DNA from: a virus
Virus record (IMG/VR): IMGVR_UViG_3300025411_000024
Location: 1 to 47,281 of that record
DNA length: 47,281 nucleotides
Strand: one strand, 5' to 3'
In this document: positions 1 through 47,281 of the stretch, in pieces
How positions within the stretch are numbered: the first letter of the stretch is position 1
How the letters are laid out: each line of letters opens with the position of its first letter
The notes under the pieces: model-generated
What the model was told of the DNA's origin: nothing
The model's input: the letters and a program-made list of their open reading frames with translations, nothing else
The model's database searches: none
Translations under genes and position numbers: made by a program

Positions 1-1149
1 ACTCCTACCAAAAAATATGATAGTAACAAAAAATTAATACCAGACATACCATTGCCTAGTGCTAATACACCTGGTGCACCAAAAGATTTAGGTAGTGCAA
101 TTAACATTTTTAAAACTGCAGTTCAAGCATGCCCTTGGGATGGTGGTCACTATCAACACAAAGCAGCAGGAACTTGGGGTGTAGGAAGCACTAATCCTAG
201 GGCATACACAAATCCTGGTATTTGGGTTCCAACACCTTATGGTACATGGAAAGGTGGCCCTGCATCTACAGGAACTGTAAACAACCCAACAAATGGTAAT
301 CTTCCTACAACAGCTACCAATACTGGAACAAACTTTAATATAACTTTTCAACCACCACAGATTGACCAAAATACATTAGCACTTATTGGTACACCAAGAG
401 CATTTGTTACAGACCAACCTGTACTTCAAAGTGTTGCAACAATGGTGCAAAGTAGTTTGAGGCAATTTCAAAGTGCTCCTAATGGTGACTTCTTAGCATG
501 GTTCCCAGATTATTTTGGTCTTTACGGTCAAGCACCCTCACTAAGTGTCCATGATATAGAAATTATTGATTTTACTATTTACCATGATGACACTAAATTA
601 GTAACTCACATTGCAGTTAGTGGTGACCAAGTAAACTTAGGAACAAGTGTTGGTTTAGTTGATTGGATGCAAAGTAACGGTATTATTTCTGTTCAAATAC
701 CAGAAATTATGGCAATATTATTTGGTTTTGCAACTGCAGATAGTCCCAATGCAACAACTACCGCACTAGATGCTCTTTACAAACAATTAGGAAGAAATTT
801 TGCAAATAATTTTCTTGCTAGATACGGTATGAGGCCTCTTGTTCAAGAACAACCAATGATTCGTAGTCATGTCACAGAATTTATGTATGCCTGGCAATTG
901 TTTATGCAAAGTTGGGCAAATCAATATTCTTCAACAATTAGACTTTCATTTATGCCTGAACTTTATCCTGGTATGAGGATTAGGCTTGAAGACCATGGTA
1001 TTGAAGTCTACGTTCAAAGTGTTCAACATCAAGGTGATAGAGCAAGTGGTTTTTATACAATTGCAAATGTTACTTGTCCAGTTTATAGGAAAACATTAAC
1101 AAGTAAACCTTCATTACTTCATTATGGTTTCCCACCACAAGTAGGTTAA
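1..1149 (+). CDS. Baseplate hub / late control D-like tail protein (5' partial)
   Basis: The reading frame is open from base 1, so the true start lies upstream; 382 residues are visible. The first in-frame start-like codon, a TTG at 52, has no clear ribosome binding site and is probably internal. The C-terminal part contains a stretch around MPELYPGMRIRLEDHGIEVY and then VQSVQHQ, the style seen at the end of phage hub proteins of the gpD/VgrG type, where a beta domain carries a 'determine location and signal' segment. The N-terminal visible part is Gly/Thr/Pro/Asn rich. It sits two bases before a collar-domain fibre and upstream of gp25-like and J-like baseplate genes, so a baseplate role is likely. 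The exact family is inferred, not proven. Confidence 0.55.
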   Translation, partial: TPTKKYDSNKKLIPDIPLPSANTPGAPKDLGSAINIFKTAVQACPWDGGHYQHKAAGTWGVGSTNPRAYTNPGIWVPTPYGTWKGGPASTGTVNNPTNGNLPTTATNTGTNFNITFQPPQIDQNTLALIGTPRAFVTDQPVLQSVATMVQSSLRQFQSAPNGDFLAWFPDYFGLYGQAPSLSVHDIEIIDFTIYHDDTKLVTHIAVSGDQVNLGTSVGLVDWMQSNGIISVQIPEIMAILFGFATADSPNATTTALDALYKQLGRNFANNFLARYGMRPLVQEQPMIRSHVTEFMYAWQLFMQSWANQYSSTIRLSFMPELYPGMRIRLEDHGIEVYVQSVQHQGDRASGFYTIANVTCPVYRKTLTSKPSLLHYGFPPQVG

Positions 1150-1151
1150 TT

Positions 1152-2579
1152 ATGGTACTTAATGCTAATTCTACAGTTGTTACAACAAATAGACGAGTAA
1201 CTATATTAAATGACCCTTATATAAACCCACTTAATAGTCTTCTTTGGACTACAGGGCAAGACAATAGAGGTTTTCAATATCAAATTGCATTGGATGTTTT
1301 GCCTGCCGGTGTAACTTCAGACATGATTAAACAAGGTCAAACTTGGTTTATTGAAAATACAACTACTGCATATAGATTAAGTCGTTATGTAGGCCAAATT
1401 AGTGTTAGTACAATTAACGGTGTTACTATTAGTGGTGTACCAACTTCTACTGGACAAATTCTCACTTCAACTAGTATAAGCGGTGCTATCTGGTCATCTT
1501 CAGTTTCAGTTAGTGGATTACCTGGTCCAACAATTAGTGGTTACATACTTGCTTTAAGTGGTACAACACCTACCTGGACTGCTCAATATCCTGTTGGTAT
1601 TAGTGGTCAAGTATTAACTTTAAGTGGTACAGTCCCAACGCCTGTTTGGCAAACACCAAGTGCAGGTGCAGGTATTCCTGCCGGAACAGTTATTGATTTT
1701 GCAGGTCCTTCAGCAAATGTACCTACAGGTTATTTAATTTGTGATGGTGCAAGTTATAGTACAACAATTTACGCTACTCTATTTTCCGCAATTGCCTATA
1801 CTTGGGGTGGTTCTGGTGCAAGTTTTAATGTTCCAGACTTAAGAGGTAAAGTTACAATTGGAGTTAGTGGAACAGCATATCCTCTTGCTGCACTTGGCGG
1901 AGAGTTTATGCACACACTCCAAAGTGGAGAAACTCCTCTCAATGTCCACACTCATACCTTTACAGTCCCAAGTTCTACAGGAACAACTAGTACAGGTACA
2001 AGTTCTAGTGTAAGTCTTAGTATCCCAGGTAGTACTTATAGTACAGGAACTGGTACCACAGGTTCAACTACTACTGTAGCGGCTGCTGGTACTATTGGTT
2101 CAGGAAGTACAGGAAGTGGTACTGCTAATATTAGTGCTAGTACAAGTGTAAGTATATCAGATCCTGGTCACACACATAGTGCTGGATCTTATGCTTTTAT
2201 GGTATACAATACTGGTGGTGGTGGAAACCTTTATGGTAGCGGAACCCCTAGTAATCACTTTGGTACTGCTAACCCAACTCAATCTGCAACAACAGGTATT
2301 ACTTCTAGTGCTACTACTTCTGCTAGTGACTCTGGTCACACCCACAGTCTATCTGGTGCAAGTTTTACTGTACCTTCACTCACTGTCAATAGTGCTTCTA
2401 TACCTGCACTTTCTATTCCTGCAATGACTGTTGGTGGTAGTGTAGCTATTCCTGGTCTTAATTTTACAGTTCCTGCTCAAACCGGACTTAACACCAGTAA
2501 CAACACCGCAATTACTAGTGTTTCAGGTCACAATAATATGCAGCCATATGCTGTAGTTTACAAGATTATCAAGACTTAA
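1152..2579 (+). CDS. Tail fibre/spike with phage tail collar domain and HxH tip
   Basis: 475 residues. The N-terminal third carries three degenerate copies of a G-x-[IV]-L-x-x-SG-x-x-P-x-W pattern (roughly residues 100-170), typical of trimeric fibre shafts. Residues about 178-235 form a phage tail collar domain (AGTVIDFAG, PTGYLICDG, FNVPDLRGKV). The remainder is Gly/Ser/Thr rich with HTHTF, GHTHS (twice) and a terminal GHNNMQPYAVVYKIIK. In T4 gp12-like short fibres and related proteins, HxH motifs bind metal ions along the trimer axis. This is probably the receptor-binding protein of the baseplate. It starts two bases after the preceding gene; the ATG is the only sensible start. Confidence 0.85.
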   Translation: MVLNANSTVVTTNRRVTILNDPYINPLNSLLWTTGQDNRGFQYQIALDVLPAGVTSDMIKQGQTWFIENTTTAYRLSRYVGQISVSTINGVTISGVPTSTGQILTSTSISGAIWSSSVSVSGLPGPTISGYILALSGTTPTWTAQYPVGISGQVLTLSGTVPTPVWQTPSAGAGIPAGTVIDFAGPSANVPTGYLICDGASYSTTIYATLFSAIAYTWGGSGASFNVPDLRGKVTIGVSGTAYPLAALGGEFMHTLQSGETPLNVHTHTFTVPSSTGTTSTGTSSSVSLSIPGSTYSTGTGTTGSTTTVAAAGTIGSGSTGSGTANISASTSVSISDPGHTHSAGSYAFMVYNTGGGGNLYGSGTPSNHFGTANPTQSATTGITSSATTSASDSGHTHSLSGASFTVPSLTVNSASIPALSIPAMTVGGSVAIPGLNFTVPAQTGLNTSNNTAITSVSGHNNMQPYAVVYKIIKT

Positions 2580-2610
2580 TGTACTCAACATCTAAACTTA
2601 AGGAAGTAAT

Positions 2611-3066
2611 ATGAAAAGCATGCAAGTTTCCAATGGGGATCTTGTACTAGATAGTGGTGGAAGACTTCAATTTGTTGTAGGCTCTAACAAATTAGTCCAA
2701 GACTTAGCACTCTGGTTAGAAGAACAATACGGTATTGGCTATACTACACCAAACTTTGGTAGTACACTTTATTCAATGATTGGTGGGCCAATCACTTCTA
2801 GTACCTTATCTCAAGTTCAAGCAGAAATTCAAAGAATAATTTCACTTTATTCTGCCCAGCAACTTCAAAATCTTCAAAACCTTCAACAAAGTTCTCAATT
2901 AAGTTACTATAACAAGTCTGAAATTATTCAAAGTGTTGGAGACATAACTGTTCTACAAGGAACTGGTTTTATAAATGCTACTGTTGCTATTTCTACTTTA
3001 AATGGCCAACAATTTGCACTAAATCTATTAATCACACCAAACGGAATACAGGTTAACAATGGCTGA
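2611..3066 (+). CDS. Baseplate wedge protein, gp25/gpW-like
   Basis: 151 residues, within the usual gp25 size. The N-terminal half shows the gp25 (lysozyme-like fold) pattern: DLVLDSGGRLQFVVGSNKLVQDLALWL, here cited only as the region of residues 9-36, followed by YGIGYTTPNFGSTLYSMIGG. Middle residues are Gln-rich (AQQLQNLQNLQQSSQ) and probably form a helix. In T4 and P2-like phages this protein is part of the sheath-initiating baseplate wedge. An AAGGAAG ribosome binding site precedes the ATG. The end overlaps the start of the baseplate J gene by eight bases, the normal gp25-J order in contractile tails. Confidence 0.8.
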   Translation: MKSMQVSNGDLVLDSGGRLQFVVGSNKLVQDLALWLEEQYGIGYTTPNFGSTLYSMIGGPITSSTLSQVQAEIQRIISLYSAQQLQNLQNLQQSSQLSYYNKSEIIQSVGDITVLQGTGFINATVAISTLNGQQFALNLLITPNGIQVNNG

Positions 3067-5611
3067 TACAAATACTATATTAACTAGACTATTAACCTCA
3101 CTTTCAGTTTCTGACCCAACTTGGGACACAACTGTAGGTAGTGCTACTTATAAGATTATGGAGTCAGTAGCACAAGAAATAGCAAATGCTACCAATAACT
3201 CAACTCTGCTTACTTATGGTTTGGATGTTACAAGTTATTTTGGTTCAGAACTTGACGCCTTTGTAAACATTTTTGGTATTACTAGACAACTTGGTACTCG
3301 TTCCATTGGTACTGCTGTTTTTAGCACAACAAGTCCTGCAGTACAAAACTATGATGTCCCGCTAGGCACCCAAGTTTCAGCAAACCTTAATCAATACTTT
3401 ACCAATGTTGCTTTTACAACAACTAGCCCTGCAACTGTAGCAAGTGGTCAAACAAGTGTTAATGTTCCAATTATTTCAACACTTCCTGGTTCTTTCAATA
3501 ACCTAGACCCAAATACCATAACTAAAATTACAAGTCCTTTGGTAGGTGTAACCACAGTAACTAATACTTACCCACTTTCAGGTGGTAGTGATACTGAAAC
3601 TGATAGTCAACTTCAACAAAGATTCTTAAACACTGCTTTCTCTAACTTTGCAGGGACAATTTCTAAGTTTCAATCTATTGCTCAACAAAATCCTTCTGTC
3701 ACTCAAACTAATATAGTTAATGCTCAACAAAATTATTCTGAAAATCTTCAAATTGGTACAGTAATTAGTGGTTCAGCAGCTTTTAATATTGGGTTGCAAA
3801 CCCAAGCACAACTTATAGCAATATCTGGAAGTTTGGTTGCTTCAGGTTACTTGGGAACACTAGAACCAAATGTTTCTATACCAATTTCAAGTACCACTCC
3901 TGCTAGTATTTATACAGGAACTGTTACTTATGACGGAACGAACTATAACCTTTCAGGAACAGCACCTACTGCAAGTGGTTACTTAAACATTGCTTATGTC
4001 TATTCTGGTACTGCACCAACTACTTTAAATGGTACAAGTACTTTTGCAAACGTTGCAACTGCTATTAGTGGTCTACTAAATAGCATTTCTTTGAATTATC
4101 AAAATACAATTGGTATTACAGTAACTGGTACCAACGCTGTTGTATCAAGTGGTGTTACTGTAACTTTTAACCAAAACATTCCTTGGAATATTATAGTTAC
4201 TAGTGGTTCAAATACTACCGCTGTTAATACTATCTATAGTAAGATTCCAGATTCACAATTTAGTTATCCGGCAGGTTATGAAGTTGTTGGTACTAACTTA
4301 AATTCACCTAATCAAACTATATTTACAAGAAATGTTGATTACACTTATTACCAAAATATTAGTGGAACTTGTGCTCCTAGAGTAACTTTCATACCAGGAC
4401 CAAATAACTCTCCTGCAACTTATACCGGGGCGACTGTTCAACTTCAATCTACTTACACACCAATTAGTAGTAGAACAATTATTTCAGGTGGTCAAATACT
4501 AAACTCTAATTTTGTTGATATTTTTATTAATAGTACAAATACCCAAACCGCAACAGAACAAGTTGTAATGGTAACTAGTAATACAATTACTACAAGTGGT
4601 CTTGGTGGTTCTTACCAAGCAAATAATTTTGTTCAAGCAAATGGTTCTATGCCTACCGTTGGTGACTATTATATTAATTTTACCCAAGATCCAATTGCCA
4701 ACTTTCCTAACCAAGTTGTTTCAGGGAATGTTCCAAGTTATATTACTTTTGGAAGTATAAGTTTCCCAATTGCAATTGACCCTGTAACTACAAATGGCAC
4801 AACTTTAGTAGCATCTGGCCTCTCAGGTACAAATGTTCTTTATACTTCTACTTCAATCTCCGGATTGCAAGTAGGTTTGGTAATTAGTGGTACTTACGGG
4901 AACAATACAATTTCTGGAATTGGAACAGGAAACTATATTACTTCTTTGATTCCTGGTAACCCTAACCAAATTGTTCTTGCAAATAACCTTACAAGTAACA
5001 TCGCTTCTAATAATACTAGTTGGGTTTCTGTTTCATACCCTGTCTATGACAATACAAAAACTGCAGGAAGTATATTAGACATAGGTGGTGTTGCCCTAAA
5101 AGCAGTTGACCCTACAGGAAGTTATTTAACCAATTATCCTAGTTCTGTTAATTACCAGGTAGGAACTATTTCACACAGTTACTATGCAGATGTTGTAAGT
5201 GTTGACAATCTTTCTCAACAAAGTAGAGTTGTTGGTTCAAACACACTAACTCATATAGCAAAGTTCTTGCCACTAGCAATAAATTTCTCAGTTGTCTATA
5301 CTCCTAATACAAACCCAATTGTTGCTAACACATCTATTCAAAATGCAGTTACAAATTATTTAAATTCTGTAACCTTTGGTTCTTCAGTTAGTATTGCTTC
5401 TTTACTAAGTGCAGCCGCAAATTCAACTGGAGTACAAGCAATTAGAATTTCAACTCAAGCAGACAACCCAATTAATTATGGTATTTCAATTTATAATATA
5501 GACAACACTATTTCTAGTGGACCATATTTTAAAGATATACTATTAGCAAATAATCAACTACCTACTGTTTGGCAAATAAACTATACAGTATTTGGAGTTA
5601 ATAACTTCTAA
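3059..5611 (+). CDS. Baseplate J-like protein
   Basis: 850 residues, much longer than P2 gpJ (about 300). The N-terminal part (residues about 1-200) has the baseplate J pattern: start MADTNTILTRLLTSLSVSDP, a segment around YGLDVTSYFGSELDAFVNIFG, a barrel VFSTTSPAVQNYDVPLGTQV and the diagnostic PLSGGSDTETDSQLQQRF near residue 180. The middle is a Ser/Thr/Gly/Asn-rich expansion with many ISG and TSG steps, presumably beta decorations. The C-terminal segment (SVVYTPNTNPIVANTSIQNAVTNYLNSV) is again J-like, so the middle looks inserted within the family fold. It builds the wedge ring around the hub and touches gp25-like and gpI-like partners encoded on either side. Confidence 0.85.
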   Translation: MADTNTILTRLLTSLSVSDPTWDTTVGSATYKIMESVAQEIANATNNSTLLTYGLDVTSYFGSELDAFVNIFGITRQLGTRSIGTAVFSTTSPAVQNYDVPLGTQVSANLNQYFTNVAFTTTSPATVASGQTSVNVPIISTLPGSFNNLDPNTITKITSPLVGVTTVTNTYPLSGGSDTETDSQLQQRFLNTAFSNFAGTISKFQSIAQQNPSVTQTNIVNAQQNYSENLQIGTVISGSAAFNIGLQTQAQLIAISGSLVASGYLGTLEPNVSIPISSTTPASIYTGTVTYDGTNYNLSGTAPTASGYLNIAYVYSGTAPTTLNGTSTFANVATAISGLLNSISLNYQNTIGITVTGTNAVVSSGVTVTFNQNIPWNIIVTSGSNTTAVNTIYSKIPDSQFSYPAGYEVVGTNLNSPNQTIFTRNVDYTYYQNISGTCAPRVTFIPGPNNSPATYTGATVQLQSTYTPISSRTIISGGQILNSNFVDIFINSTNTQTATEQVVMVTSNTITTSGLGGSYQANNFVQANGSMPTVGDYYINFTQDPIANFPNQVVSGNVPSYITFGSISFPIAIDPVTTNGTTLVASGLSGTNVLYTSTSISGLQVGLVISGTYGNNTISGIGTGNYITSLIPGNPNQIVLANNLTSNIASNNTSWVSVSYPVYDNTKTAGSILDIGGVALKAVDPTGSYLTNYPSSVNYQVGTISHSYYADVVSVDNLSQQSRVVGSNTLTHIAKFLPLAINFSVVYTPNTNPIVANTSIQNAVTNYLNSVTFGSSVSIASLLSAAANSTGVQAIRISTQADNPINYGISIYNIDNTISSGPYFKDILLANNQLPTVWQINYTVFGVNNF

Positions 5612-6600
5612 TGGCTACAGGTAATTCACTACCCTTAAATATAAGTCAAACACTTTCTTGGAAAACTAGAAATTTCCCAGACAATGTTTATGACTTTAAC
5701 CCAGGAGACTTATTAACAATATTAATGAGTTCCCTATTAGGAAATGCAGGTACAGGTCAACTTTCAGCATCTCAAATAGCTGCAAGATTAACTCAACAAT
5801 ATGTTCAATTTTCAGATCTAGAAAATACAATTGGTGAATTACTTAATGCTCCTAGACTTACTACTGAATTTTACAATACTCCTGTAAACCCATTTACTGA
5901 CCAACTTACACCAAAACAATGGAATGATGTCTTTATTAAAGACTCAAACTATCGTGAAAGATTGATTGCTTTAATGACTGCCTTATTAAAAGGTGGGACT
6001 GTTCAAGGTATTCAGGCAACCGCTGAAGCAACAGCACAAGTTCAGGCACTTGTAATTGAAAACTGGACTACAGCAAGCGGTGTAGTTAGTGCAAATGGTT
6101 GGAGTAATGGTTTTGGTTCTCAAGAAACAATACTTGTTTATAATGCTCCTAGTGGGTTGACTGTAAGTAACGTTCAAAGAACAGCAATACTTAATTCATT
6201 AAAAAAAGTATCACCAATTGGTACAGTTATAACTCAAGTATCTGGAAATATAAATAATTTTTCTCCTGTACCCTACACACCAATTTCTGATAATTCAGAA
6301 CTATTTACATTTACTAGAGTAGTTACTGCTAATAATATTAATACCCCTTCTTATGCAATTAATAATCAAAGTCCTTCTGTTTATACAAGATATTGGTTAG
6401 AAAATGGTAAACCTATAACCGCACCTAATTTTGCTTTTACAACTTCTCAAGAAGTTTCAATTGATGTTACTACAAATGTATCAACTGTTACCATAACACC
6501 AGTTACAGCAAGTGGTCAAACTTTGAATTCGTATACTACACAATACCCTCTTGGTGCACCAACCTTGCCCGTTACAAGCACAGTTTTTGGAGCTCAATAA
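5611..6600 (+). CDS. Phage tail protein, gpI-like position
   Basis: 329 residues, start ATG overlapping the last base of the J-like stop codon. It lies directly after the J-like gene, where P2-like phages carry gpI. The N-terminal half is helical and mixed in composition (PKQWNDVFIKDSNYRERLIALMTALLKGGT is the most helical area, residues about 110-138), and the C-terminal half is Ser/Thr/Asn-rich beta-like sequence. No catalytic motif is visible. The assignment to a baseplate/tail role rests mostly on position and composition. Confidence 0.5.
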   Translation: MATGNSLPLNISQTLSWKTRNFPDNVYDFNPGDLLTILMSSLLGNAGTGQLSASQIAARLTQQYVQFSDLENTIGELLNAPRLTTEFYNTPVNPFTDQLTPKQWNDVFIKDSNYRERLIALMTALLKGGTVQGIQATAEATAQVQALVIENWTTASGVVSANGWSNGFGSQETILVYNAPSGLTVSNVQRTAILNSLKKVSPIGTVITQVSGNINNFSPVPYTPISDNSELFTFTRVVTANNINTPSYAINNQSPSVYTRYWLENGKPITAPNFAFTTSQEVSIDVTTNVSTVTITPVTASGQTLNSYTTQYPLGAPTLPVTSTVFGAQ

Positions 6601-9572
6601 TGACACTACACCCTAAAAAATTAAATCCTTTAAAAACTTACTTAAATGGTAGTAATCCACCAATGACAGTGGACGGATTGATAGTTGACGGTGTTTATGC
6701 AGTCACCGGAGTTATTGACACAATTACTCAAACTACAGATACTTATCAAGACCCACTAACTAACCAAACTAGTAATATTGGTGCATATTCATTCCCCCAG
6801 ACTCCAAATGTTAATGAATGGTATTCAGGAATAGTTGATGACCAAGTAAATACTACTTACAATTTAGCTTTTCAATTTAACAGAGACACTTACTGTAATA
6901 CAGTTAGTTTTAGTTTACTTCAAGTTCCTGTTAATTGGACACTAAATCTTATAACACCAAGCGGAACAACCCAACTATCAACTGGTGCTATAACTGAGTA
7001 TAACACAGATTACTGGCAATACATAGTTGTGCCCTTAGGTCAAACTTACCTTCTTACATCTTCAAACTCTTCACTTCAACTTGTACTTACTAAAAGGCCT
7101 ACAAATACACAATACCAACTTGGTGTAAGTAACTTTTTATTTAAACTAAATGTTCAAACTTTACAGGATATAACAGTTAATAACACGGTTGTTTCTGGTA
7201 TTACAACGCAAAGTATACTTGGTTTTGTAGAAAATTACAACCCTACTGTTTACAGTATCAATAATATTAATGATAATGACTCTACTACTTATTGGAAGTG
7301 TTCCCCACAACCTGTAGGAGATTCAGTTGTATATTTTGTAATTGATATGGGTTCTTTACAGTCTATAAATAAAATGTATATAGACCCATTATACACAGGG
7401 ACAATTTTTAATCTTTACTATTCTTTTGATAATAGTTACTGGTATCCTGTTCAAAGAGACTTTAGGCTTAAAAAAGGTATTTATCAATTGCCTACAATTT
7501 CTGCTCGTTATTTAAAGTTTGAATTCACTCAACTTACACCAGAACCTTATGACTTAAAGTTAGATTCTATCCAAAAAGTTATTAGTGTTTTCCCTGACTG
7601 GGTTGACAATTTTTATACAAACTCAGAAAGAGCAATCCCAGATATTGCTAATCAAAATTATGTATTTAGTTCAGCAGTCACACCAACTACTAATTATAAT
7701 ACAAATATTTCTTCAAACTCCTTCTATGGTGCAAGTGCAAGTACTTTAAATAGTTTAAATGCAATTGGGAATAACTCTTCTTCAAATTTTGTTAACTCTA
7801 ATACAACTATTACTGACCCCACAGTAAGTTATAAGACTGTCGAAAGTGTTGCCGGCCTTGGCTCAACATATAACCCAGTTACTGATGTTGCATTTATTAG
7901 TCGTAGATTCCCTTATGTAACACAACATATTTACAAACAAGTTCCAGTAAATCAAACTTGGCATGAAGCTTATTTTACAGGTATTAAGTCATTGAGTCTT
8001 TATGGTACTGACCAAACAGTTCAAATGGATTACCCTGACTTTACAGATTATTTAACAAATAACACAACAACAATTGTAAGTGGTTCAAGTACAGCTACTT
8101 TTAGAACTCCTTCAATTATAAATACTACTATAAGTGGTGTAACCTACTCGGTTGTTAGTGGTATGGGTTACACAGGCCTTGCTGGTACACAACTAATAAC
8201 AAAAAACTTAAAAACTTTTAGTAATTATCCAAGCTTTAAGTTTGCTGCTTTAAGTAGTGACTGGGTTCCTTATTTGACAAATGCCCAAACAGTACTACTA
8301 GGTTCAAATCTTGCAAACTTAGGTATTACTACTAGTGGTATATCAACTGTTTCTAACATACAAGGTAGTACAAACTATGGTGTATGGAGTTTTGTACCTA
8401 GTGGTAACCCTGTTCAAACTTATGTTCAATCGGCAGTTGTTGGTGGAGGCCAAAACCTTTTAACTACAGCAGAAGCATTTGTTATAAGTGGAACAGGATG
8501 GTCCGGTCCCTTAAGTGCAAATAGTGTTGTTACAAATGCATCTATTTCAGGTGTTACTAGTATTGGTTTGCCGGTATCAACAAATGTTTCTTGGGGTCAA
8601 CCTGATTATGGTAATACAGATTTTGGTTCTGATGCTTATAGTGTTACTCCATCCTTGGGTGCTATTCAACTTAGAGGATATACATTTATAATTACTGCAA
8701 GTGGTTCAGGTTCTGTTACTACTAATGTTACGTATAGTGGTGCTGGTGGGGTAACAACAAGTGGTTACACTACAAACATAAGTGGTGCAAACCAATTCTT
8801 GACATTTACAACTACTCAACCACTTAATACAAGTAGTGTAAGTTTTTCAATAGCAGTTTCTGGAACTGTTGGTTTAAGTCAAGCAGGATACTTCCTTGGT
8901 TCAAGTGGATTCACACCATCTTCATGGACACGGCCTTTGGTAACTAGTGGTATGAGAATTTCTGCAGTTTCAAGAATATACCTTCCTAATACTAGTTTTG
9001 GAACTTACAAATGTACACTTTATTCAAATGGTGTTGAGCTTGCCCACAAGCAATTTTCAAATATACCACCACGCACTTGGGTTGACATTGAAGTTCCCTT
9101 TACACTTGTTTCAGGTTACTACAATTCAAACAACTTTAGTACAAGACTAACTCAAACAAATGGCCAAGGAGAGTCTTATGACCTTGCAATGTTTGGAATC
9201 TTCTATAATCCAGTAACATGGGAGTATTGCTCAGATGGTACAGGGAATAACTGGAATTGGATTACCACAGGAATTAATGACCCTGATGCCACTATTAATC
9301 TAAGGGCTCCTAGCAACCAGATACAACTTAGAGGAACTATTCTTCAAGATAACGCACAAATTTCTTCTTTAACATTAGTCCCTAATTATACTCAAAGTCC
9401 TTACTACAGTACAACTCAAATTAATTATGTAGGAGATCCAAAGACAAATGAACTAAGTTGGAAGAGAACACCTGCTCAAAGACCACTATTCCAATTAAGG
9501 TCAGAACTACACCCTTCTCAATACGATATTGGTGTTCTGATGAACATAAGTTACCCATATTATCTAGATTAA
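6600..9572 (+). CDS. Large tail protein with F5/8 type C (discoidin)-like domain
   Basis: 990 residues. A segment of about residues 215-340 looks like a discoidin fold: NDNDSTTYWKCSPQPVGD, then VYFVIDMGSLQSINKMYI, FNLYYSFDNSYWYPVQ and ARYLKFEF, the order of strands expected in F5/8 type C domains, which bind sugars. The rest is Ser/Thr/Gly/Asn rich with repeated ISG and TSG steps and probably forms several beta-sandwich modules. As last gene of the baseplate group it is likely a peripheral baseplate or adhesion protein that contacts host glycans. Start ATG overlaps the previous stop codon by one base. Confidence 0.65.
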   Translation: MTLHPKKLNPLKTYLNGSNPPMTVDGLIVDGVYAVTGVIDTITQTTDTYQDPLTNQTSNIGAYSFPQTPNVNEWYSGIVDDQVNTTYNLAFQFNRDTYCNTVSFSLLQVPVNWTLNLITPSGTTQLSTGAITEYNTDYWQYIVVPLGQTYLLTSSNSSLQLVLTKRPTNTQYQLGVSNFLFKLNVQTLQDITVNNTVVSGITTQSILGFVENYNPTVYSINNINDNDSTTYWKCSPQPVGDSVVYFVIDMGSLQSINKMYIDPLYTGTIFNLYYSFDNSYWYPVQRDFRLKKGIYQLPTISARYLKFEFTQLTPEPYDLKLDSIQKVISVFPDWVDNFYTNSERAIPDIANQNYVFSSAVTPTTNYNTNISSNSFYGASASTLNSLNAIGNNSSSNFVNSNTTITDPTVSYKTVESVAGLGSTYNPVTDVAFISRRFPYVTQHIYKQVPVNQTWHEAYFTGIKSLSLYGTDQTVQMDYPDFTDYLTNNTTTIVSGSSTATFRTPSIINTTISGVTYSVVSGMGYTGLAGTQLITKNLKTFSNYPSFKFAALSSDWVPYLTNAQTVLLGSNLANLGITTSGISTVSNIQGSTNYGVWSFVPSGNPVQTYVQSAVVGGGQNLLTTAEAFVISGTGWSGPLSANSVVTNASISGVTSIGLPVSTNVSWGQPDYGNTDFGSDAYSVTPSLGAIQLRGYTFIITASGSGSVTTNVTYSGAGGVTTSGYTTNISGANQFLTFTTTQPLNTSSVSFSIAVSGTVGLSQAGYFLGSSGFTPSSWTRPLVTSGMRISAVSRIYLPNTSFGTYKCTLYSNGVELAHKQFSNIPPRTWVDIEVPFTLVSGYYNSNNFSTRLTQTNGQGESYDLAMFGIFYNPVTWEYCSDGTGNNWNWITTGINDPDATINLRAPSNQIQLRGTILQDNAQISSLTLVPNYTQSPYYSTTQINYVGDPKTNELSWKRTPAQRPLFQLRSELHPSQYDIGVLMNISYPYYLD

Positions 9573-9575
9573 CTC

Positions 9576-9604
9576 TTGATTTTATAGAGTTTATCTATTA
9601 AAAT
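9576..9604 (+). promoter_or_regulatory. Sigma-70-like promoter, TTGATT-17-TAAAAT
   Basis: TTGATT at 9576-9581, 17-base spacer, TAAAAT at 9599-9604. It fits the motif repeated through the window. The predicted transcript start falls on or next to the ATG at 9612. A small inverted repeat AACTCT/AGAGTT (9571-9576 with 9586-9591) overlaps the -35 side; it has no T-run and is not a convincing terminator. Confidence 0.7.
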
Positions 9605-9611
9605 TATGACC

Positions 9612-11462
9612 ATGTCACAGAATACTGTATTCATACAGAAGAGTGAGTTACTCAATGGAGTATTAAGATACTCATCTCTCACACCTCTAGATAAAAACTA
9701 TATTGACCCTTATGGTACACTAAGAAATAGAGACAGACTAGTTGAATTTCATAATCAACTTGAATCTGATGGTTATGTTTTTAAGTTTCAAGATGATGAG
9801 GCTGAAACTTTATATAATAAGCTTTATAATTCAATTACTAATAACTTTGATGTATCATCACCTTTCTTATTAAGTAATAAATTATTTCCTTTTCAAAATA
9901 TAGGCCTTAACATGGTCTGGAATCAAGTAAAAAATGATGATTGTAACAGAATCTTAATCCAATGGGATACAGGTGCTGGTAAAACACTTCTCAGTTGTTT
10001 AATAAGTCAAAAGTTGTTTCAAGAAGATTTAGTAGATATTGTACTGGTTTTTTGTAAAAAAATTAAACAACATGACTGGGAGCAAGAGTTTAAACGTATG
10101 ACTACTTGTTCAGTTGCAAAAGTTGGTGAGCTTGAAAGAAGCAAAAGACACAAGTTTTACAAAGAAGACAATAGTCAAGTATTAGTTCTTAACTACGAAA
10201 AAGTTCGTGGTCCTAGTATGGTTAAAAAAGCAGGAGTAAGAGGAAAAGTTGCGGATTATTCCCGTACTGACCTTCAACAAATTCTTGAAAAAATTGAAGG
10301 CAAGAGAGTTCTAGTTGTAATTGATGAAGCACAAAAAATCAATACAGGAACTAGTTTGCTCAGTGAAGGTTTTGAGACACTTCTTAGTAAGAATGAAGGA
10401 ACCAAATGTCTTGCACTAACAGCAACTCCTTACACAACTAGTCCTTTAAATATTAGAAATATTTTTACAACTATTAGTCCTGGTATCCCTGGGGTTAGTG
10501 ACCTTACAAGAGATGAATTTAAAAGAGTTTATGCTAAAGAACTAGAGGTATTTGAACGTGGTTATGTTCGTGAACTTTATGTTAGAGAGTGGGACCGTAC
10601 CAAATTACCACTCCTTGGTAAGAAACATGAAAACTGGACTCACATTGCAATGAAAAGTGACCCCCACATTGCTAAGCAGTTTCCAGAAAGTATGCCGAAG
10701 AGAATAGTTTACCAACTTTCTGACCAAGATCGTATTGTTTATGATTGGGCAGAAGAAGAGGCAAGGGCACGTTACAATCCAGATAACCCTGTTTCAAGTT
10801 GGGCCTATATTGATACTTTAAGAATGATTTGTAACACAACCGAAGGCCTTAGGAATAGTGAAAGTAAGTTTGCTAAAGAAATAGTTGAACAATTTGATGA
10901 TTTGATTTCTATTGAAAACAGTGCTAAGTATCAATTGATTGAAAGTAACCTTGAGACAATTTTTGAAGCAAATGAAAAAGTAGTATTGTTTACTTTCTGG
11001 ACACATGGGACACTATTCCCATACCTTGAAGCTTTAAAGAAAAAATTTTCTGGAGTTCCTATCCTACCAATTTGGGGTGTAGGTATGAAGTCAGAAGAGA
11101 CAACCCGTAACATTCAAACTTTTAATTCAACTAAAGGTCCTGCAGTGTTACTTACAAGTGATGTTGGTCAGGAAGGACTAAATCTATATGCACCATATCT
11201 TTGGAACATCGAAATTCCCAGGACTTATGCAGAATACAAACAACGGAAAGACCGTATCAATCGTGCAGATTCCCGTTCAAAGGGCATTAGTAATACCTGG
11301 ATCTACCGTCCAGTCGCAGTGGGAACTATTGAGGAGCGGGTGGATGGCAAAATTCTTAGAAGAAGATCTGAAGCAGAAGCCATTCGAGGTGTAGTAGATG
11401 AGAATGTAGATATGGATGACACCATTGAAATGACACCAAAAGGTTTGTTATTTAATTCTTGA
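9612..11462 (+). CDS. SF2 DNA/RNA helicase (SNF2-like)
   Basis: 616 residues from this start. Motif I is WDTGAGKTLLS (about residues 118-128), motif II VVIDEAQKIN (about 235-244), motif III ALTATPY, and the second RecA-like domain ends with TSDVGQEGLNL and QRKDRINRADSRS, the motif V and VI region of Snf2-type helicases. It therefore is an ATP-driven translocase acting on nucleic acid, either in replication/transcription or in early takeover. An ATG at 9606 is also in frame, but a -10 box ends at 9604, so a transcript would begin near 9611-9612 and the second ATG is favoured as a leaderless start. No ribosome binding site is visible before either. Confidence 0.85.
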   Translation: MSQNTVFIQKSELLNGVLRYSSLTPLDKNYIDPYGTLRNRDRLVEFHNQLESDGYVFKFQDDEAETLYNKLYNSITNNFDVSSPFLLSNKLFPFQNIGLNMVWNQVKNDDCNRILIQWDTGAGKTLLSCLISQKLFQEDLVDIVLVFCKKIKQHDWEQEFKRMTTCSVAKVGELERSKRHKFYKEDNSQVLVLNYEKVRGPSMVKKAGVRGKVADYSRTDLQQILEKIEGKRVLVVIDEAQKINTGTSLLSEGFETLLSKNEGTKCLALTATPYTTSPLNIRNIFTTISPGIPGVSDLTRDEFKRVYAKELEVFERGYVRELYVREWDRTKLPLLGKKHENWTHIAMKSDPHIAKQFPESMPKRIVYQLSDQDRIVYDWAEEEARARYNPDNPVSSWAYIDTLRMICNTTEGLRNSESKFAKEIVEQFDDLISIENSAKYQLIESNLETIFEANEKVVLFTFWTHGTLFPYLEALKKKFSGVPILPIWGVGMKSEETTRNIQTFNSTKGPAVLLTSDVGQEGLNLYAPYLWNIEIPRTYAEYKQRKDRINRADSRSKGISNTWIYRPVAVGTIEERVDGKILRRRSEAEAIRGVVDENVDMDDTIEMTPKGLLFNS

Positions 11463-11487
11463 AATCAAGAGTAGCTTGTTATATACT
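11459..11487 (+). promoter_or_regulatory. Sigma-70-like promoter, TTGAAA-17-TATACT
   Basis: TTGAAA at 11459-11464, 17-base spacer, TATACT at 11482-11487. The -35 box overlaps the stop codon of the helicase gene. It would give a leader of about 60 bases before the Rpf-like gene. The leader contains an unused-looking GAGAGGAG at about 11502. Confidence 0.6.
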
Positions 11488-11555
11488 TCATTAATCAAAC
11501 GAGAGGAGAAATTATAGTAACTAAATGTTCTTATTAATCTAACATTGGAGTAATT

Positions 11556-11933
11556 TTGACACGTTTAATTGCACTTGGAGTTTTAGCAATATCATTATTT
11601 ATAGTAAATAATGCTTCTGCGGACACCAACAATACAGTAACAACGACAACAAAAATTGAAACACCTGTAGTAAATGTAGGACTTGTCCCTAGAGAAATAG
11701 TATTAAAGTGGGAGAAGGTAGCAGTATGTGAAACCGGTTATAACTGGACTCTCAGAGGTCCCCTATACTCTGGAGGTCTAGGAATTACTAATCACAATTG
11801 GACTTCTTATGGTGGTGGTCAGTTTGCTAATAATGCAGCTGATGCTTCTATAGAAGAACAAATATATATAGCAAAAAAAATAAATTCGAGTGGCTATGTT
11901 CCCGACCAATATGGTTGCGGACACGGCTGGTAG
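11556..11933 (+). CDS. Secreted Rpf-like transglycosylase (muralytic enzyme)
   Basis: 125 residues. Residues 1-22 form a signal peptide (hydrophobic core LIALGVLAISLFIV, then ASA cleavage-like site), followed by a Thr-rich linker. Residues about 50-125 match the resuscitation-promoting-factor/transglycosylase-like domain: KWEKVAVCETGYNW with the catalytic-type Glu59, then GGLGI, YGGGQFA, EEQIYIAKKI and a C-terminal PDQYGCGHGW. Such enzymes cleave actinobacterial peptidoglycan. The start codon is TTG at 11556, supported by TTGGAG five bases upstream. Export signal plus lytic domain suggests release, superinfection control or entry; no holin is recognised with certainty next to it. Confidence 0.85.
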   Translation: MTRLIALGVLAISLFIVNNASADTNNTVTTTTKIETPVVNVGLVPREIVLKWEKVAVCETGYNWTLRGPLYSGGLGITNHNWTSYGGGQFANNAADASIEEQIYIAKKINSSGYVPDQYGCGHGW

Positions 11934-11951
11934 GGAGAAAGAAAGATAAGT

Positions 11952-12167
11952 ATGAAAAAAATAAAGAAGTATGACAAGATGCAAAGAGAACTGATGGACT
12001 ACATCTTGTCCGGGAAGATACACTCTACTATGATTGGTAAGACAATTATGGTTGACCACAGTGATAAGAAAGAAAACCTTTCTGACATAGAAGAGTTTGT
12101 AGAGTATATGGTTTCTTTAATTAAGAGAGCAGAGAATTTTGGAAAGGATAATGTAAAGGAGTCCTGA
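11952..12167 (+). CDS. Hypothetical protein, 71 aa
   Basis: A short charged protein (MKKIKKYDKMQRELMDYILS start; ends FGKDNVKES) with predicted helices and no Cys or membrane segment. It starts 18 bases after the Rpf-like gene and is preceded by a GGGAGAAAGAAAG purine-rich stretch that can serve as ribosome binding site. The stop codon lies at the base of the structured RNA element that follows, so the end of the gene forms part of its first helix. Function not recognised. Confidence 0.6.
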   Translation: MKKIKKYDKMQRELMDYILSGKIHSTMIGKTIMVDHSDKKENLSDIEEFVEYMVSLIKRAENFGKDNVKES

Positions 12168-12275
12168 TATTAGGTAAGGAGTTGCAGACTCAGAAAATGG
12201 GTCTATTTACAGGGTCGCCCGGGAGTCGCAGTTGAAATTGATTCCTCCTCCCGGGGACTCCTTCTCACCAATATC
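12166..12275 (+). ncRNA. Structured RNA element, three-way junction
   Basis: The 122-base gap before the WhiB gene folds on paper into a three-way junction. Helix P1 pairs GATATT (12166-12171), GGT (12173-12175) and GGAGT (12178-12182) with ACTCC (12257-12261), ACC (12267-12269) and AATATC (12270-12275). P2 pairs AGACTC (12186-12191) with GGGTCT (12199-12204) over a 7-base loop. P3 pairs CCCGGGAG (12218-12225) with CTCCCGGG (12248-12255) over a 22-base loop. It is far more GC-rich than its surroundings. It could be a small RNA or a cis element acting on the regulator gene. I do not recognise the family, and there is no T-run typical of an intrinsic terminator. Confidence 0.5.
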
Positions 12276-12289
12276 CCTTCTATAATTAT

Positions 12290-12781
12290 ATGAGAAGAGA
12301 AAACCAAGAAGTTATTGATTACAGTTGGCAAAGTGATGCTATTTGTAAAGACCTACCAACAGATATGTTTTATCCTGGTAGAGGTTCGGTTGTCTCTAAA
12401 GTTATTAAAGAGAGATGTGCAATTTGTCCTGTAAAGGATGCCTGCCTAGAACATGCCCTTAAGTATGAAGCCCATGGTTATTGGGGTGGTACAACTGAAA
12501 AAGATAGAGTTGCCATTAGGATGAACAGAGACATAATACTTATCAAACCTGAAACAGTTTTTTGGTATAGTGTTAGTGAAGCAAAAAGAGAAAAAGAAGA
12601 AAACAGAACTAAGATTCAAGGGCGTGGTCGAAAGGCCAGAGTATGTGGTACATACAGTGCTTATAAAGGTCACTTAGGAAGAAAAGAAGTTCCTTGTGAA
12701 CCTTGTAAAAAAGCAAACAGAGATTACATTAATGATTTGAAAATTAAGAAAGCGGCGGAAAATGGGGAATTCACCTTTTAA
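12290..12781 (+). CDS. whiB: WhiB-like Fe-S transcription regulator with C-terminal Cys/His extension
   Basis: 163 residues, longer than most WhiB proteins (80-120). The four cluster ligands are Cys19, Cys43, Cys46 and Cys52 (C-x23-C-x2-C-x5-C), followed by the family turn GYWGGTTEKDR (residues 63-73). WhiB proteins bind the host primary sigma factor and are essentially limited to actinobacteria and their phages, which is the best host clue here. A second segment (residues 119-146) reads CGTYSAYKGHLG, then CEPC and KANRDY: a Cys/His pattern seen in other actinophage proteins and likely a metal site. A TATAAT box lies at 12281-12286, only three bases before the ATG, without a good -35 box. Confidence 0.9.
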   Translation: MRRENQEVIDYSWQSDAICKDLPTDMFYPGRGSVVSKVIKERCAICPVKDACLEHALKYEAHGYWGGTTEKDRVAIRMNRDIILIKPETVFWYSVSEAKREKEENRTKIQGRGRKARVCGTYSAYKGHLGRKEVPCEPCKKANRDYINDLKIKKAAENGEFTF

Positions 12782-13466
12782 AGTTGGATTGGTTATTCCT
12801 ATCCTAAATAATTTTGACCAAGCAGTTGACCTTATCTATAGTGCAAAAACTAAAGAGAATGAATTAAAGGTTTACATCCAACCTCAGTATAGGTATCAAC
12901 TACCTTTGTCTCAGGCCTGGAACAATGGTATGAAGCAAGCCATCATGGATGGTTGTGATTATATTATTATTGCTAATGATGATACCCTTTTTGCACCATG
13001 GTCAATTGATGCCTGGGTAAGTGCAATGAGTAAGGAATCAGACAATATTGTCTTAACAGCTCCTTTACATGTAGGAGATACTTTTGATGAACCATTTGAG
13101 ATTGTATTCTCAGATGAAGATACAGAGTATAAGTATGTAGAAAAAGAACTTTTCTCAATGGTAATGGTAAGAGCAGATTTCTGGGAAAAGTGTGGTTGGT
13201 TTGATGAAAACTTTGACCCTTGCTGGTGGGAAGATAATGATATGCATTATCGTATCACTTTACTTGGATTTAATATTAAAAAGTATGAAATCCCTTACAT
13301 TCACCTAGGCAATCAGACAACTAAGAAGTTGACTAAGCCAATCAATTCTATTAAGAGTGGAGAGTATTACCTTAAAAAGTGGGGTAGCCAAAACCGAAAC
13401 TTGATAGAGAGGTATAAAACCCCGTATAATGATAGTACCCTAACTCCAAAGGATTGGATCAAGTAA
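12762..13466 (+). CDS. Family 2-type (GT-A) glycosyltransferase
   Basis: 234 residues. A GT-A fold is indicated by VGLVIPILNNFDQ at residues 8-20, the metal-binding acidic pair in YIIIANDDTLF (Asp73-Asp74), a FDENFDPCWWEDNDMHYRI acceptor-side segment around residue 150 with an ED-type catalytic pattern, and a C-terminal IHLGNQTT. It would transfer a sugar from a nucleotide-sugar. It overlaps the WhiB gene by 20 bases, so translation is probably coupled. Two other glycosyltransferases follow, suggesting one stepwise sugar decoration of a shared target (virion protein, host wall or modified DNA); the acceptor cannot be told. Confidence 0.8.
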   Translation: MGNSPFKVGLVIPILNNFDQAVDLIYSAKTKENELKVYIQPQYRYQLPLSQAWNNGMKQAIMDGCDYIIIANDDTLFAPWSIDAWVSAMSKESDNIVLTAPLHVGDTFDEPFEIVFSDEDTEYKYVEKELFSMVMVRADFWEKCGWFDENFDPCWWEDNDMHYRITLLGFNIKKYEIPYIHLGNQTTKKLTKPINSIKSGEYYLKKWGSQNRNLIERYKTPYNDSTLTPKDWIK

Positions 13467-13669
13467 TGAAGACACTAGTTTCATTTTTTATTAACCTAAT
13501 AGGTTTAATTCTACTAATAGCAATTATTGCTGTTGTATGCTTTGCACCATTGTTAGCTAGTTATTTTTGGAACTTTAAAGTAGGGGTTGAATCCTTCTTT
13601 GGAGTTTACGGAATAACAATTCTTTCAATTATTATCAACAAACTATCTAAGGCAAAGGAAGACAACTAA
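13466..13669 (+). CDS. Small membrane protein, 67 aa
   Basis: Starts with ATG at 13466, overlapping the preceding stop codon (TAATG); a TTG twelve bases upstream is less likely. Two hydrophobic segments are visible: residues about 3-29 (VSFFINLIGLILLIAIIAVV plus CFAPLL) and about 45-60 (YGITILSIIINKL), with a charged KAKEDN tail. It could anchor the glycosyltransferases on either side or be an unrelated inner-membrane protein such as a holin. No family is recognised. Confidence 0.65.
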   Translation: MKTLVSFFINLIGLILLIAIIAVVCFAPLLASYFWNFKVGVESFFGVYGITILSIIINKLSKAKEDN

Positions 13670-14961
13670 TGGCAAAAACAAAAGTATTGGCGTACGGTGA
13701 TTACTGCTGTGCTACTGGGTTCGCTACCGTAATGGGTAACATTATGAGAGAACTAGAAGCAACAGGAAAGTATGACATTGATGTTGTTGCTATTAACTAT
13801 GACGGAGGACCTTTTGACCAAACCCAATGGCCCGGACAAGTATGGCCTGCTATCAGTGCACTAAGACAGCAAGGTCCTTACGCTGACCTTCATGGAAGAC
13901 AAGTTTTTCTTGACCGACTCCAGCAAGGTGACTATGACGTAGTATTCATTGTTCAGGACACCTTTATTATGTTGCCAATTACACCTCAGATTCTTGAAGT
14001 GCAACGTAACAAGCCAAAGAGTTTTAGTACAGTTTACTATTACCCGTTTGATTGTGGTCCAAAAGAAGAGTGGGTTACACAATGTGTTAACTCATTTGAC
14101 TTCCCAGTTGCCTATACACAATATGCAAAGAATGAAAGTATTAAGTGGAGTGGAACAGCGGCTGAAAAGCATGACGTTATCTATCACGGTACAAACACAA
14201 CTAACTTTTTCCCACTTCCTGAACAGGATAAGAAGCAAATTCGTTCTGCTTTCTTTGGTGACAATAAGGACCGTTTTATTATTATGAACCTTAATCGTAA
14301 TCAAGGTCGTAAAGATGTTAGTCGTTCCTTCATGATTTTAAAAGAACTTAGAGACCGTGGATACAAGGAACCATTCTTGTACATGCACATGCAAGAAACA
14401 GACTTTGGTGGAAGTATTATTGAGCAATCTAAGAACTTTGGCCTTGAACTTCAAAAAGATTGGATTCTTCCTAACCCAGGGCAATTCTCTGCACATGCAG
14501 GATTCCCAATTGAAGTTGTTAACCAACTTTACAACTCTGCAGATTGCTACCTAACTACCTGTATGGGTGAAGGTTGGGGGTTGAGTATTACAGAAGCAAT
14601 GGCAACTAAGACACCAATTGTTGTTCCAAACAATACTAGCATTCCAGAAATTACCGACAATGGTAAGCGTGGTTGGGTTGCAGGTTCTGGTGATAGTCCT
14701 TCACATTGGATTATTAAGGAAAATGACAACGACCGTATTCGTCCACTTATGAATGTAGAAGATGCTGCTGATGCAATTATCGAAATTATGGAAAATAAGA
14801 ACGGAATTGTAGAAAAGAAGGTTGAAGCAGCTTATGAGTTTGCCCAGGAACTAACTTGGAAGCATGTTATGAAAGACTGGACAAATGTCTTTAACAAGGC
14901 AGTTAACAAGTCTAAGAGTGCTAACCTTCTTAAGGGTGGAACAGTAGAATGGAAGAAGTAA
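13669..14961 (+). CDS. GT-B glycosyltransferase, group 1 type
   Basis: 430 residues. The C-terminal half has the GT4 donor site: MGEGWGLSITEAMATKTPIV (residues about 299-318), then VVPNNTSIPEITDNGKRGW, with the E-x7-E-like spacing of retaining GT-B enzymes. The N-terminal half begins KVLAYGDYCCATGFATVMGN, a GT-B acceptor-domain glycine loop. It would use a nucleotide-sugar to extend a glycan. The ATG overlaps the stop of the membrane protein gene and its own end overlaps the GT17-like gene by 13 bases, so the four genes form one transcript. Confidence 0.85.
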   Translation: MAKTKVLAYGDYCCATGFATVMGNIMRELEATGKYDIDVVAINYDGGPFDQTQWPGQVWPAISALRQQGPYADLHGRQVFLDRLQQGDYDVVFIVQDTFIMLPITPQILEVQRNKPKSFSTVYYYPFDCGPKEEWVTQCVNSFDFPVAYTQYAKNESIKWSGTAAEKHDVIYHGTNTTNFFPLPEQDKKQIRSAFFGDNKDRFIIMNLNRNQGRKDVSRSFMILKELRDRGYKEPFLYMHMQETDFGGSIIEQSKNFGLELQKDWILPNPGQFSAHAGFPIEVVNQLYNSADCYLTTCMGEGWGLSITEAMATKTPIVVPNNTSIPEITDNGKRGWVAGSGDSPSHWIIKENDNDRIRPLMNVEDAADAIIEIMENKNGIVEKKVEAAYEFAQELTWKHVMKDWTNVFNKAVNKSKSANLLKGGTVEWKK

Positions 14962-15719
14962 AAAGACAAGTAGTTGACATTGTTCTTTTTAATAACGAAT
15001 TAGAACTATTAGACCTTAGAGTAAAAATCCTAGAAGATGTGGTTGACTTCTTTATTATTAAAGAAGCAACTCACACCTTTCAAGGTGACCCTAAAGAATT
15101 ACTTTCTAAAACTTATGACCATCCAAAGGTATTCACTTATGTAGTTGAGTTCTCATCTGGAATGAACACCTGGGAAAGAGACAGGTTCCAAAGAGGAACT
15201 CAAATTGACCTTAGGGCATATGGTATTAACGAAGATTCTATTGTTATGACTAGTGACCTAGATGAAATACCAGACCCACAAGCAATTGAATGGGTAAGGG
15301 ACAATTTTAATCCAGCCGCTATGTATGCACTAGAACAAAAGATGCACCAATACTATCTCAATGTTAGAAACATGAGTGAACCCTGGGCAGGAACTAGAAT
15401 TTGTAGTATGGAAAAGTATCGTTTGATGGATGCTGAAACCATGAGGCATTCCCAACACCTTTGCATGACACTACCTGATGCTGGTTGGCATTGGAGTTTT
15501 CTTGGTGGTGAAAAGCAAATTGAAAAAAAGATTAGAAGTTATGCCCATGAGGAGTATGACAATGAAGAAACTATTCAGCAAATTGCAAAACGTATGGTCA
15601 ACAATGAAGATGTTTTTGGACGTGGTTTTACACTCAAAACAGTAGAATTGGATAACTCTTACCCTAAGTATATTCTTGATAATCAAGATAAACTATCCCA
15701 TTTAATTAGAAAAGATTAA
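14949..15719 (+). CDS. Family 17 glycosyltransferase
   Basis: 256 residues. It matches the GT17 family (beta-1,4-N-acetylglucosaminyltransferase type): VDIVLFNNELELLDLRV near residue 8, FIIKEATHTFQGDPK, WERDRFQR, the DxD-like MTSDLDEIPDPQAI (residues about 98-111) and DAGWHWSFLGG near 177. Only the family is clear; the sugar and acceptor in phages are not known from sequence. It is the third and last glycosyltransferase of the set and the ATG lies inside the end of the GT-B gene. Confidence 0.85.
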   Translation: MEEVKRQVVDIVLFNNELELLDLRVKILEDVVDFFIIKEATHTFQGDPKELLSKTYDHPKVFTYVVEFSSGMNTWERDRFQRGTQIDLRAYGINEDSIVMTSDLDEIPDPQAIEWVRDNFNPAAMYALEQKMHQYYLNVRNMSEPWAGTRICSMEKYRLMDAETMRHSQHLCMTLPDAGWHWSFLGGEKQIEKKIRSYAHEEYDNEETIQQIAKRMVNNEDVFGRGFTLKTVELDNSYPKYILDNQDKLSHLIRKD

Positions 15720-15720
15720 T

Positions 15721-15960
15721 ATGAATAAAGAACTTAGATGGGCTGCCAGTTTTCTACTTGAAAGATCTAACATTCCTGCTGGTCCTAACTATTTGGCTGC
15801 TTTTGAAAATCCAGCTGATAATCAACAATGGATTTACGCATTAATTAGAAAGGCAGCACCTCAAATTGGTGCTATGAATAGTTCTTATTATGATAGGGCA
15901 ATTCAAATACTTAGGGCAAATGGAATTTCTACAGATCCATATGGCCCTGGTAGTGGTTGA
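15721..15960 (+). CDS. Hypothetical protein, 79 aa
   Basis: A small soluble protein beginning MNKELRWAASFLLERSNIPA and ending DPYGPGSG, with helices around residues 1-15 and 33-70. It begins one base after the GT17-like stop codon. Its own stop codon overlaps the -35 box of the tRNA promoter. No family recognised. Confidence 0.55.
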   Translation: MNKELRWAASFLLERSNIPAGPNYLAAFENPADNQQWIYALIRKAAPQIGAMNSSYYDRAIQILRANGISTDPYGPGSG

Positions 15961-15985
15961 TTCTAAATACTGATTTAACTATACT
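15957..15985 (+). promoter_or_regulatory. tRNA operon promoter, TTGATT-17-TATACT
   Basis: TTGATT at 15957-15962, 17-base spacer, TATACT at 15980-15985. The expected start is near 15992, four bases before the first base of tRNA-Arg. The -35 box overlaps the stop codon of the preceding gene. Confidence 0.8.
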
Positions 15986-15995
15986 GAATAAAACA

Positions 15996-16069
15996 GCCCT
16001 TGTAGCTCAACTGGACAGAGCATCGGAGTTCTAACCCGCAGGTTGTAGGTTCAAGTCCTACCGGGGGCG
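15996..16069 (+). tRNA. tRNA-Arg (TCT)
   Basis: Acceptor stem GCCCTTG/CGGGGGC (two G-U pairs), D stem GCTC/GAGC, T stem GTAGG/CCTAC with TTCAAGT loop, discriminator G. The anticodon loop GTTCTAA gives TCT (16030-16032), reading AGA. The anticodon stem TCGGA/CCCGC has only three good pairs, with an A-C and a T-C mismatch at the ends. CCA is not encoded. AGA is very frequent in the phage genes, so it likely supplements the host. Confidence 0.85.
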
Positions 16070-16071
16070 CT

Positions 16072-16126
16072 GGTCAATAGTATCTGCTTAGTTTTCACCT
16101 CCTTTATACTAGGAGTGCTATTGACC
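16072..16126 (+). other. Long bipartite hairpin between tRNA-Arg and tRNA-Ser
   Basis: GGTCAATAG (16072-16080) pairs perfectly with CTATTGACC (16118-16126). Within it, CTCCT (16099-16103) pairs with AGGAG (16111-16115) and CA with TG after one bulged base. The structure fills the space between the two tRNAs, three bases after one and four before the next. It may direct tRNA processing; no T-run follows. Confidence 0.5.
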
Positions 16127-16130
16127 TACT

Positions 16131-16221
16131 GGAAGAATGGCCGAGTGGTTTAAGGCAGTTGTCTACTAAACAACCGTGGGTTTATAGCCCACCGAGGGTT
16201 CGAATCCCTCTTCTTCCTCCA
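16131..16221 (+). tRNA. tRNA-Ser (ACT)
   Basis: Class II tRNA with encoded CCA. Acceptor stem GGAAGAA/TTCTTCC, anticodon stem GTTGT/ACAAC perfectly paired, loop CTACTAA giving anticodon ACT (16165-16167), long variable arm CGTGGG...CCCACC, T stem GAGGG/CCCTC. The anticodon reads AGT, the favoured Ser codon of the tail genes. Bacterial AGY decoding normally uses GCT, so an A at position 34 is unusual. The discriminator base is T rather than the usual G for serine. Whether it is charged by host SerRS is unknown. Confidence 0.85.
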
Positions 16222-16223
16222 CC

Positions 16224-16304
16224 GGATGGGTAGCGAAGTGGCCAAACGCGGCTGGCTGTAAACCAGTTCTTTATTGTTCGGGGGTTCGAATCCCTCTCCA
16301 TCCA
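16224..16304 (+). tRNA. tRNA-Tyr (GTA)
   Basis: Acceptor stem GGATGGG/TCCATCC, anticodon stem GCTGG/CCAGT (last pair weak), loop CTGTAAA with anticodon GTA at 16258-16260, a long variable arm as expected for bacterial tRNA-Tyr, T arm GGGGG/CCCTC with TTCGAAT, discriminator A. CCA is not encoded. It follows tRNA-Ser by two bases. Confidence 0.9.
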
Positions 16305-16305
16305 C

Positions 16306-16334
16306 TTGAAATAAAATGAAATAGTATCTATAAT
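16306..16334 (+). promoter_or_regulatory. Sigma-70-like promoter, TTGAAA-17-TATAAT
   Basis: TTGAAA at 16306-16311, 17-base spacer, TATAAT at 16329-16334, starting two bases after tRNA-Tyr. It drives the accessory operon beginning at 16353, whose ATG is preceded by AAGGAGG. Confidence 0.8.
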
Positions 16335-16352
16335 TATAGTAAGGAGGATAAG

Positions 16353-16655
16353 ATGTTAAAATTATCAGTAAACATTGGTGCTTCACTTCAAGTAAAGAAT
16401 GCCAAGGGTGAATGGGATTGGATTAAACCAGAAGTAGGTGCTGAACTTACTTTTGAAGCAATGAATGAAAATACTCAACATTACTTTAATGAACTCTGGG
16501 ACAATGTTGTTGGTCCACAGTTTAAAAGTGTTGTTGATAGTCTTCTAACAGAACAATCAGAACCAGCAATTGAAGATGTTGAAGAAACTGAAACTGTTGA
16601 AGGAGAAGAAGAAGTAACAGAAGAAGTTGTTACAGATGAGGATGAGTATTACTAA
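16353..16655 (+). CDS. Hypothetical acidic protein, 100 aa
   Basis: N-terminal half (MLKLSVNIGASLQVKNAKGE onward) looks like a small beta/alpha domain; the last 35 residues are almost entirely Glu, Val, Thr and Asp (EETETVEGEEEVTEE). A strong ribosome binding site AAGGAGG lies seven bases before the ATG, and it is the first gene after a consensus promoter, so it should be highly expressed. The family is not recognised; an acidic tail of this sort is seen in DNA mimics and in phage DNA-binding-protein partners, but that is only a resemblance. Confidence 0.7.
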   Translation: MLKLSVNIGASLQVKNAKGEWDWIKPEVGAELTFEAMNENTQHYFNELWDNVVGPQFKSVVDSLLTEQSEPAIEDVEETETVEGEEEVTEEVVTDEDEYY

Positions 16656-16753
16656 TGGGATTATTCATTAATATCTTAGTACATGGACTTTTTCTTGGTG
16701 CATTAGCATTTTTTCTTTTTGTATTGGTTGGTATTGGTGGTGGGTGGAACTAA
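16655..16753 (+). CDS. Tiny membrane protein, 32 aa
   Basis: Reads MGLFINILVHGLFLGALAFF and continues as a single membrane helix ending GIGGGWN. The ATG overlaps the previous stop codon (TAATG) and the stop overlaps the next ATG, so it is part of a coupled chain of tiny genes. Confidence 0.5.
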   Translation: MGLFINILVHGLFLGALAFFLFVLVGIGGGWN

Positions 16754-16827
16754 TGTTAGAAAATATAATCTTTTGTGCTATTCTTGCAGGAGTAGCTTTT
16801 TGGTCTCTTTGGAGTGGTAGACTATGA
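16753..16827 (+). CDS. Tiny membrane peptide, 24 aa
   Basis: Reads MLENIIFCAILAGVAFWSLW and ends SGRL: one short hydrophobic helix with a basic end. Start and stop codons overlap the neighbours (TAATG before, ATGA after), which is the main reason to call such a short frame real. Confidence 0.4.
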   Translation: MLENIIFCAILAGVAFWSLWSGRL

Positions 16828-16973
16828 CAGAATGTAAACACTGTGGACAAGAAATTGTTAAATATAGTTCTAGTGCAACAGATTGGGACCGTATTGGAGA
16901 TGATGACCAGTGGGTTCACACAAGTCCTCATGGTCCTCACAAAGCAGAACCAGATTGGCAAACTAAGTCATGA
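16824..16973 (+). CDS. Small C-x2-C protein, 49 aa
   Basis: Begins MTECKHCGQEIVKY with one CxxC pair, and later has the His-rich segment HTSPHGPHK, so a zinc site of C-C-H-H type is possible. It overlaps the peptide gene upstream and the hydrolase gene downstream by four bases each (ATGA). It resembles the tiny zinc proteins at 20312-20962 and 37522-37952 in style, not clearly in sequence. Confidence 0.55.
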   Translation: MTECKHCGQEIVKYSSSATDWDRIGDDDQWVHTSPHGPHKAEPDWQTKS

Positions 16974-17542
16974 CTGTATTAGCAGCCGCCATAACTAGAC
17001 TAGACGGTGTAGTAATTTCTGCCGACTCACAAATCTCTTGGGACTATAACAAAAGCGATGAAGGTCCCGGTAAATTATGGGTTGAAAAAGACCGTAAGTA
17101 TGTTTTTGGTGGTTGTGGTAGTATTCGTGCTATGCAAGTAATCCAACATTGGACCGATTGGCCTGAATTTCGTGATTATCACAGAGATGATATAGAAAAA
17201 TTTGTTATTAAAGAGATAATCCCAGCATTAAGAGAAGCATTAGATTCCCATGGTGCACTAGAAAGTTCTAGAAAAGTTGAATCTTTTGGTGCAGGTATTA
17301 TTATGGCTTGGGAAGATAACTTAGTTGCAATTGATGAAGATTTTTCTATAACAATACCAGTTAGTGGAAGATGGGCAATGGGTTCAGGCGGTGGAGAAGC
17401 ATTTGGTAGTTTGGGTGATGAAGGCCCATGGACAAAGAATGATGTTATCAAGGCAGCTAAAAATGCTACCAAAACAGCAATGGGTGTAGGTGGTGACATT
17501 TACTATGTTACTAGTAAAAGCCTAGAAGTAAAAAAGGGTTGA
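16970..17542 (+). CDS. HslV/proteasome beta-like Ntn hydrolase
   Basis: 190 residues, close to HslV length. Thr2, exposed after Met removal, would be the N-terminal nucleophile. GVVISADSQIS (residues 13-23) matches the HslV/proteasome strand with Asp19 at the place of catalytic Asp17, and Lys35 in GKLW is a candidate for Lys33. FGGCGSIRAMQ and the C-terminal MGSGGGEAFGSL (residues 137-148) are also family-like. It would form a ring peptidase or a related Ntn enzyme. No HslU or other ATPase partner is encoded nearby, so any unfoldase would come from the host. Activity is not proven; it could be a structural relative. Confidence 0.75.
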   Translation: MTVLAAAITRLDGVVISADSQISWDYNKSDEGPGKLWVEKDRKYVFGGCGSIRAMQVIQHWTDWPEFRDYHRDDIEKFVIKEIIPALREALDSHGALESSRKVESFGAGIIMAWEDNLVAIDEDFSITIPVSGRWAMGSGGGEAFGSLGDEGPWTKNDVIKAAKNATKTAMGVGGDIYYVTSKSLEVKKG

Positions 17543-17567
17543 TTTCTTTTTCGACCTTTACTATATT
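17539..17567 (+). promoter_or_regulatory. Sigma-70-like promoter, TTGATT-17-TATATT
   Basis: TTGATT at 17539-17544 overlaps the stop codon of the Ntn hydrolase gene; 17-base spacer; TATATT at 17562-17567. It leads to the gene at 17598 with its AAAGGAGA ribosome binding site. Confidence 0.7.
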
Positions 17568-17597
17568 TATAAGTAGTTAGTATTTAAAGGAGATAGT

Positions 17598-18278
17598 ATG
17601 GAAAAAAGTTTGGCAGAACGCCTAAGTAGGAAAAATTTAGTTGAGGTAAGTGAACCTCAATTTACAGAAGAGGTTGCAAAGACAAAAAGTCGTGCTGAAG
17701 TTCAACGTGAAAATTCAGTTGCGGTAAGTTCAGATGCACTTGATTCATTTAATAGTTGTCTAGATGTATTAGGTACAACTGATTTGTCAGATGTGCATGT
17801 ACTTTCAGTTGAAGAGATTAACAGTCTTACAAATGAACTACTTGCAGTTCGTGCAGTAAAGGATATTACTGAAGGTCGTGAAACTGCACTTAAAAGTTAT
17901 GTAACTAGTACAATTAATCTACAGTTAGAATTTGAAGGCAAGGATTCAAACGCAGAAAGCGGTTACCTTGTCTCACCAGAGTTTAATGTTAAACTTTCTA
18001 AAGAAGTATCTGGTGGTAAGTTGAATGTTGACATTGACCTACTCAAAGAGAACCTAGATGAGGACCAGTTCAAGAGTATTACTAACTACATTGAAACTGT
18101 AAAGTACACAATTTATCCAGGTGGTAAAAGGGCAGAAGAAACCAATGCATATTGGGAACTAAACGAAGAGGCATTGGAAAAAGAACTTAAGGTTGGTAAC
18201 ATAGGCATGGAACAAATACTAATGTCAACACTACCAGGAAAGAGTCGTACAGCACTCTATGTCCGACCAATCAAGTAG
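17598..18278 (+). CDS. Hypothetical protein, 226 aa
   Basis: Soluble, Glu/Lys/Ser-rich protein (start MEKSLAERLSRKNLVEVSEP, end RTALYVRPIK). The central part (residues about 75-115) is helical, with a later beta-rich section. No catalytic motif, Cys cluster or membrane segment is visible. It is the first gene of an operon and overlaps the MerR-like gene by 20 bases. I do not recognise a family. Confidence 0.65.
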   Translation: MEKSLAERLSRKNLVEVSEPQFTEEVAKTKSRAEVQRENSVAVSSDALDSFNSCLDVLGTTDLSDVHVLSVEEINSLTNELLAVRAVKDITEGRETALKSYVTSTINLQLEFEGKDSNAESGYLVSPEFNVKLSKEVSGGKLNVDIDLLKENLDEDQFKSITNYIETVKYTIYPGGKRAEETNAYWELNEEALEKELKVGNIGMEQILMSTLPGKSRTALYVRPIK

Positions 18279-18639
18279 CGGTTATACTAGACACATTAGA
18301 AGAGATGATGACCCTGTCTTTACTGCAGGTATGGCAGCCGCTTTCTTTGACCTAACTACACAATCTTTCTTGATGAAGGAAAGGCTTGGATATTGGCAAA
18401 ATGCTGATGGTACACCAATTGTAATAACAAGGACCAAAGGTGGGGACAGAAGATTTAGTTTAGATGATTTGCAAAAGATTGCCCACTCATTAAGAAGACA
18501 GAATAAAATGACTTCAAGGCAAATGAAGTTAATTATTCTTAGGATTGATGCATTTAAAGAACCTATTAAGAAACACAGAAGTAGATATAGAAAAGGTACA
18601 ATAGGTGGTATTAAACAACCACCTCCAACCATTCTATAA
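18259..18639 (+). CDS. MerR-like winged-helix DNA-binding protein
   Basis: 126 residues. The segment of residues 19-80 reads like a MerR/excisionase winged helix: FTAGMAAAFFDLTTQSFLMK as helix-turn-helix, GYWQNADGTPIVITRTKGGD as wing, RRFSLDDLQKIAHSLRRQNK as the second helical part. The C-terminus is basic (KKHRSRYRKG). There is no effector-binding domain, as in short phage excisionases and regulators. It may control promoters in this accessory region. The ATG is inside the end of the previous gene. Confidence 0.65.
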   Translation: MSDQSSSGYTRHIRRDDDPVFTAGMAAAFFDLTTQSFLMKERLGYWQNADGTPIVITRTKGGDRRFSLDDLQKIAHSLRRQNKMTSRQMKLIILRIDAFKEPIKKHRSRYRKGTIGGIKQPPPTIL

Positions 18640-18656
18640 TATCTAAAAAGGAAAAC

Positions 18657-19262
18657 ATGAAAATTACATTCACTGGTAGTCATGGTACAGGTAAGACAAC
18701 TGCTGCCAAGATTTTAAGAAAAGTTATAAATGAAACTTATCCAGGACTAGCAATTGCACCACTAGGAAGTGTAACTAGAAGTGTTTTAGGTTGGGGTCAA
18801 GGGGATGGTAAGTTATCACTTTCTCCAGAAAGTAATTCATTCCAAGTTGCTTGTATTTATGAACGCCGCCGTCAGATGCTTGCTAAGGGTTCATTAAAAG
18901 CAGACATTGTAATCAGTGAACGTTGGGCAATGGATGAAACTGCTTATCAACTTTATAAAGCTAGAAAAGATATGATGGACCGTGATAGTGCCCACACTCT
19001 AAGAGTATGTCAAATGGAAATGGATTGGGAACTAAACAACTATTGGGACAAGGTTTATTACATACCAGTTGACCACCGACCAGTTGAAGAAGACGGCACT
19101 AGACCTGGTGATAAGAAGTATCAAATTGAAGTTGGTAACATGATAGAAGTAGTCATGTCTCCTTATAACAAGAATCGTAAGATTAAAAAAATGCCTACTC
19201 AACTTGAACTTTGGGAAGACTATTTTAAGAAGGAAGCCGAGAGTTGGAACCTAAAGAAGTAG
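18657..19262 (+). CDS. P-loop kinase (AAA_28/NadR-kinase-like)
   Basis: 201 residues. Walker A GSHGTGKTT lies at residues 8-16. A Walker-B-like strand ADIVISERWAMDETAYQLY (about 80-98) and a DHRPVEEDGTRPGD lid-type segment near 138-151 fit small-molecule kinases of the thymidylate/nicotinamide-riboside kinase group. It would phosphorylate a nucleoside or nucleotide; the substrate is not readable from the motifs. A GGAAA ribosome binding site lies just before the ATG. It overlaps the next gene by 19 bases. Confidence 0.7.
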   Translation: MKITFTGSHGTGKTTAAKILRKVINETYPGLAIAPLGSVTRSVLGWGQGDGKLSLSPESNSFQVACIYERRRQMLAKGSLKADIVISERWAMDETAYQLYKARKDMMDRDSAHTLRVCQMEMDWELNNYWDKVYYIPVDHRPVEEDGTRPGDKKYQIEVGNMIEVVMSPYNKNRKIKKMPTQLELWEDYFKKEAESWNLKK

Positions 19263-19627
19263 ACAACCAAGAAGTATTAAGAGCACAGTTTGTTATTGCT
19301 AAGGCATTTAGAGACAATCTTAATGTAGTTGAGACACTCACATCCCATATGGTTGGTAAGTCATTGATTGAAGAATTAACCGGTGAAGTCCCAAACTGGG
19401 CTAAGAAAGAAAAGCAAGATAAAACTAAAGAACTTAAAGAATGGGTTCAAAACAACCTTTCTAAGCAATTAAGTACAAAAGAAATTGCTTCAAGTCTAGA
19501 TTGTAGTTATGAGACTGCAATCAAAACTATTAAGGAGAACCCTTTTTATTTTGTTGGTATTCGTAGGGGTTACTATGAAGTTAGAGACGGTGAAACCGAA
19601 AGAGAACAAGCTAAGAAGGGTAAGTAA
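19244..19627 (+). CDS. Hypothetical protein with HTH-like C-terminus, 127 aa
   Basis: The start used is TTG at 19244, inside the kinase gene; the next ATG is at 19349 and would leave a protein of 92 residues, so the start is uncertain. Residues about 75-100 (KQLSTKEIASSLDCSYETAI) look like a helix-turn-helix. The tail is charged. It may be a small DNA-binding protein. Its stop overlaps the next ATG. Confidence 0.5.
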   Translation: MEPKEVDNQEVLRAQFVIAKAFRDNLNVVETLTSHMVGKSLIEELTGEVPNWAKKEKQDKTKELKEWVQNNLSKQLSTKEIASSLDCSYETAIKTIKENPFYFVGIRRGYYEVRDGETEREQAKKGK

Positions 19628-19725
19628 TGTCTGATAGGCCTAGTGAAGAACTTCTTGAAAGTGCAAAAGAGATGACATATAATCTTGAAGAATGGGAAAA
19701 GAAATTCCCTGAGGAGGAACAGTAA
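19627..19725 (+). CDS. Tiny acidic protein, 32 aa
   Basis: Begins MSDRPSEELLESAKEMTYNL and ends KKFPEEEQ. The ATG overlaps the upstream stop codon (TAATG) and the next gene starts with GTG on the following base. GAGGAGGAACA inside its end serves as ribosome binding site for that gene. Coupled context and helical composition support it; function unknown. Confidence 0.45.
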   Translation: MSDRPSEELLESAKEMTYNLEEWEKKFPEEEQ

Positions 19726-20145
19726 GTGCAAACATTTTTACCATACGCAGATTTTGAAAAGTCAGCAAAATCATTGGACCGTCAACGACTTGGTAAACAA
19801 CGTGTAGAGACAATGCAAATTATGAACGCAATTCTTAATCCGAATTACGGTTGGCAAAGTCATCCAGCAGTAAACATGTGGAGAGGTCATGAAACTACAT
19901 TACTAGAATACCAAAAAGCAATTTGCAATGAGTGGGTTAGTCGTGGCTACAAAGATACATGCTTGCAAAAGACTATTGATTTGGTTGATTCTGTTAAGAC
20001 AAACACAACTAGGCCTGGTTGGATTGGTGACTATAAATTTCACCTTTCTCACCAAAGTAACCTACTTCGTAAATTACCAGACCACTATTCACAACACTTT
20101 ATAGGAGTCCCAGATGACTTGCCTTACTTTTGGCCAGGAGAATAA
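19726..20145 (+). CDS. MSMEG_6728 / Pyr_excise family protein
   Basis: 139 residues with a GTG start placed by GAGGAGG seven bases upstream. The protein follows the MSMEG_6728-type pattern seen in actinobacteria: MQTFLPYADFEKSAKSLDRQ, RLGKQRVETMQIMNAIL, HPAVNMWRGHE and CNEWVSRGY. The family is related by name to pyrimidine-dimer DNA glycosylases (T4 endonuclease V), which act on UV-damaged DNA. Whether this member has glycosylase activity is not established by sequence; a DNA-repair or DNA-handling role is a fair guess. Confidence 0.8.
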   Translation: MQTFLPYADFEKSAKSLDRQRLGKQRVETMQIMNAILNPNYGWQSHPAVNMWRGHETTLLEYQKAICNEWVSRGYKDTCLQKTIDLVDSVKTNTTRPGWIGDYKFHLSHQSNLLRKLPDHYSQHFIGVPDDLPYFWPGE

Positions 20146-20315
20146 TGATAAAAGAGTTTTTTAAAAAAGGCAAAGAATGGCGTTGTGAGGGTTGGGTATC
20201 ACTTTCACTAAAAGATTTTGGTTTAGGTTTAATTACCTACAATAATAAAAAATGCCATAATTTTCAGATTACTATTTTATTCTTTGATTTCTATATAAGT
20301 TGTTACAAACTATGA
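20145..20315 (+). CDS. Hypothetical small protein, 56 aa
   Basis: Starts at ATG 20145 overlapping the previous stop (TAATG); a longer frame from 20130 lacks a ribosome binding site. Reads MIKEFFKKGKEWRCEGWVSL with a more hydrophobic C-terminal half (FQITILFFDFYISC), perhaps a strand or membrane-associated helix. Its stop overlaps the next ATG (ATGA). No family recognised. Confidence 0.5.
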   Translation: MIKEFFKKGKEWRCEGWVSLSLKDFGLGLITYNNKKCHNFQITILFFDFYISCYKL

Positions 20316-20491
20316 ATAAAAAAGAATTAGATGAAATAAGGTTGAGGCACCATGAAACACGCCTCTGGTGGAGACAAGATGACAATGGAACAATTATAGA
20401 TGAGTTAAGAGGTTGTTCTGATTGTGGTCAAGAAGTACCTTGCGATGCAATTAAATTATTAGATGAATTGAATAAGTATGAAACCCAATGA
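20312..20491 (+). CDS. Mini-protein with CxxC and PCD-LLD motif (paralogue 1), 59 aa
   Basis: Reads MNKKELDEIRLRHHETRLWW, then CSDCGQEVPCDAIKLLDEL. The pattern R-x2-H, CxxC, x4-PCD and [IV]-[KR]-[VL]-LD is shared with the two genes that follow, so they are tandem paralogues. Three cysteines and conserved histidines near the N-terminus suggest a single zinc site. Start ATG 20312 is chosen over a TTG at 20300 because it overlaps the preceding stop. Confidence 0.65.
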   Translation: MNKKELDEIRLRHHETRLWWRQDDNGTIIDELRGCSDCGQEVPCDAIKLLDELNKYETQ

Positions 20492-20633
20492 ACTTCAAAA
20501 AATAAGAGAAAAGCATCAAAAGCAATTTGGTAAGTGGCGTTGCCAACACTGCTATGAAAACTATCCTTGTGATGTAGCAAAGTTGCTAGATTACTCTGAG
20601 TCTTTAGAAAAAGTAACCAATGAAGTTATCTGA
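20478..20633 (+). CDS. Mini-protein with CxxC and PCD-LLD motif (paralogue 2), 51 aa
   Basis: Reads MKPNELQKIREKHQKQFGKW, then RCQHCYENYPCDVAKLLDY. Same order as paralogue 1: charged helix with IR-x2-H, a CxxC pair, x4-PCD and LLD. The ATG is inside the end of the preceding gene (overlap 14 bases) and its end overlaps the next gene by 14 bases, so the duplication kept the same overlap geometry. Confidence 0.65.
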   Translation: MKPNELQKIREKHQKQFGKWRCQHCYENYPCDVAKLLDYSESLEKVTNEVI

Positions 20634-20823
20634 ACGTCAAGCATTAAGAAGAAAACACCATTCAAGGATAACAGACAGGGTTCCTTTTTGCTATCACTGT
20701 AAACTAATTTGGCCTTGCGATGTTATTAGGGTATTGGATGCTTGGGATAGCCAATACAGTAAAGTAGAAGAAATAGTTTCTGAGTATAAAAATCAACTTA
20801 GTGGACCAGAATGGGATGATTAA
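20620..20823 (+). CDS. Mini-protein with CxxC and PCD-LD motif (paralogue 3), 67 aa
   Basis: Reads MKLSERQALRRKHHSRITDR, then FCYHCKLIWPCDVIRVLDAW, with a 28-residue acidic extension. The CxxC-x4-PCD-[IV]-x-[KR]-[VL]-LD block and upstream R-x-x-H match paralogues 1 and 2. A short Zn-bound hairpin is likely; targets unknown. Confidence 0.65.
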   Translation: MKLSERQALRRKHHSRITDRVPFCYHCKLIWPCDVIRVLDAWDSQYSKVEEIVSEYKNQLSGPEWDD

Positions 20824-20824
20824 A

Positions 20825-20962
20825 ATGGAAGAATGCCTTCACATTGAGAAAAAAATAAATGAGTTAGGAGAAGAAGTAGAAAGACCTTACCACAGTATTT
20901 TTTGCCCAGATTGTGGAAAACGTTTGGTACGTGATTACAAAGCAAGGCCATTTAAGTTTTAG
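20825..20962 (+). CDS. Zinc-ribbon mini-protein, 45 aa
   Basis: Reads MEECLHIEKKINELGEEVER, then FCPDCGKRLVRDYK. A C-x3... first Cys/His (Cys4, His6) and CPDCGKR give a plausible four-ligand zinc ribbon. It follows paralogue 3 by one base and differs from it in motif, so it is a separate small family. Last gene before the TTGATT promoter at 20968. Confidence 0.6.
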   Translation: MEECLHIEKKINELGEEVERPYHSIFCPDCGKRLVRDYKARPFKF

Positions 20963-20967
20963 TAAAG

Positions 20968-20996
20968 TTGATTTTGTAGTAACAAGAAATTATAAT
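20968..20996 (+). promoter_or_regulatory. Sigma-70-like promoter, TTGATT-17-TATAAT
   Basis: TTGATT at 20968-20973, 17-base spacer, TATAAT at 20991-20996: the best match in the window. It drives the transglycosylase, exonuclease and LuxE/LuxC/aminotransferase genes. The leader of about 20 bases holds TAGGAG before the ATG at 21024. Confidence 0.85.
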
Positions 20997-21023
20997 TTAA
21001 CTATTAGTAGTTAGTAGGAGACA

Positions 21024-21881
21024 ATGGATCTATACCTAGGAGCACCTTTTGCTCACATTCAATCATCTGCCCCTGGGTATGCATTAGCTCATGAAATGAC
21101 AGGTTTTACTGTTATGGAGCAATACAGTAAACTACCTAAACTTTTCCTTGATAATGGTGCTGATGAACTTGGAACAGGCCAGAGTGGTATGCGACTTGCC
21201 TATCTTGCAGGAAGATTAAAATCAAACTTTCTAATACTACCGGATGTCCTTCACAAAGATAAACTTACTAGAAAAAAGGGTGAGAAGTTTTTTGAACAAA
21301 TGAAAGATAGTGGATACCAAGGTAACTTTATTGGTGTAATCCAAGCAAAGACTTTGGAGAAAGGTCTTGAAAGTTACAAGTGGTGGGCAAGAAGTGGAAT
21401 GGTAGATAGGATTGGGATTACTTATGATACTAAGATCCCTAACACAACTTTTAAAGAGTTTGCATGGGGTGGAAGATTAAACTTTTTGTTTGAACTGGCA
21501 AAAACAAATGTTTATGACAATAATCCAATAGGACTTCACTTGCTTGGTACACTAGATGTGCATGAACTCTATGTATTAAACCACTATCCAGAGTTTGAAT
21601 ATATTATTAAGTATATGGTTGATAGTCATGATACTACAATGCCTTACGCTTGTGATACTCCATTTGTAGTTGAAGATTATTCAATTAAATTAGGGCGTGC
21701 AAAGGATTATCCCCGTCAAGATTTTAAAGCAAAACTAGAGGGTGAAAGACTTGAGATTGCTGAGTGGAATGTAGCGGCATACTTGACTGCTTGCAAGATT
21801 AAACCAAGTGACTGGCCAAAATATCTAGGTGATAAAGCAGTTCAATTATTTAGTGATTTTGAGTATCATTATGACCACTAA
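21024..21881 (+). CDS. TGT/DpdA-like 7-deazaguanine transglycosylase
   Basis: 285 residues with a TIM-barrel layout. LDNGA (42-46) and FLILPDVLH (69-77, Asp74 as candidate proton acceptor), GVIQAKT (104-110), the phosphate/base loop GLHLLGT (170-176) and MVDSHDTTMPY (198-208, Asp200 as candidate nucleophile) follow the order of tRNA-guanine transglycosylases. It is much shorter than bacterial TGT and lacks its C-terminal zinc site, as in phage DpdA proteins that swap guanine in DNA for a 7-deazaguanine. No bacterial-type QueA or other tRNA-queuosine step is nearby. The link to FolE/QueD/QueE six kilobases downstream supports DNA modification. Exact base and target are inferred. Confidence 0.7.
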   Translation: MDLYLGAPFAHIQSSAPGYALAHEMTGFTVMEQYSKLPKLFLDNGADELGTGQSGMRLAYLAGRLKSNFLILPDVLHKDKLTRKKGEKFFEQMKDSGYQGNFIGVIQAKTLEKGLESYKWWARSGMVDRIGITYDTKIPNTTFKEFAWGGRLNFLFELAKTNVYDNNPIGLHLLGTLDVHELYVLNHYPEFEYIIKYMVDSHDTTMPYACDTPFVVEDYSIKLGRAKDYPRQDFKAKLEGERLEIAEWNVAAYLTACKIKPSDWPKYLGDKAVQLFSDFEYHYDH

Positions 21882-22836
21882 GAAAACATTCCTTCTTGTT
21901 GATGGTCACAATGTTTTTATTCGTGCTTACTCAGGATTAGCAAAACAAGATTTTAGAAACTCTGATGGTATTGCAACTTGGGGTGTTTACGGATTCTTAA
22001 ATACCTTAACTTCAATGGTTCGTAGATACCAACCAACCCATGTTCTTGTTACTTTTGATAAAGGAAAAAGTAGCAAAAGACTTGAAATGTATCCTCAATA
22101 CAAAGCAAATAGAGATAAGGATTCTAAAGAAAGAATTGCTAAAAAAGTAGCGGCAGGAGAAGTAGATGAATTCTTGCCACAATTTGATTTGCTTTTTGAA
22201 TTCCTTAAATCAATGGGTGTACCATACCTTAGGATTAGTGGTGTTGAGGCAGATGATATTATTGCTAAGGCCTCAATTGAATTTGGTCCACTCTTTGATA
22301 AAGTTGTAATTATCAGTGCAGACCATGACATTAGACAACTAATTAGAAATAATGTTATAGTTGTAAAACCTAGTTTAAGTCAGAGTAGAGACGTTAAAGA
22401 AGAAGTATTTACAGTTGAAAAAACTCTTGAAGAATGGGGAGTTGAACCTTGGAGGTTACCAGAAATATGGGCACTCATGGGAGACAAGGGAGACAACATA
22501 CCTGGAGTACCAGGCATAGGACCAGTAAAAGCTAAAAAACTTATACAAGATTTTGGTAACCTTGAAAAAGCAATACAATCAGAAAAAGTAAACGAATATG
22601 AACCAACAGTTCGTAGAGCATTTAAACTTATTCAACTTGATGGTAAAGATGACATACCATTTCCACCTTTAGGAAATTTACAGTTTAACCCGATAACTAA
22701 AGAAATTCCCAATCATGGCTTGAAATTGCAGGAGATGCTCGACTATTTTGAATTTAATGTAATTAAAGAACGTTGGGAAAACAATGAACTTTGGTCAGAA
22801 AAGACCTTTGGTAGAAAGTTAGGAAACAATGGATAA
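21871..22836 (+). CDS. 5'-3' exonuclease (Pol I N-domain/FEN family)
   Basis: 321 residues from ATG 21871, which overlaps the previous stop; an upstream in-frame ATG at 21829 lacks support. Family motifs: TFLLVDGHNVFIRAY (residues 5-19), TFDKG, YKANR, GVEADDIIA, ISADHDIRQLI and the helix-hairpin-helix GVPGIGPVKAKKLI. All metal-ligand aspartates appear present. It would remove RNA primers and flaps during phage replication; there is no attached polymerase domain. It sits between the transglycosylase and the LuxE-like gene. Confidence 0.9.
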   Translation: MTTKKTFLLVDGHNVFIRAYSGLAKQDFRNSDGIATWGVYGFLNTLTSMVRRYQPTHVLVTFDKGKSSKRLEMYPQYKANRDKDSKERIAKKVAAGEVDEFLPQFDLLFEFLKSMGVPYLRISGVEADDIIAKASIEFGPLFDKVVIISADHDIRQLIRNNVIVVKPSLSQSRDVKEEVFTVEKTLEEWGVEPWRLPEIWALMGDKGDNIPGVPGIGPVKAKKLIQDFGNLEKAIQSEKVNEYEPTVRRAFKLIQLDGKDDIPFPPLGNLQFNPITKEIPNHGLKLQEMLDYFEFNVIKERWENNELWSEKTFGRKLGNNG

Positions 22837-23899
22837 CAAAAAAGTAGATAAGATAATTTCTAATGCAATAGAGTATGTTAAAGATCCGATTAATTCCCCT
22901 GACTTTAATACAGTTGCACTGGACCTTTATGACCTTCACCGTGAATTGAACCCAGTTTATAGTAAATATGACAAAGGTCCTTTAAAAGATTGGCGTGAAA
23001 TTCCATTAATGCCTATCGGTGAATTTAAAAAAGGTGATGTAGGGATTACTCTTAGTGACCGCATGCCTTTCCCTGGAGTAGAGTTCCATTCAAGTGGTAC
23101 AACGCAAGGTGACAAGAGTAAACACCGTATGTATGATACTGAACCTTATAGAGCAAGTATTGCTGCTGGTTTTAAGCAAAGTGTACACCCTACTAGTTAC
23201 CCTAGGTTTAGAGTTATTCTACTTACCCCTAAACTACCTAATAGTAGTTTATACTACATGATGAGTTATGTTAGTGAACTTTTTGACCATCGTGGAGTTC
23301 GTGAAGAGTTTGATGGACTAAATGACATGTTTAGGGTACAGGCATTACTAGATGAACTAAGAGAAGAAAAAGAACCAGTATTGTTATTTGGAACTAGTTT
23401 GGCCTTTTATGACTTGATGACTACCATAGAGACAAATGGAATGCAATCTTTTAAACTCCCAGAGAGTTCAATGATGATTGAAACCGGAGGTTGGAAGGGG
23501 AGAGACATTAAGATTACCCCTTGGGACTTAACTACTAAAGTAAGTTTGTTCTTTGACATATCTTTTGATAATTGTATCCGTGAATACAGTATGAGTGAAA
23601 TGTCTAGTCAACTATGGTCTTCAGGTAATGACCCAGGAAATGTAAATTATTATTGGCCTCAATGGTTGAGTGTTAGATTAGTTGACCCACTATCTCAAGT
23701 TGAGGTTCCTTATGGTCAAAGTGGTATTATTAGTTTTGTAGATTTAGCAAATGTTTGGAGTTGCCCCTTTATCTTGACCGAAGACATGGGCCACCTATAC
23801 AATGATAATGGAATTGATGCCCTAGTATTAGAAGGAAGAGCAATTAATGCACCTGAGAAAGGATGTAGTCTAACTTATGCGGAAGCAATGGGTAATTAA
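22829..23899 (+). CDS. LuxE-like acyl-protein synthetase (carboxylate-activating)
   Basis: 356 residues, near the usual LuxE length (about 370). The adenylate-forming loop FHSSGTTQGDK is at residues 86-96. YSMSEMSSQLW (near 250) and the C-terminal GRAINAPEKGCSL with Cys346 match the LuxE pattern in which a C-terminal Cys carries the acyl thioester. In bioluminescent bacteria LuxE activates a fatty acid with ATP and passes it to LuxC. No luxA, luxB or luxD is present here. With LuxC-like and aminotransferase genes next in line, the likely overall reaction is acid to aldehyde to amine. The acid is unknown; CDG made by the Que enzymes is a candidate. Confidence 0.8.
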   Translation: MDNKKVDKIISNAIEYVKDPINSPDFNTVALDLYDLHRELNPVYSKYDKGPLKDWREIPLMPIGEFKKGDVGITLSDRMPFPGVEFHSSGTTQGDKSKHRMYDTEPYRASIAAGFKQSVHPTSYPRFRVILLTPKLPNSSLYYMMSYVSELFDHRGVREEFDGLNDMFRVQALLDELREEKEPVLLFGTSLAFYDLMTTIETNGMQSFKLPESSMMIETGGWKGRDIKITPWDLTTKVSLFFDISFDNCIREYSMSEMSSQLWSSGNDPGNVNYYWPQWLSVRLVDPLSQVEVPYGQSGIISFVDLANVWSCPFILTEDMGHLYNDNGIDALVLEGRAINAPEKGCSLTYAEAMGN

Positions 23900-24911
23900 T
23901 CCAGATGTAGGTTTTTCTAAAGTCCTTGCAGAGTTTGGAAGATTCCTAGAAGAAGATTATAAGATGGCAATAGGTGCTTTAACGGTTCCCCACGCCTTTG
24001 AAGAGTACACAGAAAAGACAGGTAGAAATTTTGTAATTGTAGGAGCAAGGAGTGTACCAACCGCTACTGCAAAGAGTGTTTTCCTTTGTCTTAAATTGGC
24101 AGGACCAGAAAGTGTAACTGTAAAGGCACCAACAATTGATGAAGGTTTCTTAATTGATAATGTTATTGAATACTATGGTAAAGATATTAGGTGTAAGGTA
24201 TTCAATGACCCAAGTGAACAACTTGAATTATCACTAGAATGGCGTAAAGCACTTGATGAAGCAACAGATATAGTTGTTTTTGGTGGTGGTGACACAGTTG
24301 CTAGATTTAAAGAACTAGAAAATGAACATCGTCAAGTTCACATTCATGGTCCTAAGTTTTCATTTGGTATTGTTAGAGCAGAAGATTTAAGTCTTTCTTA
24401 CATGGAAGAAATTGGTTTTGATTTTTATTCATTCTATGGTGAAGGTTGTCTATCTCCAAAGTTTTATGTAGTAGTTGGAGAGACAGCACCACAAATGTGG
24501 AAAGAGATGTCTGAGGTTTATTCAAACCTTTATGCCTCATATGTTGATGAGTTTAGAGCAAAGTTGCCACTTTCAAGGAAAAGCGAATTAGTGCAACAGT
24601 TCCTAAACTCCAATTATGTAGCAAAATATATTCGTAGGGAAGACTTGAATTCTAATGAAATATTTTCTACACTTTATGGTGACGTACGCTTTATAGTAGT
24701 AGAAAGTTTAGATGATTTGGAAGAATTCATTGAAAAATGGCGTTTTCAAATTAGTACAGTAGCAATTAACGAACAAGATGATGAAATAGTAGATTTTGTT
24801 GAAAGTCATATGATTACTAGAATCTGTGATATTGGTCAGATGCAGTTCCCAGATTTCTTTGAACAATTTGACACAACAGATGACTTTGACATTTACACAG
24901 GAGGATATTAA
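23877..24911 (+). CDS. LuxC-like acyl reductase (aldehyde-forming)
   Basis: 344 residues, clearly shorter than LuxC (about 480); the missing part is mainly N-terminal. Visible family features are the nucleotide-binding area RNFVIVGARSVPTATAKS (residues 50-67), TDIVVFGGGDTVARF (130-144), HGPKFSFGIV (157-166) and the catalytic-type Cys191 in YGEGCLSPKFYVVVG. LuxC reduces an enzyme-bound acyl group with NADPH to the aldehyde. The start ATG lies 23 bases inside the LuxE-like gene, so the two are made together, as expected for partners in a complex. Confidence 0.75.
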   Translation: MRKQWVINPDVGFSKVLAEFGRFLEEDYKMAIGALTVPHAFEEYTEKTGRNFVIVGARSVPTATAKSVFLCLKLAGPESVTVKAPTIDEGFLIDNVIEYYGKDIRCKVFNDPSEQLELSLEWRKALDEATDIVVFGGGDTVARFKELENEHRQVHIHGPKFSFGIVRAEDLSLSYMEEIGFDFYSFYGEGCLSPKFYVVVGETAPQMWKEMSEVYSNLYASYVDEFRAKLPLSRKSELVQQFLNSNYVAKYIRREDLNSNEIFSTLYGDVRFIVVESLDDLEEFIEKWRFQISTVAINEQDDEIVDFVESHMITRICDIGQMQFPDFFEQFDTTDDFDIYTGGY

Positions 24912-26110
24912 TGAGTGATTATTTAGCTAGAACTAACCCTTGGCCTTACGACATAACAATTACTGGTGCAAAGGGTGGTTATTATCAAACTAAAGAGTAC
25001 GGGGACATGTTTGATATGGCCTGTGGTATTGCTGTAAACAATTTAGGTCACAGAAACAAAAAGATTCTTAATGCCTCATTGAAAGTTTTAGATAAGTATG
25101 CTCACGTTAATGTTTATGGTGAGTTCAATATTAAAGAGCAATTGAAGTATGCTGAACTATTAAGTGAACGTTTTTCAACCCTTACAATGAGTAATGGAAT
25201 TGATGAAAATAATAAAACTTGGTTCTGCACTAGCGGAACAGAAGCAAATGAACTTGCCATGAAGCTTGCAATGCTAAGTACACAAAGAAAAGGTTTCATT
25301 GCCCTTGAGAATGGTTTTCATGGACGTACTCTTGGAAGTTTGAGTTTAACTCACAAACCTCAATACAGAGAACCATTTAAGAGTATGGTTAACAAAAATC
25401 TTACTAAGTGGATTGTTCCTGGAGAAGAAATCCCAGATGAGTATAAAGACAGAGCAGCATTTTTTATGGAACTGGTTCAAGGAGAAGCAGGAGTAGTTGC
25501 TCAAGACAAAGAATGGGCAAAGTATGTTAGTGACTGGTGTCATGAAAATGGTGTTCTTTTGGTCATTGATGAAGTACAAACAGGGTTTGGTAGAACCGGT
25601 ACACACTTTGTTCTTGACCAATACCAAGATGTTTATCCGGACATTGTAACCTTGGGGAAAGCAGCAGGTGGAGGTTATCCTTTGGGTGCAGTAGTTGCTA
25701 GTTCTGAAAGGTGGAACTCTATTTCTAGAGACATGCCATTTGCTCACCTAAGTACATTCGGTGGTAATCCAATGAGTGTTGCTGCCGGTACAGTCATGTT
25801 TAAAGAAACAGAAAAACCACAACTTCTTGGTAATGTTAAAGATGGTGAAATACTAGCAAGAAGTGTATTCCAAGATTTTGAACATGCTTACATTAGAGGC
25901 AAAGGTTTGATGTTGGGGTTAGTTTTAGATGATGCAATTGATATAGATACAGTTGTTCAAAACATCTGGGACAATAAAGTTTTTTGTGGAAGAGTCTTAT
26001 ATGGGTCAAATACAATTCGTTTATATGCACCCTTGAATACCACACCATCAGATGTATATAATAAGTTCTTGAGGGTAAGAGACGCTGTAGAACAGAGTAT
26101 CAAGAGTTGA
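24911..26110 (+). CDS. Class III PLP aminotransferase (ornithine/acetylornithine type)
   Basis: 399 residues. All motifs of fold-type I class III enzymes are there: WFCTSGTEANELAMKLA (104-120), NGFHGRTLGSLSLT (134-147), VIDEVQTGFGRTG (218-230, Asp220 contacting the PLP ring), TLGKAAGGGYPLGAVV (247-262, Lys250 as the Schiff-base lysine) and FGGNPMSVAAG. Such enzymes usually transfer amino groups to terminal aldehydes, which makes a chemical fit with the aldehyde-forming gene directly before it. The ATG overlaps the LuxC-like stop codon. Confidence 0.9.
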   Translation: MSDYLARTNPWPYDITITGAKGGYYQTKEYGDMFDMACGIAVNNLGHRNKKILNASLKVLDKYAHVNVYGEFNIKEQLKYAELLSERFSTLTMSNGIDENNKTWFCTSGTEANELAMKLAMLSTQRKGFIALENGFHGRTLGSLSLTHKPQYREPFKSMVNKNLTKWIVPGEEIPDEYKDRAAFFMELVQGEAGVVAQDKEWAKYVSDWCHENGVLLVIDEVQTGFGRTGTHFVLDQYQDVYPDIVTLGKAAGGGYPLGAVVASSERWNSISRDMPFAHLSTFGGNPMSVAAGTVMFKETEKPQLLGNVKDGEILARSVFQDFEHAYIRGKGLMLGLVLDDAIDIDTVVQNIWDNKVFCGRVLYGSNTIRLYAPLNTTPSDVYNKFLRVRDAVEQSIKS

Positions 26111-26135
26111 TTTATTAATCAATCTAATATAAAAT
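26107..26135 (+). promoter_or_regulatory. Sigma-70-like promoter, TTGATT-17-TAAAAT
   Basis: TTGATT at 26107-26112 overlaps the aminotransferase stop codon; 17-base spacer; TAAAAT at 26130-26135. It starts the QueD-QueE-FolE operon, and the first gene has GTAAGGAG before its ATG. Confidence 0.65.
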
Positions 26136-26157
26136 AATAAGAAAGTAAGGAGAAGTA

Positions 26158-26382
26158 ATGCAAGAAAATATTGAAGAAATTCGTTCCAAACTTTGGGATT
26201 TGTATAACAGGTTTGCCAAAGCTCGTGGTGAATGGAATGATGGTTATAAACAAGGAGTTATGGACTCACTTTCAATTGTAAGTGAAGTAGACAGGGCTTC
26301 ACACAAGACAGATGAGAATGACCACTTTGTAGACATTGAAAAGTTTAAAAACAATTATTTTAAGAAGGATTTTGGAAAGTGA
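26158..26382 (+). CDS. Hypothetical protein, 74 aa
   Basis: Helical charged protein (MQENIEEIRSKLWDLYNRFA start). The GKARGEWNDGYKQGVMDSLS type of segment around residues 22-40 is seen in phage small proteins of unknown role. It opens the 7-deazaguanine operon and overlaps QueD by four bases (GTGA). No catalytic residues stand out. Confidence 0.6.
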   Translation: MQENIEEIRSKLWDLYNRFAKARGEWNDGYKQGVMDSLSIVSEVDRASHKTDENDHFVDIEKFKNNYFKKDFGK

Positions 26383-26834
26383 ATCTAATCTCTAAGGAAA
26401 TAGAATTTGACCTTGGCCATCGTGTTAGTACACATGGTAGCAAGTGTCGCAATCCTCACGGTCACCGTTATAAGGTTCGTGTAACTTGTGAAGGAGATAT
26501 TATAGATGATGTTAGCCGTCCTGACCATGGAATGCTTATTGACTTTGGTAATCTTAAGACAATTATGAACAAGCGTATCCATGATGTTTTAGACCACGGT
26601 TTTTGTGTATGGGAGAATGACCATGTTGTTCGTAACATGATGGAAGATGAGGCGCATGGCCAAGGTTGGAACTATATTGTTTTCCCTTACATACCAACAG
26701 CAGAAAACATTGCTCGTTGGTCTTGGGAAGAAATTAAGGACGACATTGAGGTAGAGTTTGGTAACGACCTCAGGTTGTATGAAGTAGCCGTGTGGGAAAC
26801 GCCTACATCGGTAGCCTATTGTAGAGGAGAATAA
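26379..26834 (+). CDS. queD: QueD, 6-carboxy-tetrahydropterin synthase
   Basis: 151 residues with a GTG start overlapping the upstream stop codon. Zinc ligands are His14 (FDLGHRV), His27 and His29 (CRNPHGHRY), and Cys23 is the catalytic cysteine, at the same spacing as in E. coli QueD. The C-terminal ENIARWSWEEI and LYEVAVWETPTSVAY also match. It converts dihydroneopterin triphosphate (the FolE product) to 6-carboxy-tetrahydropterin, the substrate of QueE, both encoded just downstream. It is longer than most QueD proteins because of an insert around residues 60-85. Confidence 0.9.
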   Translation: MNLISKEIEFDLGHRVSTHGSKCRNPHGHRYKVRVTCEGDIIDDVSRPDHGMLIDFGNLKTIMNKRIHDVLDHGFCVWENDHVVRNMMEDEAHGQGWNYIVFPYIPTAENIARWSWEEIKDDIEVEFGNDLRLYEVAVWETPTSVAYCRGE

Positions 26835-26836
26835 TA

Positions 26837-27034
26837 ATGGGTGCAGGAAAGAATTTTCTAAATTGGTTGCAAGGAACATTTGGTGGCAATAACAGTATGC
26901 CAGAAATCCCAGAAATTCCACTAGCAGTAGAGGCACCGAAGCCAGAACCAAAGAAGGCAAAGCCAGCAGCAAAAAAGGCAACAACTAAGAAAGCAGCACC
27001 TAAAAAGGCCGCACCAAAGAAGAAGGACCAATAA
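26837..27034 (+). CDS. Lys/Ala/Pro-rich histone H1-like tail protein, 65 aa
   Basis: The first 35 residues are a short neutral segment (MGAGKNFLNWLQGTFGGNNS, then PEIPEIPLAVEA). The rest is KPEPKKAKPAAKKATTKKAA and similar Lys/Ala/Pro repeats, as in bacterial histone H1-like proteins and C-terminal DNA-compaction tails. It is probably a DNA- or RNA-binding basic protein. It sits inside the Que operon between QueD and QueE. Confidence 0.6.
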   Translation: MGAGKNFLNWLQGTFGGNNSMPEIPEIPLAVEAPKPEPKKAKPAAKKATTKKAAPKKAAPKKKDQ

Positions 27035-27165
27035 TGCACGTAGTATTAGTATTTATTTTGCCAGCACTATTCTTTATGGGTGTTGGTGCTTTTATTCACA
27101 TGTTTTCTCAGGGTGTTAAAAGTGGCATTTATCAAAAGACTAAGGCACCAAAGAAGAGGAAGTAA
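27034..27165 (+). CDS. Small membrane protein, 43 aa
   Basis: Reads MHVVLVFILPALFFMGVGAF and continues with IHMFSQ, a single membrane helix, then a basic tail ending KAPKKRK. It is joined to both neighbours by TAATG overlaps. The basic tail resembles the preceding gene in composition. Function unknown. Confidence 0.55.
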   Translation: MHVVLVFILPALFFMGVGAFIHMFSQGVKSGIYQKTKAPKKRK

Positions 27166-27875
27166 TGGCTGATTTAAGACTAGTAGAACACTATGTAAGT
27201 ACCCAAGGTGAAGGTCCACGTACAGGACGTACAACACAATTTGTACGTTTTGCAGGATGCAACATGACTTGTGCTGGTTGGCCTTGTGATACACCATTTG
27301 CTGTAGATGTTAAAATTTGGGGCAAAGAAGGTGGAAGTTACAAAAGGACTCCAGGTGAACTTCTAGAAGATTGTAAGAGTAAGAGAGAAGAAACAGGTGC
27401 TAATAACATCTGTCTAACAGGTGGTGAACCTTTTCTTCAACCAAATGATAAGATGGATGACTTGATTATCCTTCTAACACAGAATGGTTTTGAGGTTGAG
27501 GCATTCTCTAATGGTAGTTTCCTTTACTCAGACATTGCTCTAGAACATGTTACCTTTATGATGGACTGGAAGTTAGGTGGTTCAGGAGAAGCACAAACTC
27601 GTAGAGAAAATCGTACAATGAACGCTGCTAAGATTCGTAATGGTAGCGGTATTAAGTTTGTTTGTAAGGATGGCAATGACTTTAATGAAGCATTGGAAGT
27701 TCATGATTTTCTAAAAGGGCAAGTCCGCTCAGGTGTAAGATTCTGGGCAGGTAGTGCCTGGGATGTTTACCCAACAAAAGATTTAGTAGCAAAGATGCTT
27801 GAACATCAGGTTCCATGGAGTCTAAATGTTCAAGTACACAATTATATTTGGCCCGCAAATGAAAGAGGAAGATGA
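27165..27875 (+). CDS. queE: QueE, 7-carboxy-7-deazaguanine synthase (radical SAM)
   Basis: 236 residues. The substrate-side STQGEGPRTGR motif (12-22) and the Fe-S cysteines Cys32, Cys36 and Cys41 in FAGCNMTCAGWPCDTPFA mark QueE. The spacing C-x3-C-x4-C differs from the usual C-x3-C-x2-C by two residues. LTGGEPFLQPNDK (near 83-95) is the SAM-binding GGE motif. The enzyme rearranges 6-carboxy-tetrahydropterin to CDG. It is flanked by QueD and FolE; the ATG overlaps the stop before it. Confidence 0.9.
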   Translation: MADLRLVEHYVSTQGEGPRTGRTTQFVRFAGCNMTCAGWPCDTPFAVDVKIWGKEGGSYKRTPGELLEDCKSKREETGANNICLTGGEPFLQPNDKMDDLIILLTQNGFEVEAFSNGSFLYSDIALEHVTFMMDWKLGGSGEAQTRRENRTMNAAKIRNGSGIKFVCKDGNDFNEALEVHDFLKGQVRSGVRFWAGSAWDVYPTKDLVAKMLEHQVPWSLNVQVHNYIWPANERGR

Positions 27876-28549
27876 TGACACCGAATGTACACTATACCAA
27901 AACAGGTATCTTAATAGAAGAAAGTAAGGAAATGAAGATTAAAAAGTCAAACCCACAAATATTGAATGAAAGTGATAGAGAAGCTTATGGTTTCCAAGTT
28001 GCTAAAGAAAATGTTAGAGGGTTGCTTAGTTACATGGGAGAAGATGTAAGCCGTGAAGGTTTGCTTGACACACCACGTAGAGTTGTAGAGATGTATGAGG
28101 AATTAACAAGCGGGTATGTAATGGACCCAATTGCAATTATTGAGAAAGCAGTTTTTCATGAGCAAACAAAAGAAATGGTTATTGTCAAGAACATTCCGTT
28201 TTATAGTCTATGTGAGCATCATCTTGCTCCTTTCTTTGGTACTGCTACTATCGGTTATCTTCCTAACAACGGCCGTATTGTTGGCTTGTCTAAACTCGCT
28301 CGTGTATTGGATGCTTACGCTCGTAGGCTTCAGGTCCAAGAACGACTCGGAGCACAAGTCGCAGATGCGTTCTATAAATCCTCTCTCAAACCGGAGGGTG
28401 TAGGAGTTCACATTGAAGCAGAACACCTTTGCATGGCAATGCGTGGTGTACAAAAGCCAGGTACCAGTACAACTACAGTTAGTATTCGTGGAATTTTTGA
28501 GTCAGACAAGGCAGTGAAAGACGAATGGACACGACTAGCCCTTTCGTAG
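27872..28549 (+). CDS. folE: FolE, GTP cyclohydrolase I
   Basis: 225 residues. Zinc ligands Cys114, His117 and Cys187 lie in YSLCEHHLAPFFG (111-123) and EHLCMAMRGV (184-193); GLLDTPRRVVEMYEEL (63-78) and IVGLSKLARVLDAYARRLQ are also standard. It makes dihydroneopterin triphosphate from GTP, the first step to 7-deazaguanines and folate. The two ATG codons at 27872 and 27875 overlap the QueE stop. It overlaps the next gene by 25 bases. Confidence 0.95.
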   Translation: MMTPNVHYTKTGILIEESKEMKIKKSNPQILNESDREAYGFQVAKENVRGLLSYMGEDVSREGLLDTPRRVVEMYEELTSGYVMDPIAIIEKAVFHEQTKEMVIVKNIPFYSLCEHHLAPFFGTATIGYLPNNGRIVGLSKLARVLDAYARRLQVQERLGAQVADAFYKSSLKPEGVGVHIEAEHLCMAMRGVQKPGTSTTTVSIRGIFESDKAVKDEWTRLALS

Positions 28550-29055
28550 GGGTACTAAACCCAGAAGAAGTAATCCGTAAAGGTTATATTTCAAACACAA
28601 TTACAGACAGGATTCAACCAAATAGCATTGACCTGACTGTTCAGAGTGTTTATGTAATCTCCGGACCACTGATTCTTTTTGCAGACAAAGAAACAAAGAG
28701 GCAATTACCAGAGTATAACTTAATAAAGCCTTTTCCTTATGAAGGAAGAGACATGTATTTGTTAGAACCTGGTATTCGTTATCAAGTTGAATTTAACGAA
28801 ACTCTAAGTTTTGATACTTCTATTTGTGGAATCACTCTTGTTCGTAGTACTATGGCAAAGAGTGGTTGCAGTGGTGAAAACGGTCTTTTTGACAGTGGAT
28901 ATCATGGTGCATGTGGAATGATGGTATCAGTGCAAACACCTTCTTATATTGAAGTTGGTTCAAGTATTGCACAGATGGTTTTCTTTTCTACAAACAGTAG
29001 TAAAGTTTATAATGGTTTCTATCAGGGATCCGAAAGCCCAATGGAGTGGAATTAA
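28525..29055 (+). CDS. dCTP deaminase / dUTPase-fold protein
   Basis: 176 residues. IQPNSIDLTVQS (30-41), ITLVRSTMAKSG (103-114) and NGLFDSGYHGACGMM (119-133) fit the shared Dcd/dUTPase fold with Asp123 at the phosphate-cleaving position. The Glu that activates water in dCTP deaminase (E138 in E. coli) appears replaced by Met132 or Met133 in my hand alignment, so dUTPase or another nucleotide-pocket role may be more likely than deamination. It belongs to the end of the Que operon. Confidence 0.75.
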   Translation: MDTTSPFVGVLNPEEVIRKGYISNTITDRIQPNSIDLTVQSVYVISGPLILFADKETKRQLPEYNLIKPFPYEGRDMYLLEPGIRYQVEFNETLSFDTSICGITLVRSTMAKSGCSGENGLFDSGYHGACGMMVSVQTPSYIEVGSSIAQMVFFSTNSSKVYNGFYQGSESPMEWN

Positions 29056-29423
29056 TGGAAAAATTAGCACAACAGAATGATTCAATGTTTGAAAGAAATA
29101 TTGCAATCATTGCCAGTAGAAAAAATCAAGTGCTTACCTATAGTGATGGTTTTGTATTTGAAGGTTTTCTTTGTGGTCTAGATGAAAATTGGGTTCAGAT
29201 GTATGGTCATGAAGAAGACCAAACCGACCCTCAATCTAGGTGGAGATTTATACTTTTGGGTAAGAATAACATTTCTGGTATTATTCCTTCAGGAAAGACA
29301 TTGTATGATGTTGATGCTGAAACCCGAGAGTATGTAGAAAAGAAAATTAAGATGTTTTCTGAAGTTAGTGAGAAGTTCTTAGGAGCAAAGGAAAAGAATG
29401 ACAGTAGGAGAGAAAAGTTTTGA
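29055..29423 (+). CDS. Sm/Hfq-like small protein, 122 aa
   Basis: ATG 29055 overlaps the preceding stop (TAATG) and is preferred to GTG 29046. Residues about 25-80 have an Sm-like beta pattern: NQVLTYSDGFVFEGFLCGLD, NWVQMYGHEE, WRFILLGKNNISGIIP. This is the strand order of LSm/Hfq folds, in which a ring binds RNA. The remainder is a charged helix. Similarity is by pattern only; an unrelated SH3-like barrel is possible. Confidence 0.55.
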   Translation: MEKLAQQNDSMFERNIAIIASRKNQVLTYSDGFVFEGFLCGLDENWVQMYGHEEDQTDPQSRWRFILLGKNNISGIIPSGKTLYDVDAETREYVEKKIKMFSEVSEKFLGAKEKNDSRREKF

Positions 29424-29862
29424 TGAACCTGTTCGTGATTATGATAATGATAGTTATGATGAAGTCGTTATTGTAAAAGCGAATGAGAAGTCATCTCAAC
29501 AAGAAATTGATTTGGTAAATGCTACACCAAAAGAGTTGTTAGTTTATTTTGCCAATAGATTTAAAGAAACACAAGGCTTTGAATACAATGTTGAGTGGGT
29601 TAAAGAAATGGCAATCTTTAAAAGTTTTAAAGAACGTTATGGTGATGATGCAGGTCCAATGATTTCACTCTTGTTTGATAAGTACAATTGTGTTATAAAT
29701 GGAGACGTTATGACTGCAACTGCCTTTACTCAAGGTGCAAAGTGGATTCAAGACAAGCTTTATATTGAACTTAAGAAAGATATTATTCGGGAAAGTATGC
29801 CCGGACCGGATACAGAAGGGTTGATGCACACTAATGAGTTCCTTAAACGATTCGCTGTTTGA
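29398..29862 (+). CDS. Hypothetical replication-module protein, 154 aa
   Basis: The N-terminus is acidic (DEPVRDYDNDSYDEVVIVKA), the rest helical, with a region around residues 50-80 (LLVYFANRFKETQGFEYNVE) and a C-terminal MPGPDTEGLMHTNEFLKRF. It overlaps both neighbours, including the helicase loader by 29 bases. Position suggests a replisome role such as a loader partner or origin-binding adaptor, but no motif confirms this. Confidence 0.55.
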   Translation: MTVGEKSFDEPVRDYDNDSYDEVVIVKANEKSSQQEIDLVNATPKELLVYFANRFKETQGFEYNVEWVKEMAIFKSFKERYGDDAGPMISLLFDKYNCVINGDVMTATAFTQGAKWIQDKLYIELKKDIIRESMPGPDTEGLMHTNEFLKRFAV

Positions 29863-30634
29863 TTGGGAAAAAGATTACGTTAACCTAAGGTTTCAATTTC
29901 TAGATGATGGAGATGTAGAGTTCCTTTCTGCAAAAAGTCCTCAGTTTGAGAAGTTTAATAAGGTTGGTTGCCCAACTTGTTCTGACAACAGTTGTGGTGA
30001 GTGTAAAACACAACTCCAACTCTATAAGCACTATTTAAAGGCAGGCATTGGTTTAAACTATCAAAGGTTAGGCTGGGATGATTTCCATGGTGATGATAAG
30101 GCACTTGAACTTGCTAAGATTTACCTTGGTAAGAATAAAGAGTTTGTCAAAGGTGGTATGGGCATTATGTATCACGGAACCTGGGGAACCGGTAAGACTT
30201 TGTTGACCAGTCTTATGGCAAAAGAGCTAGTAAAGTTAGGTTATAGTGTTTACTTTGCTACTTTTACTCAAATGGTAGATGAGTTTACTAGAGGTTGGGG
30301 TAGTAATGAAGACAAGGCAAGATTTGAAGCTAAAGTGGTTAAGAGTGACATTTTCTTTCTTGATGATGTTGGAAAAGAATTTAGAACAAAAAACAATTTG
30401 TCTGAAGCCACTTTTGACCATGTACTTAGACAACGTGCTCTAGATAACAGGCCAACTTTTATTACCACAAATATGGATGAGAAGGACCTTGCAGAAGGTT
30501 ATGGTAGTGCTATATTTTCTCTCTTGAAAGAGCGAATGATTGTCCATAAAATGGAAGGTAACGACTATCGTGAATTTGCTAGAGATAGAACATTAGATGA
30601 AATTGCAGACGGAACAGTTAGAAAGATTAGATAG
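29834..30634 (+). CDS. DnaC/DnaI-like helicase loader ATPase
   Basis: 266 residues. Walker A is GTWGTGKTL (115-123) and Walker B is DIFFLDDVGKE (172-182); FATFTQMVDEF and FITTNMDEKDL match the DnaC sensor region. The N-terminal CPTCSDNSCGECK (46-58) is a four-Cys zinc site, as in DnaI and related loaders. It would load the hexameric helicase encoded next. The ATG is inside the previous gene and the stop overlaps the next start. Confidence 0.85.
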   Translation: MSSLNDSLFDWEKDYVNLRFQFLDDGDVEFLSAKSPQFEKFNKVGCPTCSDNSCGECKTQLQLYKHYLKAGIGLNYQRLGWDDFHGDDKALELAKIYLGKNKEFVKGGMGIMYHGTWGTGKTLLTSLMAKELVKLGYSVYFATFTQMVDEFTRGWGSNEDKARFEAKVVKSDIFFLDDVGKEFRTKNNLSEATFDHVLRQRALDNRPTFITTNMDEKDLAEGYGSAIFSLLKERMIVHKMEGNDYREFARDRTLDEIADGTVRKIR

Positions 30635-31908
30635 TGGACATTGAAAAGGCCTTTGTGCCGCATTTCACAAAGTTAGAAAGCATTAAAGTAATTTGGGATA
30701 AAGGAGTAAGAGGTGAACACTTTTTTGACGATGGTGTTCGTGAACTCTTTGAATATTCTATAGAATACTACATCAAGAGTGAGTTCAAGCAAACTATTAC
30801 AAGAGAGTTCTTGGAAGAAAAGTTTTCTGACTACTTTGTTAAGAATGAATGGCCAGACGGTGAATACCTTGTAGTTGTATTGATTGAGGAATTACTCACT
30901 AAGTATCGCAAGACAACCACTCAGAATGTCCTTTTAAAAGCAGCACATGAACTAGATACTGACCCAGAGGCCGGTATTACAATGGCACTTAATAATCTGA
31001 CAAAGATTCAAAGTGACACATCAACTCGTGAACGCATTGAAATTTACGGTGAGGGTTATGAACGCCGTACTAATGAGTATGTAGATAATCAGTTGAACAA
31101 TAACAAAACTAAGCAAGGTATTTACCTTGGTTGGGATGAATTAAATAACCACACCTACGGTATTCAAAAGGGTGAACTTGCTGTAGTTGTTGGTATTCCT
31201 AATGTTGGTAAGTCATGGATTGGTTCTCACATTGCACTTGAAGCTGCTAAGCGTAAAAACAAAGTTTACTTTGCATCACTTGAACTCCGTAAAGAACTAA
31301 CTCTTATGAGACTTGACTGCCTTGCAAGTGGTGTACCTTACTCAAGATATGAACGTGGTGAATTAACACCTGCTGAGTTAAAGCGACTAAAAGAAGCAAG
31401 AGAAGAAATTATGGAATATGGTGAGTATCTATTGATTGACTCACCAAGTCGTAAGAGTGAAAGAACAGTTCTTGAACTTTACTCTAAAGCAAAGCATTGG
31501 GGTGCAGATCTAATTGTTGGTGACCAATTGTCTTGGTTGACCAATGAGAAGAACTACGGTACAGCAAGTAACTTTCAAACATTGCAGATGGCAGAAGTAA
31601 TTACAGATGTTGCTAGTATTAACCGTGAAATGGGGATGGCAAGTGTTTGGTTGGCACAGTTTAACCGTGAAGCAATGAAGGGTAAGCAAAAGCGAGGAGA
31701 CCTTGGTCAAATTGGACTTTCATCACAAATTGAACAAATTGTTGACTGGGCCTTTGGTATTGGTGCAACTAAAGAAATGAAGTCACAAGAAGCACTAATC
31801 TTTGACATTATGAAAAGTCGTAGAAGTAACTTGAAGAGTTGGATGATGGGCTTTGAACTAAAGGACCGCACCAAGTTGGAGTTTGTAAGAGAGTTCGAAG
31901 ACGAATAA
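30634..31908 (+). CDS. Replicative DnaB-like helicase
   Basis: 424 residues with a GTG start overlapping the previous stop (TAGTG). The RecA-type core has Walker A GIPNVGKSW (187-195), YFASLELRKEL, LIVGDQLSWLT as Walker B area, VWLAQFNREAMKGK and LSSQIEQIVDW. The N-terminal 130 residues are helical, shorter than in DnaB, as in phage-type replicative helicases. It follows its probable loader and precedes the primase, the usual replisome order. Confidence 0.85.
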   Translation: MDIEKAFVPHFTKLESIKVIWDKGVRGEHFFDDGVRELFEYSIEYYIKSEFKQTITREFLEEKFSDYFVKNEWPDGEYLVVVLIEELLTKYRKTTTQNVLLKAAHELDTDPEAGITMALNNLTKIQSDTSTRERIEIYGEGYERRTNEYVDNQLNNNKTKQGIYLGWDELNNHTYGIQKGELAVVVGIPNVGKSWIGSHIALEAAKRKNKVYFASLELRKELTLMRLDCLASGVPYSRYERGELTPAELKRLKEAREEIMEYGEYLLIDSPSRKSERTVLELYSKAKHWGADLIVGDQLSWLTNEKNYGTASNFQTLQMAEVITDVASINREMGMASVWLAQFNREAMKGKQKRGDLGQIGLSSQIEQIVDWAFGIGATKEMKSQEALIFDIMKSRRSNLKSWMMGFELKDRTKLEFVREFEDE

Positions 31909-32909
31909 TGCAAAAGTTAAGCGATGTTTTTAGAGGACTTGATGCCGAAGGTGTACTAAGAGACCTTTTAAATGTACATGAAATTACAGAAATGGGTGAT
32001 GAGTTAATCCATTCATGCAGGTTGCCTTTTGGTATGCACAAGAATGGTGATGCTAATCCAAGTGCAAGTCTTAATAAAAAAGATCTTGTCTTTAATTGTT
32101 TTACTTGTGGTGGTGGAAGTATTGTCTGGTTGGTTCAGAATGTTATGGACATTGACCGTGATAGTGCTCTTGCAGAACTAAAAAATTATGCTAGTGGCTT
32201 AAAAGTAATACCAATAGAAGAGTTTATGGATAAGTTGAATAAACTCTTTACAGATGAAGAAACAAAGAGATATGAAATACCAATTTACAATGAAAAGATT
32301 CTTAATCGCTGGACTTGCACTACTGACTACCTTACTTCTAGGGGAGTTAGTGAAGAAGTTCAAAGGCAAATGCAAACAGGATTGGATAGAGGTAGGCTGG
32401 AGTATCGTAAATCAATCACTGGGCAGGATACTGTCCATGTTAGTAGAGTAGTATTGCCTCACTTTATCAATGGGAAACTGGTTGGTTGGGTAGCAAGAAA
32501 AGTTGAGGAAATTAATGGAGTCAGTAAATATAAGAACTCTAAAGGTTTCCCAAGGCAGTATTCACTATACAACCAAGACAATGTTAAAGGTATGAAATCT
32601 ATCTATGTAGTAGAAAGCCCTATGAGTGTTCTTGTACTTAAGAGTCGTGGCATTGAAAATGTAGTTGCAACCTTTGGTGCAAAGTTCTCAGAACCTCAAG
32701 TAGAATTACTAAGAAACTTTAAAGAAGTTACAGTGTTCATGGATGGGGATGCCCCAGGTAGAAGTGCTTCTGTCAATTTAATTAAGGCGCTAAGTAACTA
32801 TACTAATGTAAAGGTCATTGATACTCCCGAAGGAGAAGACCCAGCAAGTCTAGATAAAATACCACCAAGTGTAGGTCACTTCATTTATGAACTTTCTAAA
32901 TGTGGTTGA
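31908..32909 (+). CDS. DNA primase with CHC2 zinc finger and TOPRIM domain
   Basis: 333 residues. Zinc ligands Cys37, His44, Cys64 and Cys67 (SCRLPFGMHKN, then FNCFTCGGGS) form the CHC2 finger. The TOPRIM domain starts at about residue 225: SIYVVESPMSVLVL, ENVVATFGAKFS and VTVFMDGDAPGRS, with the Glu and DxD ligands in place. The middle region is the RNA polymerase part. It synthesises primers with the DnaB-like helicase. ATG overlaps the previous stop. Confidence 0.9.
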   Translation: MQKLSDVFRGLDAEGVLRDLLNVHEITEMGDELIHSCRLPFGMHKNGDANPSASLNKKDLVFNCFTCGGGSIVWLVQNVMDIDRDSALAELKNYASGLKVIPIEEFMDKLNKLFTDEETKRYEIPIYNEKILNRWTCTTDYLTSRGVSEEVQRQMQTGLDRGRLEYRKSITGQDTVHVSRVVLPHFINGKLVGWVARKVEEINGVSKYKNSKGFPRQYSLYNQDNVKGMKSIYVVESPMSVLVLKSRGIENVVATFGAKFSEPQVELLRNFKEVTVFMDGDAPGRSASVNLIKALSNYTNVKVIDTPEGEDPASLDKIPPSVGHFIYELSKCG

Positions 32910-32934
32910 TTTTTTACTAACTGGTATATAAACT
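32906..32934 (+). promoter_or_regulatory. Sigma-70-like promoter, TTGATT-17-TAAACT
   Basis: TTGATT at 32906-32911 overlaps the primase stop codon; 17-base spacer; TAAACT at 32929-32934. Drives the SSB gene. Confidence 0.6.
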
Positions 32935-32945
32935 AGTAAATGTAG

Positions 32946-32980
32946 TAAACCAAAAAACCAAAAAAATAAACCAAAAAGGA
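32946..32980 (+). promoter_or_regulatory. A-rich leader with CCAAAAA repeats before SSB
   Basis: Three CCAAAAA units follow each other within the leader of the SSB gene, ending in AAAGGA as ribosome binding site. It is unstructured and differs from all other leaders in the window. It may raise translation or be a binding site for the SSB itself, as gp32 binds its own mRNA in T4; both are inference. Confidence 0.35.
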
Positions 32981-32987
32981 TACTAAA

Positions 32988-33803
32988 ATGGCACTAAAAA
33001 AAGGTATGGAAGCAGTCAAGGAAAGCCTCGAGCGTTCCCAGCGTAGTGCTTCTCAATCATCAACAACATACACAGAAACTAACTGGTTCTACTGGAAGGC
33101 CGGAGAGACAAAAGCAATCCGCTTCCTCACAGATGCTAATGACATCTTTGTTGTACCAGTACACGAAAACGTTCCTGTCCATGACGGAAAGAACAAGACA
33201 TTCGTTTGTCGTAAGGCTTTTGAATCTTCTTGTGAACTATGTGACAACAAAGTTTACCGCCGTGATGTAGGTTATGGTGTTGCAGTCCTTCGTGAAGAAG
33301 TTTACGAAGAAGTAAATGGTCAGAAGAAGTTGACCGGTTACCGTGACGTAACTAGCAACTATGAGGTAGAAGAGAACGGTAAGACTGTTCTTAAGAAGAA
33401 GCCTTATGTTGGTATTGTCTCACAAGGTATGCGTAACTTCTGGAACCAGATTGCTGTTATCTCAGAAAAGTATGGTTCACTTCGTGACCGTGAAATTGAG
33501 ATTATGCGCCAAGGTGCAGGTACAGACACAACCTACATGGCATTTGCACTTGACAAGAAAGAAATCGAGAACATTGAAACTCGTTATTCTAAGTTTGTCC
33601 CAGACATTGAAGCATTCTTGAACCGTATTGGTAGTCAAGAATACTACGATGCACAACTCCGTGGTATTAAGCCTGAGTCAAAGGATGACTTCACGACAAG
33701 CACTACTTCAAACTCTACTGAAGATGAGTATGAGGACGAAGAGTACATTGAAATTGAAGAAGACACCACGGCTGACCGTTTGAAGGCAAAACTTCAAGGT
33801 TAG
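32988..33803 (+). CDS. Single-stranded DNA-binding protein (gp32-like)
   Basis: 271 residues. Basic, Ser-rich N-terminus (MALKKGMEAVKESLERSQRS), a core with NWFYWKAGETKAIRFL and CRKAFESSCELC (three Cys for a zinc site, about residues 75-86), and an acidic tail rich in Glu and Asp (residues about 245-262) as in T4 gp32 and other phage SSBs, where it contacts replisome partners. It stands alone after its own promoter, suggesting high expression, and lies between primase and polymerase genes. Confidence 0.8.
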   Translation: MALKKGMEAVKESLERSQRSASQSSTTYTETNWFYWKAGETKAIRFLTDANDIFVVPVHENVPVHDGKNKTFVCRKAFESSCELCDNKVYRRDVGYGVAVLREEVYEEVNGQKKLTGYRDVTSNYEVEENGKTVLKKKPYVGIVSQGMRNFWNQIAVISEKYGSLRDREIEIMRQGAGTDTTYMAFALDKKEIENIETRYSKFVPDIEAFLNRIGSQEYYDAQLRGIKPESKDDFTTSTTSNSTEDEYEDEEYIEIEEDTTADRLKAKLQG

Positions 33804-33810
33804 TAAATTC

Positions 33811-33887
33811 GGAGTCCCCGATGAGGTTAGGTCCGTTGTAGTTTACTACAACAACTTGATGAGGACTTGATTTCATCGGGGGTTTCC
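33811..33887 (+). ncRNA. Structured RNA element with embedded -35 box
   Basis: P1 pairs CCCCGATGA (33816-33824) with TCATCGGGG (33873-33881). P2 pairs AGGTCC (33829-33834) with GGACTT (33863-33868). P3 is a 7-base hairpin GTTGTAG/CTACAAC (33835-33841 with 33846-33852), loop TTTA. A single-stranded AACTTGATGA lies between P3 and P2. GGAG and TTTCC extend P1 loosely. It follows the SSB stop by eight bases. It might end or protect the SSB transcript, but lacks a T-run. Its 3' side contains the TTGATT of the next promoter. Confidence 0.5.
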
Positions 33888-33895
33888 ATTATAAT
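33867..33895 (+). promoter_or_regulatory. Sigma-70-like promoter, TTGATT-17-TATAAT
   Basis: TTGATT at 33867-33872, 17-base spacer, TATAAT at 33890-33895. Transcription would start near 33902, with AAGGAG before the GTG at 33922. The spacer is unusually GC-rich because it is one arm of the folded element. Confidence 0.8.
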
Positions 33896-33921
33896 TAGTG
33901 CAATACAAGTAAGGAGTAGAA

Positions 33922-34230
33922 GTGAGTACTTCTAAAAATAAAAAACTTGAAGTAGTATTAAAAGAGATTCAACAGATTCATGATACTAAGTCACAGGGTT
34001 ACGGACTTCCGGGTAAACCATTTCATAACCTTGAAGAAGCAGGACGATTGGTAAATATTCCTTCTTGGGTTGCTGCTATTTCTCGTGCCGGTGATAAGAT
34101 GACTAGAATTAGTTCTCATCTACACAATAATAAAATTAAAGATGAGAAGTTGCGAGACAACTTAATTGACCTTGCAACCTATTGTGCCATTGCACTTGCA
34201 CTTTACGATATTGAGGAATCAGATGACTGA
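33922..34230 (+). CDS. Nmad1/DUF1599-like MazG-type protein
   Basis: 102 residues, GTG start set by AAGGAG. The pattern IHDTKSQGYGLPGKPFHNLE (residues about 19-38), ISRAGDKMTRISSH (about 55-68) and DEKLRDNLIDLATYCAIALAL (about 74-94) resembles the all-alpha proteins named nucleotide-modification-associated domain 1, a MazG-like group often found in phages with modified DNA. It may clear or bind a particular nucleotide. The match is by memory of pattern. It overlaps the polymerase gene by eight bases. Confidence 0.65.
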   Translation: MSTSKNKKLEVVLKEIQQIHDTKSQGYGLPGKPFHNLEEAGRLVNIPSWVAAISRAGDKMTRISSHLHNNKIKDEKLRDNLIDLATYCAIALALYDIEESDD

Positions 34231-37200
34231 TAATTTAGTCCACCTTCATGTTCACACAGAACATTCTTTCCTTGACGGTTTGAGTACAGTAGAACAATTG
34301 GTATCTCGTGTAGTTGAACTTGGCCAAACAGCAGTTGCAATTACCGACCATGGTGAAGTATCAGGTCATTACAGATTTCAGAATGAATGTGACAAGCAAG
34401 GTATTAAACCCATCTTTGGTATGGAAGGTTACTTTTGTGATGACAGATTTGATAAATCTGGTAAGAAGGGTGAGAACTATGACCACATGACGGTCATTGC
34501 ACTCAATCAAAAAGGACTAGAAAACCTTTGGGCATTAAGTAGTAGAGCGTATATTGAAGGTAGTTATTATGGTAATCCTCGCTTTGACTGGGAACTACTT
34601 AATGAGTACAAAGAAGGATTAATGATTACCGGTGGTTGCATGGGTGGTTGTGTTGGAAAGTTCCTTCATGGTACAACTCGTAATTATGAAAAAGCAGTAG
34701 AAAGAATTTCAAGACTTCAAGCAATGTTTGGTGATGATTTCTATTTAGAGTTGCACACTTACTTAAGTGATGAAAGTATTCTTTGGAACAAAAAAGTTGC
34801 AGAGATTGCAAATGACTTCTCAGTACCACTACTTGCTGTTAGTGATGCACATTATTCTAAACCAGATGATTGGTATGCCCACGAACTAATGACCGCAGTT
34901 CAAATGGGTAAGCACATGGATGACCCAGAAAGATTCTCATACGGTCCTAATCAACTTTGCATTTTTAGTGAAGCAGAAACTCGTGAAAGACTAAATTATC
35001 TACCAGCATCAGTTGTTGACCAAGCAATTAAGAATACAACTGTAATTGGTGAAAAGGCAAATGCAAGAATGCCAGAGGCAAAGACAATGCCTGTTTTCCT
35101 TGCAACACCTGAACAAGATGAAAGAAAACTAGAAAAGAATGTTGAAGAAGGCTTTCAACGTAAGGTTCTTCCATATATTAAAGAAGAAGAATTACCAGTT
35201 TATAGAGAACGACTTCGTTATGAAACTGAACTAATTAACAAAAAAGGTTATGCAGGTTACTTCTTAATGGTTCAAGACATTATTGTTTGGAGTAAGAATG
35301 AAGGGCACCTTGTTGGTCCTAGTCGTGGTTCTGTAGGTGGTAGTCTACTTGCTTTCTGTTTGGACATTACTGAAGTAGAACCAATTAAGGCAGACCTTTT
35401 GTTTGAACGTTTTCTTGACCCAGAACGTGACTCAATGCCTGATATTGATATTGACTTCCCTAGAGTTGAACGTCACTTAGTACGTGAGTATCTAGAAGAT
35501 AAATATGGTAAGTTTAATATCTCAAGTGTAGGGACACTTAACACTTTGGGTGTAAAACAAACCCTTCGTGACCTTTGTCGTGGTTTGAATATTAGTAAAG
35601 CAGAATCTGACCAGATTTGCAATGTTGTTGAAGACCAGTGGAACAGAGAATTCATGGGTCAGGGCAATGAGTGGGATAAGATTGAAAAATACTATATCAA
35701 AGAGTTTGCTCCTTGGAAAAAGAAATATCCTAAGTTGTTTGAAATGATGCCAGAATTCCTTGACCACATTAGGCATGCATCAGCACACGCTGCTGGTGTA
35801 GTAGTGTCAAAAGAGTCATTAATTGGTAGACTTCCTCTTCGTTTTAAGAATGATGATATTAGAACACAGTTTGACAAATGGGATGTTGAAGAACTAGGTT
35901 TTGTAAAGATTGACGTTTTGGGGCTTCGTACACTAAGTACGTTGATGGCTGCTTTTAATCTAATCAAAGAAAACCATGGTGAAGATGTTCTTCCTCACTT
36001 CTATGAATGGCAATATAGTTGGGATAAGTTTTATGATGACCCAGCAGTATGGGGAAGTATTTGTGCCGGTCATAACATGGGTATCTTTCAACTTGAAACA
36101 AACAACCTTCAAGGACTTGTAAAGAGATTTAATCCTAAAGACATTGAAGATCTAACAACAATGATTGCTGTATGTCGACCAGGTATTACTCGTACAACTG
36201 ACCCAGAAACTGGTTTGAACCTTCTTGAACTGTACCTTCAAAAGAAGGACGGTAAGCGTAAGGTTACATATAAACACCCAAACATTGAAAAAGTCCTTGG
36301 TTCAACCTTTGGTAACTTTATTTACCAAGAACAAATTATGCAGATGTGTGTAGAACTTGCTGGATATTCACTTGGTGAAACTGACCGTGTTCGCCGTATC
36401 ATGGGTAAGCAGCAGTTAGACAAGATGAAGAAAGAAAAGGTTAACTTTGTTGCCGGATGTTTGAAGCAAGGTGTTAGTGAAGATATAGCATCTAGTGTCT
36501 TTAACGAAATGATTGCCTTCGGTACCTATGGTTATAACAAGAGTCACTCCTGGGGATATGCATTGATTTCCTACTGGTGTGCCTACTTAAAGCATTACTA
36601 TCCAAAAGAGTATATGGCAGCATTGTTCCGCACAAATCCTGAGATGACCGTTATGTACACTCGGGAATGTAGGAGAATGGGAATTCCTGTACTAGGACCA
36701 GACATCTATGAATCTGGTGCAAGGTTTACTTTGACAAAAAGTGGTTCAATTAGATATGGACTTGCAAGTGTTAAGTATGTATCTGGTGGTGCAACTGACC
36801 TTGCTAAGATTGGTCCTTTTACTAACATGGAAGATTTTGTTGCAAAAGTTCCAAGTAAAAAGATTAATAAAAGAGCAGCAATTTCAATGATTAAGTGTGG
36901 TGTCTTTGATTCCATGTGTGGTGACTCAAAGTCTGCCCTTTATCAATATTTTAAGGCTCGTAAAGACTTTAAGAACATTGACGGTCAATGTCAAGATACT
37001 TGTGAGTTTTGTCATGGTAGTATCCCTGCCTTTGATTGTTACGCTGACCTACAAGAAAAAATTCAAGATAGAGTACTTCATGAACGTGAATTACTTGGTA
37101 GTTTGATTACTGCTGACCCACTAGGTGCATATAGAGATATTATTCAAGAAGAAGCAAACTATCCTGGTGAGTCAAAAATGTTTAAGGGTGAAAAGGCAAT

Positions 37201-37525
37201 GCTTGGAGGTACCATTACTAGAGTTAAGCACCTAGTAACAAAGAGTGGTAAGAATCCTGGTTCTGCAATGTGCCAATTTTGGGTTGAGCTTCCTATTGAT
37301 GAACAAATACTTGACTATGATGAATTGGACGAATTAGAAGGAGAAGTAGAGATTAAGTCTTCCAATGATGATAGTGTCCAGATTGTTTCTTTCCCTGACT
37401 CATTTTCTAAGTTGGGTGAAAAGATTGAAGTAGGAAGCCCTGTATTAGTTCAGGTAGAAAAGATGGACGGCGGTTTAAGTCTAAGAAATATTTATAGATT
37501 AGATCTTTTGAAGGAGAGTGCATGA
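34223..37525 (+). CDS. dnaE: DNA polymerase III alpha subunit (DnaE type)
   Basis: 1100 residues from ATG 34223 (GAGGAA upstream); an ATG 57 bases earlier is inside the preceding gene and lacks support. The PHP domain begins VHLHVHTEHSFLDG. The palm holds GPSRGSVGGSLLAF and the catalytic MPDIDIDFPRVERHL; GNFIYQEQIMQM and the helix-hairpin-helix-type region KKINKRAAISMIKCG follow, then an OB-like end. A Cys cluster CQDTCEFCHG lies near residue 925. This is a full replicative polymerase, an uncommon choice for phages, many of which carry family A or B enzymes. It joins the helicase, primase and SSB genes upstream. Confidence 0.95.
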   Translation: MTDNLVHLHVHTEHSFLDGLSTVEQLVSRVVELGQTAVAITDHGEVSGHYRFQNECDKQGIKPIFGMEGYFCDDRFDKSGKKGENYDHMTVIALNQKGLENLWALSSRAYIEGSYYGNPRFDWELLNEYKEGLMITGGCMGGCVGKFLHGTTRNYEKAVERISRLQAMFGDDFYLELHTYLSDESILWNKKVAEIANDFSVPLLAVSDAHYSKPDDWYAHELMTAVQMGKHMDDPERFSYGPNQLCIFSEAETRERLNYLPASVVDQAIKNTTVIGEKANARMPEAKTMPVFLATPEQDERKLEKNVEEGFQRKVLPYIKEEELPVYRERLRYETELINKKGYAGYFLMVQDIIVWSKNEGHLVGPSRGSVGGSLLAFCLDITEVEPIKADLLFERFLDPERDSMPDIDIDFPRVERHLVREYLEDKYGKFNISSVGTLNTLGVKQTLRDLCRGLNISKAESDQICNVVEDQWNREFMGQGNEWDKIEKYYIKEFAPWKKKYPKLFEMMPEFLDHIRHASAHAAGVVVSKESLIGRLPLRFKNDDIRTQFDKWDVEELGFVKIDVLGLRTLSTLMAAFNLIKENHGEDVLPHFYEWQYSWDKFYDDPAVWGSICAGHNMGIFQLETNNLQGLVKRFNPKDIEDLTTMIAVCRPGITRTTDPETGLNLLELYLQKKDGKRKVTYKHPNIEKVLGSTFGNFIYQEQIMQMCVELAGYSLGETDRVRRIMGKQQLDKMKKEKVNFVAGCLKQGVSEDIASSVFNEMIAFGTYGYNKSHSWGYALISYWCAYLKHYYPKEYMAALFRTNPEMTVMYTRECRRMGIPVLGPDIYESGARFTLTKSGSIRYGLASVKYVSGGATDLAKIGPFTNMEDFVAKVPSKKINKRAAISMIKCGVFDSMCGDSKSALYQYFKARKDFKNIDGQCQDTCEFCHGSIPAFDCYADLQEKIQDRVLHERELLGSLITADPLGAYRDIIQEEANYPGESKMFKGEKAMLGGTITRVKHLVTKSGKNPGSAMCQFWVELPIDEQILDYDELDELEGEVEIKSSNDDSVQIVSFPDSFSKLGEKIEVGSPVLVQVEKMDGGLSLRNIYRLDLLKESA

Positions 37526-37665
37526 TGCAAGATACACTAGACCACATTTGCCTTTGTGGACACTACATTGAAGACCATGATATAATTGATGATATTTCAA
37601 TGTGCTATAAGTGCCACTGTTCTTTTTGGCAACCATTAGATTTTGGATTAGATTATGACCTTTAA
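37522..37665 (+). CDS. Zinc-ribbon mini-protein, 47 aa
   Basis: Starts ATGATG overlapping the polymerase stop. Reads MMQDTLDHICLCGHYIEDHD, then MCYKCHCSFW. Two Cys pairs (C-x-C and C-x2-C-x-C) give a zinc ribbon. It overlaps the next gene by 11 bases. One of four tiny genes between the polymerase and recA. Confidence 0.55.
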   Translation: MMQDTLDHICLCGHYIEDHDIIDDISMCYKCHCSFWQPLDFGLDYDL

Positions 37666-37789
37666 ACACTTTTGCCATGTTTGTAATGTTAACTTTCATC
37701 GTGCAGTAGATTTTATTCTTCATAAGCATGAAGAAGTAAAGCCAATTGTAGAAACTTTTGTAGGAGATAAAGATGGAAAAGCCGACTGA
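37655..37789 (+). CDS. C2H2-like mini-protein, 44 aa
   Basis: Reads MTFKHFCHVCNVNFHRAVDF, then ILHKH. Cys7 and Cys10 with His23 and His25 form a C2H2-style set in a single finger. The remainder is EEVKPIVETFVGDKDGKAD. It overlaps both neighbours, by 11 and 17 bases. Confidence 0.55.
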   Translation: MTFKHFCHVCNVNFHRAVDFILHKHEEVKPIVETFVGDKDGKAD

Positions 37790-37952
37790 GTGGGAAACAG
37801 CAGAGTGCAAAAACTGTTATAGTAAACTTGGTTTAACTAGAGAAATTATTTTAAGTAAAAGTGGAACATGGGTTCACAACAATCCAATTAATTATGACTT
37901 AAAATGTCATATCTGGGAACCATATGTTGCAGAACCTAGGGAAAAGGAGTAG
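37773..37952 (+). CDS. Small Cys-containing protein, 59 aa
   Basis: Reads MEKPTEWETAECKNCYSKLG and later KCHIWEPYVAEP. The CxxC pair plus a distant C-H could bind zinc. Coupled with neighbours by overlap and followed by GGAGTAGT before the next ATG. Function unknown. Confidence 0.55.
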   Translation: MEKPTEWETAECKNCYSKLGLTREIILSKSGTWVHNNPINYDLKCHIWEPYVAEPREKE

Positions 37953-37953
37953 T

Positions 37954-38085
37954 ATGGCTGGTTATGAATATATTGAGATTGAAGTAACACAAAAACTTTA
38001 CAATTCTATTCAAGCAATTGCAAAAAGTTATGGTGTAGATGTTAAGGTATTTATTGAAGATAGATTAGAGGAACTTTATGGCTAG
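37954..38085 (+). CDS. Ribbon-helix-helix-like small protein, 43 aa
   Basis: Reads MAGYEYIEIEVTQKLYNSIQ, then AIAKSYGVDVKVFIEDRLEE and LYG. One strand followed by two helices is the layout of CopG/Arc-type ribbon-helix-helix DNA-binding proteins, which act as dimers. Right size for the family, but the call is from pattern only. It has AAAAGGAG upstream and overlaps recA by eight bases. Confidence 0.55.
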   Translation: MAGYEYIEIEVTQKLYNSIQAIAKSYGVDVKVFIEDRLEELYG

Positions 38086-39193
38086 AGATGCTATTGATAA
38101 ACTTATTGCAGATTTGAACAAATTTACACCTGCTGGTTCAAATAAACCTATTGCTATGAGAGGCAATAGTATTGAGAAGATTAATGCTATCCCTACTTTC
38201 TCCCCTGCACTTGACTATCTACTTGCTGTAGGCGGTTGGCCTGAAGGTAAAATGATTGAACTCTTTGGTAAGGAACACTCAGGTAAAAGTTCATTTGCTT
38301 TAATGGCATTGAAGGACTGCTATGACTATTACAAGGGTGAAAAGTTGGTCGCCTATATTGACTTGGAACATCGTTTTAATCCTGATTGGGCAGAAAAGTT
38401 GGGCCTAAAAGTTGATGAGAGTTTGATTGTAGTTCAACCACCAGATGCAGAAACTGGAACTGACATTATGGTAGAATTAATTAAGAGTAAAGAGATTTGT
38501 GCCATTGTTTGGGACTCAACAGGTGCTGCTGCTACAAAGCACAGCATGCAACAACTAACTGACAAGAACGACAAGATGGGTGGCAATGCTGCTGTAATGA
38601 AGCGTAATGTCCAGACAGTTGCTCCACTTGCCAACCTTTATGATGTTACTGTATTTTACTTAAATCAACTTCGTGATGATATGGATGGATATAACCGTCC
38701 TATGACTCCTGGTGGTCACGCAGTAAAGCATGCTATGTCTGTTCGTATCTATCTTCGCCCAGGTACAGACAAATACTTTGATAAGGTTGACGGAGAAACT
38801 GTACAAGTTGGATTCCCAATTGTTATGAAGACAGTTAAAAATTCATATGGTCCTCCACTCCGTGAAGGTTGGACTGATTTCTACAACCAACCAAATAGTA
38901 ATCTTGACCATGCAGGTATTGATACTCGTAGAGATCTTGCCCGTATGGGTATTTTACTTGGTGTTGCCCAAAGAGCAGGTGCATGGTTTAATTGGAAAGA
39001 TGTTAAAGCACAAGGTCGTGACTCTTTCTTTGAAGAAATTTGGTCCCGTGGATTGGGAGAAGAGTTTGCAAAAGAAATCTCAAAGGCAATTGAAATGGGC
39101 AAAGGTGCTAGTCAAACGGTAGTTGAGAATGATGACTTCTTTGGTCGTCCAGTAACAAGTGACAGTGCAGATATTAACGATAGCGAGGTATAA
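38078..39193 (+). CDS. recA: RecA-like recombinase
   Basis: 371 residues. Walker A is GKEHSGKSS (64-72) after GGWPEGKMIELFG; the Walker B area is CAIVWDSTGAAATK (about 146-159), and the L2-side NQLRDDMDGYNRPMTPGGHAVKHAMSVRI is split over 200-230, with the MTPGG loop typical of RecA. It is larger than UvsX-type minimal proteins and ends with an acidic tail. It catalyses strand exchange in phage recombination. The neighbouring resolvase-like and Cas4-like nucleases fit a recombination group. Confidence 0.9.
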   Translation: MARDAIDKLIADLNKFTPAGSNKPIAMRGNSIEKINAIPTFSPALDYLLAVGGWPEGKMIELFGKEHSGKSSFALMALKDCYDYYKGEKLVAYIDLEHRFNPDWAEKLGLKVDESLIVVQPPDAETGTDIMVELIKSKEICAIVWDSTGAAATKHSMQQLTDKNDKMGGNAAVMKRNVQTVAPLANLYDVTVFYLNQLRDDMDGYNRPMTPGGHAVKHAMSVRIYLRPGTDKYFDKVDGETVQVGFPIVMKTVKNSYGPPLREGWTDFYNQPNSNLDHAGIDTRRDLARMGILLGVAQRAGAWFNWKDVKAQGRDSFFEEIWSRGLGEEFAKEISKAIEMGKGASQTVVENDDFFGRPVTSDSADINDSEV

Positions 39194-39194
39194 G

Positions 39195-39389
39195 ATGAAT
39201 GTTGGAGATAAAGTAGTATTGATTGATGCTGTAGGAACAATTGTTGGTGTTAGTACCAATGGTTTCCCTGTAGTAGAATTTGAAGTTCTTGGTGGTTCTA
39301 CTTATGATGAGTATGACCCTTCCGAACTACTACCAGTCGAACTCCCGGTTCCTAATGAGGAATTAAATCCAGACAAAGAAAAAGAGTAA
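39195..39389 (+). CDS. Small beta-barrel-like protein, 64 aa
   Basis: ATG 39195 follows the recA stop by one base and is preferred over an in-frame ATG at 39159 inside recA. Reads MNVGDKVVLIDAVGTIVGVS, then FPVVEFEVLGG, a KOW/SH3-like strand pattern, and an acidic Pro-rich tail ending NPDKEKE. Function unknown; a nucleic-acid or protein-binding barrel is possible. Confidence 0.55.
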   Translation: MNVGDKVVLIDAVGTIVGVSTNGFPVVEFEVLGGSTYDEYDPSELLPVELPVPNEELNPDKEKE

Positions 39390-39817
39390 TGGGTGCTTTC
39401 CAAAAAAAGATGGCTGACAGACATGAGAATGAAATAGCAGAAATTTGGCCAGAAGCAAGCAAGACAATTGCTAGTGGTGCTAAGTTTGAAAAAGGTGACC
39501 TCAAGACCAATGAGGTTGAACAAATTTCATTTGTTGTAGAGTGTAAGTGTACACAGAATGTTAGTTATTCTATAACTGAAAAAGTATGGAATGAAGTAAA
39601 AGAACACTCTCAAAATAGAAGTTGGACATCAAGGCCTGCATTATGTATTAGGTTGTACGGTAAAACAGAAGAAGAAACTTCATGGGGTGGGAAAAGAACA
39701 AACACACCAGAACAATTGCCTGTTGAATTAGACTTGGTAGTTTTAGATTTAAATGATTTTCTAGAGTTTTATGAACAATACCTAGAATTAAAAAGCAAAC
39801 AAGAAAAGGAATCTTAA
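39389..39817 (+). CDS. Putative PD-(D/E)XK nuclease-like protein, 142 aa
   Basis: The signature GDLKT (Asp37) and FVVECKCTQ (Glu51, Lys53) has the D...ExK spacing of PD-(D/E)XK enzymes, followed by a helix (SITEKVWNEVKEHSQ) and a strand PALCIRLYG. It might be a resolvase-like or Cas4-like nuclease, or a DNA-binding relative. The stop overlaps the groES ATG by one base. Confidence 0.5.
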   Translation: MGAFQKKMADRHENEIAEIWPEASKTIASGAKFEKGDLKTNEVEQISFVVECKCTQNVSYSITEKVWNEVKEHSQNRSWTSRPALCIRLYGKTEEETSWGGKRTNTPEQLPVELDLVVLDLNDFLEFYEQYLELKSKQEKES

Positions 39818-40107
39818 TGTCGTTTCAGGCTTTAGAAGACAAAGTAATTATTAAAGTTGCAATAGTAGAAGAAAAGACTGAAAGTGGACTTTTTATTCCA
39901 GATACAGCAACTGCAGTTCCAGATACAGGTGTTGTGGTTGCAGTTGGTCCAGGTCGTATTTCTTCTAACGGTACATTGATTCCAGCAACCGTTAAGGTTG
40001 GGGACAAGGTCATTTTTGAACAACGTGCTGCTCAAAGACTTGAGATTGAAGAAGAAGAATACTTGGTTTTCTTAAATGACCACATTCTTGCAATTGTGGA
40101 GGATTAA
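39817..40107 (+). CDS. groES: GroES co-chaperonin
   Basis: 96 residues, normal for GroES. LEDKVIIKVAIVEEKTESG (6-24), the mobile loop ESGLFIPDTATAVPDTG (22-38), VVAVGPGR (40-47) and the C-terminal VGDKVIFEQRAAQRLEIEEE plus YLVF follow Cpn10. T4 gp31 shows that a phage co-chaperonin can replace host GroES to fold a capsid protein in the host GroEL. No GroEL is encoded here. Confidence 0.9.
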   Translation: MSFQALEDKVIIKVAIVEEKTESGLFIPDTATAVPDTGVVVAVGPGRISSNGTLIPATVKVGDKVIFEQRAAQRLEIEEEEYLVFLNDHILAIVED

Positions 40108-40323
40108 ATGTGGTCCTGGGTACTAGCAATTGTCGGTTCGTTAGGTATCTACGTAGTAGGTAAAAAGAATGTGTTCGGTTGGTTCATCCTAATGTTGAGT
40201 GAAACACTTTGGACTATCTATGCTTTTGTTACTCATCAGTATGGATTTCTTTTTGCTGTAGTATTGTATTCATTTGCTTATATTAAAAGTTATTTACGTT
40301 GGAGGAAAGATGCTAGCAAATAG
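40108..40323 (+). CDS. Three-helix membrane protein (actinophage PnuC-like small protein)
   Basis: 71 residues. Hydrophobic segments at residues about 2-17 (WSWVLAIVGSLGIYVV), 23-42 (FGWFILMLSETLWTIYAF) and 46-62 (YGFLFAVVLYSFAYIKS), then RWRKDASK. The W and Y placement recalls a widespread actinophage membrane protein resembling part of PnuC transporters. It could be a small transporter, holin or envelope factor. It starts right after the groES stop. Confidence 0.65.
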   Translation: MWSWVLAIVGSLGIYVVGKKNVFGWFILMLSETLWTIYAFVTHQYGFLFAVVLYSFAYIKSYLRWRKDASK

Positions 40324-40399
40324 ATTTTTAGATTTGGTTTTTATGGTTTTAGGTACTATAATTGTAACTAAGATTACAATGGGAAAGATGAAGAAGTGA
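40310..40399 (+). CDS. Tiny membrane peptide, 29 aa
   Basis: Reads MLANRFLDLVFMVLGTIIVT and ends KITMGKMKK: a single hydrophobic helix with a basic tail. ATG 40310 lies inside the end of the membrane protein gene, after GGAGGAA, and the stop overlaps the next GTG (GTGA). These couplings support it. Confidence 0.5.
   Translation: MLANRFLDLVFMVLGTIIVTKITMGKMKK
40334..40362 (+). promoter_or_regulatory. Possible promoter, TTGGTT-17-TATAAT
   Basis: TTGGTT at 40334-40339, 17-base spacer, TATAAT at 40357-40362. It lies inside the tiny membrane peptide gene and would begin transcription near 40369, upstream of the GTG at 40396. Weaker than the others because it is intragenic and the -35 box deviates. 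Confidence 0.4.
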
Positions 40400-40581
40400 A
40401 AAAGTACACACTAGAACTAACTGTAGAAGAGTTAGATTATCTGGATAATTTTATCCATGAACATGCCACCGCAGAAGACATGTACGATGTTGGTACCTTT
40501 AAGACCACTGTCTTTTCTAAAGTTTGTGACCTTTGTGAGTTTGCACTAGACGAAGGTGAGAAGCCAGTTGAGCTTTCTTGA
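40396..40581 (+). CDS. Hypothetical protein, 61 aa
   Basis: GTG start overlapping the upstream stop. Reads MKKYTLELTVEELDYLDNFI, with two central Cys near the C-terminal half (KVCDLCEFALDEGEK). The fold looks like strand-helix-helix. Overlaps the nuclease gene by some bases depending on its start. Function unknown. Confidence 0.55.
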   Translation: MKKYTLELTVEELDYLDNFIHEHATAEDMYDVGTFKTTVFSKVCDLCEFALDEGEKPVELS

Positions 40582-41320
40582 ACGCACACTAGCAGCATAT
40601 CAAAATCAAGAACCTATAACTCCATACTTGGAGCAGGCTTTGATGAAAGGTGATTTTGTCCCTGATGAATATCCTGTAAAAATCTTTAACTATCCTAGAG
40701 AGTTTGACAACATGTATCACCCCTCAAGTGACATTGAGGCGGGAGAGTTGCAATTGTATTATAAGTTCCATCCAGAATTGAGGCTACAATGTCAAGAAGA
40801 AAGAATATCTCCAACACTAGCAATGACCTTTCAAGTGGGTTCAGCTTTTCACAGTATTATACAGAACATGTTAATTCACTTGGGTTTGACTTCTCTGGAA
40901 AAAGTAGAAGTAAAGTTCAAAAACGAAGAAAGAATGATAGCAGGGGCAGTAGACGTCTTGGAGTTAACTACTCCAGATGGAGAAAAGTTTTTAGTAGATA
41001 TAAAAAGCACTAACCGTATTCCCAACGAGGCTAGTCAACAATATTCTATGCAGTTGAGAGTATACCAAGATAATTGCCCAGGTGCACCAGATAGAATGGC
41101 ACTATTGTTTATTGAAAAAGCATATCCTCACAAGATTAAAACCATTGAAGTCACTAAAGACCAAAAGTCACTAGATACACTTTATGCAAAGTGGTCTAAG
41201 GTTAGAGTTGCTATTGGGAAAAATAGTACAGATGGTTTAAAGCACTGTTGCAGTGGTCCAACAGATGAAAAGTTTATGTCTTGTCCAGCAAGAAAAATCT
41301 GTGAGTATTGGAATAAATAA
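40568..41320 (+). CDS. Cas4/RecB-like PD-(D/E)XK exonuclease
   Basis: 250 residues from TTG 40568, which has AAGGTGAG seven bases upstream; a GTG at 40556 in the same frame has no ribosome binding site but cannot be excluded. Numbered from that GTG: His99 (GSAFHSIIQ), Asp133 (AVDVLEL), Asp148 and Lys150 (FLVDIKST) form the nuclease core, and the Gln in QYSMQLRVYQ is the RecB-type motif. The C-terminal Cys231, Cys232, Cys243 and Cys249 may hold an Fe-S cluster as in Cas4/AddB. It would resect DNA ends for RecA. No CRISPR is present. Confidence 0.75.
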   Translation: MSFLERTLAAYQNQEPITPYLEQALMKGDFVPDEYPVKIFNYPREFDNMYHPSSDIEAGELQLYYKFHPELRLQCQEERISPTLAMTFQVGSAFHSIIQNMLIHLGLTSLEKVEVKFKNEERMIAGAVDVLELTTPDGEKFLVDIKSTNRIPNEASQQYSMQLRVYQDNCPGAPDRMALLFIEKAYPHKIKTIEVTKDQKSLDTLYAKWSKVRVAIGKNSTDGLKHCCSGPTDEKFMSCPARKICEYWNK

Positions 41321-41658
41321 TGACAACGCCTCAAAAAGCCAAAGGTTCCCAATGGGAAAGAGATGTAGCAAAATACTTCAATGAACGTGGGTATCTTGAG
41401 GTGGAGAGGCGTTACGGTGCAGGGAATACACTTGATAAAGGTGATATTAATGGAGTCAAAGACACTGTAGTTGAGGCCAAAAATTGGGCTAAGATTTCGC
41501 TAGCCACCATTATGGATGAAACTCTTGTTGAACAAAAGAATGCCAAGAAACGTTTTGGTATTGCTGTAATTAAACGTAGAAATAAGAATGTTAAAGATGC
41601 TTATGTTGTTATGACACTAGAGCAATTTGTTGACATTTATGCCTTGTTTCACAAGTAA
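41320..41658 (+). CDS. Holliday-junction-resolvase-like nuclease
   Basis: 112 residues. KGSQWERDVAKYFNERGY (8-25, Glu13), RYGAGNTLDKGDINGV (31-46, Asp42) and TVVEAKNW (49-56, Glu52 and Lys54) reproduce the catalytic order of archaeal Hjc-type and phage resolvases. It would cut branched DNA before packaging. The ATG overlaps the previous stop; a 60-base gap follows. Confidence 0.75.
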   Translation: MTTPQKAKGSQWERDVAKYFNERGYLEVERRYGAGNTLDKGDINGVKDTVVEAKNWAKISLATIMDETLVEQKNAKKRFGIAVIKRRNKNVKDAYVVMTLEQFVDIYALFHK

Positions 41659-41718
41659 CACCACAAAATTCAAGAAAATATGATAAATTATTATTAGGTT
41701 TGTTTAGAGAGGACAGTA

Positions 41719-42264
41719 ATGAGTGGGATTAGAAAAGGACTTGAAGAACTCAAGCAACCTTCTCTTGGTCTAGAACATGAGCGTGAGAAGGAATACCTTC
41801 ACAACTTTACTGTCCGTGCCTTTACTTGGGAAAGTAGACCTGAAGAACTTGGTGCATTAAATCAAATTGATACTTTGGTTGATGAGTTCATGAAGGAATA
41901 CCTTCGCCCAGCAGAAATAATCATTGCTAGATTTAATAGTGACATTCCAATGAGTGACACAGAAGCAGACAGATTGTTCCTAAACCTTCAAAGTGCAATT
42001 GTTGCCATTGAAGATGAAGTAACACGCAGATATCTTAAGGCACAGTTTTCCTATTATAACTGGGATGACCGTTATTGGGAAGAATACCGTAAACCTGTTT
42101 CTGGTACAACTAATGACCGTGAGGCTCGTGCTAGAATGGAAACAAAAGATGACCGTTACTTCTATTTTGTTCAGTATGCTGCTTGGAGAATTATCAATGA
42201 CAAGGTGCAAAGTCTAAAAGCAACCCAAAGATATATCCAAAATCAAATTTACAGGAGAGGCTAA
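41719..42264 (+). CDS. Hypothetical protein, 181 aa
   Basis: Charged helical protein (start MSGIRKGLEELKQPSLGLEH) with several acidic/aromatic helices and a YYNWDDRYWEEYRKPVSG stretch near residue 113. It has an AGAGAGGACAG purine-rich site before the ATG. The stop overlaps the sigma-like gene. No motif recognised. Confidence 0.6.
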   Translation: MSGIRKGLEELKQPSLGLEHEREKEYLHNFTVRAFTWESRPEELGALNQIDTLVDEFMKEYLRPAEIIIARFNSDIPMSDTEADRLFLNLQSAIVAIEDEVTRRYLKAQFSYYNWDDRYWEEYRKPVSGTTNDREARARMETKDDRYFYFVQYAAWRIINDKVQSLKATQRYIQNQIYRRG

Positions 42265-42632
42265 TGGAAGACGATAAGCCTCAAAGAAGGTCTAGAAAAC
42301 AAGAAGTCATTAAAGGTAAGATGACTTGGCAGGTTCTTGAAAGACTGTTGAATAATTATTGGGAATGGCGTGAAGCATACAGGGTAAGCGGTAATCCTGA
42401 ACTTCAATTACTAAATGGTGTAACAGTTAATATTCATGATGTTTTAAAGGGTATTGATAAATTACCACCAAGACAAAAGCAAGCAGTTGTACTTTCTTGT
42501 CTTGAAAACAGAAAAGAAGTTGACGTTGCAAAAATTATGGGTTTCACAAAATGGTCAAGTCCTGTAGGCATGTATAAACGTAGGGCATTAAAGAATCTTT
42601 GTGACACATTATGGGCAGAGGATATTGACTGA
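42264..42632 (+). CDS. Sigma-70 region 4-like DNA-binding protein
   Basis: 122 residues. The second half reads IDKLPPRQKQAVVLSCLENR, then KEVDVAKIMGFTKWSSPVGM and YKRRALKNLCDTLW: a sigma region 4 pattern, in which PPRQKQAV resembles the LP.R...V start and GFTKWSSP the helix-turn-helix. The N-terminus is basic and may bind DNA or polymerase. It could be a late-gene transcription factor, or a terminase-associated HTH protein. Start and stop overlap the neighbours. Confidence 0.55.
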   Translation: MEDDKPQRRSRKQEVIKGKMTWQVLERLLNNYWEWREAYRVSGNPELQLLNGVTVNIHDVLKGIDKLPPRQKQAVVLSCLENRKEVDVAKIMGFTKWSSPVGMYKRRALKNLCDTLWAEDID

Positions 42633-42928
42633 TGAATACTCCAGAAGAACTAAATAAGATTATTGAAGAAAATAACATTAAGTTGCCAAAGCATTGGGAT
42701 GAATTTACTTGGGAACAAAAGATTGATTTTGTAACTCACAGGATTCTAATTAATGCTAGGACTTCTACAAAGCACTCTGACATGAAAGAAGAAGGTTGGT
42801 TGAGTAATTACCAACTTGAAAGAAGAAGACGTAGGGAAGTCCTTTCAAAGTTTGGTAGTTGGGATGAGATACCGCCAAAGAAAGGAACTTTTGGTCGTTC
42901 CTATAATCCTGATTCAAAGGAACAGTAA
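42632..42928 (+). CDS. Hypothetical protein, 98 aa
   Basis: Acidic N-terminus (MNTPEELNKIIEENNIKLPK), central WDEFTWEQKIDFVTHRILIN and a basic C-terminal half with RRRREVLSKFGSWDEIPPKK. The order of helices is reminiscent of phage head-to-tail or terminase-linked genes, but nothing decisive. It overlaps the previous gene by one base and touches the next. Confidence 0.55.
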   Translation: MNTPEELNKIIEENNIKLPKHWDEFTWEQKIDFVTHRILINARTSTKHSDMKEEGWLSNYQLERRRRREVLSKFGSWDEIPPKKGTFGRSYNPDSKEQ

Positions 42929-43645
42929 ATGGGTGAAGAACTAGAACCTATCAAGAAAGATTATAGAGACCTTGATAGAATAACACCAGCAACTGAAGAA
43001 TTGCTCAGTGAAAATATTGATGGTGAGATTTTTCTTTATAGAGCAATTCCCCAATGCAAAGTTTGTAGTAGTGGTGATGAGATTCGAAGGTATGTTGATG
43101 ACCTTCTACTGTACCCAAAAGGATATAAAGAAATCCTTAGAACTATTCAACCATTAGAAGAAAAACTAGGTGTTGAACCTGAAGATAGAATTTCATACAG
43201 TAGTATCAGAACACACTACCGCAATCATCTACCACTTGATAAAAAGCAAGTTCGTGAAGTAATTGAACGTAAGGCCAATAAGAATAACACAAGTATCATT
43301 GATGCAGACGGCACACTACTTACACCTGAAGCATTTTATGAAGTAATTGTTGCTAAGGGTTTTGAAGACATTGTAAGTGGTGCAGCAAGGCCTACACTAA
43401 GTCAAACTTTCCAAGCAATGGGTATTCTTCAAAGAATGGAAGAGAAGGAAAAGCAAGGTTACAAACCTGAAGTCCTTGTTAACCAACTAAATATTATTCT
43501 TCAAGCAATTAGAGATGTTCTGCCTGTAGAATGGCGTGAAAAGGTCTTCGATAAAATTCAACTTTATAGTGAAGAACAGCAAAAACTTCCAACTACAATG
43601 GAACTTGCAGAAGCACAAGAATATATTGATGACGACTTAATGTAG
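42929..43645 (+). CDS. Possible small terminase subunit-like protein
   Basis: 238 residues. The N-terminal CKVCSSGDEIRRYVDDLLLY segment and ISYSSIRTHYRNHLPLDKK resemble the zinc/HTH front of phage small terminases and related DNA recognition proteins; the middle is helical with an acidic end (YIDDDLM). Large terminase is not present in the window, so this is a position- and pattern-based guess; a regulator is possible. Confidence 0.45.
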   Translation: MGEELEPIKKDYRDLDRITPATEELLSENIDGEIFLYRAIPQCKVCSSGDEIRRYVDDLLLYPKGYKEILRTIQPLEEKLGVEPEDRISYSSIRTHYRNHLPLDKKQVREVIERKANKNNTSIIDADGTLLTPEAFYEVIVAKGFEDIVSGAARPTLSQTFQAMGILQRMEEKEKQGYKPEVLVNQLNIILQAIRDVLPVEWREKVFDKIQLYSEEQQKLPTTMELAEAQEYIDDDLM

Positions 43646-43674
43646 TTGATTTTTTTCAACTCTTAATATATCAT
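43646..43674 (+). promoter_or_regulatory. Sigma-70-like promoter, TTGATT-17-TATCAT
   Basis: TTGATT at 43646-43651, starting on the base after the upstream stop codon; 17-base spacer; TATCAT at 43669-43674. Drives the DUF932-like gene, whose ATG follows AAGGAG. Confidence 0.65.
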
Positions 43675-43697
43675 TTAGTATCTAACTAAGGAGTAAG

Positions 43698-44681
43698 ATG
43701 TTAACAATTAAAGAACTAAAAGATTCTATTGACAAACTAACACCAAAATATGTTCCTGTAACAATCGGTGAATTTGAGTATGTGCCATCACTTGGTAATG
43801 AACTTGATGGTGATGGACTTCTTCGTAAGTCAACCGGTGAACTTCTTGGTTTTGCAGATGATACTGCTTTTGGTAACTTTACAACATTTATTGGTGCACC
43901 TGGTAAGTTCCTAATGAAGTTGCAACCAGAGATGCGTAAATCAGTTGTTGACTATATGATTCAAAAGAGTCACGAAGTTGAAGGAACTGTTACTCTTCAA
44001 GACAATCAATTGTTAAATGTCTTTAAGGCAGACCAACTGTTGCTACCACCAGACAAAGTCCTTACTACTGTTTCTTCATTGTTCCAAGATGATGATGTTG
44101 TTTCTCAATTGGATTTCAGAACAGGCCTTGTAATGAACATTCGTACAGGTCAAGTAGAAACTGCTGTTAAAGCAGGAGATATCACTCAAGGTGGTATTCG
44201 TTTTGACACAACTCACGGAAAGAGTCCAGAAGTCAGTGCTTATATGGAGCGTCTAGTTTGCTCAAATGGAATGGTAGCAACCAGTGACCTAGATAAGATT
44301 CCAGTTCGTGGATACACACTTGCAGAAGTTCTCAATAGTATGCAACATATTGCAGACCACTACTTGAACACCACAGTTCCACGTTTCTTGGAAAACTGGA
44401 AGAAGTTGACCAGTGTTCGTAGTTCTAACCCTGAGCAGTTGATTCACCGACTAGCCAAGGAAAATGACCTTTCACCTAAGATTGAGACTAGAATTATTGA
44501 AGCAGCAGCTAGTCTAGATGATAGTAGTTACTATGACGTAATCAATCTAATCACCAGTTTTCAACATGCAGAAGGCGTTGATTCCAAGCAAATTAACAAG
44601 TTGCAAACACTTGGTGGTAATGCAGTTCGTGATATGGGCGGTCACCGTTGTGTGAACTGCCAGCATAATCTAGACATTTAA
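43698..44681 (+). CDS. DUF932-like phage protein
   Basis: 327 residues. YMERLVCSNGMVATSDL (near residues 181-197) is the VCxNGMV-type signature, and the C-terminal half (GYTLAEVLNSMQHIADHYLN, then LGGNAVRDMGGHRC) is similar to DUF932 proteins, a common phage and plasmid family of unknown function often near recombination or anti-restriction genes. The last 12 residues hold CVNCQHNLDI, a Cys pair. Own promoter and strong ribosome binding site suggest high expression. Confidence 0.6.
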   Translation: MLTIKELKDSIDKLTPKYVPVTIGEFEYVPSLGNELDGDGLLRKSTGELLGFADDTAFGNFTTFIGAPGKFLMKLQPEMRKSVVDYMIQKSHEVEGTVTLQDNQLLNVFKADQLLLPPDKVLTTVSSLFQDDDVVSQLDFRTGLVMNIRTGQVETAVKAGDITQGGIRFDTTHGKSPEVSAYMERLVCSNGMVATSDLDKIPVRGYTLAEVLNSMQHIADHYLNTTVPRFLENWKKLTSVRSSNPEQLIHRLAKENDLSPKIETRIIEAAASLDDSSYYDVINLITSFQHAEGVDSKQINKLQTLGGNAVRDMGGHRCVNCQHNLDI

Positions 44682-44743
44682 GTTTGTCGGACAGGTTGCA
44701 CCTGGGTATGTGTATAAACTGCCCCCTTCTAACATTGTAAAAC

Positions 44744-44779
44744 CCCTTAGAATTTATTAAAGAAATGTACTACTAAGGG
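44744..44779 (+). promoter_or_regulatory. Inverted repeat covering the ribosome binding site of the next gene
   Basis: CCCTTAG (44744-44750) pairs with CTAAGGG (44773-44779) across a 22-base loop. The AAGGG of the right arm lies five bases before the ATG at 44785 and is probably its ribosome binding site, so the hairpin could shut translation. The rest of the gap 44682-44743 holds no clear gene or promoter. Confidence 0.4.
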
Positions 44780-44784
44780 TAAAT

Positions 44785-45417
44785 ATGACCAAAACTTTCA
44801 ACTCATCTGGTATAAAGATATCAAGCGAGAATATCCCTGACTTAAATAAGAGGTGTACTGGTGGTAACTGTAAAGTTTGTGACTACTTTGATAAAGAGTT
44901 AGACCGCAATCGGAACTTAAGAAACGATAAGTCTCGCCCAGGTGGTAAACCAATGACCCCAGGAGAACTTCAAGAAAGTACTGCTAATTCAAGTGCTTTA
45001 TTAAAACTTTGGAATAATCATATTAGGTGGGATGAGCCTTGCACTGGTGAGGGTTGTAATACTTGTAAATATATTTCAAAAGAAAATAAAAAAGTACCAG
45101 AGTCTGCTAAACACCAGAACTCTAGAGAACCAAAGATTAGTTTCTTTCCTATGAACTTCGGTGTCCCTAGGATTGTTCCAGATGAGTCACACCCAACAGG
45201 AATTATTGGTGAAGATCCTCACTCTCACTATACTGAAACTACTTCTTTTGTAACTGATAACCCCCTTCACTCTTGTGAACGTTGTATGCCAACATGCAGA
45301 CGTTGTGGAACAAGAGACACAGCAGCAAGAATTAAAGATGGTGAACACATTCCTGAATATCAATCAGAGTGCAGAAGAAGAGAACGTGGTTTAGGCTCTA
45401 TACCACTTTATAACTAA
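44785..45417 (+). CDS. Cys-rich protein with repeated CTG-C-x2-C motif, 210 aa
   Basis: Two similar segments, RCTGGNCKVCDYFDKE (residues about 23-38) and PCTGEGCNTCKYISKE (about 87-102), and a third Cys cluster ERCMPTCRRCGTRD (about 168-181), then SECRRRERG. Several zinc sites are likely. Two internal copies suggest an internal duplication. A role in DNA or protein binding is a guess. Confidence 0.55.
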   Translation: MTKTFNSSGIKISSENIPDLNKRCTGGNCKVCDYFDKELDRNRNLRNDKSRPGGKPMTPGELQESTANSSALLKLWNNHIRWDEPCTGEGCNTCKYISKENKKVPESAKHQNSREPKISFFPMNFGVPRIVPDESHPTGIIGEDPHSHYTETTSFVTDNPLHSCERCMPTCRRCGTRDTAARIKDGEHIPEYQSECRRRERGLGSIPLYN

Positions 45418-45425
45418 GTATAAAA

Positions 45426-45599
45426 ATGAATTGGAATACTCGTTACTCTAGTGATAAACCTTGGGATGAAAAAGATCCAGACGGTGGTAAGCACCACAAA
45501 CTAAGTCCAGAACAAAAAGCAAAGGCAAAAGCTCGTGCAAAGGCGCACGGTCGTCCATATCCAAATTGGATTGATAATGCTTGGGCCTCTAAACACTAA
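45426..45599 (+). CDS. Hypothetical basic protein, 57 aa
   Basis: Reads MNWNTRYSSDKPWDEKDPDG, then a Lys/Ala-rich AKAKARAKAHGRPYPNWIDN. It lies eight bases after the previous gene with a weak ribosome binding site and nine bases before the next gene. The basic Ala/Lys helix followed by a PYPNW motif recurs in phage virion-related small genes. Function unknown. Confidence 0.6.
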   Translation: MNWNTRYSSDKPWDEKDPDGGKHHKLSPEQKAKAKARAKAHGRPYPNWIDNAWASKH

Positions 45600-45608
45600 G
45601 GATAACTA

Positions 45609-46475
45609 ATGTCATTCAATGAAAGATTCGCTAAAGAAGAAAAGAAGACATTCACACCACCAGAAGGTGTACAATCTGCTGCTCGTAAAGCATTAAAGTG
45701 GATTGAAGAAGGTCACGCAGGTAGTGGGTTCACTGGTGTTGGTCGTGGACGTGCTCACCAACTTGCTAATGGTGAAGCAGTTAGTTTATCAACTATCAAG
45801 CGTATGCACTCATTCTTCTCACGTCACCGTGTAGATAAGCAAGGCAAAGACTGGAATAAGCCAAGTCCAGGTAAAGTTGCATGGTACGCATGGGGTGGAG
45901 ATGCTGGTGCATCATGGGCAAAGAGTATTGCAGAAAAGCATGACGGTAAGAAAAAAGAAGCAGGAATTGCAGAACACCTTCAGTTCCTTCCAGAGATTGC
46001 TAAAGGTGTAGGTCACGTTATTCAAAATACTTTTATGGAGCCTGAAAATGCTGTTAAAAGTGTAGGCCATTTTGTTAATGAACTTGCTACAGGTCAAGGT
46101 TCTACTCCTACTCCTAAGGATAACTACTATGGAACTTCTCCTTTTCACTTGACAAAAACAGAAGAAGGTGCCCCAGGCGCAGCCTATTTGATTAATAAGG
46201 GTATGGATGCAGTTAAAGGTTTAATGCCTAAGGGTAGAAATTCTTCTACATTTAGTTATAATTCAAAGAATGCTGGCTTTCAAGATGAAAAAAATAAATT
46301 TACATATTATGAAAAGCCTGAAGCATTTTCAACCTACTCAGGTCCATCTTTGAATCAATGTGGTAGATGTGGTATTGACATAAATAGAGGTAGTAAACTA
46401 TTTACAAATAGGAATTTTGGTAGAATCTGTCCTGATTGTAGAGATGTTTTAACAGCAAAACCTGAAGAAGAATAA
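45609..46475 (+). CDS. Phage protein with Arg/Gly front domain and C-terminal zinc ribbon, 288 aa
   Basis: Residues about 18-112 form a conserved phage domain: AARKALKWIEEGHAGSGF, RGRAHQLANGEAVSLSTIKR, MHSFFSRHRVDKQG and PGKVAWYAWGGDAGASWAKS. In other phages this domain appears alone or joined to capsid-region genes such as head proteins or proteases; its function is not known to me. The C-terminus holds CGRCG and CPDCRD (about 253-279), a four-Cys zinc ribbon. Located in the probable virion block at the right end. Confidence 0.65.
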   Translation: MSFNERFAKEEKKTFTPPEGVQSAARKALKWIEEGHAGSGFTGVGRGRAHQLANGEAVSLSTIKRMHSFFSRHRVDKQGKDWNKPSPGKVAWYAWGGDAGASWAKSIAEKHDGKKKEAGIAEHLQFLPEIAKGVGHVIQNTFMEPENAVKSVGHFVNELATGQGSTPTPKDNYYGTSPFHLTKTEEGAPGAAYLINKGMDAVKGLMPKGRNSSTFSYNSKNAGFQDEKNKFTYYEKPEAFSTYSGPSLNQCGRCGIDINRGSKLFTNRNFGRICPDCRDVLTAKPEEE

Positions 46476-46513
46476 ACTATAATATATAGTTATATCTCTA
46501 AGAAAGGTTACTA

Positions 46514-46993
46514 ATGGCTTTTGATAAATTAAATATCCCAAAAGAAGGAATTGCACCTGAGGATGTTCCAAAGCTAACTGCACTTCAAGAAGCACAAATG
46601 GCTGCTTTCCAGGCAGAACAGAAGGCAGAACGTGAAGCAGACAAAGAAGTCCTTGAACTTCAAGAAGGTGAAATTGCTGCTGCTACTAAGATTATGCAGG
46701 AACTTTACCAAAAGTATTACTACCGTAAGGCAAGTTTCGATAATCTACTTTCATTAAAAGGTGAGGCAGAAGAAAAGTTTGCTGCTATTAATCTTCAAGT
46801 TGTTGTTGACTGGGTCATGCCAAGTATCAGTGTAAAACCAACACCGCCACAGATTACTATTGTTAATAGACTTAAGCAATTCGACCCAGAACAAAACCGT
46901 TATGAAGTCGGTAAGGGACTCGCTGATGATTACTACGATGCAAAGCGTGCCCAAATGAAAAAGAAGAATAAATTAATTATCCCAGGACAGTAA
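46514..46993 (+). CDS. Hypothetical protein, possibly virion-related, 159 aa
   Basis: Highly charged helices (residues 20-70: AQMAAFQAEQKAEREADKEV and on), then VVDWVMPSISVKPTPPQITI and a basic end KKKNKLIIPGQ. A TATAAT box at 46478-46483 has no -35 partner, so it is not claimed as a promoter. AGAAAGG before the ATG is the ribosome binding site. No family recognised. Confidence 0.5.
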   Translation: MAFDKLNIPKEGIAPEDVPKLTALQEAQMAAFQAEQKAEREADKEVLELQEGEIAAATKIMQELYQKYYYRKASFDNLLSLKGEAEEKFAAINLQVVVDWVMPSISVKPTPPQITIVNRLKQFDPEQNRYEVGKGLADDYYDAKRAQMKKKNKLIIPGQ

Positions 46994-47002
46994 AGGAACA
47001 TC

Positions 47003-47281
47003 ATGAGAAAAGTATCTCGTTCAGAAGACAGTATTAATAACAACATTAAAGAAGTAATGGCAAAAGAAGCTGGAATTGCAGACATTCCACACAATATTGT
47101 AACCCACCTTCCCACACTAATTCCTACTGTTGCTGCTGAAGCAGGACTTTTAACCGGTCTGGTAAAAAATATTAAAAATAGAAATAAGACTGCCCCTAAC
47201 CCTACCCCTGGAACTGATGAAGCATACAATGCTACTGGATTTATGTCACCTAGTCAAATACAAAACTACAAAAACAAAGAT
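47003..47281 (+). CDS. Hypothetical protein (3' partial), at least 93 aa
   Basis: ATG 47003 after AAAGGAACATC; the frame is open to the end of the window. Reads MRKVSRSEDSINNNIKEVMA, with the central segment AGIADIPHNIVTHLPTLIPT and an Ala/Gly-containing helix (AAEAGLLTGLVKNI). The SxxIG-like GIADIP stretch also occurs near residue 119 of the gene at 45609 (EAGIAEHLQFLP), perhaps a shared module. Function unknown. Confidence 0.55.
   Translation, partial: MRKVSRSEDSINNNIKEVMAKEAGIADIPHNIVTHLPTLIPTVAAEAGLLTGLVKNIKNRNKTAPNPTPGTDEAYNATGFMSPSQIQNYKNKD

Follow-up and report, generated by a model that had tools for sequence, protein, structure and literature searches.

In the described route to preQ1, QueC forms the nitrile preQ0 and QueF converts the nitrile to the amine (PMC6884629). 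The phage preQ0/preQ1/G+ pathways known so far (Hutinet 2019, PMC6884629) combine FolE, QueD and QueE with a TGT-type transglycosylase within one cluster, and their next steps are carried by QueC and QueF, Gat-QueC or ArcS. The DNA analysed here (IMG/VR record IMGVR_UViG_3300025411_000024, 47,281 nt, in the following the window) likewise holds FolE, QueD, QueE and such a transglycosylase in a single block (21024-28549, all genes on the plus strand), but has a LuxE-like, a LuxC-like and an aminotransferase gene (the triad) where the genes for the next steps would be expected. With a probability of about 0.62, the block represents a phage 7-deazaguanine DNA modification pathway in which the triad replaces QueC and QueF.

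The row runs from the TGT/DpdA-like transglycosylase through a 5'-3' exonuclease, LuxE, LuxC, the class III aminotransferase and a small ORF to QueD, QueE and FolE. Six of the eight neighbouring pairs overlap: transglycosylase and exonuclease by 11 bases (counted from the ATG at 21871), exonuclease and LuxE by 8, LuxE and LuxC by 23, LuxC and aminotransferase by 1, and both small ORF-QueD and QueE-FolE by 4, while gaps of 47 and 330 bases lie 5' of the small ORF and of QueE, respectively. The transglycosylase, triad, QueD, QueE and FolE genes called in a prior sequence-only reading are all open frames in this block, and its observation is confirmed. The exonuclease gene (21871..22836, +; PF02739, 4.1e-39) had been overlooked there and probably has a role in replication or repair; its start is set at the first in-frame ATG (21871), the ORF list beginning at a GTG at 21829 and the Pfam query covering 21868-22836. 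The small ORF (26158..26382, +; 74 aa) is without a Pfam or PHROG match and has a weak relative (37.8% over 45 aa) in a related record, G010. With intact reading frames in five lineages and dN/dS far under 1, the idea that the row is a relic or a chance reading was rejected. For lineage A (L007) compared with lineage B (L008), dN/dS is 0.26 for LuxE, 0.19 for LuxC and 0.11 for the aminotransferase, indicating purifying selection; only the values for these two lineages are given, since dS was saturated or high in many pairs (infinite in 17 of 93).

QueD (6-carboxytetrahydropterin synthase; 26379..26834, +) is recognized by PF01242 (3.2e-33) and PHROG 2389 (5.3e-36), and reaches 84.3 bits against TIGR03367, slightly under the cut-off of 89.25. 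QueE (7-carboxy-7-deazaguanine synthase; 27165..27875, +) carries the CxxxCxxxxC cluster motif and matches PHROG 2076 (2e-34) and NCBIfam TIGR03963 (3.2e-29), with an NCBIfam QueE score of 102.2 bits that lies under the cut-off of 260.1. FolE (GTP cyclohydrolase I; 27872..28549, +) is matched by PF01227 (1.2e-69) and weakly by the QueF-II model (19.7 bits, cut-off 86.9). QueC was found neither in the window, nor in three longer same-phage contigs (of at most 133 kb), nor in seven triad records; QueF was found neither in the window nor in nine other records, and motif patterns of QueC, QueF and amidotransferases gave no hit when scanned for. The absence of queC and queF noted earlier for the block therefore extends to the same-phage contigs of 107 and 133 kb (of the searched triad contigs, G001 entered the QueC, QueF, luciferase, QueA and aminotransferase searches and G002 the QueC search only). 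A tRNA queuosine pathway was ruled out as QueA (PF02547) was found in none of nine records, and a lux bioluminescence operon as none of nine records holds a luciferase gene (PF00296).

The LuxE-like acyl-adenylate/acyl-protein synthetase (22829..23899, +) scores 41.8 bits against PF04443 (8.6e-11; cut-off 24.9), and its sole PDB match up to an E-value of 1 is LuxE itself (7xc6_E, 1.2e-13). Its Cys346 (codon TGT, 23864..23866, +; in KGCSL) aligns with Cys364, the acyl site of Photobacterium LuxE (PMC8301110), and is invariant in the five lineages as a C-terminal acyl cysteine. The protein reaches 35 bits against the bioluminescence equivalog NF052244 (cut-off 550); it is not the fatty acid equivalog, but may function in the manner of LuxE. 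The LuxC-like acyl reductase (23877..24911, +), assigned through PF05893 (1.6e-7; 31.1 bits, cut-off 21) and its ALDH-like fold, scores 14.5 bits against the corresponding equivalog NF052251 (cut-off 750). A search of PDB sequences with its profile found no LuxC, while the best fold match of the model is LuxC in the LuxC-LuxE complex (7xc6_A; Z 17.6, 292 aligned, 5.5 A; next entry Z 15.7). Cys191 of LuxC (codon TGT, 24447..24449, +; in FYGEGCLSPK) is taken, by a motif match made by eye, as the counterpart of LuxC Cys286 (YDQQACFSTQ), residues 188-191 being modelled with low confidence; it is kept in all five triad lineages and is an Arg in G010. Searched by tblastn, 50,697 phage records gave no match to LuxE or LuxC up to an E-value of 0.01, and scans of genome contigs with the two alignments, a method that depends on short conserved peptides, confirmed no relative among 35 and 30 pattern hits.

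The class III aminotransferase (24911..26110, +) has a full-length PF00202 domain (6.9e-71; 239.5 bits, cut-off 30.5), and its closest models are of the ArgD type, although the scores against the NCBIfam ArgD-type models stay below the cut-offs (258.3 versus 457 and 255.3 versus 410.05); in the PDB it matches the acetylornithine aminotransferase 8ht2 (3.8e-62). Lys250 (codon AAA, 25658..25660, +; in VTLGKA), which we take to be the PLP lysine, is invariant in the alignment. Matches to the protein occur in 70 phage records, with 30-34% identity in the 15 listed of these 70. With the near-identical B-B2 pairs excluded, it is the best conserved member of the triad across lineages (66-77% identity), LuxE having 54-72% and LuxC 48-72%. 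The catalytic residues conserved in these proteins would fit the chemistry proposed below.

The transglycosylase (21024..21881, +; 285 aa) is a putative, distant DpdA/TGT-like DNA guanine transglycosylase, examined by profile and fold comparisons because its sequence matched nothing in Pfam, PHROGs or NCBIfam; the PDB gave nothing usable by sequence. Against a set of CP220 gp56, immuto DpdA and proteins of BSP7 and Youna2 it gave an hhalign E-value of 1.2e-15 (probability 98.6), which supports homology to annotated DpdA, the immuto protein being in the set, and the invariant Asp43 and Asp203 lie in motifs that it shares with the DpdA annotated in Flavobacterium phage immuto. In Foldseek, ranks 1-20 are all tRNA-guanine transglycosylases (best E-value 1.3e-3), obtained with a low-confidence model (mean pLDDT 58.8), while VIA-align gave Z-scores up to 6.8 and placed DpdA 7ui4 (Z 6.0) among other barrels without singling out TGTs. 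The motifs follow the same order as in E. coli TGT, but with an E-value of 0.048 and a probability of 1.1, and profile comparison with the DpdA of phage 9g gave no useful match. According to PMC6884629, base insertion in CP220-like Campylobacter phages may proceed without a DpdA, which weakens the link through CP220 gp56.

The order transglycosylase-exonuclease-LuxE-LuxC-aminotransferase-QueD-QueE-FolE is common to the window phage, L007/L015, L008/L018 (with L009/L017) and L019, and the contig of a fifth lineage (L016) has the transglycosylase and ends within the aminotransferase gene. LuxE is 59-71% identical in the four further lineages, and in all four lineages with sufficiently long contigs the triad stands in the Que row, a co-occurrence in relatives on which the sequence-only reading had made its proposal depend. 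Since L014 is near-identical to L015, and L017 to L018, the seven triad records amount to five lineages. Of 35 further virus records with a QueE-like gene, 23 have QueC and none has LuxE, whereas QueC is found in none and LuxE in all of the seven triad records, with the reservation that IMG/VR records may be incomplete and that many of those with QueC are short. Of the 44 QueE loci, these 35 entered the counts (L032-L068 without L049 and L051, among which L054, L055 and L057-L068 are weakly QueE-like, with E-values of 1e-14 to 3e-4); L013-L019 as the seven triad records and L023 bring the total to 43. The contigs of the triad QueE loci L025-L031 were covered via other loci. When QueE identity is at least 38%, QueC is found in 17 of 21 records, and in the remaining four QueE lies at most 1.3 kb from a contig end. 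The aminotransferase is present in eight of eight triad records versus none of the 16 QueC records (of the 23) taken into that search, its absence counting for little in five of these, which are under 13 kb. L032, with a QueD of 76% identity, has QueC immediately 5' of QueD-QueE-FolE, where the window has the aminotransferase and the small ORF. By its genomic context, the triad is linked to the Que pathway. As all triad phages share one backbone, the swap of QueC for the triad may be a single event. LuxC may also have another role, since G010 keeps it (with Arg for the acyl cysteine) while the transglycosylase, LuxE, aminotransferase and Que genes were not found there in the searches run.

In the proposed pathway, FolE, QueD and QueE would convert GTP to 7-carboxy-7-deazaguanine (CDG), after which LuxE would adenylate the 7-carboxylate and hold the acyl group as a thioester on Cys346. 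LuxC would then accept the group on Cys191 and reduce it to 7-formyl-7-deazaguanine, the aminotransferase would turn the aldehyde into the aminomethyl group of preQ1, probably with glutamate as donor, and the transglycosylase would exchange guanine in the phage DNA for preQ1. QueC and QueF would be dispensable because the triad would take CDG all the way to preQ1. This claim, made in the sequence-only reading, keeps its footing as regards the lack of detected queC and queF, the co-occurrence in the Que row and the retained catalytic residues, while the substrate, the individual chemical steps, the product, the amino donor, the free base rather than DNA as the site of reaction and the insertion into DNA are what we infer from them. 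Against the proposal speak a co-occurrence that comes near to one evolutionary event in phages with one backbone, the retention of LuxC alone in G010, a host that could supply QueC and the use of long-chain fatty acids by the known LuxC-LuxE complex (PMC8301110).

The triad might instead aminate another acid (fatty, sugar or amino) for a glycan, a lipid or another DNA hypermodification and stand in the row by shared timing, with the transglycosylase inserting CDG itself or a preQ0 for which the host provides QueC. Fatty aldehyde is the product of the known LuxE/LuxC pair (PMC8301110), and luxC/luxE, or an acyl-protein synthetase with an acyl-CoA reductase, are named in papers on flagellar glycosylation (PMC7874193, PMC4875605). 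The presence of LuxC in G010 without Que genes points the same way, but among the tested records those with LuxE and the aminotransferase always have the transglycosylase and never QueC. Also, the nine records hold no luciferase gene, and the glycosyltransferase-like gene at 14949-15719 (named by eye, the sole one tested) is unmatched in the triad-bearing G008, so that another acid as substrate is considered unlikely. The absence of QueC need not in itself call for a bypass, as phages are reported by Cui in 2023 to insert CDG either as such or decarboxylated, and new phage 7-deazaguanines and DpdA subfamilies are said to be described there. Since dCDG occurs in phage DNA, CDG could be inserted as such and then be reduced and aminated by the triad on the DNA, and PMC6884629 allows for phage QueF acting either on the free base or after its insertion. 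This location is rather improbable given that none of the three triad proteins shows a second, DNA-binding domain in Pfam and that LuxE and LuxC of known function use free acids and enzyme-bound acyl groups (PMC8301110).

In four of the five lineages the transglycosylase has amidoligase genes upstream of it, which suggests that the amine may be extended in these, and methyltransferase-like genes adjoin the transglycosylase in relatives. Such genes beside the transglycosylase point to end products that vary from phage to phage, and the final base could accordingly be other than preQ1, the 7-formyl base being the end product of LuxE-LuxC or being joined by the aminotransferase to a larger amine. 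There is only a slight chance of this, as conservation within the triad is highest for the aminotransferase, which occurs in all eight triad records, and amidoligases would fit preQ1 since they presumably need an amine. Carrying the preQ1 pathway further, it is conceivable, if still doubtful, that a full substitute for QueC and QueF has evolved in phages (probably of actinobacteria) and that the amidoligases and methyltransferase-like enzyme of sister phages extend the amine into larger hypermodified guanines, so far unseen.

In the open-licence literature searched, no report of this gene set was found, no paper among the matches listed brings LuxE or LuxC together with 7-deazaguanine, and 7-formyl-7-deazaguanine is not mentioned. 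If true, a second preQ1 route via an aldehyde would constitute new base chemistry, QueC would no longer serve as the rule for recognizing a full 7-deazaguanine pathway, and surveys keyed on QueC/QueF would miss phages. A modified base of this kind can protect the DNA of a phage against bacterial defence, and the aldehyde and the amine would offer handles for DNA labelling or further modification.

Among the known systems, Campylobacter phage CP220 encodes a related protein, gp56, annotated as hypothetical, and its DNA carries dADG (PMC8306585). Flavobacterium phage immuto (MW353176) has a related DpdA-type protein with QueD, QueE and FolE adjoining, but differs by an annotated QueF. With the LuxC-LuxE fatty acid reductase (PDB 7xc6) the relatives found here share both acyl cysteines and the ALDH-like LuxC fold, whereas here there is no luciferase, an aminotransferase follows and the row stands among Que genes. 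In the ArgB-ArgC-ArgD and LysZ-LysY-LysJ routes an acid is activated as acyl phosphate, reduced to a semialdehyde and transaminated. The logic proposed here would be the same, and the class III aminotransferase of those routes is related to the present one, but the activation would proceed via an adenylate and an enzyme thioester, other enzymes would catalyse the first two steps and the substrate would be a base.

The block at 21024-28549 encodes, in this order, a transglycosylase-like protein, a 5'-3' exonuclease, LuxE, LuxC, a class III aminotransferase, a 74-aa ORF, QueD, QueE and FolE; of its eight pairs of adjacent genes, six overlap, by between 1 and 23 bases. The gene order and overlaps bear out the sequence-only reading of LuxE-like, LuxC-like and aminotransferase genes (the triad) as a coupled row in one block with QueD, QueE and FolE. 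The window is a single IMG/VR record, 47,281 bases long. Contigs of 106,651, 68,328 and 132,935 bases encode LuxC, LuxE and aminotransferase proteins identical to its own; in the largest (G003), each of the 19 window proteins queried has a 100% match, and an exact copy of the window DNA was not found as a substring of it. The end of FolE is overlapped by a dCTP deaminase-like gene (28525-29055), which is kept in three other triad lineages (L007, L008 and L019) and has no match in G010, a relative considered below. Upstream of the block lies a pyrimidine dimer DNA glycosylase (PF03013; 19726-20145), and a UV endonuclease (UvdE, PF03851) is found upstream in L008 (L008:1256-2278), with a similar gene seen by eye in L007 (L007:3843-4910). 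Three consecutive tRNA genes, Arg(tct), Ser(act) and Tyr(gta), are located at 15996-16305, and the presence of a WhiB family regulator (12290-12781; PF02467, 6.2e-14) suggests an actinobacterial host.

The most likely reading, to which we assign a probability of roughly 0.6, is that 7-carboxy-7-deazaguanine (CDG) would be converted into an acyl-AMP and then a LuxE thioester, passed on as a LuxC thioester to give the aldehyde, and finally turned into 7-aminomethyl-7-deazaguanine (preQ1), which would be inserted into DNA. As QueC too activates the CDG carboxylate as an adenylate, the first of these steps is chemically plausible. That the triad belongs to a 7-deazaguanine pathway in some way is held with considerably greater confidence, and what probability remains is given to rival explanations. 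At a cut-off of E 1, the LuxE profile retrieves a single PDB chain, LuxE 7xc6_E (E 1.2e-13), and Cys346 of the phage protein aligns with position 364 of this chain; the acyl sites described in PMC8301110 are Cys364 for Photobacterium phosphoreum LuxE and Cys286, within YDQQACFSTQ, for LuxC. The phage LuxC carries the motif FYGEGCLSPK, and its model (mean pLDDT 73.1; residues 188-191, cysteine included, of low confidence) has LuxC 7xc6_A as nearest fold (Z 17.6, 292 aligned residues, 5.5 A), with aldehyde dehydrogenase folds scoring 15.7 or less. The models closest to the aminotransferase are those of ArgD, with a score far below the ArgD cut-offs.

The claimed absence of QueC and QueF held in wider searches. 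The search for QueC (PF06508) was negative for the window, for the three longer window-phage contigs and for all seven triad records, with a control detection of 12 of 14 known genomes for the window and triad-record searches and 14 of 14 for the longer contigs; QueF (PF14489; control 10 of 14) was found neither in the window nor in nine other records. No end repeat was found in the contigs of 132,935 and 132,618 bases, from two different triad phages, which may therefore be incomplete. Among the 43 records searched, QueC occurs in 23 and LuxE in seven, with no overlap: LuxE is present in 7/7 triad records and 0/35 other QueE-like records, QueC in 0/7 and 23/35, respectively, and neither was found in G010. 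When a QueE identity of at least 38% is required, QueC is present in 17 of 21 records, and in the remaining four (L033, L038, L043 and L053) QueC may have been cut off, since QueE lies within 1.3 kb of a contig end. The class III aminotransferase shows a similar split: it was found in 8/8 triad records, but neither in the 16 QueC records examined for it nor in G010. In L032, otherwise a different phage, QueC directly precedes QueD, QueE and FolE, and QueD is 76% identical to that of the window. It looks as if QueC had been exchanged within a common module, although the triad phages all belong to one clade.

Using LuxC, aminotransferase, LuxE, QueE and the transglycosylase as queries, the triad was recovered in five lineages, the window phage counted, with LuxE identities to the window of 71% (L007/L015), 65% (L008/L018 and L009/L017), 70% (L016) and 59% (L019); nine of 38 LuxE pattern hits are LuxE relatives, all within the triad clade. 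The gene order is the same across the lineages, placing the triad beside Que genes in relatives also, except that the L016 contig stops inside the aminotransferase, with the Que genes beyond reach. G010 (locus L023; 106,865 bases) shares the flanking and replication genes (50-81% identity). Profile searches of its reading frames detected LuxC (L023:9995-11050), but none of QueE, LuxE, the aminotransferase and the transglycosylase; tblastn of the window QueD and FolE gave no match in it, and the QueC and QueF searches were negative. Its LuxC reads GEGRLAPKF instead of the GEGCLSPKF of the others, the acyl cysteine being replaced by arginine. A missing acyl cysteine where the partners are missing is a prediction of the proposed mechanism, which leaves the retention of LuxC itself unaccounted for; the pathway was either lost from G010 or never present there.

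The assignment of a TGT/DpdA-like transglycosylase stands in part. No family could be assigned from sequence alone, and tblastn against phages gave weak matches in 24 records (E 0.002-0.1 in the best 20 of the 24), among them Campylobacter CP220-type, Bacillus, Weizmannia and Flavobacterium immuto proteins, including immuto's annotated DNA guanine transglycosylase; the immuto, BSP7 and Youna2 proteins have QueD, QueE and FolE nearby. Kinship with a transglycosylase family is favoured by a profile comparison with four of these phage proteins (E 1.2e-15) and by Foldseek, in which tRNA-guanine transglycosylases fill each of the top 20 places among the PDB matches of a poor model (mean pLDDT 58.8; lowest E 1.3e-3), whereas VIA-align was not distinctive and comparison with phage 9g DpdA gave no match. 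The related phage family matches the DNA-guanine transglycosylase 7ui4 only at E 0.56 over an HLLG...SxDxxxP stretch, with an unrelated protein alongside at 0.46. According to PMC8306585, the DNA of CP220 and CPt10 contains dADG, and PMC10273834 describes Campylobacter firehammervirus DNA as having its deoxyguanosine fully replaced, although base insertion without DpdA is suggested for such phages in PMC6884629. E. coli TGT aligns in order, weakly, across the same motifs as in the 7ui4 match (E 0.048, prob 1.1). A DpdA subfamily defined later covers such Campylobacter phages.

Four triad lineages carry one to three amidoligase genes (PF12224) upstream of the transglycosylase: L007 (4919-5848), L008 (2663-5298), L016 (4993-6697) and L019 (4011-5713 and 7311-8093). 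By record, such genes were found in six of nine, and not in G003 and G001 of the window phage or in G010. Amidoligases couple carboxylates to amines, and the amine of preQ1 would therefore suit them as a substrate. A methyltransferase-like gene, weak and below Pfam cut-offs, directly precedes the transglycosylase in L008 (5291-5941), and look-alikes were recognised by eye before it in L016 (7562-8227) and nearby in L019 (6583-7308); none is listed at the corresponding place in the window. In agreement with the initial remark that no described system with these genes was known to its author, no earlier report of this gene set was found in the open-licence papers searched. On the favoured reading, the block is a DNA modification pathway of a known kind in which the middle steps are new.
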